Of a stretch of DNA of 64,000 nucleotides, positions 1-64,000 are shown one piece after another (positions within the stretch are counted from its first letter, which is position 1; each line of letters begins with the position of its first letter). The notes beneath the pieces are model-generated. The model had not been told where the DNA came from. It worked only from the letters and a program-made list of their open reading frames with translations, and ran no database searches. The translations under genes and the position numbers were made by a program. This DNA is from Cystobasidiopsis lactophilus. Its lineage: Eukaryota > Basidiomycota > Agaricostilbomycetes > Agaricostilbales > Chionosphaeraceae. The DNA lies in contig BCIO01000005.1 in assembly GCA_001599975.1 (NCBI GenBank), forward strand, positions 2,094,508 to 2,158,507, written 5' to 3'.

Positions 1-54
1 ACNCCCANCNNNCNCNNNCNCCNNCNNGCCNNCNNCNNCANNGNNNNCNNNNCN

Positions 55-1054
55 GTTGGCCTACTCCTACCCCCAGAGCCTGTACGAAGACGACCTGTCG
101 GCCACCTCATACGTGCCTCCGCCTTCACCCCCTGCCAGTCCTATCGCCTCGGGCATTTCTCCTTTTGCCGCTNCCACCGAGCCCGCCGCTCAAGAGTCGG
201 CCTACCACCAGAGCCAAAACGGCGACGGCGACGGCCCCTTCATCCCTTTGTCCCCGCTTTACGCCACGCCTATGACCTCGGGCGGCTTGTCCGAACCATC
301 TAGACGGCTTTGGAGCGAAACAATGGACAACAACTTGGTCGCGGCGGTTGAGCAGTGGCGCGCTCAAAATCCTGCCAACAAGAACGTGCGGTGGTCAGAT
401 ATCACGGCGGTGTTGAGCACTAGGGCTACCGAAAAGCAATGCCGGGAGCGTTACAAACTCTACCTTGCCCCATCGGGTTCGTTTCCTTTCACTTTTACAT
501 TTCACACACACACGAAAGCTCATTGTGCCTTGCTCTTTGGAAACAGACAAAAGCCCACTGACCCAGCCAGAATGGGACATCGTTCTGCGCGAGGTCAAAG
601 CTACGCTTCCGGAGAAGAGAGTGTCTTGGTCCAAAATCGCCAACATGATCAAGGACGAGTCCACCAAAATTCGCACCGACATGTTCATCAAGAACCAGTA
701 CAACAGCTTGTACAAGCGGGACGGCAGCCAAAACGTGCTACGAGTGAAGCCAACCAAAGGTGGCAGGTCGGCAGCCACCAAGGGCGCCAAGAAGACGGCC
801 AGCAAGGCAACCAAGGCGCACCGCAGTGGCAAGTGAGAGCCTTTTGGCCACGTCCTTCTGCGTCACCACCTGGCGTCTCGTCGCCCACACCATCCCCTCT
901 CTCGGCCAACATGGTCGAGCTGTACCACCACCTATCTTGGGCTACCCCTTTATTCCTCGCTGCATGTCAGCGAATATTGGACAGGACTACGGATTGCTTG
1001 TATTCTTGCGCACTTGATCGTTTTGCAACTATCGCTGAGGCAGCCTCTTGTACT
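55..1054 (+). repeat. Inverted segmental duplication, left arm
   Basis: This segment matches 10168-11240 in reverse complement. The match covers the SANT gene, its intron and about 220 bp of 3' flank, and stops abruptly near 1054. The arms differ at scattered single bases, including a few amino-acid changes such as MDNN versus MDAN. The left boundary coincides with the N-filled window edge. Confidence 0.85.
56..836 (+). CDS. Two-repeat Myb/SANT DNA-binding protein, copy 1 (5' end missing)
   Basis: This is a putative nuclear DNA-binding protein with two SANT/Myb repeats. Exon 1 runs to 476 and exon 2 from 547. The 70-nt intron 477-546 is phase 1 and restores a single frame. Repeat 1 begins near RRLWSETMD and ends at QCRERYKLYL. 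Repeat 2 begins at LTQPEWDIVL and ends at KNQYNSLYK. A basic Lys/Ala-rich tail resembling histone H1 follows. The N-terminus is Pro/Ser-rich and enters from the N-filled edge, so the start codon is not visible. The gene is a near-duplicate, in inverted orientation, of 10386-11914, which retains the upstream exon. No specific DNA target can be named. It could be a real paralog or an assembly duplicate. Confidence 0.7.
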
Positions 1055-2674
1055 GCATTCCACCTCTGGCTTGTCCCCAGCACGCCTTTTGCCCACCACA
1101 TAACGTCCAAGGGCGCTCATGAGAGAGATTCTGATCAACCATGCAGCTATGCAATTACATTCAAAAACCCCTCGTGTAGACCCCAATGCGACAAAACGAC
1201 ATGATCATGAGAATTTGGATCGGAAAGCTTGCAAGGCCTTCGAGTGCCCATCGACGCAAAGTCGAGTTGTGAGAAGCAAGCTGTTGCTCAGAGCAAGATC
1301 CTCCGAGATCCACAAGCCCGATTTGGATTGCTGCACTCCCTGTGGTACGCAAACAGGAAAATTAGCGATGGCCTCAATCTCGAGATCACCCAAGGGACTC
1401 TAGAACGAACCTTCGAAAGCTCTTCGTAACCATCTGAAGATCCCCCTTCTAGCATTTGTTTGACTAGCCCGACAAATCTGCTGCCCGGCGAGTCAGGTAA
1501 CGCTGAAAGCAAAGTGGTGCAAATGTCGCCACAGGCCGCAGCTATGGAGGGCGCCTGTTTTGACAGCGATGAAAGTTCAATCGGCGACAGATCCATGAAC
1601 GAGACTGGCGTTCAGCACAGTGAGCTCCAAGATCAATGTGGTGAGGACCGAGATCACCTACGCGGGTTCTCGCGCAAGTTGGCCCTGAGGTTGACAGCGT
1701 ATTCAGAAGAAGGGGAAGTACGAGGAGATGCAGACATGAATGTGCTGGTGGGCGAGAGGAGAAGAGGTGGACGGGGCGGCAAGTGAACAGCGACCGACAT
1801 CGTCCGTTCTGGTCGACCTTCCCTTGAAATTTCGACTCGGACTTGGCCCAAAGGCGATGCAAGAGAGCCTAGTCCGTGTCTAATGCGTGGAAGAACGAAT
1901 TGGAGGGAGGGGGAGATGGTGGTCTGCCGAAGAAGAAAAGGCACTGAGGAGCCGGTCAAGGCCTGGACTCTGAGCGGTCACACGATGCGAGGTCGCCAGG
2001 AACAAAGATTCGAGAGCTGGCCGGTCCGCTGTGGCTTGGCTTTCTTTGCAGAGCGAATGGGTCGAAAAGTGGTGAGAAGGGCAGCAACGAGGATTGGAAG
2101 TGAGCCGGCGAAGGATGGAAAGAGAACGCGTCGCAGGTTTTTGTTAGGAGGCGGAAGAGTGGCGGATTGGCGGTTTCGGGCTCGCCCACGAATCTTTGAG
2201 GTCTTGTAGGCTTGAATGAGTCTGGGCGATATGTTTGAAACGATATGAGTCGGCGCAAAGCGGCAAGGTAGAATGTACGCACAGAGATTCACCAGATCGA
2301 TCCAACCACACCAAGATGCCGCAGACCAAACTCCATATCAATTGGTGTTGACATCTGTAGCTCTCAGTTCCTATTAGTACGCAAGATTCGCAGAAGTAAC
2401 GGGGAATGATCAACGCACCAATCGCTCCCCTCTCAACAGTCCTGGTTCCAACTTCCGTTCAAGCACCAAAATGACTATGGTCTGTGAAACAAGAGCATTC
2501 AATGAGCTCGGGAACATACGGACTGTGAATTGGAGGGGGAAGAGGAACCCACGCCTGCCACAGCTTCAAAACGTCGCTGGAGAAACGATATGACAGCCCA
2601 ATCGACCTGTCCATTCGGACAACGCAATATCAGATGTGCTCTCAGAATATGGTGATAGACAGTCGAACGCACTT
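837..2674. other. Gene-poor stretch
   Basis: The first 220 bp are the 3' flank of the duplicated SANT gene. Beyond about 1054 there are only short open frames on both strands, with no recognisable domain, ordered splice sites or conserved motif. I see no gene here. The right end should carry the TFIIE-beta 3' UTR. Confidence 0.5.
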
Positions 2675-3901
2675 TCATTTGCCTGGCACGGGATAGTCTG
2701 CAGAAGCGCACATGAGTTGGGTCCGACATGAACCAAGGAGCGGGCAACTTGCCTCTGGTCAGATCAATCTCCTTCAAGTGGGTGTTGGTGATCTTGATGC
2801 GGCGGTTGCCGGCCTTCTTCTTCTTCTTGGTGGTGAAGCCGCTTGAGTTGTCCGAGCCGACGTTGGCCGTGGCCGTCTCTTTCAAACCCTCTGCAAGGCA
2901 GCCGACCAACACCGTAAGATCCTTCGAAGGATATAGTGAGGCAATAGCGACGACTTGCCATTTCGAAGCTGGATGGGCAGGTCAATCTCGTCGGGCGATT
3001 TGAGAGTGTGCCACATGTCCTTGAATTCTGTTCATGGGGCGTCAAACCCCGTTTATGAGCAACGCGAATCCATGTTGAGGGATCAAGACGAACCTTTGTC
3101 AAGCTTGCCAGCCTTGCCAAGCTCGTTCCCGACCTCGTCGTAAAACACCATCCTCGGCACTCCCTCCTTGTCCTCCGCCGCGCGGCCGCCCATGGACCGG
3201 GTGACGAGCACCTTGCCCTGCTCCTCGAGCTCTTCAATCACGGTCTGGGCTTGCGAGTAGGACTCCTTGAGCGTCTTGATGGGCAGCCCGCCCCGGGGTT
3301 GGTAGTTCTTGAGCACGCGCAGGAGGTCGTCCTTGCTGCGGATGTCATAATCGGGCTGTGTGGATCTCTTCATGAATACAAAGCAACGGCATTATTGCAA
3401 GGGGGGAGACGACGCACTTTGTAACGGTAGAGGCCCGTCTTGTCGTCGATGGCCACTCGGTCGTGGCGCTGGAAGATGGCCAGCAAGTCGGCGTTGGTCA
3501 AGAGGTCATCGTTGCCAGATTTGATGGCCAAGTCCTCCAAGCGATGCACGGACGGGTTGTCCTGCGCCGGTCTGCGTGAGCAGCTGGTCACTTTGCCACT
3601 GGCTGGAAACGCACCTTGAGCCATCTGACCAGATCTGCGACTTTGGAGTTCAGTCGAGATGCAATGCCACGCTCGATCTTGGCCACGTCGACTGTGAACA
3701 GTAACCCGTCAGCCTGAGAACGGGGGCAGGCAGCGCAACCAGCGGCGAACCCTTGGTCGCTGGTGCTGGCTTCTTGGGCTTCACATCCGCTCCAGCTCCA
3801 GCAGCTGCTCCAGGCGCAGGCCCAGCAGGAGTCAACGATCGACCCTGGAGCGTGCTCAGATCCCGGAACTTGGGCGTCGCACTACTCTCGGCAGAGGCCA
3901 T
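2675..3901 (-). CDS. TFA2: Transcription initiation factor IIE subunit beta
   Basis: This is the small TFIIE subunit, a core-promoter winged-helix protein that helps recruit TFIIH to RNA polymerase II. Seven exons splice to 287 aa: 3901-3751, 3691-3615, 3561-3418, 3355-3094, 3027-2959, 2890-2753 and 2697-2675. The start sits in a strong context (CCGCCATGG). The winged-helix core includes the segments LLTNADLLAIFQRHDR and KDDLLRVLKNYQPRGG. The C-terminal family signature RRIKITNTHLKEIDLTRDY is formed only after splicing the last intron. Introns 2891-2958 and 2698-2752 have GC-AG borders (donor GCAAGT), and both are needed to keep the family sequence in frame. The gene is divergent from the MTFP1-like gene. 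Confidence in the family is high; the exact start is less certain. Confidence 0.93.
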
Positions 3902-4537
3902 GGCGGTCGTCCAGGCTCGACCTGCGCTGCTCCGCCTTTTGTTCAGCCTCGGCCAATTTGTTGTCTGCTTTTGCTGTCTTCGAGTGCGAGTGCTCCTTGT
4001 GCGCCCTTGCCCGCTAGCGAGTCCCGTTAGAACCGGAGAAGATATCTCGACAACACTGTGCCTCGCAAGCCGAATCATCATCTTCCAAAAGGTGAGCGCC
4101 GCCCCGTCCACCATTGCTCTTGTTCTTGGAGCTACAATGCCATTGTTCCCCTCGCAGAGTCACTCTAGAAGCCCTTGCATTCGCCCCTATAACATCAGAC
4201 TACCGAATTCTGTGACAGCCAAGCAATCTGGTGAGCCGGGCCGCCTGCTCTCGAAAGCCCACACCATGGCTTATATTGCAAGGAGTCGCTTTTCAGACTG
4301 TCGACTTCCAAGCTTGATTTTGTGCTAGACTTTGAACGAAACCCTCTCGGGCAGAAGTTGAGCAGCTTGGTGGTAAGCTCTGTTTGCCTCCCTTCAAGCC
4401 CTGGTTCTTTATTGTACTGAGCTGCCACTTGTGCCAATCACCCACAGAAGCTTGAATCTATCGAATCGCCGCCCACTCTGCCTAAAAGCCCTCCCTAAAC
4501 CAAATTTCTTGTCGCCACCTCCACTCATAACTTCAAC
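3902..4537. promoter_or_regulatory. Divergent promoter region, TFIIE-beta and MTFP1-like
   Basis: These 636 bp lie between two genes that point away from each other, so they should hold both promoters and 5' leaders. I see no clear TATA box or named factor site. A frame upstream of the TFIIE-beta start on the minus strand is rich in Lys, Glu and Ala but has no start. Confidence 0.45.
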
Positions 4538-5538
4538 ATGTCATCTACCGCTATCGTGGAAACGGCTACGCAAGTAGCCAACGAAGCTGTGGCCGGTGAA
4601 CTGCCCGATTCCACCACCACCCAAGCTCGGTTTGTGGCGGCCCTTTTTGTACCAAGCTCTGAAACACTTTGGCTTACTTTGTTCGTTCGCCCGCGATCAG
4701 TTGGCTGGGCTACTTGGCTCGAATCAAGCCTCTATTAATCAAGAGCTCGCGGTACCTTGCTTACTCCTCCGACGTGGGCGAGGCCTTCCGGCCGGTCGTC
4801 AATCGAACTTTTGTCCAAGGAGCGTATCTCACTTCCTGGTTTGTTTCCCTATCCCCACTCCGTGCCTTTTCTGCAGAACTGACTGGGCATGGTCGAACAA
4901 ACAGGCTCTACGTGAGCGGCGACGTGGCGTACGAGGGCTACAAGGCGCACTTGCGCTACCAGGAGAGGGCGCTCCTTCCTCGCACCCTCGGCGCACCGGA
5001 GCCACCGAGCCAGACGACCGAAGTCGGGCTAGTTGTGGCCAAGCGAGCAATCTTCCAAGTGACCGCCTCCATGCTGTTCCCGTTCGTTTCACGTCTCCGC
5101 TTCAGCCCTATCTCTGAGCTCACTGTGCGGGCCCGAACGAACAGAGCACTGACGATCCATACGGCGGTCAAGTACACGGCCAAGTACGCTCAGCGCTTCC
5201 AGAACGTCCGCCTTCGAGGCATCGTGCCCACCGTGGTCGGCCTGGCTATCGTGCCCGCCCTACCCTGTTCGTCTCTATTGACACACGAATGGTTGTTTGT
5301 GGCTCATACGTCTGCTGGACAGTCCTGTTTGATCACCCGATCGAGACCGCTGTCGACAAGGGATTCGGTAGATTTCTCTCGCACCTTCCGTCAATCATTA
5401 GACTAATTAACATTTCTCGTAGCTGTTCTTGAGGAGAAGATGGGCCTGCCGCCTTCGCACGAAGGTCCCGTTGTTGGTCAGGCGCCGCCTTCGCAAGCCG
5501 GGCTACAGGAGAAGCAGCGGCTCCACAAGGACCTGTAA
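4538..5538 (+). CDS. Mitochondrial fission process protein 1 (MTP18) homolog
   Basis: This is the fungal member of the MTFP1/MTP18 family of inner mitochondrial membrane proteins, which influence mitochondrial division in animals. Six exons give 229 aa: 4538-4629, 4701-4838, 4905-5081, 5145-5266, 5323-5367 and 5423-5538. The family signature RYLAYSSDVGEAFRP lies near residue 45. YVSGDVAYEGYKAHL and HTAVKYTAKYAQRFQN follow, and FLFDHPIETAVDKGF lies near the C-terminal third. All five introns are 55-71 nt, and each junction restores a family-conserved residue. The tail is Gln/Pro-rich. The human role is established knowledge; the role in this fungus is inferred. Confidence 0.93.
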
Positions 5539-5812
5539 AGGTACTTGACCCCTCGGCTTCTTCGACCCTACTTCAATCGCATCCTCAATCGCAACTTTGG
5601 GACGATCGGTTTGGGGAAAGCAAGAGAGAGGGACGGAAGCCACTCTCCTTTCCAAGAGCAACAATACAAGAGAAAGCCAGTTTCCTTGCGGCCCCTCATC
5701 CCTCTCTTTCGCCCGCCCATCTTGACCCACCCTGCCCATCCAATATTATTCACCCCACTCCTGTGTTACGCCGCCCGCCGTTAGAATCGATACCCAAACC
5801 CGAAGACTTGTT
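5539..5812. other. Intergenic, no gene seen
   Basis: This is the 3' flank of the MTFP1-like gene. It is pyrimidine-rich with no coherent coding signal. Confidence 0.45.
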
Positions 5813-6126
5813 TCAAATGTTGGACCTCGCACCTTTTATGCCTTGGCAGCCGTAGACGTTGCCGGCGGAGGAGGCGGATGGACAGTCGGACCTAGGCCAC
5901 AACCGTGAGTTGCCTGTGTGGGTCGCTAGTCCTTTAACTTTTTGGTCTCTGTTCGATGGACGATGAGAACGAACAAAGGCCATGCCTGGCTTTCGATATG
6001 AGCACCTCCGTCTCCTAGTAGAGAAGATACAAGCGCACCTATGAATTTGCACCCTCGCGGAGCGATGGGCGCCGCCCAGGCCAGGGAGCAGGCGAAGAGC
6101 ACGAAAGAGGCCTTGAAGAGCTGCAT
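5813..6126 (-). CDS. Possible small secreted cysteine-containing protein
   Basis: A tentative two-exon model (6126-6039 and 5913-5813) gives 62 aa. The N-terminus MQLFKASFVLFACSLAWA has a good signal-peptide shape and a likely cut before APIAPRGCKF. The predicted mature part is about 44 aa and has three cysteines. The intron (5914-6038) would be 125 nt, about twice the local norm, so the second exon may be wrong. No family is recognised. A short open frame with a chance hydrophobic start remains possible. Confidence 0.3.
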
Positions 6127-6555
6127 GATAACCGACTGGTCTTGTTTGGATCAAAAGAGTGTTCACTTTGGCCTGCAAAGTGGGATTGTTGGGAGAAGTC
6201 CAGCTTGGCCGAACCAGAACAAGAGGTCATGCGGCGACATGGAGCGGTTGCCAGGCTGAGCTTGTCTGGCTTGAATTGCGTTTCATCATGGTTGACCTGT
6301 CTGACTCTCTCAAAAATTGTGGTATTGATAAATAGATACGTCTGATGCATAACTGGACACGCAAAATGGGCTGCGACCGACGGCCAGCATCCGTCAGGCT
6401 GGGTGGCAAAATGAGTCTGGGTGGAACTCCAACTCTGCCGTGGCGATGTTATCAGCACCGAGACCCCAGACAGCCAGAACAATACGATCTGAGCGGAACT
6501 GGTACATGTCTTAACTTGCATGGATCAATACGAAAGCCCCTGCAGCCCGAGGGCT
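6127..6555. other. Intergenic, no gene seen
   Basis: Only overlapping short frames on both strands are present, with no family motif or consistent splice structure. Confidence 0.4.
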
Positions 6556-7557
6556 CTACTCGCCCAGCAAGGGTCTCGACTCCTCGTCCGGTTCCCTCGG
6601 TCCGAACACAACATGCTGGGTGATGAAAGCCACATCAAAGGTCATGCTGAGAAGTCCCAGCAACAGCTTGGCCAGGTTGCCCTTGATGCTGTCCCAAGGG
6701 TGCGCCGAAGTGGTGAACGAGTCCAGAACGAGCTGGGCCACAGACAGCAACCCGCCCGTTAGGTCGAGTAGGATGTTACCGATAGACCACCCCAATGTCG
6801 ACCGTCGCCGTTGGTTCAGAAGGAGCTGCGGCTAGATTTGCCACCACTGATTTAGGTCCACTCATTTTAGAGAGCGAGAGGCTCACAATGTATTTAATGA
6901 AGCTCGATAGAATCTTGATGTACGAAAAGGCGTAAAGAAGGTCAAGAGGATGAATGAGGTGGGCTCCAGCGCCAACGGAGGAAGCCACGATGACGGCGAG
7001 CAGTGTGACATAAAAGGAAACGAAACCCCTCGACAGGCGTTGAGATTCCGATTTCTGTGGATGATACTGAAGGCATGAGTTGGCTGTGCGACAGATAAAC
7101 AGAGCTGAAAGCACTTTGTAAAGGAAAGTTTGCCCGAGCGTGAAGGATGCTATGGCGAAGGCCTTTGCATAACGATCAAATCCGGGCCCGCCATCAAAAC
7201 AGCAGGGCAGTAAGTCTTACATGAACACCAAACGCGATGTCGTTGGGCGCAACCGCAGGAAAGTCGCCATCGTGTCGCCGGGCATACTCGTCTCTGACCT
7301 CTCTTGACGCAAACAGGCCAATGTTGTATACTGCATAGCATGCAAAGGCCAAAACGTTGAGGTACAGGTATTCGAAGGAGAGGCCCTCGACGCTGAGTGA
7401 AGGCGTCTCAGAGCCATGCCTGGCAGGTCGGGAGGTTCAAAGTGCGGGCTCACCTCTTTCGCCTAAAGTTGAGGATGACTTGAGGGTAGAATGAGATAGA
7501 CCACGCCCAAAAGTAAGCCCAACCAAGAATGGCAGAGACGACACTGGCGGCCGACAT
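6556..7557 (-). CDS. Cystinosin-type PQ-loop transporter
   Basis: This is a lysosomal/vacuolar cystine-proton symporter homolog (CTNS in animals, ERS1 in yeast). Five exons give 255 aa: 7557-7454, 7392-7221, 7162-7115, 7054-6887 and 6831-6556. PQ-loop 1 is visible as [20 protein letters not shown] near residue 20. PQ-loop 2 is [18 protein letters not shown], followed by [11 protein letters not shown], the family hallmark of the second loop. The remaining sequence is strongly hydrophobic and fits seven membrane helices. The animal luminal N-terminal domain is absent, as in fungal members. An upstream in-frame ATG at 7707 would add a Pro/Ser-rich leader; I prefer 7557. Confidence 0.93.
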
Positions 7558-7791
7558 GCTGCCGAGCGCCCGGGACGATTTCGTGGAAGGAGCCTGGGGA
7601 AGAGGTGGAAAGGCGAAAGCGCTGCTCGGGGAGACTGACGCGGCACTCAAGGTAGTCTCAAAGCTTGATTGCAAGGGACGAAGAGGCGGGCGATGAGCCA
7701 AAGGCATGATAAATGGCGAGCTCGCAATTTTCGACGGGGCAAAGCCGTGTACGCAGGAAGGCAAGAAGCAGCACTCTCAGTAGCTATTTGT

Positions 7792-8404
7792 CTACATGGC
7801 CTTGGCAACGGGCATAATCTTGATCGCTTCCGGGTCCCACGCCTGCTCTAATCGCAATGAGAAGGAGCTCTCGAAGGGTGGATAAGCGGGACGCCTTACG
7901 CCGCCTTCCACGTAGATGTCCTTCAGCAAAAAGGCCCTAATGCACTCAGGAGTTGAGCAAGAGGACGAGGGAAGCGAAGGGAACGATAGTCACTTGATCT
8001 CTTCGGCGGAGTTGCCCTTGAGCAAGAGCCAGCTGCCGGTGGGTGACGGCGTCTCGCCCGAGGCAGGATCTACGCTCAGCGTAGCACCAGCAGTTTCTAA
8101 TGCGAATTCATGAGCGCAAGCCCTGGAATTTTTGGTCCGAGGCTGCAACCAACCGAGAATGCCCGCTTCCTTCGCCGCGATGGCGCCTTTCAAGTGCTGC
8201 GGGCGTAGATCCATCCTGTGGGACATATCTGAGGCACCACACAATGCCCTTGCCAGAGTGAATGGCGCACCTCTTTGAGCCAGTCTTGAGGTCCGGGCAG
8301 AGGCAGAGATAGTAATTGGGACCGGCGGCAGGAGCAGAGGAAGACATGGCGCGCGTTGAAGTCAGCAGAGGTCGTCGAAGAGTTGAGCAAGCAGTTCGCA
8401 GCAT
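7792..8404 (-). CDS. YciI-domain protein, probably mitochondrial
   Basis: Four exons (8404-8271, 8215-8154, 8096-7994, 7936-7792) give 147 aa. Residues 1-19, MLRTACSTLRRPLLTSTRA, look like a mitochondrial presequence: Arg-rich, with no acidic residues. The YciI fold covers most of the rest. Visible markers are RPQHLKGAIAAKEAGI, containing the conserved His, and the C-terminal FLLKDIYVEGGV. Members are small ferredoxin-like proteins of uncertain biochemical role. Translation could also start at the second Met (8347), which would drop the presequence. The gene lies in tandem, 105 bp downstream of the IQM-like gene. Confidence 0.85.
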
Positions 8405-8509
8405 CGAAAACCCAAGGTTCCGAAAGCCGATTGATCGTCGGTGGACAACCGGTGCGAGGCCGCTCTAACGCCTTGGCCCATGAGCGGTGGTGATGGTGCG
8501 GATCTGGTG

Positions 8510-9997
8510 CTAAGACTTGGCTTTGGCGGTGACATCTCTCTTCTTTCTTTGCATCTTCTTCCGAAAGGCGTGCCAGCCGTTTGCTTTTTGTACCGCCCAA
8601 AGCTGGATCTTGGTGAATCGAAAGTCGCATTTGCTCAGATCTGCCCCTTCTTCGCGGAGGTGGTCGATGAACTGGGTCTGGTTGGACATTGGTACTCTGT
8701 AGTGGCCAGACATGGGCTGGAAGGAAGTCGGCCGGCCCGCGTCAACTTGAAGTGTGCCGGCGCCTGTCCAAAATGCGTGGTCATTAGCGGCCTACACTGA
8801 GCACAGTGAAATAGGACCACTAACTGATGATGGGGCCACCAGCCAAGAACGAACTGTGTTGAAGTCTTCCGCGCAGCTTGAGGCCCACATAGAGCTCGTC
8901 TGCGATTAATTTTAGCCGTGACGTTTGATTTGGGAAGGAAGCGGCAGGTGAGCGCACATTTACTGTCTGCCACGTAGATATAATCCTCTTTGAGTGGTTT
9001 GCCTTTCTTCTTAGGCGGAGGCGGAGGCTGATCGGCTGGACGAGGGTACAGACCTCCGCCGTCTGAGTCGATGAAAGCCCCGGGCGTGGTGTCGACCAAC
9101 GGATGCTCTTCCGCATTATTCAAAGGATGAGGACACATCCATCGAAAGAGGCCATCTTGAATGATGACCCGGTAGTGCATGCGCTCCTCAGCCGAAAGGT
9201 AACTGCAGTGACCGGGTAAGATGATTGTCTTCTTGAACAAAGGCTGAGACCACGCACTGTATCCTGTCCTTCTCGAGTTTCTCTCTTGGGCACTCTTTCA
9301 GCGAGAGCTCCTTGCCACCGCCGTGATCAAGCCAAAACTGAAAGCCCTCTTTTGTGTCGGCTCGCTCCCATGCTTCGTGATAGTGTTGTAAGTTGGAGCC
9401 GTAGCGATGCTTCAGGTCAATCATCTCCAACCAATGTTGCTCTTCTAGCTGAAGCAAAGGATTAGATGGAATAGGCCAAATTCGGGATCAAGGACAGCAC
9501 ACCTTCTTCTTGACCTTGATGGGCTTGGAGCGGCCTCTCGGATCCTTTGAGTAAGCATAGGACATAGCTCTCTCCCTCTTTTGTGCCCAAGTTTCGTCTT
9601 GCCGGCTGAACAGATCCCTCAGACCCGAGCTGGTCCTGGCCTCCTCCTTCTTCTCGGCGGCGGACATTGAAGGCGGCTGCTGAAAGGCAGGGGCAGCGTC
9701 CTTCTCCTTCCCTTGGATCTCTGCAGCCAGAACCACAGCTCTCTTCATCTTGGCCTTGGGCGTGTTGGCGGCGTCCGAGTTTGTCAGGGACTCCCGAGCC
9801 ACCGCTTCGAGCTTCACCCGTTTCAAAGAGTCGTCCCAGCGGTCAGACGCCGTCAAGCGAGAGCCAGTTGCTGATGGTTTGTTGGCCATAGGTAAGGATG
9901 TCGCTTCAACGGCGTCTACGACGTCCTTCTTAGTGACATCGCACGGCTTATTGTCGAGGGCTTCGGGATCTGAGCGAGCAGGGCTTTCGTCGGCCAT
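8510..9997 (-). CDS. IQM-family-like protein (plant calmodulin-binding IQM homolog)
   Basis: Five exons (9997-9503, 9448-9258, 9202-8958, 8899-8825, 8763-8510) give 419 aa. Three blocks match the family known from plants as IQM and also found in fungi. These are HWLEMIDLKHRYGSNLQHYH with FQFWLDHGGG near residues 170-205, GRLQHSSFLAGGP near 330, and PMSGHYRVP near 355. The C-terminus is Lys-rich. The first 150 residues are charged and low in complexity. I do not see a clear IQ motif before the first block, so calmodulin binding should not be assumed. The function in fungi is not established to my knowledge. Confidence 0.82.
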
Positions 9998-10385
9998 GGC
10001 TCGACTTTCAGACTTTGAGATGTGATCTTAGATAAAATTAGCTTCGAAATCAAAGAAGTTTTGGCAGCTGGCGTCGGACGTCGAGTCTCGAGAGGCAATC
10101 TCCGCTTCCGCCTCGAAGTGGCGGAGAGCAAATTTATGGGATTCTAGGAAAGCTTGGCTTGGGATAGAGTACAAGAGGCCGCCTCAGCGATAGTTGCAAA
10201 ACGATCAAGTGCGCAAGAATACAAGCAATCCGTAGTGCTGCCCAATACTCGCTGACATGCAGCGAGGAATAAAGGGGTAGCCCAAGATAGATGGTGGTAC
10301 AGCTCGACCATGTTGGCCGAAAGAGGGGATGGTGTGGGCGCCGAGACGCCAGGTGGTGACGCAGAAGGACGTGGCCAAAAGGCTC
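9998..10385. other. Intergenic between tandem minus-strand genes
   Basis: It holds the promoter of the IQM-like gene and the 3' flank of SANT copy 2. From 10168 rightward it belongs to the inverted duplication. No further gene is seen. Confidence 0.5.
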
Positions 10386-11240
10386 TCATTTGCCACTGCG
10401 GTGCGCCTTGGTTGCCTTGCTGGCCGTCTTCTTGGCGCCCTTGGTGGCTGCCGACCTGCCACCTTTGGTTGGCTTCACTCGTAGCACGTTTTGGCTGCCG
10501 TCCCGCTTGTACAAGCTGTTGTACTGGTTCTTGATGAACATGTCGGTGCGAATTTTGGTGGACTCGTCCTTGATCATGTTGGCGATTTTGGACCAAGACA
10601 CTCTCTTCTCCGGAAGCGTAGCTTTGACCTCGCGCAGAACGATGTCCCATTCTGGCTGGGTCAGTGGGCTCTTGTCTGTTTCCAAAGAGCAAGGCACAAT
10701 GAGCTTTCGTGTGTGTGTGAAATGTAAAAGTGAAAGGAAACGAACCCGATGGGGCAAGGTAGAGTTTGTAACGCTCCCGGCATTGCTTTTCGGTAGCCCT
10801 AGTGCTCAACACCGCCGTGATATCTGACCACCGCACGTTCTTGTTGGCAGGATTTTGAGCGCGCCACTGCTCAACCGCCGCGACCAAGTTGGCGTCCATT
10901 GTTTCGCTCCAAAGCCGTCTAGATGGTTCGGACAAGCCGCCCGAGGTCATAGGAGTGACGGAAAGCGGGGACAAAGGGATGAAGGGGCCGTCGCCGTCGC
11001 CGTTTTGGCTCTGGTGGTAGGCCGACTCTTGAGCGGCGGGCTCGGTGGCAGCGGCAAAAGAAGAGCCCGAGGCGACAGGACTGGCAGGACGTGGAGACGG
11101 AGCCAAGTAGNNNNNNNNNNNNNNNNNNNNNNNNNNNNNNNNNNNNNNNNNNNNNNNNNNNNNNNNNNNNNNNNNNNNNNAAGTAGGAGGTGGCCGACAG
11201 GTCGTCTTCGTACAGGCTCTGGGGGTAGGAGTAGGCCAAC
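10168..11240 (-). repeat. Inverted segmental duplication, right arm
   Basis: Reverse complement of 55-1054, interrupted by the 70-N gap. The match ends near 10168, inside the shared 3' flank. Upstream of 11240 this copy continues into further coding sequence that the left arm lacks. Confidence 0.85.
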
Positions 11241-11914
11241 GGGTAGGCCGACTCTTGAGCGGCGGGCTCGGTGGCGGTGGTGGCGGGTGGGAGTGTGGGC
11301 GAGCTGGGCGTCGTCATACAGTCTGTGATGGATGCACAAGAGTGGTGAGCTGACTGGTCTTTTGAAGGAGAAGGGGAACTGAAAGCAAGGCACTCACACG
11401 AGACGTAGGCGCCCGGCTCGAGGTAGGACGTCGAGGGGCTTTGGAAGCCGGCCGTGCTGTGGTGGAAAGCNGGCATGCTGGGCTCCAGCTGGGGAATGCT
11501 GCCGTGGGTGAAGGTGGGCTCGAACACTTCGTTGTCCCAGGAGGAAGCACCCGAGGAGAATGGGGCCGGGCTGAAGGCCAGGTTGTACCGCAGGTAGACG
11601 GGCTGCTGAGCCATGGCACTGGGCACGAGCTGGGACTCGTTTTCGCCGACCGAGGTGTCGGACGGGGGCGAATCGAAGCGGAGCTCATCAACGAGCCATT
11701 GGCGCCAATCACCGCAGTCGCCACTGGGCGAGGACGCGGTGCTGCTGCTGCCTCCTGTGATATTGAATACAGACATTGAGCTGCCTGGTCGAGCCAACGG
11801 CTTCAGGGGGAGGAGACTGGACTGACCTTGAGCGAGGCCAGCAGGCAGCACGGTGCTGGAGGCGTCTCCAGCGATGGGGACGGGCGCGTAAGGTATCGTC
11901 AAGTAGTCATTCAT
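10386..11914 (-). CDS. Two-repeat Myb/SANT DNA-binding protein, copy 2 (gap inside)
   Basis: This is the fuller copy of the SANT gene. I start it at MNDYLTIPYAP (11914). Intron 11323-11397 (75 nt) joins the Ser/Pro-rich N-terminal exon to a second exon. The 70-N gap (11111-11180) interrupts that exon, and its true length is unknown because the frames on the two sides do not match. Intron 10676-10745 is the exact counterpart of the left copy's intron. The two SANT repeats and the basic H1-like tail (ATKGAKKTASKATKAHRSGK) are intact. The long disordered N-terminus plus the SANT pair suggest a transcription factor; its targets are unknown. Confidence 0.75.
11111..11180. other. Assembly gap (70 N)
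   Basis: A run of N lies inside the second coding exon of SANT copy 2. The phrase TEPAAQESAY is encoded on both sides of it, so a local repeat probably defeated assembly. Confidence 0.95.
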
Positions 11915-12547
11915 CTTTTGCAGAGGGAGGAGTGTGGAGGAAGCAGAGCAAGAGGAGCGTATCCCTTTCGTCACTCNCTATCGCCCGAGAGCGTGAAATC
12001 CCAAAAAGTTTCGCTTGTCGCGGTCGCGGCGCCTGGTGCGACTTCGAGTCAAGTCAAANAGGCTCAGGAACTTCACACGCGGGCACAAAGAAAGCTAGAT
12101 GCCGGACGCGAGCNAGCAGGCCACAGTCGCGCGCCGCCGGCGGCCGTTTTGCCACCAGGCGGTTGGCCTTCTGGTGAGCTGGTCGGCGGCGCTGGGCGAT
12201 CATAGCGGTGCCTTAAANGGTCGATGACGAGCATATTGGAGGCGAGCTGGGCGGGGGAAGATGGTCGGCTAGGAGCGAGCATGAACAAAATGTTACAAAA
12301 TGAGAGCGAGCGAGCGCAGAATTTCGAGGGCTCCCCGCTCCCCATAGAGTCGAGCGCTTCGCCATCGTTCAAGCCCAGTCACAGCAATGGAATCACATCT
12401 CGAGAAAGCCAACAGATTTGCAGGTTTTAAATGGGGAGGCACCGGCTGTGAGTCGCGCGAAGCGGACAACNGCAGCATGACCTTCGCCCTCTCCACCCTC
12501 TTCCATAGCCGGCCACGTCGATACCCGCGCGGCAAAATATCGACACG
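11915..12547. promoter_or_regulatory. Divergent promoter region, SANT copy 2 and histone-fold gene
   Basis: About 630 bp lie between divergently transcribed genes. Several isolated N bases (11977, 12059, 12114, 12218, 12471) lower confidence. No gene or named regulatory site is visible. Confidence 0.4.
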
Positions 12548-13207
12548 ATGAGCGCCACCCAGGAGGACACGCCAATGGAGGCCACGCCCTTGCCCGAACC
12601 TGCAGCAGCCCCAGAGGCAGCCAAGCCGCCCTCCAAACCCAAGGCAGCAAAGAAGCCCGCCTCCGCGCANCAAAAGGGCACCTCCGTCCTCCCTGCTTCG
12701 TCAGTTGGTCCCTGGTAGCCGTGCGCCGCGCTCTGACAGGTCCAGGNGCGCAGACGAGTGGCCAAGATCGTGAAAACGGACGCCGACATCTCGCTCCTTT
12801 CCAAAGAGGCCATCTTCCTCATCTCCGTCGCCACCGTGAGCTTGTTCGATTGCACTGTCCCTTGCTTGGCGTGTAACGCNACCACAATCCACCGCGAACA
12901 GGAGCAATTCATCAAGAAGCTGACCCGCGCATCCAACGAGCAGGCGCGCATGCAGAAGCGCAAGGCCATCCAGTACAAGGACCTCTGTGCGTTTTGCCTG
13001 CCCTGGCATCAACTCTCATTGCATTGACTGACCTCGCTGCCCTACGGCGTCGGCCACACAGCGACCGCGATCCAGCAGAACGAGACGTTCTTCTACCTCC
13101 AAGAAGGCCTGTTTCCTCACTCGGTCGATTTAAGAGTTTCTAAAACGAAGTATGTATTTGTGCATGATGTGGTATTACATGAAGCGACCGAGAGCACCGC
13201 CCTTTGA
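12548..13207 (+). CDS. Histone-fold protein of the CHRAC/DNA polymerase epsilon small-subunit type
   Basis: Exons: 12548 to about 12685 (or 12703), 12740-12835, 12902-12986 and 13062-13207, giving roughly 154-160 aa. An acidic Pro/Ala-rich leader precedes the histone fold RVAKIVKTDADISLLSKEAI, then FLISVATEQFIKKLTR, then the loop KRKAIQYKDLSTAIQQNE. This order is typical of the CHRAC1, POLE4 and Dpb3 group, which pair with an H2A/H2B-like partner in chromatin remodelling or replication complexes. I cannot decide between these. The first donor is uncertain: one choice gives a 36-nt intron, the other 54 nt with a weak donor. Three single N bases lie in the gene. Its coding end overlaps UTP7 by 33 nt. 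Confidence 0.75.
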
Positions 13208-15125
13208 GACTGGCGCCGATGTGGAAGCAGCCTGCTCGCGCCGCGCTTCTGCCTGTGCTTTTCTCTGAGCCAGCTTTTCTCGGTGGGCCACCTGAGAGGA
13301 GCGTAGATATCAGCCGAGATGAGCGGGCAAGGGGAGAAGAGGGGCACGAACAGTCTTGGCATCAATGATGTCCGCCTTGGTCCTCATCAGCCGCTTCCGG
13401 ACCTTGTTCTTGCCCATTGCTCTCTTCCTCTTCAACTCCCTCACTTCTGGCTTCTTTCCCCTCCCTTCAACCCCTTCGTCCTCGTCCTCTTCCTCCTCCC
13501 ACTCTCCAGCCATCTTTAAGCGCTCCGAGCGAGAGAGCTTGGAGTGCGGGATCACATCTTGCCGTGGCCCGATTCCCTTGGGTTTGGGCTGGGCGCTCGC
13601 TTCGCCCAGGGCGCCAGTCCGAACTGGCCTTGCCAGCTTGCCGATCAGGTTGCGGTCCATGGTGATCTGGTCCGGCCGCAACTTGTCCAGCAGGCTGTGC
13701 ACTTCGCGCTCCTGCCGGGCCCGTTTGGTTTCAAATGGATCGGCTTCGAAGGCGTCAAAATTGGCCTCTCCGGCGCCTGGGACGAGGAGGGAGGAAAACC
13801 CAGTTGAAAGGCCCACGCCCAGCACATCTTCGAAGGGGCAGAACCGAACGTCGTGGACGGCTTGCGAAGGGAACGGGTTGGTCATGTAAGGTCCCACTCG
13901 CTTCCCTTTCGACTCGATGGTGTCTCGGTAGATCTGTAAACCGCGAATGACTCTAAGTGGCTGCATGCGCCGGAAGGTGAAGCTGAAATGAAATGCTTAC
14001 ACTGACGTGATTGCCCCATCCAGCTCCAAGGAGACCTTTCTGGCTGAATGCAAGAGACTTGGCGGGTCTTGGAGTCGTCCATTCATTGACCGGCTCCCAC
14101 TTTCGGGTATCCCAAACCTTCATTGTCCCGTCCAAGCCCGCTGTCGCCATATAGTAGCCTTGGTGTGACGAATCCACAGTGATGGCTTGCACAGGGCCTT
14201 TGTGCGCCAAGAGTTTGGCATGAGGCGTAGGTGAGTTTGGAGACCAAAGGGTGACTGTGCCGTTGGCGTGGCCCAGGTTGAGAATCGCCGTGTGCGGGTT
14301 TTGTGCCATAGCGTCGCAAGAGCCCAGCTTCGTCCGAAGCTCACACACGATCTGCCCAGTGGAAGTATCTTGGTACTTGAGGTAGCCCGGCTTGCCCTAT
14401 TTGAAAGAAGGCTTTGAGGATGGCACTCCGCAGACGGCAAGGAACTCACGATGGTCGCCAGCAGAAAGTGGTAGCGCAAGAACTCCATCCGGTTGACTTC
14501 CAGATGGTTCTTCAGCTGATGAATCTCCAACCCCTGCGCATCGTAGATGTAGACGTATTTTTTTTGCGCCACCGCGAAAAACGACTGATCATGCAGCCAA
14601 CTACAGAGGAGGATAGATGTCAGACGGCCTCCGCAGCACTGTATGAGGTGCAAGCACGAACCAGATGTCCCGAACAGTCTCGTTGAGCTGGATCTCTGTG
14701 TGGAGTCTGCCAGTTTGCCAGTCAAATGTAGCGACATGCCCTTTTCGCCCGGCCAGTGCCAGATGTCTGTCTCAAGATTAAGCTTAGAAAGCACATAAGA
14801 GGCGGTGGACCCACCTTCCATTGGAAGTGTAGTCAATGGCGTACGGGCCAAAATCTGGAAGGTCGAGCTGAAAGCTTTTCGCCGCCGCACTCGTTCCCAC
14901 AGACGCCTGGATCTCCGCTTGACTAACTCTCCAGGTCCTCTCCAGCTCATCCTCCACTTCTAAGAGCCCGGCATTGTCTGAGGGCACCAGGTACTCGTTC
15001 GCCTCTTCGCGAGCCGCTTCAGTCGCCCGCTGCGCTTTAGAAGTGGTGGCCAACAGCGAAGAAAGCTTTTTGTTCGTCTTCTTGCCTCCCTTCTGGGCCC
15101 ATTTGGAGCTCCCTTGAGCGGTCAT
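13175..15125 (-). CDS. UTP7: U3 snoRNA-associated WD40 protein UTP7 (WDR46/BING4)
   Basis: This is a nucleolar component of the small-subunit processome needed for 18S rRNA maturation. Six exons (15125-14815, 14766-14662, 14600-14450, 14396-14001, 13933-13352, 13291-13175) give 553 aa, close to the family length. The WD repeats contain [20 protein letters not shown] and [14 protein letters not shown]. The BING4 C-terminal domain follows, with [39 protein letters not shown] and the Lys-rich [20 protein letters not shown]. The N-terminus is basic. The gene is divergent from TRM732, with 74 bp between start codons, so the two share a compact promoter. Another Met lies upstream at 15188. Confidence 0.95.
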
Positions 15126-15199
15126 TGTTGGAACTGCCGGTGGTCGCTCTCCAACCTCAAATTTTGCTTGTTTGGCAGCAGCGGCCACAACGCGCTCCC

Positions 15200-18100
15200 A
15201 TGCCGTCTTCTGATGCCCCAGAGCTACGCAAACTGAACCAAGACTGGATTGCGCTCAAGAAAGCCAACCAAAAAGTGACCGATTTCGATTCCAAGGCGGC
15301 AGTGATTTTCGAGGCGACCTCGCCTCACGGTTGCAGCGATGCCAACATCCTCGTGCAGGGTTTTTCGGCGTTGTCGCTGCTGCTGAGTGTCACAGAGACT
15401 CTGGAGGTCGATTCAAGGGTGGCTTTGTTGGACAAGGTGTACGAGCAATGGCGGAACAACTTCGGTAACAACACCCTAGGCCACAAGTGCCGGGCCTGCA
15501 TCGACCGCCTGCTCTCTGCGTCTTTGGCAGCCGAGCCGTCGTCTTCTGACCTGCTCAAAAACCCAATCTTGGCGCGGCTTTTGCAGAAGGTGTCTGAAGA
15601 GCCGCTGGGAAACAAATTCACCTTGACCCTTCTTCAACACCTTTTGCCTCGTCTCACTTCCGAGCTTGTGCAGAAGGCTTTTTCCGGCAGCCTGTTCGAG
15701 CAATGCCTTGCACTGTGTGGGCATTCCCACCTAGCAGGGCTGGCCGGCAAGGTCGCAGTGCTCGCCTTTCGTCTCGACTACAACACTCCAAGCTCCAGGT
15801 CGAATCTTCGACACATCAGCCAGACGCTTCTCCTCTCAGACTCAGAACACCTCTCTGGGCTGATGCAGCACATCGTTCAGCCTCTGCTTATTGCCGAACC
15901 TACCCTGTACAGCGAACTAAATGCCACCCTCTCGGCCGTCGAGAGTCCAATTGATCTGCGAATGATATTTGTGGAGGCCTCTTGCAGGTCAGGCATTGTC
16001 AAGCGAGAGGATGTTTCGGACGAGCTGCTTTTTCAGTGCCTCGTCTACGCCGAACCCTCTGTCCGGATGGCGGCGCTCTCCGTTTTATGCAGGGTGACAT
16101 CCGGCGTCCAGCGACTGTCCGAGCAGGACGTGGGCCTGCTTCGGCATTTTTTGGGGAGTACGGGCGCCGGAAGCAGTGACCCGGAAGAGCGAGATAAGAT
16201 CTTCGGGATGCTCAAGTTGGTCTTAGAGCGTGTCAAAGGCTCGGCATACGCTGCTGAGAGGGATTCTAAGAAGGAAGGGACCGACCAACAAGAGCTGCTC
16301 GCCTATATCGATCGAACCAGAGCCTTCGTCCAGTGGCTGTTGGAGCACTGCAAATCGCAACTTCATCCCGGATCCCCTTACCGCCTTCAGGTCACGTCTC
16401 TACACCTTCTTACCCTTCTGGTGAACAGTGGGGTCGACAACACCTGCAAACCAAAAGAGCCGTGGTCGGGCTCAAATATGGCTCCCCTATCCTGGGCTTT
16501 CAGCGTCCCGCTCGCAAGTGGGCGATTGGCCAGATCAGTGCTACAGTGTGCCTTGAGCGCTTTTGTCGATGTCAAGACTCTCGCTATGGCGCTTCTCAAA
16601 TCCATTTCGTTCGACTTCGCTGAATTGGGACCTTTTATCCTATACTCGGCCTCTCAGATGCGCAAGAACAGCCGCGACTCGGAAGCCCAGTCTGCAGCTC
16701 TATTGTTGGAGCTATACATTTCGCAAAGCCTCGACCCAACAGCTGTCGGCGGGCAAATGTTGTCGGAGCTGGTTCAAGAGTTGCAGGATGGCATCGAATG
16801 TGCAGCCGGCAACGTGTCTCTGGCGGCCGCCCAATCCCCTCTTCATGGAACCCTGATCAGTATAAGGTCAGCACTGGGTCAGACGAGGCGCTGCGCCTTA
16901 GCTCATGAGCACTTTGCAGGCGCATTCTGACCTTGATGCACCGACAAACTTCTAAAGCTTCCTTCCACCACCTCTTAAGTCTTGTCGAAGCCGTCTTCAA
17001 CGTGACTGCCTCTGTTCTGTCAAACAACTCCCTCGAGGGCGACGCGGCAGTCGAAGACCACGACGAGGCTCGAGCAAGTGCCTTACAAGATAACTCTGTC
17101 CCCAGTACAGCAGGACCAAGTCACAAAATAATACTCAACTTCTGTTGGAGAGCGGTAAAAGAAGCTGGGTAGGCTCTCCCTTGACCTTATCCGGAGAACG
17201 GCTGCTCATCCGCCCAGCAGAGCTCTCCTGGTCACCATGACAGGCCTTCCGCTCGGTGATTCTTCTCTTTCGGTGTGGACAGCAACCGATATTCTCCGGA
17301 TCTCGTCACTCTTCATGACGGAGATGATGCGAGTGAGGCATCGCGGCGCTTTCGAGTCTTTGGCCGACAGCTTTTCGCTCTATTGTGGTGTCGTCAGCAA
17401 AGTTCAGCATCCGCCTGAAGCTAGGCTTCAACCGGCCAAACTCCTTTCTGAGAAGCTAGCTGAACTTTCCGCCATCGACATCAGCTCCACCACGCGGCGC
17501 AGCGCTGGCCTGCCTCATTACATCTTAGCACTCTTGGTCGGGTCTGTTGATTCGCAGCCGCGGTTGATTGACACAGCGTGTCAAGAACTCTTGACCGTCG
17601 CCTCCAAGCCTATCGAAGACTCCGCTGAGGTTCAGATTCACGCCGCGAACATCCTGCGGATCCTCTTCCTCAATGGAAAACTCGCGAAACACATTGTCCC
17701 TTACATCAAAGACGCATTTCTTTTGTCCATCAACAACTTCACCTCTCCCGTGTGAGCAGCTTTGCGGTTCCTTGGCTGCCACCATCAATCACCTGTTTGA
17801 CTCTTGATCTACAGCTGGGGGGTTCGCAACTCATCCTTGCTGCTGTTTGCCGCGCTGATTGAGCGGTCGTTTGGGGTCAAGCGCTTGGGGTTAGAACGCA
17901 GCGCTTCCGGCCTTGCCAAGCGTGCCAGCTGGCCCGAGTTCCTAGCCGTGCACACTGGGCTAGCGGTGAGCCTGGAAGCTGTTCTCACTCAGCTGACCGG
18001 CGCAGACCTCAGCTTGGTCAAGGTGCGTAGTTGTATGCCTTAGCACGTGCCCGCCCTCATTTTGTTGATGGCACCCAGGATGCGCATCCTTTCTCTGGAT

Positions 18101-19804
18101 TGTTTGCACTATTGCTACTGATGTCGCACCTCCATACGCCCCAAACCAGCTTGCAAGATGAATTTAATCGAGCTTCGCTCCAGGAGCTGGTCCTGAAATG
18201 CGCGTCTTGCAGCGTCTGGAAGGTTGGTCGCTCATCTCCCCTTTGCAACTTGGAGGCTCAGTCGCCACCTACAGATCCGAGAGGTCGCTTCGGACGCCAT
18301 TCCTGGCTTGGTCAAACCAGAAGAGGCACTTCGTCTTTGTGTTCAATTAATGACGGCGCTGCCTTCGCACGATGAAAATACGGTGCGTGCTCGTCAATTT
18401 GCCCTCAAGACGGATCTTGATCAATAGCTCCAGAAACATGGTCATCTCCTGCTCTGCCTCCGGCTCTCACAATACCATCAGCCATCGCTGGACCTTCCTG
18501 CTGCGCTTGTCGACGATCTGGCACCCGCATTTTTGGCAAGAAATCGATCCCCAAGCGTCCGCAAGGCGTATCTGGAGCTAGCCTGCTTCTGGCTCGGATT
18601 TACGGGTGTGCATTTGCCAAAGCTTCGACTGGCAATGCAAGCTGCATCCCCCTCAGCGACGCGCTCGCCCGCCAACGCAGATCTTCTCCGAACAGCTGTC
18701 AGAGCCAAGTGGCTCCTCGGTTTAGAGGCACCTCTTGTCGCCTCGGATCCGTGTGAACTGGAGGCTCTCTTAGAGCTCCCTGTCACCGAGCATTCGACTC
18801 GAGCTATTCAAAGAGCGTGCGTTGGATCTGGCACCCCTCTGGACCTGCAGATCGCCTGTATCAATTGGTGCGCCAAAAACAACCTCGTCGATGCATCCTT
18901 AGAACAGCAATCCTTCGCATTATTCTCCTCCACCTCATCTTCCTCTATACAAGAAGCGTTGCTGCCCATAATGGCGACAACATGCCTTAGCCCTCAGACC
19001 GCCCCAAGAGCTGAATGCCAGCTACTCGATCTTCTAGATCTGTTGTATACCAAAGCTTCTGACTCTGCGGTGCGCCATTGTTTTCCGACTGACGGAAATA
19101 AAGCTCACGCTCGAATTGCAGCCAGACACCACGCGCCTTGCTGCGGCAAAGGCGGCCTTGGTGCTTACGCCTTCTTTTGACGTCCTGGAAAAGAATTCAA
19201 AGCACATGTTCTTGCGACTGCTTTTCCAGCTGCTACAAGATGACGATGAGGATGTTCGACGACAAGCGGAATACTGTAGTGCCCACATTCGCGGTGGCCA
19301 TCTCCGCGACGGCTCTTTTGAGATACTCGGTGTTTGGAAGATGCTTGCAACTGTGATGGAGGCGGACGAGGTGGTCTCTCAGTTTCTGCTCGGTGACATC
19401 GGTGAGTGCCGCGTCTTGTCCCTAGGACTGGTGCTGACAGATACACAGGCCAAGCGCTGGACGCTGTCAACAATCCAAGTGCACTCCTCTTCGCGGAAGA
19501 AAAGGCCAACCTATACATCGACGACGCTGTGGCAATCCGTCTGGTCGCTGATTCCATCGATTTTGGGCCGTGTAACGCTTTCACAATGACCCGGACCCGC
19601 CTGGAAAACATCTTTCCCTGCGTCAAACAGGCACTGGACGCTGCTCTACATTCCGATCACAATGCCGTCGCCTCCCCAGTCGCGCTTGCGGCCAGCCCAG
19701 CTTGGTGGTCTCTGGCCTTTCGGTTGACCACTTTGGCGTCCCTCAACCCGGACTTAGTCACTGGATGGGACGATTTGGTTCGTGACCTGCAGAAGCTTGT
19801 ATGA
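15200..19804 (+). CDS. TRM732: tRNA (32-2'-O)-methyltransferase regulator TRM732/THADA
   Basis: This is the large DUF2428 HEAT-repeat protein that acts with methyltransferase TRM7 on position 32 of the tRNA anticodon loop. Nine exons give 1394 aa: 15200-16866, 16920-17168, 17221-17751, 17815-18022, 18079-18222, 18275-18382, 18428-19069, 19122-19401 and 19449-19804. The DUF2428 core carries TTRRSAGLPHYILALLVG, VQIHAANILRILF and FTSPVWGVRNSSLLLFAALI, followed by REVASDAIPGLVKPE. The first 600 residues are helical with weak similarity, as usual for the family. All eight introns are 45-63 nt. The gene ends 30 bp from the convergent NUP84 stop. Confidence 0.93.
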
Positions 19805-19834
19805 TGTGCAAGAAAAGTAGCTTGCAAATCCTCG

Positions 19835-22624
19835 TTATGTTGTCACCAGTAACGGATTGGTCGAATGGCCCAGTGAGGCCAAACATGCCTCTCTGACTCT
19901 TGCTAGATAGTCTGGCATACGGTTGCCGCTCGGCGAAAGGAAGTCTGCATAGATTTGCGCATATTCGTCGGCCACGATGTTCGCGAGATCGATAGCCTTT
20001 TGCAGATTCCTGCGCAAAGCATCTCAGCAGTGGAGGAAATGGAATCAACGGAAGGCGAAGCATACGGTGGAACAACGTCGCGAGTGTCGTAGAGCGCTTG
20101 GTGCAAGCGGAACACCAATTCGGGAACGTAAATCTGGCGGATGGCCCTGAGGTCGGACACGCGCCCTTCGGCTGCAGGACACGCCATAAGATGCATTGTC
20201 AGGCCTAAGAACCTCCACGAAAGCGTTCAGGGCCTTACCTTCCGCTCCTTCTTCCTCGGTGAAGTCAAATTCGAGCCACTCGGACTCGAGCAGGTCCACG
20301 GCGGCGCGGTTCAGCTGCTCGGTGATGGCCTTGACGCCCTCGATAAACGGTTGCTGGTCAAATCTGGGCACGTTGGAAGGCGGTCTCGACGCCCACAGCT
20401 CGTTGAAGCGCTCGTGGATGTTGAGGCAGGCGAAGAAGGTCTGAAAGTCGGCGAACTCGCGGGACGAGTTGCGCAGCGGGTCGAATGGGTTGTTCTGGAC
20501 ATCAATCAAGCTGGCTATTGCTTGCTCCAGATCAGTCGGAAGGGACTTGATCAGTTGGTTGGCGGCGGCAGTGAAGCCGGACACTGGAAATGACGGCACC
20601 TGCATTCAGCGGTGTGTCATCTTATCAGCATGGCGTTTGCATTTACCCAAGAAGAAGCGGATGAGCGCATTGGCTTGGAGATGCGCTTGGAGGTAGGTGG
20701 CACGGTCGAAAGTAAGCCATTCCAGAGAGCGGATGAGCTGGAGCTGCCTTTGGTCCGAAGAGACGTCGGGGTTGAAAAGCCGGTCCTCGTCCATTTCTGG
20801 TGCAGCCTGAGGGAGGGGCAGTCAGTCTGAAGCCCGGAGCAATGGACGTTTAAAAGAAGGAAAATGGCGCACGTGCAAAGCATCCGCCATAATGAGCTCG
20901 ACGACGCGGACTGCCACTTTGACCAGGTCCAGGCCAGCGTCACGTCCTTCCATGAGGGCTTGACGTCGCCGCGCTTTGTCTGCTTCCGGGCTGATAGCTG
21001 AGCGGCCCGATATGCCACTGAGCTTGGATTCGCGGTCAGCCAAAAGGCACCACATACAGGCCAAGAACTGAGCGTAGGTCTCCACTGCCGTATCTTCGTC
21101 CAGAGAAGCAGCATAGTGCGCCACCAAGTCGCCCTTGCCCGAGTCTTGCAGCACTTTGACGTAAGCATCGAGGATCTTGGTGGAGGACTCCAGAGGGAGC
21201 GGGACGTCGATTTGCCGGAGATAGAGGACCAGATGAGCAAAAAAGCGGAGAAGTTGTGCTCTTGCGCTACACGCCGTGATTGAGAATCCACATGTCTTCC
21301 GGAAGCAATTGTAAAATCGAAGACGTACCTGTCGTCGATATCTGGGTCTTCCTCCAGTCGTGATACGAACGAATCCATGAGCTGATCCGTTTGGTCTTGG
21401 ATGATCCAGCTCTGGGCCATACGCAAAGGGTGGCGAGCCTGGACGGCTACATTTTCCTTGTTGGCTCTGAGTAGGCCATCGAAAGTCGTTGCCAAGTCCA
21501 TTTTGAGGTCTCGATTGGCAAAGTCGGAAGCGGAAGGTGTGTCTGAGGGCGCTGAGAGTCGAGCCCAGAATTGGCCGGTGGGAGAGGAAGCGAGGCCGGC
21601 ATCGATACGATTCTCGAGCAGGTGGTTGATGTGCGCCCAGAGGTGGTCTTCCCATGATTCGCACACAGGCAGCACCGAGGACAGGTCGCCAGACAGGGCG
21701 CCGTATACAGCCTTTTCGTATCGCTTAATCAAGGGCTGTAGTGGCCATCACCTAAGTCTCAACCACTTGGATCTCTCGGCATGGGATTGAAAACAACGCA
21801 CCGAGTTGGCCATCTTCTGGCACGTCGATTTCCAAAGTTTTCGGTTCAAATTCCCACCCGTGCTGCTCTCACCCTCCATCGACTCGTCCTGCTCGTCCTC
21901 GTCCGGCGCATCCAACAAGTTGTCCCTGAACAAGGTCCCGCCCGCCAATGACGCTGCCCTCCAGCTCTGGTCTGACTGCCGACACATGTCCACAGCGGTC
22001 GCGAGCTCGCCAATGCGCAGGTAGTCGAACAGCGTCCGGAGCAGCGCGGCCTCATACGCTGCGTCCTCGGTGTCCAACTGGGTGCCAGACTGCCGATGCA
22101 GCACGTCTGGGTCCAAAGTGGTGGGTACATGCCGCGGTGCCTTCTTGCCAGAGCGGAGAGAGCCTTTGAGGGCGTTTTTGGTGTGCGGCCAGTAGCCTCG
22201 CCGGATCTCGGCCGGGTGGGTAGGCGGAGCGATGGCGTGCAGCCAGTCTCGAATGGTGATGAGCTCGAGCAGGTCCCTGGAGGAGTGGATGAGCTGCCGG
22301 GCGGCCGCTGTTGGAGGCAGAAACGGGTTGGGCTGGTCTGGCAGGACGGCGAGGGCCTGCGCTCGAGATCTGTACCGGGCACTCGTTAGCATAACTTGTC
22401 AGAAATAGACGAGCAGCTACGCACGAGTAGAGCGCATGCACGAGGTCCCAGGTGTTTCTTTCGACCTCCAAATCTTGCACATTGCGAGTCTTTGGGTCTT
22501 GCAAGGCCGCCTCCAGCGCGTTTGACCACTGCAGCGCAAAGCCAGCGTCCTGATCCAGCGCAGAAGAGCCAGATGGAGCTGCCAGCACCGACGCGAACGA
22601 GGCGTACAGGTCCGGCCCTTCCAT
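19835..22624 (-). CDS. NUP84: Nucleoporin NUP84/NUP107
   Basis: This is a Y-complex scaffold subunit of the nuclear pore. Eight exons give 784 aa: 22624-22425, 22369-21802, 21735-21329, 21266-20873, 20806-20647, 20583-20239, 20171-20066 and 20009-19835. The diagnostic NUP107 block EAALLRTLFDYLRIGELATA, then CRQSDQSWRAASLAGG, lies near residues 190-230. The rest is alpha-solenoid. The tail has NLQKAIDLANIVADE. Two junctions were fixed by frame: exon 5 joins at FFLVSGFTAAANQLI, and exon 7 ends at a GTATGC donor. The summed exons are divisible by three with no internal stop. Divergent from it is a small basic open frame. Confidence 0.93.
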
Positions 22625-22819
22625 CCTTGCTGGTCGACGTCGAAGAAGGTCAACAAAACGTCACGCCATCGCTGCCGCCGCTCTGGTTGCTCCTCGTTTC
22701 GGTACAGCAAGTCGCTTTCTAGCTTCGCAGGCAGGGTTGCGTTGCGGATAGCCACTCCGGCCTCTCCCAAACGTCCGACTTGACAAACATCGTCTGCCGC
22801 AATCTCTTGTGCTGTGGAC

Positions 22820-23212
22820 ATGAACCGGCAGCGTGTTCCTCCTCTTGTGATCCCAAGAGTAGCATCTTTACCTTCGCGCTTTAGTCCAACGAGCCCTGGC
22901 TTTAGCCCAGTCAGCCCTCGCAGCCCTCGCGCCGTCGCTCGCGCCTTGAAAGCACAGAAGTTCAGCAGGCCCAGAGGCTGCCGCGGAGGTGTTCGAGCTC
23001 GCAGGAGGGCCAAGATCAAAGCGTCGGCCCTCCTAAAAAAGGAGCGAAGAGAGCGAAGAGAACTCGCCAGGCAGCAGGAGCTCCTCAAGCCCCCCATGTC
23101 GCGACGGCAACGAAGGCGCGCTCGACAAGAACGTCAAGCTGCCCTCAAAGACTCGTATGCGTATGTTCTCTTGTCTGGTGCGGCCGAACAGAGAGCTCAT
23201 TCTTGCGAGTAG
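22820..23212 (+). CDS. Small Arg-rich hypothetical protein
   Basis: A single open frame of 130 aa. The N-terminal half is Pro/Ser-rich with the repeated phrase PTSPGFSPVSPRSPR. The second half is a very basic, probably helical segment with RRAKIKASALLKKERRERRE and MSRRQRRRARQERQ. No family is recognised. The composition fits a nucleic-acid-binding or nucleolar protein, but an untranslated leader or chance frame is possible. It is divergent from NUP84, 195 bp away. Confidence 0.4.
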   Translation: MNRQRVPPLVIPRVASLPSRFSPTSPGFSPVSPRSPRAVARALKAQKFSRPRGCRGGVRARRRAKIKASALLKKERRERRELARQQELLKPPMSRRQRRRARQERQAALKDSYAYVLLSGAAEQRAHSCE

Positions 23213-23404
23213 CCCTTAGTAACCCTTAAGCACAAAGCCCAGTCACAGTCCACCACTCCGATCGTTTGCATTCTCAAGTATGTGCCCTTGACTTGCTAGA
23301 ACCATGCTGAAGGCGGTTGTTGCCGCCAGCTTCGACACTACTGCGGGATTTTCGACAGCTCGAGATGATATTCCAACTGGCCTGCACGGCGCTCCGGCCA
23401 TCGA

Positions 23405-24024
23405 CTAAGTAAACGAGCCTGTTGTGTCCTTTCCAGCAGCCCAAACTGGTGTACCTCGTCAGCATATTGGCCATCGATACCGGTAAACTGCCAGCCGCAC
23501 CTCTTCGCATTTTCATGCTGCTCATCAACCATCCTGATTCGGGTGTCTTTCGGAACGTGAACTGATACGGCCCGCCAAACGAGTAGTTTACGTCTGGCTT
23601 GGACGTGTCCGGTGTGGCCCAGAAGATGAGGCTGGCTGTCCCCTTCGCCGTCTCGCTGCCCTCGTCCAGTGTCACTTCGACGTTCTGCCCATTCTTGCTC
23701 AACATCTGTCATCTGAACCCGTCTAAATACCTACTGTGAAGGAATGCTGCAGCCCCTGAAACTGGGCTTCGACCGAGGCAGCTTTCGCGATGGCCGCTCG
23801 ACCTTTGACTTGGCCCCAGCTTTCAAACTCCATCGTGCCATCTTCAGTGCTGTGCGTTTCTCAGTGATCTACGTCGGACTCTCGAAACATCCAGCTCACA
23901 AGACTTGGGAGTAGCCGTCAAAGTCGTGCACATCTGGACGCCGGCAGTACTCATTGAGCAACGTCCGGATCTCCTCCTTGGCCTCCAAGTTCTCGAGCCG
24001 CTTTAACAAGTCTGATTGGGACAT
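23405..24024 (-). CDS. SnoaL-like/NTF2-fold protein
   Basis: Four exons (24024-23900, 23849-23735, 23684-23501, 23445-23405) give 154 aa. It opens with MSQSDLLKRLENLEAKEEIR, then LLNEYCRR, the usual first helix of SnoaL-like proteins. GRAAIAK follows, then the beta strands with YQFTFRKTPESGWLMSSMKM, ending VWAAGKDTTGSFT. The fold hosts steroid isomerases, polyketide cyclases, dehydratases and many proteins of unknown activity, and the substrate cannot be read from the sequence. The intron 23685-23734 was chosen because the alternative would be 29 nt. It lies 250 bp downstream of the dehydrogenase on the same strand. Confidence 0.8.
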
Positions 24025-24274
24025 CGTGCGCTTCTACTTTCTTCGTTGATACAGGCGAAGAGTTGGGACCATAGAGTGGGGTTGGCTGGAGCCCCGCGGC
24101 ACGGGCAGCGGCGGGCAACAGGGCGTGGTGGTACTCTGGCTGGTGGCGATTTGGCAACATGGACGTGCTCTGTACAGCTTTTGAATTTCAAGAGACTTCC
24201 AATCTCGGCTTGCACAGAGAAACCTCAAGCCGACTGGATTTCACAGAGCTAGTGAGGGGGCTCAAGGCCTGAGA

Positions 24275-25614
24275 TTATGCGTTCAAATCAACCACTGGTG
24301 GAGCTGGTGTCATTCCTATGCTTGCGAGGGCCTCAATATGTGACATTGACTCACAGATTTTGACCTGAGAGACGTCCGAAGAGAGCGCTTCCAGCCCTTG
24401 AGAAACAACTCCGGCCAGGCCTATTTTGGACGTCACTAGCTTATCTGGACGCAGTGAGCCGTTTTCCAGAGCATTTATGACCTGAAAATGCACACAGTTG
24501 CAGTGAAACTTCTCTGTGAGCAAAATGAGCACATACCGACTGGAAGTCCTCTTCTCGATAGCAGCAAGACGCCACGATTGTCTTCTCCGTCGCAAACAGG
24601 TGCTGCTTATGCACTTGGCCGAGCATTAATAAGACACCATAGTTACCGCACTCACGAGCAGGCTGACTGAAACTGGCTTCATAAACATCGCCACCACGCA
24701 AATGATGCCTAACGACGCAGTGGCGCCGACTGCGGCTTCGAAGGTCTTCTCCACGCCAGCGCAGTCGAATGCGACGTCGACTCCTCTGCCATCTGTGGCT
24801 TTGAGGACTTCCTCGACCACATTTTGGCTGGTCGGGTCGAAGACAGCATCGGCACCACACTCTGTTGCCTTGGCCTGGCGAGCCTGCGAGATCTCACTGA
24901 CCCCCACCCACGATGCACCTATTGACTTTAGAATCCTGGAACCTTTCAAAGTCAGCAGCGCGCCCTGTTGGCCGTGCAAGCGATTTTGCCAACAATGTCA
25001 CCATAACTCCAATCGGCCCTTGGCCAAGGACGAGAGCAGTTTGCCCGGCTTTGAAACCAGCGCGGGTGGACACAGCATGCCAGGCTGCAGACAGAGGCTC
25101 GACCATCGCGCCTGCAACTAGAGAGATCGCCTCGGGCAAAGGGTGGCAAAGCGCTGCTTCGACGTTGACAAAGGTTGCAAGGCCACCATTTGCGTGCATA
25201 CCGTAACCACCGGACGTCCTTTGGCAATGAAATCGTTCTCCCGCCACGCACCGAGCACAAGTTCGGCAAGAGATCACTGGGCATACCGCTACGCGAGTCC
25301 CGATGGCAAGTTTAGCTCCAGCTCCCACCTCCACAACCGTCCCGGAAAACTCATGGCCCAGAGTAACCGGCCAGTTGTGCCCAAGCAAGGGATGGCCATT
25401 CGGGAGGGTGACGATGCTGCCATGCTGCCACTCGTGAAGATCCGTGCCGCAGCTTTCGATCGTATTCAGTCGGTGCTAACGGCGCAATAAATCAATCGAG
25501 AGCGTACATGCCGGTATAGGCCACCTTGAGGCGCACTTCGTTGGGCTTCAAGGCTGGGATTTCAACTTCTTCGACGCGAATGTCGCCTTGGCCATAATAG
25601 CGTGCGGCCTGCAT
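24275..25614 (-). CDS. Zinc-dependent butanediol/polyol dehydrogenase (MDR family)
   Basis: A cytosolic zinc alcohol dehydrogenase of the 2,3-butanediol/sorbitol type, NAD(P)-dependent. Five exons (25614-25508, 25452-24994, 24935-24656, 24602-24537, 24481-24275) give 372 aa. Catalytic zinc ligands are seen in YTGICGTDLHE (the Cys codon spans a splice junction) and LGHEFSG. The structural zinc loop CPVISCRTCARCVAGERFHC has its cysteines. The Rossmann motif is LVLGQGPIGVM near residue 185. Intron 24936-24993 was chosen because it gives the correct 10-residue spacing from GPIG to GAS. It sits between a SnoaL-like gene and a secreted-protein gene on the same strand. Confidence 0.93.
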
Positions 25615-25982
25615 GTTAATGGGTCGAATTCGGACGCGCAAGGTCGTTGTAAGATGGAAAAGTCAGAAGCAGATTAGTAGGGGCATTGCCGAAAGGCCGT
25701 CGGCCAGCGCGGCGGGCCAATGTCAACGTCCTGGGGGCGTCCAGCGCATACTTTCGAATGTTGAACCCGTCAAGGTGAGCTGTGAAAGGGTGTGATACGT
25801 AATCAATGAAGCCGGATCAGCGCAGCTCGAGGACAAGGGTAGTTTGCCACCTGCTGACGCCGGTCGGACGAAGTAGTTAGATCGCATCCTATCGTTGTGG
25901 TTTCAAGTCTCATGGCATTAGATACGATTTATGTGACAATGTCCGAGACTCATTCTAAAACAAGCCACAAGAGCTCTAAATT
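25615..25982. other. Intergenic, no gene seen
   Basis: This is the promoter side of the dehydrogenase gene and the 3' flank of the secreted-protein gene. No motif stands out. Confidence 0.45.
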
Positions 25983-26969
25983 TTAGGCGCCGGTGAAAGC
26001 AGCCGAGGGAGCGCCCTCTGACGACGAGTCTGTGCTGGTGGCCGAGTCGACACTGGTCGAATCAGTGGCTTCGGCAGAGTCGGTGCTGGTGGGGGAAGCA
26101 GCGTCCGTTGCGGAAGGCGCGGCAGAGCTGCTGGCAGGGATGACAGTCTGCCAGCCGGCAACCTCGCCCTCCAAAACTTGGCCAGCAAGGGACAGGGCAG
26201 CATCGCGGTCGCCGTCGGCGCAAAAGTTGATCCAGAGCTGCACGTTGGTCTCTTGTGTGGTCTGATTCGTGTAAACATTGAGCGAATCCGTGAAGTTATA
26301 GATGTTTGTGGTGCCAATGAGCAAAGGGGCGGCGGAAACCCAAAGCTGGGCAAGGAACGAATCGGTTCGGTTAACGAAGGTGAGCACTTCAGTCTGTGGC
26401 TGCCTGTCAGTGCTGAAACGGGCTGAGCTGACGGTTCGACGCACGATGTTCACGCCCGAGTTGCCGTACGTCCTGGTGGCATTGACGTCGCCAGAGCCAG
26501 TCGAGTTGATCAAGGTCGATGTGCCACTGTGCCATCCATCAGTCTCCTTGCCTCCACTTCTGGCCTGAAACTCACACAGCCTGGGTCCAGTTGCTAAAGT
26601 AATCGAAGGCATCCGAAAGCGCTACGCCAGTGAACTCCTTGACGGTGATGTAGTAGCTCAGGTTGCCGCTCTGGCAGCTGTAAGGGTAGACAGTGGTGGC
26701 AGCCGCCGCCGCCGACGTCGTGGTGGCCGTGGCGACATCCGTGGTGGGAGCGACGTCGGTGGTAGTGGGCGCAACATCCGTGGCGCTTGATGAGACATCG
26801 GCGGTGCTGGTATCAGTTGCAGAAGCTGAACCAGAGGCAGCAGAGCTGGTGCTATACAAGCCAGGCGATTAGCCAAATGCGGATAGGGCCAACTACTGCT
26901 GGCTACTTACGCCCGCCGAGCTGCAGCCAAGCTGATAAGGCCAGAGACAATGAAAGAGGAGAAGAGCAT
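25983..26969 (-). CDS. Ser/Thr-rich secreted or cell-wall glycoprotein, unknown
   Basis: Three exons (26969-26911, 26851-26576, 26526-25983) give 292 aa. It opens with a signal peptide MLFSSFIVSGLISLAAARRA. A Ser/Thr/Ala-rich linker follows (TTTDVAPTTDVATATTTSAA). A central globular part of about 180 aa has several N-glycosylation sequons (NLS, NWT, NST, NAT, NRT, NFT, NQT). A second Ser/Thr/Asp-rich tail closes the protein. The C-terminus (GAPSAAFTGA) lacks a convincing GPI-anchor signal. I recognise no catalytic domain. A 39-nt in-frame segment around 26400-26440 has splice-like borders and might be an intron. Confidence 0.7.
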
Positions 26970-27669
26970 GCTTGGCGAAAGATGGGTGGATGGAGTGCAA
27001 GAGAAGAAGAATAGTCCGCAAGCTTTTATAAAATTCGAGGCACAGTTCAACGCTCCATATACGGCGAACTTTTTCGGACCGCTTAGGATAGTAATAATAA
27101 TAGCTGACGCTGATCACCGCACCGGCCTAGATTAAGCGCGCGCGCAGCCTTAAGATCTGCTGCTCTTGGTCGTCAAGCCACCCCGAGTCGCCAGCCACTT
27201 CGTGTTGAGCGAGACTATATCAACGCGTCGAGTTCTAGGCCAGCAATAATGCACTGTCGGATGCATAGGTGTAAGAGAAATGGAGTACAAAGAGTCCGCC
27301 CACGGCAGAGACAGGCGACATGAATCGTCCATCGAGCAAAGGAGGCAGTGGATCCGCCGGCGGCTCCTGGTTGTTCCATCGCGGTTTGCGACAGCCTGTG
27401 CGTTGCACCGCAACCTGAATAGGCAAGGCAACGTATGCAAACGTCAACAGAGAGAGGTTCAAAGTCTTGGACACGACCGAGCCAGGCCAAGAGTGAATCT
27501 CGCTCACGGGGCGGTGGCGCATAGACGATGTCGCATAGTTTATCACAAATCGGAAGTCGAACGTCGCATTTGTCTAAGATTCCAAGGATTTGATTGCGCG
27601 AGGTCCGCCTTGTAGGGGATCAGGGCCATGGTATGTAGGCAACGGAAGCGCCACCCTAACGATGACGGT
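26970..27669. other. Intergenic, no convincing gene
   Basis: It contains the secreted-protein promoter and the acyltransferase 3' flank. Minus-strand frames near 27235-27546 include a hydrophobic stretch but no start, splice pattern or family match. Confidence 0.4.
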
Positions 27670-29503
27670 TCACTCTCGTTCGTGTAGTCCGAAACTCTCT
27701 ATGAGCTTGATAATGTCCTTCAAAAAGGACTCTGCGCTTTCCTTGGTGAAACGACCGGCGGGCGTCGTGAAGCAGAGATGAAGTTGGCCATCAAGCGTGA
27801 AATTGTGCATGACTATGTTGTCTGGAGCAAGCTTTGTGAGCGACAGACAGCTTTAAAGAGAGTAAACGAGAGCCGCTGACCATGGAAGTCGTAATTCGGC
27901 ATGAAACGCAGGTTGGTCGCCCGCAGTGTTTGAGTGGGTTCTTCGTAGACCCCAGAAAAGAAGCGGTCGACCACTCCCATCGAAGATATCCGAGGAAGGC
28001 CGGAAGGCTTTGCAGGCTTAAGGTCGTTGTCGGCAGAGCTGGTCGAGGAGTGTCCATCCACGAACAATTTGCACCACAGCGAATTGGACTTGAGGCCTCG
28101 AATTTGCACCTTGGCAATCTCTGACATCCACACTGGCGCTCTTGACACGTTGGACCTGCACAGAGACAGTTGCTCGGTCACCTTTATTGCCAGTGCCGCC
28201 AGCAGATCGAGCCGCTCCATAGCAGCCCAGTTTTGAGGTGGCCTGACGACACCCGATCCCAAAGCAAGACAATTGGCCAATATTGGAACGTTGCCATCTT
28301 GGGTGTATCTGTCAGAAGATTAAGAGATGGGCAAATGTTCCTGCTTGGCTTCGGAAAAGCAATTTCGCTCACGGACGCAAATCAATGGCAAAGCGACCCA
28401 GAGAGATGTCACAGTTGCCATCATCAGGATGCGCTTCCAAGGCATACAGAATATTCACTGCCTCATAGAGTGCGAAAAATGCAACCTCCATGGACTTGGC
28501 GCGACGCAAGAAAGCAGCCAAGACAGCTTTCGGCACCAGGCCGAAGACAGTTTGACCGCCGGACCAATCGCCGTCGAGATCGGGCTGCAAAGGTCCAACC
28601 TGGTGGATGGTAATGAGATCGAGCCATTAAATTGATGGCATGGCGGTAGTGACAAACGAAAAAAACATCGCCACTCGTTTCCATCGCCACGACCTGCCTT
28701 CGGTCGTCGGCGTTCGAGGCCATATCTTCAACCAGAGGAAGACGGTCAGGTGCAGGTGGCGCAGGCTGAATCGACTCTGCCGTCCAATTGGGGCTGGGCG
28801 CATCGATGCCCGCTAGAAGCTTGCAAAACTCGTCGGCGAGCTGGAACATAGCGAGACCATCCACCGAGATGCTGCACAGGTCGTTGTCAGGACAAAAGGT
28901 CTCGGGTCTGTCACCTTCAAAGCACACTTACTGCGGTGCTTCTAAAAGAAAGCTGTGTTGGCCAGTCAGAGACCGAAAAAAGTGGACTCTAAAGAGCTCG
29001 AGGGCGAGGAAGTCCTTTGACATCATTTCGGAGACGGTCCTAGAGAGCGCTTCGGCTACGCTGGAAGCTCCGTCTTGCGCATGGTCCACGGTAACTCGAT
29101 ACGCCCATTCTTCCGCATCCTTGTGTGAAGTTAAGGGTTCGCATAGCAACCACGTCTCTCCAGATTTCGTGGTGCTGGCAGGAGCAGGCTTGACTGTGAC
29201 AGCAGGGTGTTTGACACGCAGAAGAGTAACGGCCTGGCGAACAGCATCAATGTCCAGGCCAGAGCCAGCCTCCAGAGTGAACGACAGCAGGTTCTGGCAC
29301 ACCTCTTTTTTGAGTCTGTCGCACTACACGTCGGAGTGGCCGCTCACCTGCATCTTGGCTCTGCCCCGAGACAGCTCGCCCATCGCGAGGAAATACGCCT
29401 CCGAGCCATAAGGCTTCCGCACTTGAGTGCCGAGTGGAAGCTCAGCAGCTACATCTGGGAGCAAGCCTTGATCGGCCGGCATCCATGACCATTCCGTCTT
29501 CAT
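27670..29503 (-). CDS. HxxxD-type CoA-dependent acyltransferase (condensation fold)
   Basis: An acyl-CoA transferase of the condensation/alcohol acetyltransferase superfamily. Six exons (29503-29348, 29293-28932, 28871-28667, 28599-28373, 28308-27881, 27821-27670) give 509 aa. The active-site HxxxDG appears as PHISVDGLAMFQLADEF near residue 170; the His codon is split by intron 28872-28931. The N-terminal RKPYGSEAYFLAMGEL is typical of fungal members. Near the C-terminus are PRISSMGVVDRFF and NFTLDGQLHLCFTTPAGRF, matching the second lobe. The 5' end is uncertain because the frame stays open upstream of the chosen Met. The substrate is unknown. Confidence 0.82.
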
Positions 29504-30020
29504 GATGGCGGCGGCAAGGCTTGGCGGCCCTCTGAGATGGTGCTCGCCTTCTGACACTGGCTGGACAAGACCAACTTCGTTTGAGCACAACCAGTCTCAC
29601 GGCTTTACGTATAGACGTTCACAGCAATGGCAGCGCAGGGCGACTTCATAAGCAAAAGAAGTGAATCAGAAGCTGTAACTCGGAGTCGAGCAGTGGCAAA
29701 AAAGCCATCGTTCACGGCCACCGGCATCCTTTGAGCGCGACCTAACCGAGGCAAGAAGGTCAAGCAGGAGCATGAGCAAGCAATCGCATGCAAGGGACAA
29801 ATGCCGGCACACCGTCGACCAGGGCCAAAGAATGCACGGCCCCCTCGCCAAGGTCATGCCCCTCTTCCGGTCACCACGACGAGTGTTTGCCACCTCGAGC
29901 TCCACTCCGTTCTCCCGTGTCTCTTTTTAAGTCCAAAAGCAACCCACACGCCCACAAGGCTTCTGTCCTCCAGCTTCTGTCCCGAATCGCATCGCTAATC
30001 GACGTTTTACAAAACAAATA
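29504..30020. promoter_or_regulatory. Divergent promoter region, acyltransferase and chitin deacetylase
   Basis: About 520 bp lie between divergent genes. A further acyltransferase exon might lie near 29560-29660, but no start with matching phase was found. No named site is visible. Confidence 0.4.
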
Positions 30021-32002
30021 ATGAAGGCTGCTGTCCTCGCTACAGCTGCCGCCGCCGCCCTGCCTCTAGTGCTGGCCCACTCTGGCTGTGGCGGCTACCA
30101 ACACGGCAAGGACCTCTGGAAGCGAGACCCGCAAGAGGAGGTCCACCTCGCCAAGCTGCGAGCGCGGCACCCCAGCGTCAACGCCCGCGTGTTGCATGAA
30201 GGCGACCCGGAGCTGCTCAAGCGGGCCAAGGCCAGCCAGACGTATCCTGCTGCTGTCACCCGCATCAACGTGAGTCCCAGGACACACCGATTCTGTTGTT
30301 TGTGAGCCGAGCCTAAATTTTGTCGAATCGTCCGTGCCTCCCAAAGTCGGCTGGCGTAGCAGTCCTCAGCTCCGGCACTGGCACCAACGAGCCCACCTCC
30401 CCCTTGCCCACCGTTTACCCAGCAGGCGCTACTTCGCCCGTCAAGGGCGCCCCCACGCTTCCATCAGGTGCGTTGCTAGGCGCCCCTTTTATTAGCTTGC
30501 GACCCGCCGATGCTAATCTCGTCATCGTCCAAACAGTGACCATCGTTCCCTCAGAATGGCCCACTTTGGACGTGCCGGCGTCGCCCAGCTCGCCAGAGGT
30601 CGCGCTCTGGCTCTCCCAGATTGATCTTTCAGGCGTCCCAACCTGGGCTCCCACCGGCACAGGCGGCTGCCAAAACACCTCGGTCAACGCCCAGGCCATC
30701 GCCCAGGCAACTGACCGATGCTGGTGGACGTGCGGCGGGTGCACCAGGGCGACGGATGTGACTTTTTGCCCGACCGAGGGCGACTGGGGTCTGAGGTGAG
30801 CTTCGCATGCCTCGTTTGCTATTTTTGTGCAGCTCGCTTATTCTTGCCGCCCTTCTCAGCTACGATGATGTGCGTCGATGTGTGCTGTTGATGGAGAGCG
30901 CCCACGCTAATGTTTGAGTGTGGACAACAGGGCCCGAGTCCGTGGACGCCCAAGCTGCTCAACTACTTGGACGCGGCCAATGTCAAGTCCACCATCTTCA
31001 CCGTTGGCTCGCGCGCCATTTCTCGCCCAGAGATGCTGCAGTACGAATACATGGACGGCCACCAGATCTGCGTGCACACCTGGTCGCATTTCCCACTTAC
31101 GAGTGAGGCGCTTTTTTACCCGTCGAGAAATGCGCGGAGCTAGTTTCTCATGAAAATGCGGTGCCTTCACAGCTCTTTCCAACGAGCAGATCGTGGCTGA
31201 GTTGGGCTGGTCCAAGAAGGCGATCTTTGAGATCACCGGTGTGACGCCCAAATACATGCGCCCGTGCGTGTAGCTCTTCTTTGGCAGCTTGAAGCGCGTT
31301 TTTCTCAGTCGCTCTCCAGTCCTTACGGCGACATTGATGACCGTGTGCGCTATATCTCGATGCAAATGGGCTTGACCCCTGTGATGTGAGTCTTGGCAAG
31401 AATGTTCTTCCCAAGAACCGGCGCCTAACTCTGTGCTCGCGCCAAACAGCTGGACCGCCTCGCAAGGCAAGACATTCGACACCCAGGACTGGCAGATCGC
31501 CGGCGGCGTCGTCCCGGTCAACACCGTCATCTCAAACTTCGATAACATCTTGGCCATGGGCCCTGGGCTCGGCCACGGCTTCATCGTCCTCGAGCACGAC
31601 CTATACCAGCAGTCGGTTGATCTTGCCGTCGACTACGTCTTGCCCAAGGCGCTTGGCCAGGGCAACCTCAACCTGAAGCCCATCGTCAACTGCCTCGGCT
31701 TCGACTCATCCGAAGCCTACGTTGAGACGTCCAACTCTTCCTCCTCCGGCGGTGTTCCCACGTCACAGATTGCTGGCGCTTCCGGCACTGGCTTCATCGC
31801 TGGCCTCTCAGCTACGCCGGTGGCACAGGGTGGAGACTACTCGGGCAAGGGCACCACCGCGGGCGCCACCGGCTCCGCCTCTGCCAACAACCAGGCTGCC
31901 AGCACCAGCGGCAGCGGCAACCAGAGCAGCGACGCTTTCGCCCTGACCTGCTCTTTCGCCCTCCTCGGCGCTTCAGCCCTCCTCATGATTGCCTTTGCTT
32001 AG
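30021..32002 (+). CDS. Chitin deacetylase, GPI-anchored type (CE4)
   Basis: Secreted polysaccharide deacetylase that converts cell-wall chitin to chitosan. Eight exons (30021-30269, 30347-30467, 30537-30795, 30860-30869, 30931-31102, 31173-31263, 31320-31385, 31450-32002) give 506 aa. A signal peptide (about 19 aa) is followed by a long prodomain. The NodB motifs are SYDDGPSPWTPKLLNYL (catalytic Asp and metal Asp), HTWSHFPLT (metal-binding His pair) and RPPYGDIDDRVR. The Ser/Gly-rich tail ends in the hydrophobic stretch FALLGASALLMIAFA, fitting a GPI signal. SYDD is encoded by a 10-nt micro-exon. A cysteine-rich patch (CWWTCGGCTRATDVTFC) precedes the catalytic core, as in basidiomycete homologs. 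Confidence 0.95.
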
Positions 32003-32494
32003 GCGTCGGTCAACTGCCAACTGCCCTCTTGTCCAGCACTTCTCTGTGACCGCTTCCATCTCAAGAGACGACCTGGGCACCGCGCATTCGAGGTGTCAAA
32101 ACGGGGAACGTCACTCTTACGAGCCTTGGACATTGGTTTCCCTTTTCGTCGTTCATATAACCTCTTCAAAAACACGCCTAAACAGACACTCGTTTCCAGC
32201 GTAGCTTTGCCCCCCTTTTGTGCGTTTTAACCTGTAGAATAGTCCTCCAAAGCTCTGTGCTTCGTTCAGAGGAGACCCGGCTCAAGCTTTGGCTCTGGTC
32301 AGTCGAGCTTGATTCGCGTTTCTCTTCTGAGCGAGGCAAGCAAGAGTGGATCCTCACGGAGATGGTTGATTCTTGCAATCGTTCAAAGCTTCTCTTTAAT
32401 GCTCAAAATCTCGCGCGGGTGGGCCCTGGAGTCAACATGTTTCGCCATCTCTAAGTAATTGCAACACCCCTTTCACACCAAAAAAAGTTTTGTT
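32003..32494. other. Convergent 3' flanks
   Basis: This lies between the stops of chitin deacetylase (+) and V-ATPase subunit C (-). It holds the 3' UTRs; no gene is seen. Confidence 0.5.
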
Positions 32495-34316
32495 TCACTG
32501 CCGGTCGTCCGGCTGATCGACCGGTGGGAGCTCGAAGAGCACAAAGTCGAAGATCTCCGTCTCCATGATCGTGGCGTACTCGCCCAGCGTCGCCGCGTCG
32601 TCCTGCCCCCCTGACCCGGACTTGCCCTTGAGCTTGTTGGACGTAGGGGTGAACGGCTTGAAGTAGGCCGACAGGGTGGACACAAGCTTCTTGGTGTTGC
32701 CCTTCGGGTCGGGCTGTGAGGGCGCAGAATGATGAGGTCAGCCCGATGCACAGACCACGGACATCTTGGCCCACCCACCTGGAGAAAAGTGTAGAAGTAG
32801 GAAGCGGGCAGCCCGTAGCGCAGGAGACACTCGACGTAGGCTCGGAGCACCTTGAGGTGGACGAGCAGCTCGACCGCTTCCGAAAAGTTGATCTTGGAAA
32901 TCCTGAGGAGTTCCCCCTGAAAGCAACGATTGGCAAAGCATCAGGAAACCCTGAAGACAGACTCGGCCGGCGCCCTTACCCAGAGATCGCGCTCGGACAC
33001 TTGCAGCTCCTCGAGCTCCTGAGCTTGCTTGGCAATGGCCGCTTCGTCATACGAGAAATCCCGGACGGTGAATCTGTGGTGGCGAGCGCAAGGATTGGCA
33101 TCAGTGATACCTAATGTGGGCAAGCAGCTTTCCTCACTTTTGCTCGCGGCACTTTTGCGCAAACTCGTCCTTGACCTTTTTGAAGATGGTCACGCTGTAC
33201 AGGTTGTACTCGTCGTCCGACGCAAGTTTTCTGCAAGGGCGTTTTTCGCAATCAGGTTCCAAGCCAAGGAGCCAAAGGGGGCGGGAAGGCCTTACACTGA
33301 TGATCTTGGGACCACCATGTTGGTCAGGCGCTCGTACTTGTTCTCCCATTCTTTCGCATTGTTCCTGTGGTTGTGCCCCAAAATCTCAGCTGAATCAGCT
33401 AAATGGAGAGGCAGGACGCACTTCGGCACTGCGACGTAGATGATCTCGAGGTACTCCGACTTCTGGATGTCGGCGGGCACGTCCTCCTTGTCGACGACTG
33501 TTGATAGATCACGAGATGCCAGGTTGCCACTGTACATTCGACCAACCATCTTAGTTTTAAATGGAACTAAGGGAAAGAGCGAGAACGCACGTCTGCTTCC
33601 TCTGCAAGGTGGACAGCTGGCCCTTGACGAGGTTGTAGTTGCCGAGCTTTTGCTTCTGTATCGAGTCGATCCCGCTCATGTCCTGTCCGTGCGTCAAAAT
33701 CTTAAGCCATCAACCGCGAGGGCAGAAGGAGGGTGAGCCACGACGGACCTTGACGAGGGAGTCGACCAGGTCTTGCAATGGCCGGTTCTCTGCTCTGTAC
33801 TTGGCCCTGTCCCACTCCCAGCCGTCGAGCACGTATGAAGACAATGGTCGGCCGTCGTCCATGCGCAGATTGGCTGTTTACGTTGGGGAGCCTCAAGATG
33901 AGCAACTTGGTTCGCACTCATAGATTAGGGCCCCAACACGAACCGGCGTAGTTGTCAGGCTCGAGAGACTTGATGGTGTCGACGAGCTTGTTGACGACGG
34001 CGAGGAAGACGCCGTCCTGCTTGGCGAGCGACTCGGAGAGGTTGAGCAGGCCAGAGAGCGTTGCGGTCTAACAGAGGAGGCCAGGTTCAGCCCTGTTCAG
34101 CCTTAGCAGAGCGCCACAGCGGCCAACCTTGAACTCTGGGACAGTGACGCCGCCCAGCTGAGAGCCCTTGCCCTTGCTCAGAGCCCTGTCGACGCCGGGG
34201 ATGGGCAGCGCAGAGGTCGGGTCGAGCTTGGCCGCCAGCTCGTCGACCATCTCCCTCGGGTTGCCATCCAGAGGCGAGGCGAGCAGCCAAAAGCCGTTCG
34301 TCGACAGCTCAGACAT
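32495..34316 (-). CDS. VMA5: V-type proton ATPase subunit C
   Basis: Peripheral stator subunit linking the V1 and V0 sectors of the vacuolar proton pump. Ten exons (34316-34128, 34067-33944, 33873-33749, 33682-33591, 33529-33422, 33364-33296, 33230-33138, 33073-32980, 32916-32779, 32713-32495) give 416 aa, near the usual 390. It opens with MSELSTNGFWLLASPLDGN. Further markers are GWEWDRAKYRAENRPLQDLV, LSTLQRKQTGNLASRDLSTV, NKYERLTNMVVPRSS, LLRYGLPASYFYTFLQ and the C-terminal LVSTLSAYFKPF. All introns are 57-70 nt. The subunit reversibly leaves the complex when glucose is low in yeast; regulation here is not visible. Confidence 0.96.
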
Positions 34317-34438
34317 TGGATCGCACACACAGAGCTGCTATGGCCGCGCTTCGACAACCTCGGCTCTCAGCTTCGAAGCTGGCAGCGGAAACTTGGCGCG
34401 GAATGAGTTCTGGGTTTGTGGCAATATGCAAAGGGTTT

Positions 34439-37400
34439 TCAAGCTTGGCCCTTGTAGCGCTGCTTCTCGTGGTCCCTCCACATGCTCCGGAGGACCGCCC
34501 GCTCCGCCTCGTCCTGCTGGCCCAGCATCGTCTTCATGAGCGCATCCCTCTCGAATCTCGACATGCTGCCCATCACCGCCTTCCAACCCGGCCACAGCGC
34601 CGCCCTCGTCGAAGTGGAGATTCCACCCGCAGCCGTGCACGCGAACAAGTAGCGGAGCAGGAGGAAAGGGGCGTATTTCGATAGCACGCCTTGGTAAGAG
34701 GTCACTTTGCTGCCGTGCACCGACTTGGTGGTGAGCGACACTAGCAGGCTGGAGAACTGCTTGGCCTCCTCGATCGACACGGCACCGGTGGAGAGCCAGG
34801 AGGGCCAGGCCGGTTGGCTGTCCCGGAACATGTCGATGGCCAGGGTGAGCGCGCGGATGAGGTGGGGGAAGAGGCCGAGGATGTTCTCCCGCCGCTGTCG
34901 GATGAGAATGGAGAGCGTGGACAGGAAGGAGCGGAAGAGAAGTCGGCGGTCTTGCTCGGAGGCAGCCGTGCTGACCTGGCCGGGACCGAGCAGTTGGGTG
35001 CAGAGGCTCAGGATGAGCGCAATGTCGTGGTGGGAAATAGCGTGGACCTGTTGGTACACAATCAACTAAGCAATGTAGACACAGCTTTGAAGGGAAAGTT
35101 TGGCCAACCTGGTGCGCAACCAACACGTGCAAATAGCGAATGATGGCGGCCGGCTCCTTCTCGACCATCGCGCCACAGATCCGCAAGATCAAGTACACAG
35201 AGCTGGTAAGCACTGCGTTGTCTGGAAGCAATGTGGTGTGAATGGGCTCGGAATGCAGAATGCCGCCACGAACGCACCTTGGCCTTTCACTTGGAGAAAG
35301 AGCCCGCAAGTGGCCAGCGCTGCAGTCCATCGAGATGGCTCTCCCATCTTAGCCTGGAGTTCATCGACCAGCAGCGTCAAGCACCCTTGGATGTCCACAG
35401 GCTTGGCATTGGCGACCAGATCTAACAACACACTCTCGCCGGCGGACTCTGCTGCTTGCGGTGATTCACTCCTTGAGATGATGCTGAAGCGACCTTTGGA
35501 GGCAGAATACGTACCCGAATTCGACCGCAGGTGGACAAAGAGCGCCAGAAACGCCTCGAGATGGCCACTCGGTCCACCCTGCTCTGCTGGCTCCGACATC
35601 TCCACTTGCGCAGCGATCAAGCCCATCACGGCCGGTGCTGTGCCACCTAGACCTTCTGGGCTGCCGACCAAGCTGAGCACATGCTGGTCGACCACTTTCG
35701 GGAGGTCAGGCGGAACCGAGCCGGTGAAGGTGAAGGCAAAGCGGTAGACCGATCTGAGCTGCTCGAGGGGGCTGTCATCGGATGTCGAGCCCAGAAAAGC
35801 CTTCGCGGCCTTTTGCAAAGCTTTTGTCGTATCGGCAGCCAGACTAGATAGTGGCCAGATGAGCGCAGCTCCGATCCGCGCTGTAGAAAAACAATTCACG
35901 ATTCTTTCGCCAAGGTCTCGACCAGCACATCCAGAGCGACAAGAGAGAATGGCGAAAGAGATGCGTCGGGAGCTTTGCTGCTTGGGGTGAGCGCCTTCGC
36001 GAAAGCTTTCACATTACCGAACGCCGGGTTGGAGCCCTTGTCAGCACGAAGCAAGTGCCTGTGATGCCTGTCAGATTGGGCCCGTGCCATCGAAAATTTT
36101 GTGAACAGACCTCAAAATAGCCTCAAAGAACTCTTTGTCCGCCGGGTTGATTGGCACGTTGCCCAGATCAAGCATCTTGTTCAAGACTGGCCACTTGCAG
36201 ATCTGTTGTGCGTCACGAATTCAGCTTTGTTGTCGGTCAAATAGTGCCACAATCGGCCTACAGTAGTCGTGAAGCTGTCGGTATGGCGGAATTTGGCGAG
36301 GACGAACAAGGCGAGAGTCTTGCTGTCCACCCTTTTGCTGGAAGACTCCAAAAGGCCGAGCGCCTGGACAAGAATGGGTTCTGTACTGTCCAGGTAGGAG
36401 ACAGGCAAAAAATCGAAGGCTTGGCGGGCCGTATCCACATCTGGCTTCTTGGCCTCCAAGCAAGTGAGGCAGCCTTGCGTCCATGCGCCTGTGATCTCGT
36501 TCAGAGGCTTGAAGCGACCAGTTTCGAAGGCACGTACTTCTTAGAGAATGAAGTTGGACGAGGTGATGCGCGAAAGGTCTTGCAGCCTGCAGGTGTGCCA
36601 GGATCCATTTGGCTAGGTCGCTGGCTTGCTGCGCGTCTCTGTTTGCCATTCGTGTCAGAGCCGAATTTCCGAGCTGGAGTATCACCTTACAGCAGATCTG
36701 GGAGTATCGGAAGGAAAACCTCCGCGAGTGCTTCGACATCTTCCAATCGTGCTAGGACGTCGGTCAACACGGCAGCTATTTCCGAATCCGGCAGGTACAG
36801 GAGGGCATTTTGGAGTAACGCCGAGGCCTTCGATCAAAGAGCTAAGCGGATAGTTGGTTTGAAGTGGAAGCTTCACTTACCGATGCGCACACAACATCCG
36901 CCTCTTTGCTTGATCGCAGCTCTGACCGCAAGCGCTTTACGGACTTTGCATCCAATTGGAAGCTTCCCGCCTCGACCGTCGCGTCGATGGTGAGCTCGTC
37001 TCGCAAGTCTGCCACGCGGGCCAGCAGCACTTGGCGGAGCTGAAGTGTTGCTGCCGAAGTTGGGCCATCCAAGACCTTGGGAATGTCGAAACCGCTTAGG
37101 CTATTCGAGAGAAGGGCAAGTGCCTCTGGCCGTTGCGAGAAGTTGGGCTTGGCGAGTCGAATCGCTGATGCCAGAAGTTCGTCATTCGTCCTTCGCCGTT
37201 TCTTCGGGGGTGGCCCTGCAAGCAACTCTTCCACGCCCAGAGCCGCACTGGTCAAGATATGAAGCGCTTGAGTAGAGTCGTGCGCCAGCTCTTGTTGAAT
37301 CGCAAGGAGCTCGGTGCGTGGCAGCACTTCCACGGCAAGCAGCGCTTCAAAGTACGTCTTCAGCATTCGACCCTTGATGAACCCCGCTCTCAAGGTCTGA

Positions 37401-38634
37401 AGCAAGTTTTGAGTGGTTTGCGGGTCGGACGCATCGCTGAGAATGTCGGCGAGCCGCGGTTGAACCAAGTGCAAGTCCAGCGTCGCCACTTGCTCAAAGA
37501 GTGCCGTATTGGTGGAGTCGTACTTCGACACGACCTGCTCTAAAACAGCTCTTGAAGCAGGAGATGCCTGAGTGTATAGCCCTTGCTCTTGAATCTGAGC
37601 CAGCATCTCCGCCACAGCCTTCGCATCGACATTGGCGTCGACGGCCAACTTGAGAAAGGCGAATGATGCCGCTTGAAAGTCGGCAAAGCCTTCGTGAGAT
37701 GGCCGATGTTCCGTCGAGGCAGACGGGAGGCTAGCCAGATCTCTAGTGAAGCCCTCCAGTAAGTGGCGAAACAAAGCCGAAGTGATGCGCGACCGACGCA
37801 AGGTCGGCAGCGTAGAAAGCGATTCAAAGGCTTCTGAAAGGGCGCCAAACGATTTGCTCTGGCGCCAGTGCGCCAGCGGATTCTCTGTGAACAGGAATGG
37901 CGCCACAAAATCCAAAGACGTATAATCCACTTTGTCCTTGCCAGCAGTGGCCAGGTCTTGAAAGTGCTCAAAGCACACAGCTAGGATCTGTTGATAGTGT
38001 GAGGGAAGCAAATGGAGGTCTGAAGCAAGAGTCTACCTTCTTCTGATGACTGGAGGTTTTCGTCTGCAGGAAGGGGGCCAGCAGCCCGAGCGCTCGGACA
38101 ACCAAAGGTCTAGCCAGCGCATCCCGTTGAGTTGCGTAGGCTTTAAGGCCGTTTTTGAAGCAAGCCAGAGCGACGTCAGCCGTCGGAGCTTGTGCGAGAG
38201 CAGCTGGCAAAAGTTGAGCGACGCAAAACTCGGCGTCGCCAACAGGTGCAAAATGGGAAGAAGCCAGACGATGTAGAACTGACGATAATGTCGGTAGAAA
38301 AGGGCAAGCTTTGGTCGCAGAAGCCACCGCAGAGGGAGGGAGCTTCTCTAAAGTTTTCTTCAACAGAGCCCAGCTGGCCGGGTTGGCAATGGGAGCTTCT
38401 GGACTGCGCAGAGCAAGCAAATGTTAATCTCACGCATCAGTCGCAAAACAAAAGAGCTTGCGTCAAGTCGTCCTTGCCCTTCAATAGTCGTTCAAGCATC
38501 CATTGGCAAAAGAACTCTTGCGACCGCGGAAAGCGAACATGGTCGACGTGGGCAGCAGCGAGGCCTATCTTCTGCTGAAAGGTGTTGGAGCTGCTGTTCA
38601 GCTCCTTGAAAAGCTGGCCGGGACCGAGCGACAT
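34439..38634 (-). CDS. URB2: Nucleolar ribosome-biogenesis protein URB2/NPA2
   Basis: Large helical protein required for early 60S pre-ribosome (27S pre-rRNA) processing. Twelve exons give 1196 aa: 38634-38462, 38403-38037, 37987-36881, 36827-36691, 36638-36538, 36488-36262, 36202-36111, 36058-35900, 35843-35515, 35454-35278, 35221-35109 and 35047-34439. The C-terminal URB2 domain is recognisable by SISEEAK-like helices and LSKYAPFLLLRYLFACTAAG. Upstream sequence is weakly conserved, and a basic PPPKKRRRTNDE segment could be a nuclear signal. The first intron (38404-38461) has a GC-AG border. The exon around 36203-36261 could be retained or removed. VMA5 starts 122 bp downstream on the same strand. 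Confidence 0.82.
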
Positions 38635-38857
38635 GGCGCCCTGCAGCAGAAAGCGCAAGGCCCGCTTCAAATTTCGGCGCGTGAAATGGACCGCCCACAC
38701 AATTGGTGAGAAATCAAGCGACACTCGTACGTAGAGGACGAGGCGCTACACGAATTAGACGCAGAAGGCAGTCGAGACGGAAAGGTCTACGATGCAATCA
38801 GAAAGCACTTTCTATGTTACACTCTCAGAAAAGATTAAACGAGATTATTACAAGGCT

Positions 38858-41800
38858 TCAGTCTGCCTGCAGATTCAGAGGAATGTCCATAAGTGGTGCT
38901 GGGGATGAGATCGTGCGGAGCCGAGAGGGCAGGTCGACCATCAAAGTCTGGCTGTCTGAACCCCCTCTTCTCATGTCGAAGCTGGTGGCGTCCTGCGGAT
39001 ACGTTGCTGCTCGTTCGTGCATGTCGTTCAAGGAAGGTAGTGGGAGGTGAGGAAGTTGGGGTAGCCGAACATCAGTCGAAGTCGACTTCATGCGCATCTT
39101 CGAGGACTGCTCAATGGCCTCCCGCTGTCGAGTCACATCGCGCTCGGCAGCTAGCAGGTCCCGAGCCAGCACCTCTCGCATGACAATTGTTCGGCAGAGA
39201 TCGAGGCGCAGCTGGCGGACCTGCCGGGCCATTGGTGGAACGAGGGTGGCAATGCGCTCCTTGGTCGTAGGCACAAAAGGTCGCAGGACGGCGAGGTTGC
39301 GTGCTTTGAAAAGCGTGCTTTGCAGGCTGGCTTTGTCCGTGGCGATGGTGCGCTCGAGCTCGGTGATTTTGTACTTCAAGATGGTGGCGCGCGAGGTATG
39401 GCGGTGATTTGACTCGGCCGGAAGTTCTGGATGAGAGAACTGTTCGAAGACGTAGTCGTCGTCCCAAGTTGGGTCGCAAGTGACGCTCTGACTGCCAATA
39501 ACCTGGCCTTGAGCGTTGTAGACGAGCTTGTCGGTGGAAGTCTTGTCCAGCCTATCGCTGTCACGCGATTCCGACTTGGTATGCTTCAAGCCGGCCTCTG
39601 AAAGCGGAGGAGAGGAGCGGAGTGGGCGCGTAGGGGATAGTGGCGTTCGTGGCAGCGACGAATCTCGAGGCGGCGTGTTGCGCATGTTCACGCCCGCCGT
39701 CTTGAACGCAGCGGCGTAGTTAATCAAAGCAACTGGAAAGGCCGAGATATCAGACCGGCACACCACACAGCGCAGGAAGGGACCCACTCCACTCGTTCAT
39801 CTCGGCGCTGTCGCTGGCCTGGAACAGGAGCTGGCTCCCATTGGAAGCGACCAGAGCGAAAGTGTTGGCGCGCTTGGTAAACGAGAAGTCGTAAATAGCC
39901 ACTCTGCCGCCAAGAGATAACACTGAGTCTGGCTTGAAGAGCTTGCCGGGCGGCGGCGTCAAGATGAGCGGCCGGCGGGAGTTCGGGCTGGACGAGTCGA
40001 TTTGCTGAGTCAAATATTGTGCCCAGGCGGTTTCCTTGAAGAAAAGGAGCTGGCTGCCAGTGAGGAGCACGCTGGACTCTTTCCACTTGCGGGACGAAGA
40101 CCGCTTGCCGCCCTCCATCAAGTCGTCCTTCCGACACAGCACACCAACCTTCGAGATTTTCAGCTTCAGATCTTGAGAATTCGGCGACAGATTTGTGAGC
40201 GTGCCGATGGCAAGGCCTGCGAGGCCACTACCTGTGGCGAGCGCAGTGGAGCCGTACGTGTCGGCCTGCTTCTTGTCTGTCTGGCCTGGCGGCACTTTGA
40301 GGACGTGGGCGAATGCGAAAGCCTCGTACAGGTCGGACGAGTTGAAGAACGGCACAGTGCCACTATAAGAGTAAGGGTCTAACGAGCGTGAATATGGCCA
40401 GTGAGCTATGAACCGATGTCGAGGGCATGAAACACCTACTTTTGAACGGGATCTGCTGTTCCACTGGGACCTTAAGCCTTCGAATGGTTCCCTGTTTCAA
40501 TCCGATAAGTCGAGTTTAGGGTAGTGCCTGCAATGGGGAAGACTCACTTCGGCAATCATTCCATAGACATCGATCTTGCTGCCAACGGCAAAGCTGCTGC
40601 CTCCCGAAACCGACGCCGCATCCCAGCCTTTCTGACCGTTGATGTCGTCACCGTCCACAAACACGTATGGCATATAAGTCGTGTTGTCGTAAATGTATTC
40701 GAGCACCTCAGGCATCAAGCCGTCAATGCGAGTGTTGCGGACGTAGTCGGCGCGGCTCATTTTCCCCTTGTTGTTCTTGTTGAAGTGGTCCGTGTGGAGC
40801 ATGATCATCGAGAAGGCCAGCACGTATGCTTGATCTGTGGGGGGTGACGTTTGGTCAGCGACTCATATGTTATCATGCTGGAATGGTAGACAGCTCACCA
40901 GCAGACTGAAAGACTTGGTTTTGCTGATGGTAGCGCTTGGCAAAAGCTTCCATCACGCGGTCGATCTGCTGCGTTTCCTTCGGCAAGAACAGCTCCATGA
41001 GCAGCTTCCGGAGCGCCACATCGATTGGGTCTTGTGAGAAGTCGAACGATGCCAAACAGGCTTCCAAGGCTTTCAGATGGAACGGGTCCGAGCTGCGAAT
41101 TCCGGAAATCAAGTCAGTTTTGCGGTTCGCTTCTGAATGTAAGAACCCACCTTGAGGCCAAGATTCGCGCTATCTCCGTCTTGGCGCACACCTCCTTCAA
41201 CCTCTGCACATACCCTTCGGGCGTCTCATCGACCTCTGCTTCTGGTGGCTTGGGCAAGAGCTTGTTGGGTGCCGAGAAATAGGGAGAGGAGGTGCCGGGA
41301 GTCGGCGGGCCGGATGTGTGCGAGTCCGTAGTGGACTTCCTCAGCGAGAAGATCAAGCTGGGCTTGCGAGATGAAGTCGAGGTATCCGGAGTCCGGACAG
41401 AGTGGAGGTCGGTGGTGGAAGAGGATTTGGAGTCCATGTCTTCCGTCGGCGAGGTGATCATGCTGGACGAGGTGGACGTGCGCTGCATATCCTCCGAGGC
41501 CGGCTGATGAGAAGTAGGAGCAAGGAGAGTCGTGTCCGAGCTGCTGATCGGCAAGATGCGCGGCGCAGCCATATTGAAAAGATGCTGGGAGAGGTTGGAG
41601 CTGGCGCGGCGCCGGCCAAAGAGGCCTCCAATGCCATCCGTTGAGCTGTTGGCCGAATTGGATCTCATCCGGTTCCCGTCCTTGGTCGGGCTGACCAAGT
41701 GCGGGGCATTGGAGCTGTTCAGGATTTCTTGCGCGCCACCTTCGGACGACTTGAGCGACGCGGCGCCCAAAGTGCTTCGCCGCTTTTTCGCCGAGCTCGC

Positions 41801-43123
41801 ATTGGATGGTGTGGGCGAAGATGTGACACCTTTCGAAAATGGGTTGACCGCTGAAAACAAGGAGGAGGCGACCGAGCTGGACCGGGGCACCTTGGGTCTC
41901 CCTGGCGAGGGGCGGTTGATGTCTTCCGCCGACGCTGTTGCCAGGTTGGTCAACGAGGGCGAACCAGAAAGTAAGGAGGAAGCGGAGGCCGAGGTGGAAG
42001 CTGGAAAAGACCCGAGGGCCACCGAAGACGCCGATCTGGACCGAATCATAGACTTGTGCTTGGGGCTGGCAGCGTTTGACAAGGCGGGCTGCCTGGCCGC
42101 CGCAAAGTCCAGCTCCTCCTCTTCGCCCCCAGGTGGCGGCGGCGATGGAAAGCCCAAGCCAAACGCCCACTTGCGTGAGGCCGAGCCCGAGCCCGACCTG
42201 GATCGGTTGAAAATGACGGAGAAGCGGTTGGAGCCTTCGCCAAAGAGCTTGCCCTCTGAAAGTTCGAAGCCCAGGTCGGGCAGCTGGGGCACCTTGTCCT
42301 CCTCAGTGGACATGTTGCTCGGCTCCTCGGACATCTCCCTCGACGACTCCTCGAACGACTCTTCCGTTGATGCCTCCTCGGCTGTTGTAATGGTGTTAGT
42401 CTCCGCGTGGGAGTCGGCGACGGAGATGCGGTGGTGCGGCTGAGACGACGATGGCATTTCGTCTTCTGAGGCAGCACCGGATTGGCGGTGCTTGTCCGCT
42501 GTTGCGTTCGGCGCTTCAGCAGGTGGCAGAACAGGGGCGTGTAATGGTGGAGGGGAGTGAGAGTACTGAGGTGGCTCGTCAGCATAAACAGGAGCGACGG
42601 CGGGGGCCAATGGCGGCGACGGCGAGGGCACGACCAAGTTGACAGGGGGCACAGGAGGCAGGCCGGCCTCGTCGAACGCAGCGGCCTTGAGGTTGCCCCT
42701 AGAGAACTTGCGCCCAAAGATGGCGAACTTGCCAGGCCGCTTCTTGTTGTTGTCGCCGTCGTGGGCCGGCGCACCAGCAGAATTTGGGGGAGCTGGTGCG
42801 ATGCCAAGGCCCTGCAGGCCGGCTGCCTTGTGCTGCTGCTGCTTGGTGCTGTTGAGCGTGTCCTGGGAAGCCCGACGGCTGATCTTGTTGTGGCCAGGCG
42901 GGACGGCCAGCGCTGCCGAGCTCTTGGCCTTGCGGACCTGTCCTCCCTGCCGCTGCTGCTGCCCTGGTGCCTGCGCTGCTGGCTGGCCGTCCGACGTGAA
43001 TTCAGGCCAGCTCGACGGCAGAGTGGCCGAGTCGTCTCTTGCAGTCCAGTCGAGCGCGTCCTCCGCAGACGAGTCCGCAGACTGGAGCATCATTAAAGGG
43101 CTCTCCGGGGGCGAAGCTGCCAT
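38858..43123 (-). CDS. Sec7-PH guanine nucleotide exchange factor for ARF (SYT1-like)
   Basis: ARF GTPase activator acting in Golgi/endosome traffic. Six exons (43123-41151, 41092-40899, 40834-40548, 40491-40436, 40362-39788, 39732-38858) give 1319 aa. Residues 1-600 are Ser/Pro/Gln-rich and probably disordered. The Sec7 domain spans about 640-830. It includes FDFSQDPIDVALRKLL, the glutamic-finger region ELFLPKETQQIDRVMEAFAK and AFSMIMLHTDHFNKNNKGKM. A PH domain follows, from SSDLYEAFAFAHVLKV to EMNEWIALINYAAAFK. A coiled-coil-like region (KYKITELERTIATDKASLQ) lies in the last 300 residues. This order (disordered N-terminus, Sec7, PH, coiled coil) fits the fungal SYT1/YEL1 group. Confidence 0.9.
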
Positions 43124-44226
43124 CCAACTTTTGGCCTGAGGCGGGCGCTCTAATTGGTTGCCTCTGGCCAGCAAAGACAAACAGGAGAGAGGCCTCAGTA
43201 GTAGTAGTATCTACCTCCCAGGCATTTTTAAAGTTCTCGGTGTTGGAGCGAGAAAGCTTGTTTGCGGATCGCGTTCTTTCTGGTGGCGCTCACCTCTCTT
43301 GGTGCCCTCCTTCATTTGTTCAACCGACAATGTATGCATAGTGCTAAGAAGCACGAGAAGTTGCGCCTCAGACTACTAGGCCGGACATCAGCGAGCCAAA
43401 GACGGGCGAAGGAAATGTGGAAGATCATCTGTCTAGTCTGTTTACTTTTCGTAGGCCCAATAAAACCTTCGTCAGCCATATCTCTTGCGCCACCGTTTGA
43501 ACAAGAAGCCTCCTCTTGAGCACTTGGCATCCTCGGTGGCTGGGGAAATGGCCGCCCAGCGGAATTCGGCCTCCAGCGCCAAGCCGATGGAAGTGGTCAT
43601 GTCACCGTCGGCAGCAGACGCAATCAAGGCCTGTAGGCCTTGGTGAAAGCCCTAGAGCTGCTAAACGGGCGCGCCACCGAACCAATAACTCCAGATGCTG
43701 AGCCTCTGACCCTTGCTGAGCTCCAGACTCGGCCAGTGATCTTGATCGCCATCGCTTTGCCAACCCAGCGGAATGGCGAGCTTGAGAGTACGAGTCCGGC
43801 CGGAGTAAGGAGTCTTAAAAGTCGTTGGATTGTATGAAGCCCAGCCAGACCAGTCCACAAATTTGCCACAAAAACCAACGAGGAGCATATGACGCAGCCG
43901 GAGCCGGAACGCATCTTCTCCCAACTGTGAATATGCTCGCACGTCTCCCAAAGGCATTACCCAGAGTGCATTGTCACCACGTTCGCAAGTCGTAGGAGGC
44001 GCAAAACGGTGACCTCGAGAAACAAAGAGGGTGAAACGTGCAGGCCCGAATCAGACGCAGCCACTCTGGGAAGCAGGTGGCAGACACGACTCCCAAAACA
44101 GGCAGGCGACAGTGTCTGTAATAACGCAAAGGCAAAGAGCAGAACCACAGGAATAGGAAGTGCAGCGTTCTCCAAAGCTCGTCGACACGGACCAAAGAAA
44201 CTCTGGACCTTGTCATCGACAATCCA
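43124..44226. other. Long divergent intergenic region
   Basis: About 1.1 kb between the Sec7 gene (-) and a membrane-protein gene (+). It must hold both promoters. Minus-strand frames at 43624-43957 are open for about 97 codons in two registers, but neither shows a family motif, so I do not call a gene. Confidence 0.4.
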
Positions 44227-46030
44227 ATGTCAGAGCGCACGCCTTTGCTGGCGGAACAGGACCAAGAGTCGCAAAGAGACCGCAAGTCCATCAACGGGGA
44301 CGGAGGGCCTTCGTTAGCGGGCCTGCACAACGCACTGGTCTCGCTGCTCGCCGCGAACTCGGTCCAGCCGTACGCAGCTCACCGCTCGGAATACTGCTTG
44401 TCGACAACTTCGGATGTCATACCACAAGATGATCAATCGTCCAAGCTGATCCAGGCGCACTCGACGGGTCTGCTGGCTGCGTTCAACGATACCAGCGCGG
44501 TCGCAGGCTCGAGTTCGGGCAGCCAAGCTCAAGAGCCGGACGCCTCTCTGTACCTCTGCGCTTTGCTTTCTGTGCTTCTAGTTCGTCCTGTAGCAACACC
44601 GAAGAGTCCGGCCTTGGCTCAGCTCCAGCACGACCAGTCTCTCATCGCGGCCCGTCAAGCGTTGGCAGGAGCCATCGAGGCGCTGCTCGACTCCATTCTG
44701 GCATCGTCAGACGGAGTCGAAGATGATGAAGCGGTGGTTGGCGTGTTCTTCGATGCGCATGCGACGGGGACCGAAGACTTGCCAGAGCAGCTGTCAGCGG
44801 TGGACTTGATGCTGCGGACGGTGCTGCTGCCCAAGACGCCGGCTATAAGAGCGGTCATCCGGCACCCTCTGGTAACAGGGGTGATGGAGGCGGCGTGGAA
44901 TCAGAAGCAGATTGGGTTGCACTCCCACCGGCCAAGGTGTGTTTGGATTGCATGCCTCTTGCCGATTCAAGAATAGCGGCTGAAAGGACTTTCAAACGCA
45001 CAGAACTTTGTTCATGGTGCACTACGTCTTCTACGTTAGCCACGTTTTCATCGCCATCCTCTTAGCCTTGACGCCAATGTCGGCGCACTTTTGGCACTTC
45101 AACCCTTTCCTGGAGCGCGGCCACGCCCACACCCACGCTTTCCTCGCGAACTTCGTTTGGTACCTTTGGTCGCTGACCACTGTGGGCTACTTCGTCAAGC
45201 TGGTGGCGACCCTAAATCGCGGCGCCTTCTCCCACCCTTCCGTCAAGGACCTACCCTTGCCGCCCGGCTCATACGTCTCCCTGCTCCCCCACTCTTTTCT
45301 CGCGCTCTTCTTGCTTCTGCGCATCCTCTGTCGCGGCAACCTGGCGCTCTACTCCATCGCCTACACTTTTCTGGCCTGGTCAAGCCCGCTTCTGCTTTTG
45401 GCCGTCTTCATCTTTCCCGTCGGCTTGCCCTCGCTCAATCCAGTGGCATCGACGCTAGCGCCAGCCCGATTCCGAGCGTTGAGGGTGGTGAACGACCGCA
45501 TCGACGTCTTCTCTCCGATGATCCCCTTCATCCTCCTCTCCCTTATCGCCCTGTTCTACGCCGTCAACGGACAAGTGGAGCGCTACGACCCTAAGGTTCT
45601 TCTTCAGCTCTTGTTCTACCCGGGCGACAGGGACGACATGCGGACGGTGTCGCCCATCGAAGTCCGCTCGTCGCTGGCAGTCGGCTTCTTGGCCGTAGGG
45701 CTACTGGGCTGGCTCATGGGCGACGCCATCATCACGGCCGACCCGACCCAGCGCCAGGCGGAGATCCAATCTGCAGCGGCATACGAACGGATGCGCTTGG
45801 TGCGCTACTTCAACCCCGACACCTCGCCGCCGCGCCGGGAGAAGCTGCCGCTCCCGTCGCCACTCAACCTGTTTCCCCTCATTGCAGCAAAGGCACTAGA
45901 AGGGGTGGCTAAGGCGACGGGTAAGGAGGATGTTTCGGGGAAGTGGGCAAATGTCCTCGGGTTTGCGCTCGTCGTGCCTTTGCTCTCGGTTCTGGATGGC
46001 TCCTTCAAACTCAGACGGTCTGCTGCATAA
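44227..46030 (+). CDS. Multipass membrane protein, family not recognised
   Basis: Two exons (44227-44936, 45004-46030) give 578 aa. The first 240 residues are soluble and begin with MSERTPLLAEQ, an acidic dileucine-like motif that often directs proteins to the vacuole or endosome. The second half has about seven hydrophobic spans, beginning with VFIAILLALTPMSAHFW and followed by FVWYLWSLTTVGYFVKL, SFLALFLLLRIL and LALYSIAYTFLAWSSPLLL. A His-rich loop, ERGHAHTHAF, lies between spans one and two. The C-terminus is RRSAA. I do not know the family and assign no function. Confidence 0.75.
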
Positions 46031-46466
46031 AAGTTGTAATCGTTTCCTCCTGTTATCAATGGGCATTCTTGCTCCCTTTGCCACTACAAAAACGTGACTT
46101 CGCTCTCATTCACGTCGCGTACGTCGCCTTTGCCTGATGCTGGAGCACAACATCCAAACGGCCTTCCTCGTGCCCGTCCAATACTATGGTGCATGAAAGT
46201 ACTCTTTGCTAGACAACTGCGCAACTTCTCAACCAATGTGTCTTGCAAATGTCTTGCCTCGAGGCTTGCGTTGACGGTTTTGGCTGTGCTTTCTTGCCTA
46301 TCCTCCTCCAGTGATCTTGCCTGTGGTACGCCTGACAACGGAAGCTCTGGCGGCGAATGCTACGGGTGATGGCCGAAATCCAAGCCATCGCTTTCTGCAC
46401 CGTTCTTGCACCGGTTTCGAATTCCCCCCGAGAGCTCACGCTCTTTCTGCTCCTTATCCATCAGCA
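46031..46466. other. Intergenic, no gene seen
   Basis: It contains the 3' flank of the membrane-protein gene and the promoter of the GNAT gene. Plus-strand frames here do not join the GNAT exons. Confidence 0.4.
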
Positions 46467-47361
46467 ATGGATCGAACGGGACCTAGCTACGAGATAGAAG
46501 TGGTTCATTCGCTCTCTGGCGAAGAGATAGACAAGCTCGCGCTGGCGGCCGCCCGGGCTTTCGCAGTGAAGCCGGAACGAACGATGCTCGTAATGCTTGG
46601 GGCTAGTGTAGGTCGAATGCCTTTATCGTCGGTTTCATTTCGACTGAAGAGCTTTCGCGGGGCTGCAGTACGAGGATAAGCCAGAGTTGCATGTGGTTTA
46701 TTTTCGGGCTTGGATCCAAGCGCTGTTTGACTCCGGCGGCGACCTGTGCGTCAATAAAGACAGAACTGCGTGGCGCGGAAGGTGGGCTTTTAATACCTGT
46801 TGCACGATGCATGAGTCAAGGAGCTCTGGTGATAGATTGCCACCTGGAGCCAAGTTTGGACTCCCCGACCCGGCTTCTCCAAAGGGAAAAGGTCCCTATT
46901 TCGACGCGCTGGTCAAGTTGATCAACAGGGATGTGCTTTTTTCCCGTTTTAAAGAGGTGAATGCCCCCTTTCGATGACAGGCCTTGGCGCTGATGCGGGA
47001 CTTCAGTTTCGTGAGGAAGAACTTCAAGCTCGTGGTGGCCAAGAGGAAATCGACAAGCCCACCTGGAACTTTTTGATGCTCCTCGTGGACCCAGACAAGC
47101 ATCACCAAGGCATTGGCCGCGTTTTGCAAGACCGCTCCGAGCTCGAGGCCCAAGAGGCCGGCGTGCCAACGAGATTCTGTTCCGAAGAGCATAACGTTTG
47201 TGCTCCCTTATCAGCACAAACCCTTTGACCTGCTCATGTCATGCTCGGTATAGCTGCCCATGTATCAACGAAGGGGTTATGTCGTTGTCGGTGAAGCGGA
47301 TCTGGGAAAGGAGCCTCTCACTTCCCACCTCTATTTCCTCGAGCGCAAGCATGAGAAGTAG
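46467..47361 (+). CDS. GNAT-family N-acetyltransferase
   Basis: Five exons (46467-46607, 46669-46781, 46836-46956, 47007-47195, 47254-47361) give 223 aa. The acetyl-CoA motif A is clear: WNFLMLLVDPDKHHQGIGRV, with the pyrophosphate-binding QGIG. The C-terminal motif LPMYQRRGYVVVGEADLG is the usual strand pair after the second conserved helix. RLPPGAKFG in the middle resembles the LWLPPG phrase of fungal members related to puromycin-type acetyltransferases. The acceptor substrate cannot be told. Each of the four introns (50-61 nt) is needed to link these blocks in one frame. Confidence 0.85.
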
Positions 47362-47635
47362 AGGGCATGCTCATGCATTATCAACGGCCTTCTTGTGCCT
47401 GCCTCCCGTCCCTTTGCCACCACAAACGTGACCTCTTGCACGAAGATTGACTGGAAGATTTTTCTCTCTTTATTTTCTTCTTTTCCCAGCAATAAACAAC
47501 TCGCCAAACAGTCGCTATAACAGCACACCAGGCTCAGTGGCAGCACCCTAGACCGTGCCAGAGGAGCCACAGCGAGCCGCAAACAACCTCCGCCCAGCCT
47601 CTTTTGTCCTCGACCCGCCAAAAAAGCTGCCGAGC

Positions 47636-49093
47636 ATGGACAACCTCGACTGGAACGCCTATCAGCACGCCGGCCAGTTCTCCACCTACGACTTCGAGCA
47701 CAGGCCGCCGCCCTATGTCGCCCAGCAGCAGCAACAGGCGCAGGTCGACCCGGACGCGGCCAACATGTTCGCCCAGCCGGACTACAACTCGAACCAGTTT
47801 GCGGCCGCCGCCAGCTCGTACATGGCCACCGTCCCCGACCAGCAGACGCCCACCATGCCCCTCATGCCACAACAGCAGCAGCCGACCCAGGAACCAGCGC
47901 AGCAGCCAGCGCCACAGGCCAGCACCAGCGTGATTCCGGCTGCTACCCCTTCGCCGGCTACCCCTGCCAGCGCTAGTGGCCAGCCAGCCTCCTTCTTCGG
48001 CTGCAACAATTGCGAAATCTCCTACACCACCTTGTCCCACCTCAGAGAGCACATCCGCGCGCACGACCAAGGCGTGGAGCGTCCCTTCAAATGCTCGGAT
48101 TGCCAGCGAACCTACAAAGTGAGATTAGGCCTTCTCTTGAGCTTTGATCTTGTGACTGGGCTCACGAGTGTGCGATTGACTCTCACAGAATGCCAACGGC
48201 CTCAAAGTGCGTTGGCTGGCTCGTAGAAGAAGTTAAGGGCGCAAAAGCTGATTGACTCTGAGCAGTATCATGTTTCGACGAGCACTTCCAAGTTTGTCGC
48301 TCTCACCTCTTTCCTGCGTGGATATTATCTGATTGGAGGTCAAACAGTGGCAAGCATGCGCCCATGGGCTCCGAAAAAGGCTCGCGTGCCTTCAAGGCCA
48401 CCCTCACCAACAAAGACGCCACCGGCTCGAACAACACGGACGACAACAGCGGCGGCGAAACGCCGGTCGAGGCGAAGGAGACCTTTGCCTGCCCTCTGCC
48501 AGGCTGCACCAAGCAGTACAAGCAGCTGTCTGGTGGGTCCGGCCTCCTTCACAGCGCCAGGCCTGTCTCATTTACCGAGTTCCACAGGCTTGCGCTACCA
48601 TTTGACTTGCGGTGTAAGATAAGACCCGCTCATTACTGACTTCGCAGCTGATGTTGGTCCCACTCTTGCAGTACCAACACGACCCTGCTCCGACTCTCGC
48701 AGAACTGGTGGCCATGTGAGCCCGCTCCTCCCTCTGCACAAATAAACCGTGTTGAGCTTTTTTCCTGCTCGCAGCAACTCCCAATTGAGCGAGAGGCTGA
48801 ATGGCCGCGGCGAGGCGTTCCACAAGGCCCAGAACCGAGCGGCCCAACGCCGGCAAGCCAAGGAGGCGGGCGGCAGCGCCAGCCAGAGCAACTCGTCTTC
48901 CCAGCCCCATCAACAGCAGCCCAACCCGTCGGACGCGATCACCACCCTCTATGTCGACACGCCCTCGATGCCGGAGTTGGACCTCACGAACGCCTCCAGG
49001 CCTTGGCTCGAAGGGTTGGTGCTCTGCTCCACTCAGCTGTTGTTGTCCTGTGCTGATTCAATGCATTCTTTTCCCAACAGAACCTCTCACTAG
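47636..49093 (+). CDS. SFP1-like C2H2 zinc-finger transcription factor
   Basis: Eight exons (47636-48118, 48189-48206, 48266-48291, 48348-48532, 48588-48613, 48672-48715, 48775-49014, 49081-49093) give 344 aa. A Gln-rich N-terminus is followed by three fingers. They are CNNCEISYTTLSHLREHIRAH, abbreviated here by its ends; FKCSDCQRTYKNANGLKYH; and FACPLPGCTKQYKQLSGLRY followed by H. The YKxxxGLxYH pattern of the last two is typical of yeast SFP1, a regulator of ribosomal-protein and ribosome-biogenesis genes. The spacing to the last His of finger two is unusual (KYH to GKH). Exon 2 is an 18-nt micro-exon inside that finger. The C-terminal half is Gln/Ser-rich. Confidence 0.8.
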
Positions 49094-49730
49094 GTGCCCT
49101 CGGCGCTTCCTAGCTCGCCACACTTCATGTTCATCTAGCCCAACCTCATCCCTAAACAACATAGCCTCGCTGCTTTATCGCCATCTCTATCACCCGATAC
49201 TCCTCCTCCTCTGCCAACCTAATACATCGAGGAGGCCATCCCCAACCCAAAATGCCGCTTGACGACGGCGAGCAGCTCAGAACTTGTCTTCAACGCCACT
49301 GCCGGCCCGTCCCCTGGCTTGTTTGATGACAACCTCCCTACCTCTCTCGCCTCTTCTCGCATGTGTACAGCAAGAGCCAGAGAGTGGGGGTTTTCTTGTA
49401 CAATACGGTCTCCCGACTCCCCTTAGATTTTACTGGCCTTGCGTGTGAAACTTTTGGCTGCTGGACTTGGCTTCTTGGGCTGGTCTGCCGTTTAATCTCA
49501 CCACTTTCTAGAGCCATAACCAGAAGCAGAGGAAGATTTGAGCAGTTTGATGAACCAACATTGCCGGCCTCTGAGCTCAAAGGGCGCAGACAGGCGAGCT
49601 GCTGCTTCGCTCCACAACGGCCTCGAGCTCCCTTAGAGCCGACAACCAGTTTCTCAAGAGCACTCCAGCACGTCCAAGCGCCACCACTCGACCGGTGTGG
49701 AACTGCCGCTGTTGAAGGGCGCAAGCAAAA
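49094..49730. other. Intergenic, promoter of PRP17
   Basis: About 640 bp between tandem plus-strand genes. It is pyrimidine-rich near its left end. No gene is seen. Confidence 0.45.
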
Positions 49731-52045
49731 ATGAACCAGCTGGCGAACTATGGCTCGGGGGACGAGGGCGCGCAGTCTGGCGCGGAGAGCGAGGTCGAGT
49801 TCGATGTGAAGGACTCGTTTGGGATAAAGAAGATCAAGACGGACCACGCAGCGGCCGCCAGCTCAGCCAAGCAAGCGGCGACAGTGGCTAGTGCAGCTCC
49901 AGCCGTTCTTGACAAGGTGGGCATTCTCACGCTGCCTCATGCCGCTTGGAGATACTCGCTGACTTCGCTTGACTCACAGGACATCATGAAGGCCTCGGGC
50001 AGCATGGTTCTCGCGAGCAACAGCACGCAGATGAATGTTGGTGATCTCTCGCTCGCACGATTTCACTCCAGAACTCATCAGGTATTTGATCGCAACAGGT
50101 CAACATGCACTACGACGACATGATGATGCCCATCCAAGGACCAGCGACGCCGTTCGAGGGCGAGAAGAAGCTGGCGAGGATGAACACCCTGACCGGCTTC
50201 GTCGAGTCGCACGCCATGTCCGACTCTGACTTCAAGAACCAGCAGCGCTCCTACTACGTCAACGGCTACGCCATGAACCCCTCCTTGATCGGCGCCACCG
50301 ACGAGTCGGGCAACCTGCTCAACCCTTACATCGGCCCCAACCAAGCCTTGGCCCAGGAGACCGGTGGCGCCATTGTGGCCGACCTCAAACCCAGCAAAGC
50401 GGTTGTTCGGGCTAACAAGCGGAAGCGGAAGGGCAAGGGCCAGCTGGGGATGTTCGACGACCCGGACGAGGAGGAGGAAGGCGCCGAGGCGTCTGGCCCA
50501 AAGAAGCAGGTCGAGTACGTCGGGCCGTGGGCGGGCTGGCAGGAGAACACCAACGCGGATGGCGGGCCAGAGTATGAGGAGGTCGAGGAGCACGTCCGCA
50601 AGGTCAAGCCCATCATCGAAAAGTCGGTCAAGGAGGTCGGCTTTGGGGAGGAAAAGAGTGTTTTCCACGGTGCGTGCTCTCCCCCGTTTGCTCCATTCAA
50701 GAGCTCACTTTTGCTGGCCATGTGCAGGCAAGGAGATGCACGACTACCAGGGCCGGACTTACATGTCGATTCCGCGAGATGCGGGCGTCGACCTGGAGCC
50801 GGAGGAGCCAGGGCAGCAGCAGTGCTACATCCCCAAAAAGTGCATCCACACCTGGTCTGGTCACACCAAGGCCGTCTCCAGCTTCGACCTTTTCCCTGGG
50901 TCGGGCCACCTGCTGCTATCAGGCTCAATGGACAATCGTGTCAAGGTTGGTGGCTTGTTACTTTCGCACAAAGTGCTCTTTGATCTGACACTTGTGCCTA
51001 GCTATGGGACGTCTATCACGACGGCAAGTGCCTCCGCACTTTCATGGGCCACGGCCAGGCCGTGCGGGACGTCCAGTTCTCCACCGACGGCCGCCGCTTC
51101 CTTTCCGCCTCCTTCGACCGCCAAATCAAGCTCTGGGACACCGAAACCGGCGCTTGCTTGCAGGCCTTCTCCAACCACAAGATCCCGTACTGCGTCAAGT
51201 TCCACCCGGAAAAGTCGAACATTTTCTTGGCGGGCATGTCCGACAAGAAGATCGTGCAGGTGAGTGGCACCTTCTCTTTGCCACTATCGTCAGGGCTCAG
51301 TCTCTAAGTTGCCGTCATAGTACGACATCAACTCGGGGGAGATCACCCAGGAATACGACCAACATCTCGGGCCAGTCAACACAATCACTTTCACGGATGA
51401 AGGTCGGAGGTAAGCTGGCTCTCTGCCTTGAGCATCTCGAGGCATGTGCGAACTCATGTCGATGCGCAGATTCGTCACCACCTCGGACGACAAGAGCATC
51501 CGGGCCTGGGATTTCGACATCCCCGTTGTGATTAAATACATCGCCGAGCCCGACATGCACAGCATGCCGGCTGTGGCCAAGTCCCCGAATCGTGAGTGTG
51601 ATCCCACCCGCCCAATGCGCAGCAGCAGGGATATTCATAGCCATTGGCGCTCGCAGAAAAATGGCTGGCCATGCAGTCGCTGGACAACCAGATCCTCATC
51701 TACTCCGCCGAGACCTTCAAGCAGAACCGCAAGAAGGGCTACCGCGGCCACACCGTCGCGGGCTACGCCTGCAAGCCGGCTTTCAGCCCCGACGGCCGCT
51801 TCCTCAGCTCGGGCGACGCCAGCGGCAACGTTCACTTTTGGGATTTCAAGAGCGGAAAGAAGTATCCGAACCGCCTCCAGGCCCACAACCGAGTGGTTAT
51901 TGCGCAGGCCTGGCTGCCGCATGAGACTGTGAGTAGGACTGCGCAGCGTGGTAGAATCAGGCAGAACTGACCTCTGAGTGCGCCGGTTCCACAGAGCAAG
52001 CTGGTCACTGCTTCGTGGGACAACACTCTCAAGCTGTGGGACTAA
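49731..52045 (+). CDS. PRP17: Pre-mRNA splicing factor PRP17/CDC40
   Basis: WD40 protein of the spliceosome needed for the second step of splicing. Nine exons (49731-49916, 49980-50036, 50099-50669, 50728-50945, 51002-51259, 51321-51409, 51470-51591, 51657-51928, 51995-52045) give 607 aa. The N-terminal region has the conserved [20 protein letters not shown] and [18 protein letters not shown]. Seven WD repeats follow, for example [40 protein letters not shown] and the final [14 protein letters not shown]. The length and end match the family. A tract of Lys/Arg (NKRKRKGKG) near residue 185 is a likely nuclear signal. Confidence 0.96.
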
Positions 52046-52434
52046 GGGACATCGTAGAGATAGGGAGAGGACACTGCAGGGTGCGCCTCTTCGTCCATAT
52101 GTTCGTTGATTTTGAAAGACTGGCCCCCCAGGCTTTATTCCACTTGTCGTTCTTGAAGCCGTCAAGCGGACCTCTTGTGGATAAAGGGCTCAAGCGAAGC
52201 ACACTTGGCAATTGGCAAGGTTGGCGGGCTTACCAGAGCAATGATCGACATTGGGCGCGGCCGATGGATCCACGGCCCGAGCCGCGCTAAGGAAAGTTGC
52301 TCCCTCAACTTGTTGTTTTTTCTCACCATCCATCAAATCTGTCGCTCTCCTGCCCAAGCGTGGCCCACCCTCACACGGCTCTTCAGCCACCCACATTCGT
52401 TTGCATCAAGATATCCCATTGGTCGGCTTGAACA
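52046..52434. other. Intergenic, promoter of the subtilase
   Basis: About 390 bp between tandem plus-strand genes; no gene is seen. Confidence 0.45.
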
Positions 52435-55400
52435 ATGCTCGCCGGCGTTGTTTACCTCTTTTTGGCCGCCGCCGCCGCTCAAGCCACTTTGGCGTCAACT
52501 TCTGGCCACTTCCCGCACCGACACCATGCAGCAAGAGCACTGCAAGAGAGGGCCAATACCATCAAGGAGCGGCCAGCAACAGTTGAAGTGGTCCCCAACA
52601 CATACATCGTAGAGTTGGACTCTGGGGCCAACCCTTCGTCGTTAAGCAAGCGAGCAGCGCAAGCGGCTGTCCATGTCAGTCTACATCTCATCTCATCTAT
52701 TCTGTTCGTCTATGGTGGCTCATCGTGAGAGAGAATTTGTGCAGGCCTCGTTCTTTTCAGCACTGCAGTCTCACAGTATCCCTTACTCTGTTCAGCAAGA
52801 GTACACCGATGCACCAGAAATCTTCCACGGTGCTACTATCAAAGTCAACAGTGAAGCAGATGCAAGCTCCATCGCCAACATGTCAACAGTCAAGGTGGGC
52901 GGTGGTTTATGCGGCGCCAAGATCGTCGGCTGATCGTGTCTGCAACTTTGCAACAACAGAACATGTGGCCCGTGTACAAGATTCAAATGCCCAAGGTCAC
53001 GGATGAAGTGAGAATTAAGAAGCGTGGGGCCGGATGGGATTGGGGCAAGCCGGACGTGTATCGTATGTGTTTCCGTCGATGGCAAGTCTACAAGTCTGAC
53101 TCTAGCGCCAGCTCCCCATCAAATGATCGGCGCTGACAAGGTTGGTTAATGCTTTTGACTAGACGATTACTTACTCATCACCGGAATGGCAGCTCCATGC
53201 GGAGGGCATCACCGGCAAAGGTCAGGTTGTGGCTGTCGTGGACTACGGCATCGATTACAAGTGGGGCTCCCTTTGTTCAGTCGACTTGTTCTAATTGGCC
53301 ATGCAGACATCCTGCCCTCGGCGGGTGCTTCGGTAAACGCTGCAAGGTTCAAAAGGGTTTGTCCCTTCACACTTGAACCTAATGACTTCAACTTATCTCG
53401 CCATAGGCTACAACTTTATTGGTGATAGTAAGCATCGCTTACGAATTACGTACAAAGCACTCTCATGTCCTCCGCTGCTCAGCTTACAGCGATGCATTTG
53501 CTGGAAATGGCGATCCCTATGCGAATTGCCTTGGCTCCACACACGGTCTGCTCCAATCTGACTACATTAGACTGTGGCTTAGTCCTCACCCAACCTAGGT
53601 ACCCATGTCGCGGGCCTAATCGCCGCAAAAGATGTCGGCACTGGCTTCAGTGGTGTGGCGCCAGATGTGATGAACTTTTACTTCGACCCTATCAAGCATT
53701 GCTGACGAAATAACCACCAGGCCACTCTTTACGGTCAGATCTAATGCTACCAAACCAGGAACCTAGTCTCACTCTCACCACACAGCCTACCGAGTTACCG
53801 ACTGCAATGGGCTCTCTTTCACCAGCTTGGTCATGGCTGGTCTATTGAAGGCTTATGCTGATGGAGCTCGAATTATCAACACCTCAGTCACCAGCATTGG
53901 CGGTTGGAAGGAGGATGCCTTGGCCGTTGTTGCTGATCGATTGGCCGCCAAAGGCGCCATTGTCGTCACCAGCACTGGAGATGCGGGAGCACAGGGTATG
54001 TCTGTTCCTGCATGATGATTGGTGGATGCTCATGTCCTGTTCACAGGGGCCTTTTATGTCGAGCAGTGGGTTTCCTGGTCGCGCCCAACACACATGCTAA
54101 CCCTGCGGACTAGACCCGGCACTGCTGAGACAGCATTAAGTGTCGGTAGTGTTGAAGTGCCGTGAGCTCTTTTCTGCGAGGAGCAGATTTGGGTACTGAC
54201 TGGGAACTCAGGAAATATACCACATTTACAGTTGAAGTTTCTTCCGGCCACGCTTTTGGTCGCAAAATCAAAGGCCATGGGGCCAAAGACATCGTGAGCC
54301 TATTCAGTGGCTTCGGCACCAGAGCTCAAGCTGGCGTAGAATTTCTATGGCAGCCACAGCTACGGGGATGGAACATACGGACTTTACGTGACGTCGAACG
54401 ACACGACGATCACGGACGACGCCTGCTCTCCTCTCCCTAATACGACACCAGATCTTTCGGGGAAGGTTGTGCTGGTCAGGCGGGTAAGTCAACGAGACCT
54501 TTGCTTCATTGACTGGGCTGACTTCTTTCAAGGGTGGCTGTTTCTTCGACGAGAAGTATGCCAACGTAGCTGTGTACAACGTGAGCTTTCTAGGCCTCGC
54601 TTTCGCCGTATTGCGCAGAGTCTGATCTCCACCCAATGTCAAGGCGGTTGGGATTCTTAGTCAGTCCAGCCTTACATCCGCGGTGTAGAGCCTCATGTTT
54701 GATTCTGCAGTTTACAACACACCCGATACCGCTGTCATGTACGAAGATGGCATTTTTTACGGATACCCCAGTGGCAACGGTGCTTTGATCGACGAGGCAG
54801 ACGGTCTTTATGTATGTTCAATTTAATTCGCTCTATTCCCGACCCTTACTCGTGTTTCTCAGCTGGTAGACCAATGGGCACGCGGTGTAAAAACCGAGCT
54901 CACGTTTCCTAAGGAGCTGACAAGTGTGCCGAATACCGACACCAGCGGAGTCAGGTTGGTTGCCTCTCGATTTATCTCTAGTCCTCTACCTACAAGACCT
55001 CCGTGCAGCTCCATCAGTCAATATGGACCTACATTCGAACTTCGACCAGTGCCGAAGCTCCTGGCTCCTGGCAGTAGGTGCTCGGAGATTTTGGCGCACA
55101 ACGTCTGAAATTTGCACAGGCAACGTCTTGTCGCTGGCTCCTCTTCAATATGGCGGCTACACAGTCCTCTCTGGGACATCTCAAAGTGCTCCTATTACCG
55201 CTGTAAGTTCGGACAGTGGACTTCGCAAAGATTTCCTAACGCCGGAACTGGCAGGGGGCCGTCGCCTTGTACTCCAGTGTCAAGCCCATCAAGGCCGGGC
55301 ACAGCGGCTTCGCCTCGACCGTCACCGCGGCCCTGTTGAATAACGCAGTTCCTCTTCGCGTTCGCAACCACATCACTCCTCTTCCCCAACAAGGTGCTGG

Positions 55401-56621
55401 CGTCCTCAACATCTATGCCGCCATCCACAGTCAGACCGAGCTTTCGACTTCTTTCTTGCTCCTCAACGATACTAGATACTTTCAGGGCAAGCAGAAGTTT
55501 ACAGGTGGGTTTTTTGCCTGCGATCTGAGCAACGAAATGACCGGACCACGTTTCAGTCCAAAACAAGTCGCCCAAGACGTTGACCTACAAGCTCGCCCAT
55601 CTACCAGCTCTATCGCTGCTGCCCTTTAACAAGGTGCGACCGTTCCTATGCCCAGATTCCTAGGCTCACTTCAAAGCCAGAATTCCAACTACCCATCACT
55701 GACTCCCGCCACCAGCCCGCGCGGAGCAACCGTCAAGTTCAGCCAGTCGACTTTGCGCCTGAAGCCTGGTCAGAAAGCGACGGTTCAGGTCACGTTTACG
55801 CCTCCAGCCGGTTTGCCTGCTACGACCTTCCCTCTCTACTCCGGTTTCGTACGAGTGCAAGCTTCGGGACAAGTCGCCACACTTCCCTATCTGGGCATGG
55901 CAGCAGCGATGTACGACATGCCTGTTCTTGACCACGGAGCTGCCATCGTCGGTGCTACGGTCCCGACTCTTACCGATTCGTCGTACAACATACAGACCGG
56001 GCCAGCGACTTACTCAATGACCAACGGAGATACACCTTTGGTCTTCTTGCGTTATACAGGTCAGTTCAAGATGGTTGCGGTTCTCCTCCCGAACGATCGC
56101 AATTGACGCTAGTCGCAGCCGGGACTGCCTTTGTTTCGTTGGACGTGATGGAAAGCATCACCACCTACGTCCCGTCTCTCCCGATAACCAATGCCTCACG
56201 CCACCGAAAAGCTCAAGATCCCAAGAAAGACCAAATTGGCGTCTTTGCGACGTCTGCCTACAGTCCACGGAGCGGAGTTGCCAGTCAGGCGCTGGCGCAA
56301 AACAGCATTCAGACGTCCATCGTTGCTTGGGACGGCACCTTGGCGGACGGCACGGTCCTACCAGACGGCTCTTACAAGCTCAGACTCCGGTTTGCCACTC
56401 TCACGTTGTTGTTCCAATTCACGGAAAGCTCACGCTGCTTCCGCAGCGCTCTCAAAATCACTGGCAACCCGGCGATAGACGCCGATTACGAGTGCGTGTT
56501 GCTAAATCCGCGCTCTCGCGATGCCACCCCTCGTAACTCATGCCGTCTGCCCAACAGATCTTGGCTTTCTCCGACTGTCGTGATCCAGAGGAATACTGGG
56601 TGCGGCCGGAAGCGCTGCTAA
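52435..56621 (+). CDS. Secreted subtilisin-like serine protease (S8) with PA and Fn3-type regions
   Basis: Many-exon gene (I count roughly twenty short exons; not every border is fixed). It begins with a signal peptide (MLAGVVYLFLAAAAAQATLA) and an I9-type propeptide (VVPNTYIVELDSG). The triad is visible: Asp in GQVVAVVDYGIDYK (about 53225), His in HGTHVAGLIAAKD (split by an intron, 53550/53600), and Ser in LSGTSQSAPITA (about 55170). A PA-type insert lies between His and Ser (around 54700, with DGIFYGYPSGNGALID). The C-terminal part has beta-rich Fn3-like sequence and ends with DGTLADGTVLPDGSYKLRLR, then SWLSPTVVI. The order fits fungal minor extracellular proteases (Vpr/C5a-peptidase type). 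No inactivating change was noticed. Confidence 0.85.
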
Positions 56622-57388
56622 TTCGTCGGCTTGGTCCTTCGCGCTTCGGACTTGTGTCCCTTTTGTTTATAATAATTCGCTGTCCATTTTTGGGGTTGCA
56701 TCGGCAATGAACACAAGAGGCTCATTGTGAATCCATTGTTTTGGGAGGCCCTTCGCCGGCCGGCAATAATTAAGGAAGGTTCATGACTCGAGAAAACGCC
56801 GCAAGAGCGGCGCAGGCTCCCGAAGAGAAGGCAGCAGCAAATCTCACGAAATCGCGTCCGCCCCAAATGAGACAGTGAGACACGGAGATTTTTTTTCCTG
56901 GCTTGGTGGCAATTTTTTTCTCTGGCAGGAAGCCCTCTCGGCAGCTGTTTTCCTCAGTCAGGTACCACCAACGCCCTTCAGGACCATCGCGGCGCGTTAT
57001 TCTGTTCTATTGGAAGCAAAAGAAGGAATGCCCTTCGAAACCTCTGTCTTGCGCGAGCCTCATGTCGACGCGAGCTGCGATCGCCTGCCGGGCTCATGGC
57101 CCGCTCCCGCTGCTTTTCGCGCGGCACAACATGACGCCTGAAACAAAAACTTGGTGTTCTCAACGTCTTTTCGTAATGCGCATTTACATTACATAGGCAA
57201 CATACTGCCGAGAGAACCCAGAGAAGGAGGCAGCGAAGGCTCTTCCTCCCGCTCGACCCTCGACCTTTTGTGCTTTTGTGATTACAGTCTAGAAACCGCT
57301 CCTTCACCTGTTTGCCTCGCTTGCTTGGCTACCCGTTTACCCTTTTGCACCAACAAATCGAGATCCCGCACCCAAACCAAATCAAGAG
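56622..57388. promoter_or_regulatory. Promoter region of the repeat-peptide gene
   Basis: About 770 bp between the subtilase stop and the repeat-peptide start. The last 150 bp are pyrimidine-rich and probably the 5' leader. No gene or named site is visible. Confidence 0.4.
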
Positions 57389-58322
57389 ATGAAGTTCGGA
57401 CTTGCTACCATCCTGTTGACTCTGGCCGCCTGCGCTGTTGCTGCTCCCGTGCGTCATCCCCCGGGACTGCCTCTTCGATTTTTGCTGTGCCGATGCTTAC
57501 CGGACGTCAACAGGTGCCGACTGCTCAACCGCAGGCGCGCGATTTGGCGGAGCGTCAGCTCGGCGGCGCCGGCACTTCCAGTGTTGCCAGTGGCGACAGC
57601 GGTCGACCGCGTGCGTGGAAGCGCGAAGAAATTGAGAACGTAGGCTGTCCGACTGTCGCTTGCGAACTATCGCTTGAGTGCTGACGTTAAACAGGCTCTT
57701 CGGGAGCGTCAGCTCGGTGGCGGCGGAACTTCGAGTGTCGCCAGCGGTGATAGTGGCAGGCCTCGCGCATGGAAGCGTGAGGAAATCGAGAAGGTGTGTT
57801 TATACGCTCGAGATTGGCCGAACACTGCTGATCCAACGCAGGCCCTTCTGGAGCGTCAACTTGGTGGCGGCGGAACTTCGAGTGTCGCCAGCGGTGATAG
57901 TGGCAGGCCTCGCGCATGGAAGCGTGAGGAAATCGAGAAGGTGTGTTTCTCCGCTCGATAATGGCCGAACAAAGCTGATCCAACACAGGCCCTTCTGGAG
58001 CGTCAACTTGGTGGCGCCGGAACTTCGAGCGTTGCTAGCGGAGACAGTGGCAGGCCTCGCGCATGGAAGCGTGAGGAAATCGAGAAGGTGCGAGCATTGA
58101 TAGTCATAATCGAATTGTTCTCATCCTTAGCGCAGGCTTTGCTCGAGCGTCAGTTGGGCGGTGCTGGGACCTCCAATGTTGCCAGCGGCGACAGTGGCCG
58201 TCCACGAGCATGGAAAAAGGACATTGTGGAGCGTGCTGTAAGGTCTATTCTTTTGGGATATTGCCCTAGTCAGTTCTGACATCCGATTCTAGGCGGTCAC
58301 CCCGGCTGTCCAGTTCGCATAG
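57389..58322 (+). CDS. Secreted tandem-repeat peptide precursor with Kex2-type sites
   Basis: Seven exons, all joined in phase 0, give 204 aa: 57389-57448, 57514-57639, 57695-57793, 57842-57940, 57989-58087, 58136-58237 and 58293-58322. Exon 1 is exactly the signal peptide MKFGLATILLTLAACAVAAP. Exons 2-6 each carry one repeat unit of about 33 residues: ERQLGGGGTSS, then VASGDSGRPRAWKREEIEK. Units 1-4 end their core in Lys-Arg; unit 5 has Lys-Lys (AWKKD). Exon 7 is a short tail, AVTPAVQFA. The layout fits a precursor cut by Kex2 in the Golgi to release about 31-residue peptides. There is no CaaX box (so not a basidiomycete mating pheromone) and no Tyr in the core. The biological role is unknown. 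Confidence 0.88.
57695..58135 (+). repeat. Three tandem 147-bp exon+intron units
   Basis: 57695-57841, 57842-57988 and 57989-58135 are each 147 bp: a 99-nt exon and a 48-nt intron. Exons 3 and 4 are identical over their last 77 nt or so, and the introns at 57794 and 57941 are clearly homologous. Flanking units at 57514 and 58136 are more diverged, with 55-nt introns. Confidence 0.92.
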
Positions 58323-59507
58323 ACACCTTCCCTCCGCCTCCCAGCATGTCTACACACTACTCTCTTCTTCTACCTAAAATGGCCCACATCACTGGCCAGT
58401 TCGACATTTCAGATTACCCACAGCTTTTGGCATTTGCCACCGCACATTAGATTCCACTCCCACACACGCCATTCACCCGCCTCACCACACACCACGCCTC
58501 GGCAAGCTCCTACAGCCTGTCCTTCACTCAACCCTTTAATTTCACACCACACGAATTCTTCGAGACACCCCTCTTCTTTTTGGACCTTTTCAGTTTTGGC
58601 ATCTTTCACGTCTCGAAGAAGCCGCCTCTGGCTCTGCCACCCCTCTGGGCCAGCGGCAAAGGACACTCTTGTTAAACAACCACTTTTCACCTTTCATTAG
58701 GGACCCTTTCCTCCTTTGCCTCTCTGAGGGCATCTGGGTCCCCGGCCTTGTTTTTCAAGCGCTTTTTAAATCTTCTTTCGGGCTGTGTTCGCTTTATATC
58801 TTACTGGAGAGGTGAAGAAGGATGGTTTTATCGTTATGTCGCTTGTAACGTTCAACTGTTTTCAAACCCTCGGTTGTTAATGCAACACAAACTTGTTGTT
58901 TTTCATGGATACTCTGCTCTCTGCGTGCACTCCTCGGTAGCCTTTAAGTATGAGGAGTCGGCGTGCAAGGCTTTGAGAGCTCAGACAGAATGCGACTTCG
59001 GGATTGCAATAAGCAGGAGCGGGGTGGGGTTCCGGCTCAGTCCCGACCTTGCGCCTAGACACCAGCGACTTGACCGAGGCCGTCCCGCAATTGCTGCTTT
59101 TACTCCTGCTTCTCTTGCTGTAATGGTATGCGACAAACTTTGAGAGATGCCAGGCCAGTGGCAAGGGGTGTTTTGAGGTTTTGGAGGGAGCGCGAGAAGG
59201 AAGGGTGTGCGCTGGAGGTTCTTTTGGTGGGTATGTGACACGCGTGGTAAAAGAAGGTGGTGATAGAGTGGGTTGACGAACATGCTGATGGGAGGATATT
59301 TACTGGAAAGGATGGAGAAGACAGACGGTGATAGACTTTTGGGTGGTTTACTTTTCTTGGATATCGAGATTGAGTCCTAGACGGCGATATAGACACGAAA
59401 GCTGGAGATGAGGAGGCCTTTTGGCGCGCGCGACTTCCTAGTAGGAGTAGTCGTAGCGAGGAGCGTTCGACGAGACGAAGCTGTTTTCGCCACCCAGCCG
59501 AGTCAAG
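58323..59507. other. Long convergent intergenic region
   Basis: About 1.2 kb between two convergent genes. The first part is rich in C and A with T-rich runs and has no start-to-stop structure with a domain. I see no gene here; long 3' UTRs are likely. Confidence 0.45.
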
Positions 59508-60338
59508 TCACGCGATCGACAACAACCGGGCAAAGAAGAGGGAGACACACGTGGGCAAAGGGGGACGAGATCGGTAAGGAGGCTGAGTGGGCTTGAAGCT
59601 TTGGATGTAGCCCGAGCGGCCAGCCCTACGGTTCTGCGTGTGGGCGGCGGTGAATAATGCGCATTGCCAAGACTGCTTCCGGGACTAAAGCAAGAAACTC
59701 ACGCTGAGCCAGGTGCGCACTTGCTTGTCAGTCATGCCAGTAGCAGCGCAGGCCACAGCGATGGCTTGCGAGGAGGGGTACAGCGCGGCGGCGATGAGGT
59801 CCTCCAAGACAGAAATTTGCTCGACGGTGTAGTTGGTGCGCCTGGGCTTGGAGAGCGAGGGCTGCTTCTGCTGCTCGGGGTAGTGGTGGAAAGCGTAGGC
59901 CGGGCTGGTGGCGGCGTACTGCTTGTAGCAAGGCACGTTGTCCGAGTCGAGGTAGGTCTCGAGCGAAGGCTTTTTGGTGGGAGCGAATGGCATCGTCATG
60001 CCGTAACCGTAGCCCCCGCCGCTTGCAGAGGGGGAGTAGCCAGGCATGGGAGGGGGCGCGTAGCCGTACGACTTGTAGCTGGCGCTGGACGAGCTGGAGG
60101 CGGGCGAGAGGCTGCTGCCTCGGTTGGGCTCGAAATCGGCGTAGCTGTAGCGCTTGGGAGGGAAGCTGTAGCTGTCCAGGGTGTCATACTCGCTTTCGAG
60201 GGAGGGCAGCGCGGGGTGAAGGGGAGCGGCGCTGGCGGTGGCAAACGAGCGGCGCCTGTCGATGGGAGCCAAGCTGTAATCGCCCTCGTTGACGTGGATG
60301 TCGTGGAGCGAGGGCAGTCGGCGACTGAAGTGGTTCAT
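59508..60338 (-). CDS. Homeodomain transcription factor
   Basis: Two exons (60338-59703, 59633-59508) give 253 aa. The N-terminal 165 residues are Ser/Tyr/Pro/Gly-rich and probably disordered (for example GYSPSASGGGYGYGMT). The homeodomain starts at KPRRTNYTVEQISVLEDL. Helix 3 is TDKQVRTWLSNRRAG, completed across the intron 59634-59702. The spacing is the standard 60-residue type, without a TALE insertion. The recognition helix keeps the invariant Trp, Asn and Arg but has Leu and Ser where WFQ is usual. The short C-terminus is Pro-rich. No second homeodomain gene lies next to it, so it is not an obvious mating-type HD pair. Confidence 0.85.
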
Positions 60339-60928
60339 TTTGTTGACTGAAGGGAGAGCGCCCTGTTCTTTTTGGTGTGATGAGGGTGCGAGGGAGGTCG
60401 TCGCGATGTGACAAGAGCTGAAAATCCTTGGTCGGGGGAGGCGGGTCACATTCTCCGTTCAGTCGTCTTCCATCTCTCACCAAGGCAGCAGCCGCGAGAG
60501 ACAAGGTTCGTCGCAAGGCACGCTCACACACCATTTCAAAAGTCGAACCTTGTTCGTTAAATGCAATTCCGACGTAGCGTCGATGAGATCTCGTTGGGCT
60601 TTGAGTTCGGCTCGCTTCCGATCTACCTGTACGTGCCCAATGCAGAGGCCAGCAGACGCGCACATTGGAGGCCAGCGACTCAGCGGAGACGATCTCGATT
60701 GGCTCCCTCTTGACCCGTGCTTTCGGCTTGTGGCGGCAGCCTTCTCAGATTCCGGCGGATCGAGCCTGCTTTCGTCAAGGCCTTCAAAGAATAGAGCATG
60801 TTGTGGCGTTAGGACAAGAGCGCAAACCCACCACAACTTGAGCAGAAGTGGCGCTCGAGGTGCTGCCAGAGCTTGACGCCTCTTGTTACAAACGCTCATG
60901 CTCTGGATATCCTGAAAGGCAACAATCG
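60339..60928. promoter_or_regulatory. Divergent promoter region, homeodomain and Mpv17-type genes
   Basis: About 590 bp between divergent genes. Short frames on both strands show no family motif. Confidence 0.4.
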
Positions 60929-62208
60929 ATGGCACTGAGAGGCCTATCGCGGTTCTACACGTCGAGCTTCGAGAGGTTCGGCTCTCCGTCATGCCCCAGA
61001 TTTTGGCCGCTGAAAGGCCTTCTCGCGCACAGGCGCCCTCTGCTGACTCTGGCGGTGACGAATTGCGTGCTACAAGGCCTTGGAGATGCTGCTGCTCAAA
61101 CCCTGCCCGTTTTCGTTGGTTTCCCTTCGCGTTCAGGGTGTCGAAGAAGGACACCTCTAAAACTTGCCTTGACGAAAACAGCTGGGGACGGTGCCGTCTG
61201 AGACCATGGCCTGGGATGCAGCTCGCTCATTGAGATTCTTGACCTTTGGAGTGCGTTCCGACCCTCCTTGACGCGACCGGTTTTCCTCAGACGAAATGGC
61301 CACAGGCAACCATGGGGCCTTTGATCGGCAAATGGAACGTGAGTTTTCGCGCTCGCTGGGACTTTGGAGCCTCCATTGAAGTAGGGAATTGCAGCATTTT
61401 CTTGAACACCAATTTCCACTCAGGCCGACTGCGCCGCGGGATGCCAAAATCAAAGTCGACATTCCGCTCTCGACGCTCACCGTCGACTCTCCTACAAAAT
61501 CAGCCACCCATCACCTTCGACAGCGCAGCCAAAACCCCTTTGCGGTTTCTGAGAAGACCGTGCCAGCGCTCCCCTCGGATCCTTATGGCCCACCGCCGCT
61601 GTCGTCCAACCCAGCCGAGGAGGACGTGGGCAAGATTCGCCAGGTCGACCCACCGAAAGACATCAAACAACCTCCTGTCAGCTTGATCCAGCTGGGGAAG
61701 AGGTTGGCCGCCGACCAAATTTTCATGGCGCCCATCGGGCTGTTCATCTTCTTGATGGCCATGAGCTTGATGGAAGGCTTGGACATGGACGGCATCTCCA
61801 ACCGCTTCTCTGCTATCTACCTTCCCATTCTGCTGGTCAATTGGCAGGTGGGTGGCCTATTCGAGGCATCAAATGGCATTCCAGCTGAATTTGAGGCGCA
61901 GATTTGGCCGATTTGTAAATGGCTTGCTCCCTTCTTAGTCCATAGCTGAAGTCCTTCTTACAGTACAACTCTTCAACTTCCGTTACATGCCTCTGCGGTA
62001 AGTTTCCCTCCTTTACTGAAAGGCAGCTGCTGATTTGGCGCGAGTTCTATAGATATCGCGTCCCCTTCAGCGCCAGTTGTGGCATATTGTAAGTCCATAC
62101 GATGTCTTTATCTCCTGGGTACACTAGATTCATGGTCTTTATAGGTGGACTGTCTTCCTTTCCTACCAACAAGCGAAAGTAGCCACCGCATCGAAAGTCA
62201 TTGCATGA
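60929..62208 (+). CDS. Mpv17/PMP22-family membrane protein
   Basis: Inner mitochondrial or peroxisomal membrane channel-like protein (yeast SYM1 type). Nine exons (60929-60975, 61033-61108, 61182-61250, 61306-61338, 61395-61847, 61902-61914, 61964-61997, 62053-62088, 62145-62208) give 274 aa. Family marks in order are RRPLLTLAVTNCVLQGLGDA near residue 16, WDAARSLRFLTFGATMGPLI, KRLAADQIFMAPIGLFIFL and the C-terminal WPILQLFNFRYMPLRYRVPF, then GILWTVFLSYQ. A 90-residue insert rich in Pro and Ser follows the second helix. Exon 6 is a 13-nt micro-exon encoding IWPI. The N-terminus MALRGLSRFYTSSFERR could be a mitochondrial signal. Confidence 0.9.
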
Positions 62209-62411
62209 ACCTTGTCTCGATACCGCACCTGCTGAGGGCCATTAGAATACCCTTGCAATCCATCCATACCAACCAGAGTAGATCGCTGTGAACCACGGTT
62301 TCCTGAGGAAGTGGCGGTCGTCCCGACGCTGTCAACGCGACATTCTTCTCTTCCACGAAGTCGACAGCCCAATGGGGCCTCGTAGCCGGCCGATTCATTA
62401 GCTTTCAGAGA

Positions 62412-64000
62412 ATGTCTCTCGAGCTTTGGCGGATCGCAGGTCCTCAGCGCACCTTTTGCGTCGTATCGCCCGACCAGGCCCAAGTTCTTGTCCTCCGACA
62501 TGTGCCCTCGGACACGACGCCTCAGGTCGCCATCAGCTTCAGCCAGCTCAGCGTAGTTGACTTGAATACGCGGGCCAAACGCATCAGCCGGATCCAAGGC
62601 TGCCTGGGCCTGCTCCATGATGGCCAGGACGTGTTCCTTGCTGTCGTCGACTCGGCCGCCAACATCGGCAGCTTGGTCGACCAGGACGTGATGAGCCGCA
62701 TCATCGCCGTTAGCTTTCATTGCTTGTCCTCTGCGCTCTTCGACGGCGCCGCCGCGGACGTGGAAATCTTCGACCACACGCCGAATTTGCCTCCCCCTGC
62801 CCCCTTCGAACCGCCTTGCGCTGGCATCGCAAAGATCCTCACCAACGGCAACTTTTACTTTTCTTCAAGCGTGGACCTGTCGAGCAGACTGGAGGTGCGC
62901 ATGAAGAGGGGCAAGAACGACAGCAGCAACTACGACGCGCGCTTCCTCTGGAACTCCTTCATGCTCGACTCGCTCTTGGGCTTTCGGGCGGCCTTGACTC
63001 CGACAGAACGCAGTCAGTTTGACGCGGCCGGCTTCTTGGTCATGGCCATTCAGGGCTTCTGCGGCGTTTACGACATCAACATGTGAGCGTCGCTCCTTGC
63101 GGGCTGTTGCCTCACTAACCCACTCCATTCCAGGGGCGGTGTCTCTGGTCCATCGACTGTGACACTTTCTGTCATTTCAAGATTGAGCTGGCGCAGAGCT
63201 GGAACTCGCTTCAACACTAGAGGGATTGACGACGACGGCAACGTCGCGAATTACGTCGAGGTGAGATCTGGACTTTGCTCCAGAACTTGCAATGTTCTCA
63301 AACGGACTCATGTCTTGCAGACCGAAACCATCCTGCGGACGTCTATTATGTGCATGAGCCACGTGCAGCTCCGAGGCAGCATTCCTTGTATGTCCACTTT
63401 GCAGTCGCATTCTCCTTTCGCTCACAACATCTTTCGAAGTGTTCTGGGAGCAGCAAGGCGTCCAACCCTTTGCATCCAAGCTCACCATCACCCGCCCTCC
63501 TATCGCAACTCAGCCCGCCTTCGAAGCGCACTTTCGCGAATTGCTTTCTGAATACCCCAAGATTCACATCATGAACCTCCTGGGGACCAGAGACCAGGAA
63601 GCTCTTCTCACGCAAGCCTACGAGAGCCATCTGCGTCAGGCCATCGACAGCGATCAACTTTTCGCCAAAGGCGTCGAAATGACCAATTTCGACTTTCACT
63701 CCCGCGCTCGGTCTGGCGGTGGCATCGAGACCATTTTCGAGCAAATGAAGAGGGAGCCGAGAATCGTGGACACGGTGGATCGCTTCAGCTACTGCTTGAT
63801 CAACGCGGACGAGTCGTCCACCAAGACGAAGGAATTGGTCAGTGGGCAGGAGGGGACTTTCCGGACCAACTGCTTAGACTGGTGAGTGATTTTCAGTCTG
63901 CAGGTGATCCAGTGTTGAATGAAGACGTAGCCTCGACCGCACAAACGTCGTGCAGGACATTCTCTCCCGCTTGGCCCTTGAGCACTTTCTGCAAAACGTC
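62412..64000 (+). CDS. Sac-domain phosphoinositide phosphatase, 5' part
   Basis: The gene runs off the right edge. Exons in view are 62412-63082, 63134-63260, 63321-63387, 63440-63881 and 63931 onward. Visible Sac-domain blocks are [17 protein letters not shown] at the N-terminus, [14 protein letters not shown] and [16 protein letters not shown] (about residue 210). These are followed by [30 protein letters not shown] and the CX5R active site TNCLDCLDRTN. The second Cys codon of CLDC is split by intron 63882-63930. The family removes phosphates from phosphatidylinositol phosphates. The visible part fits synaptojanin-type (INP51-53) proteins as well as plain Sac proteins; the missing 3' part would decide whether a 5-phosphatase domain follows. 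Confidence 0.9.

What the first reader, a model, noticed from the sequence alone, without database searches (positions are those of the whole stretch)
57389..58322. A secreted repeat-peptide precursor in which each peptide is its own exon
Seen directly: a one-exon signal peptide, then five repeat exons, all introns phase 0, with a conserved core GTSSVASGDSGRPRAW followed by KR in four units. Kex2-processed repeat proteins are known in fungi as a class, but this repeat sequence and the strict one-exon-one-peptide layout are not ones I recognise. Phase-0 borders mean units can be gained, lost or skipped with no frame damage, so peptide dose or variety could change by recombination or alternative splicing. 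The role (signalling, adhesion or host interaction) is inference.
Basis: partly seen in the sequence, partly recalled or inferred. Interest (0 to 1): 0.86.

Follow-up and report, generated by a model that had tools for sequence, protein, structure and literature searches.

The report
Secreted fungal repeat-peptide precursor gene
This looks like a fungal gene for a secreted protein that is cut into five nearly identical small peptides, each peptide core lying within its own exon; the class of protein is known, the peptide had no convincing match in the places searched (none of them a fungal collection), and its job is not known.

Summary
A seven-exon model (57389-58322, +) gives one 204-residue open frame, six phase-0 introns, a signal-peptide exon, five repeat exons and a short tail exon. 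The repeats are constrained as protein: the units of exons 2 and 5 differ by 16 synonymous and 0 amino-acid changes in 72 nt, and 21 of 24 third codon positions vary against 2 and 2. All six introns carry generic fungal splice signals. It meets the three sequence features that define a Kex2-processed repeat protein (KEP), a known fungal class.

My refinement: LxER|Q precedes all five cores, and the one unit with an unrelated upstream segment keeps it. The likely product is a 21-residue peptide, QLGG(A/G)GTS(S/N)VASGDSGRPRAW, perhaps with pyroglutamate first, as reported for mushroom KEPs. The exon borders then lie in a discarded acidic spacer (EEIEK^ALLER) and one exon holds one peptide.

Exons 3-5 are young tandem copies, so the uniform phase is partly inherited. 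No fungal collection could be searched; species, receptor and function are unknown. New variant (gene layout) of a known kind, moderate interest.

The parts
57389..57448 (+). exon 1: signal peptide MKFGLATILLTLAACAVAAP
   Evidence: strongest 11-residue hydrophobic stretch of the protein starts at residue 8; no SignalP available
57449..57513 (+). intron 1, 65 nt, phase 0
   Evidence: GTGCGT...CAG, CTTAC branch-like site at -18
57514..57639 (+). exon 2: lead segment plus unit 1, ends KREEIEN
57556..57618 (+). predicted mature peptide 1, QLGGAGTSSVASGDSGRPRAW
   Evidence: inside the block 57550-57621, which also holds ER and K
57640..57694 (+). intron 2, 55 nt, phase 0
   Evidence: GTAGGC...CAG, CTGAC at -14; retention gives stops
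57695..57793 (+). exon 3: ALRER + core + KREEIEK
57710..57772 (+). predicted mature peptide 2, QLGGGGTSSVASGDSGRPRAW
57794..57841 (+). intron 3, 48 nt, phase 0
   Evidence: GTGTGT...CAG, CTGAT at -14; copy of intron 4; in frame and open if retained
57842..57940 (+). exon 4: ALLER + core + KREEIEK
57857..57919 (+). predicted mature peptide 3, QLGGGGTSSVASGDSGRPRAW
57941..57988 (+). intron 4, 48 nt, phase 0
   Evidence: GTGTGT...CAG, CTGAT at -14; 7 of 48 bases differ from intron 3; stop if retained
57989..58087 (+). exon 5: ALLER + core + KREEIEK
58004..58066 (+). predicted mature peptide 4, QLGGAGTSSVASGDSGRPRAW
58088..58135 (+). intron 5, 48 nt, phase 0
   Evidence: GTGCGA...CAG, CTCAT at -16; in frame and open if retained
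58136..58237 (+). exon 6: ALLER + core + KKDIVERA
58151..58213 (+). predicted mature peptide 5, QLGGAGTSNVASGDSGRPRAW
58238..58292 (+). intron 6, 55 nt, phase 0
   Evidence: GTAAGG...TAG, CTGAC at -17; stop if retained
58293..58322 (+). exon 7: tail AVTPAVQFA and stop; no CAAX box

Best explanation
A spliced nuclear fungal gene for a secreted Kex2-processed repeat protein. Shown by sequence: one frame through seven exons, an N-terminal hydrophobic leader, five units under strong protein-level constraint, a dibasic site after each core and LxER|Q before each core. Inferred: the leader sends the precursor into the secretory pathway; a kexin cuts after KR/KK and after the single arginine of LxER; a Kex1-type carboxypeptidase trims the basic residues; the new N-terminal glutamine may cyclise to pyroglutamate. 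Each molecule would then yield five 21-residue, cysteine-free, hydrophilic peptides ending in tryptophan, plus discarded acidic spacers EEIEKALLER. The introns between units sit inside the spacer, so duplicating or losing a 147-bp exon+intron unit changes peptide number without touching frame or core. Most likely role: a diffusible peptide signal, released in several copies per transcript. The role is the weakest step. The figure below is for the splicing and the precursor class; the exact 21-mer is less sure, and the rivals overlap with it, so the figures do not sum to 1.
For: Gene model and phases. Exon 2 unit v exon 5 unit: 16 synonymous, 0 nonsynonymous; summed over the 10 pairs pS 0.64 and pN 0.03; third positions 21 of 24 variable v 2 and 2; the same block read in the other two frames shows the opposite pattern in both and stops in one. 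Six of six introns have GTRNG (background 771 of 6682 GT) and YAG with CTNAY (background 277 of 8890 AG). Five dibasic sites, one after each core and none elsewhere; no Cys after the leader and no Tyr in the protein. The one unit with an unrelated upstream segment (exon 2, ARDLAERQ) keeps LxER|Q. In Coprinopsis cinerea KEPs, pyro-Q peptides, C-terminal-tryptophan cores and products apparently cut after single arginines were reported (PMC9769878, passages).
Against: No RNA, peptide or homolog evidence; no fungal collection was available (searches confirmed no relative, but those collections are viral and bacterial/archaeal). Cleavage after LxER is monobasic and unproven; its support from unit comparison rests on one informative unit. 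The paper that reports such KEP peptides found no specific function for those it examined. The splice patterns were chosen after reading the introns, and introns 3 and 4 are copies. Weak database matches to the precursor were set aside as chance: Pfam ThsB_TIR (E 0.0018, 19.1 bits v cut-off 21.2) and UBA_DHX29 (15.4 v 27), PDB BURRH (E 0.062 and 0.17). No receptor or processing gene was recognised among the segments scanned.
Confidence: 0.75

Rival explanations
1. Same precursor, cut at dibasic sites only: the products are 31-residue peptides such as EEIEKALLERQLGG...RPRAW, each assembled from two exons.
For: KR/KK are the canonical sites and lie after each core; KREEIE[KN] is near-identical in exons 2-5.
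Against: The first unit has a different upstream segment yet keeps LxER|Q before the core; this is one informative case, since the other four units share the spacer.
Confidence: 0.25
2. An uncut secreted repeat protein of the cell wall or matrix, in which KR is incidental.
For: Repeat, glycine/alanine/serine-rich composition.
Against: Dibasic site after 5 of 5 cores and nowhere else; no hydrophobic C-terminus for a GPI anchor (tail AVTPAVQFA; anchor requirement recalled); no cysteines after the leader.
Confidence: 0.12
3. A dikaritin-type RiPP precursor whose cores are cyclised by UstYa-type (DUF3328) enzymes.
For: Same precursor plan: leader, repeats, Kex2 sites.
Against: No tyrosine in the protein. 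No DUF3328 match among 46 distinct ORF segments scanned besides the precursor (E thresholds 0.1, 0.01 in 28-30, 0.001 in 39); five single HxxHC matches in six frames of the window, no two closer than 4 kb on one strand (motif recalled). Small exons could have been missed.
Confidence: 0.04
4. A mating pheromone.
For: Resembles alpha-type precursors in plan; a homeodomain gene lies about 1.2-1.4 kb downstream on the other strand.
Against: No C-terminal CAAX box, as prenylated basidiomycete a-type pheromones carry (CAAX recalled); no XA/XP run after KR (it reads EEIE or DIVE), so the STE13 signature is absent. One homeodomain gene alone is not a mating locus, and no pheromone-receptor family was matched in the segments scanned.
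Confidence: 0.05
5. A decayed minisatellite or non-coding repeat that only looks like a gene.
For: Exons 3-5 are young tandem copies.
Against: pN 0.03 v pS 0.64; complete frame and splice sites.
Confidence: 0.01

Closest known systems
Kex2-processed repeat proteins (KEPs) of fungi (PMC6339444: passages and one section; PMC7329392 and PMC9769878: passages)
   Same: Signal peptide, internal repeats, Kex2 sites between repeats; Coprinopsis examples with pyro-Q starts, C-terminal W cores and apparent single-arginine cuts.
   Different: The core letters were in no held paper. One exon per peptide with borders in the spacer is not described in the passages seen; the words intron and exon do not occur in the main text of the first two papers, the third has intron once and exon never.
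Ustilago maydis Rep1 repellents (as told in PMC6339444 and PMC7329392, passages)
   Same: Several similar peptides cut by Kex2 from one secreted precursor.
   Different: Rep1 peptides are given as 37 residues long and water-repellent; these are hydrophilic (GRAVY -0.63 and -0.52) and shorter.
Ascomycete alpha-pheromone precursors (passages in PMC6339444)
   Same: Repeats, KR sites; acidic residues after KR and a tryptophan-ended core, as in some.
   Different: No XA/XP (STE13) run after KR; no homology shown.
Frog (Xenopus laevis) magainin and caerulein genes (PMC3731216, passages)
   Same: Tandem-repeated peptide-encoding exons in one precursor gene; near-identical copies.
   Different: Vertebrate skin peptides; unrelated in kind, sequences not compared.

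Membership tests
Kex2-processed repeat protein (KEP) | signal peptide | tested here: met
   Hydrophobic leader in exon 1, peak 11-residue hydropathy 2.65 starting at residue 8 v at most 1.11 beyond residue 30; no SignalP run
Kex2-processed repeat protein (KEP) | internal repeats | tested here: met
   five units
Kex2-processed repeat protein (KEP) | Kex2 sites between repeats | tested here: met
   KR x4, KK x1, one after each core
Kex2-processed repeat protein (KEP) | actual cleavage and secretion | not testable with these tools
   needs peptidomics
Dikaritin RiPP | DUF3328 (UstYa) gene nearby | tested here: inconclusive
   none in 46 distinct ORF segments; no close HxxHC pair; small exons may be missed
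Dikaritin RiPP | tyrosine in the core, as in the YXIX cores of ustiloxin-type precursors (PMC7329392, passage); its need for the cross-link is recalled | tested here: not met
   no Tyr in the protein
Alpha-type pheromone precursor | STE13 XA/XP signature after KR | tested here: not met
   EEIE or DIVE follows
Basidiomycete a-type pheromone | C-terminal CAAX (recalled) | tested here: not met
   ends AVQFA

The most novel reading that the evidence does not exclude
A peptide cassette gene: the fungus keeps each mature peptide in one symmetric exon whose borders lie in a throw-away spacer, so copy number, and perhaps dose by exon skipping or in-frame retention of introns 3 and 5, can change freely, serving an unrecognised pyroGlu...Trp peptide signal in a lineage not expected to use alpha-type signals.
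Probability: 0.15. Interest if true: 0.65.

Novelty: new variant of a known kind. Interest (0 to 1): 0.42.

Why it matters
Most KEP peptides have no known function (PMC9769878, passage), and gene structure was not discussed in the passages seen. A gene with one peptide per exon gives a direct test of how such arrays grow, since exon and intron clocks can be read side by side, and it names an exact 21-residue peptide to look for.

Tried and rejected
Own-genome search: no genome held. Relatives in viral and in bacterial/archaeal contigs: 12 and 20 pattern matches, none confirmed; these are not fungal collections, so the negative says little. PDB: two weak matches, rejected. Pfam on the precursor: two matches below cut-off, rejected; NCBIfam on the precursor: none. 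Rfam at gathering threshold and tRNA scan of the window: none. CAAX-ended short ORFs: four regex matches in the window, no chance level computed, not followed. Paper search for three pieces of the core: 0 papers. Searches for exon-per-repeat fungal precursors: searches gave 0 papers; others (10 listed of 9,143; 4 of 4; 10 of 142; 3 of 3) showed none in their listings; apart from the four papers named as read, only listings were seen. Intron homology, 15 pairs: introns 3-4 clearly related (0 of 500 shuffles reach); introns 1-2 (0 of 500) and 3-6 (4 of 500) also score above shuffles, more weakly, and are unexplained. GC3 of the coding sequence (0.59) is a little below that of six other segments (0.63-0.85), so codon bias gives no sign of high expression.

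Full report
What is there. The window carries eukaryotic nuclear DNA: ORF segments match Trm732/THADA, Nup84, BING4, Urb2 and SacI-type domains. That it is a fungus, and probably a basidiomycete, is my inference from these genes and from short introns of about 50 nt; the species was not identified. At 57389-58322 (+) a seven-exon model gives a 615-nt coding sequence and a 204-residue protein with no internal stop. All six introns are phase 0 and all exons are multiples of three.

Is the splicing believable? Each of the six introns begins GTRNG (771 of 6682 GT dinucleotides of both strands of the window do) and ends YAG with a CTNAY branch-like site starting 14-18 bases before the intron end (277 of 8890 AG have such a site). 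I chose these generic fungal patterns (recalled) after reading the introns, and introns 3 and 4 are copies of one another, so this counts as five independent agreements at most. Retaining introns 2, 4 or 6 brings in stops and intron 1 shifts the frame; introns 3 and 5 are 48 nt, in frame and open, so their retention would not truncate the protein.

Is the repeat coding? Over the 72-nt block ERQ...AWK, the ten unit pairs give pS 0.64 and pN 0.03; the units of exons 2 and 5 differ at 16 synonymous and no amino-acid-changing positions; 21 of 24 third positions vary, against 2 of 24 and 2 of 24. Read in the other two frames the same block shows the opposite pattern. The hypergeometric value 2.6e-11 given there treats columns as independent and the block was picked as the conserved part, so I read it as a strong sign and not as a probability. 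Units are named by exon. The exon 2 and exon 6 units are old (pS 0.70-0.87 to every other unit); the exon 3, 4 and 5 units are young copies (pS 0.11-0.39), and intron 3 differs from intron 4 at 7 of 48 bases, while the other introns show no clear homology except a weaker excess over shuffles for the pairs 1-2 and 3-6, unexplained. So the array of exons 3-5 most likely grew by tandem duplication of a 147-bp exon+intron unit, and the shared phase of the middle introns is inherited.

What does it make? Exon 1 is a hydrophobic leader. One dibasic site follows each core and there is none elsewhere in the protein. Upstream of each core stands L-x-E-R|Q: LAER, LRER, LLER, LLER, LLER. The first unit is preceded by an unrelated segment (VPTAQPQARD) but keeps this motif; it is the one informative case, since the other four share the spacer. 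Cutting after this arginine gives QLGG(A/G)GTS(S/N)VASGDSGRPRAW, 21 residues, net charge about +0.8, hydrophilic, with no cysteine (two of the three sequence forms computed). In Coprinopsis cinerea KEPs, peptides with pyroglutamate first, cores with tryptophan last, and products apparently cut after single arginines were reported (PMC9769878, passages); the same paper reports no specific function for the peptides it examined. On this reading the borders between repeat exons (EEIEK^ALLER) fall in a discarded acidic spacer, and one exon holds one peptide.

What it is not. No STE13 run and no CAAX end, no tyrosine, no DUF3328 match in the 46 other distinct ORF segments scanned (49 were sent, three of them twice) and no close pair of HxxHC motifs (motif recalled). 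The upstream gene is a subtilase: an fn3_5 match above cut-off and a Peptidase_S8 match just below it. No kexin P-domain was matched in the segments scanned, so this neighbour is not evidence for the processing enzyme.

Known or new. The class is known and large: 7878 KEPs in 1345 of 1461 strains (PMC7329392, abstract passage), most of unknown function (PMC9769878, passage). The three core pieces searched are in none of the held papers. The layout was not described in the passages I saw, and two of the three KEP papers do not use the words intron or exon in the main text, so it may simply be unreported; KEP genes with introns probably exist, since Coprinopsis ones were amplified from cDNA as intron-less sequences. 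Exon-per-peptide genes are known from frogs (PMC3731216, passages). I therefore file it as a new variant of a known kind with moderate interest; function as a diffusible signal is inference.

Noticed in passing
55-1054 and 10168-11240: Inverted repeat of about 1 kb, 97-98% identical in its two pieces, with scattered Ns at the window start and a 70-N run at 11111-11180; an assembly fold-back or a true inverted duplication.
   Followed up: no
52500-56620 (+): Multi-exon subtilase-type gene (Peptidase_S8 piece just below cut-off, fn3_5 above cut-off) directly upstream in the same orientation; extent judged by eye from ORFs.
   Followed up: partly
59490-60458 (-): Homeodomain gene (Pfam E 1.9e-6); an intron after KQVRTWLS appears to join to NRRAGRSG, completing the motif (sequence, read by eye; lower end approximate).
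   Followed up: partly
57794-57841 and 58088-58135: Introns 3 and 5 are in frame and stop-free, so retention would add 16 residues to the spacer without truncation.
   Followed up: no
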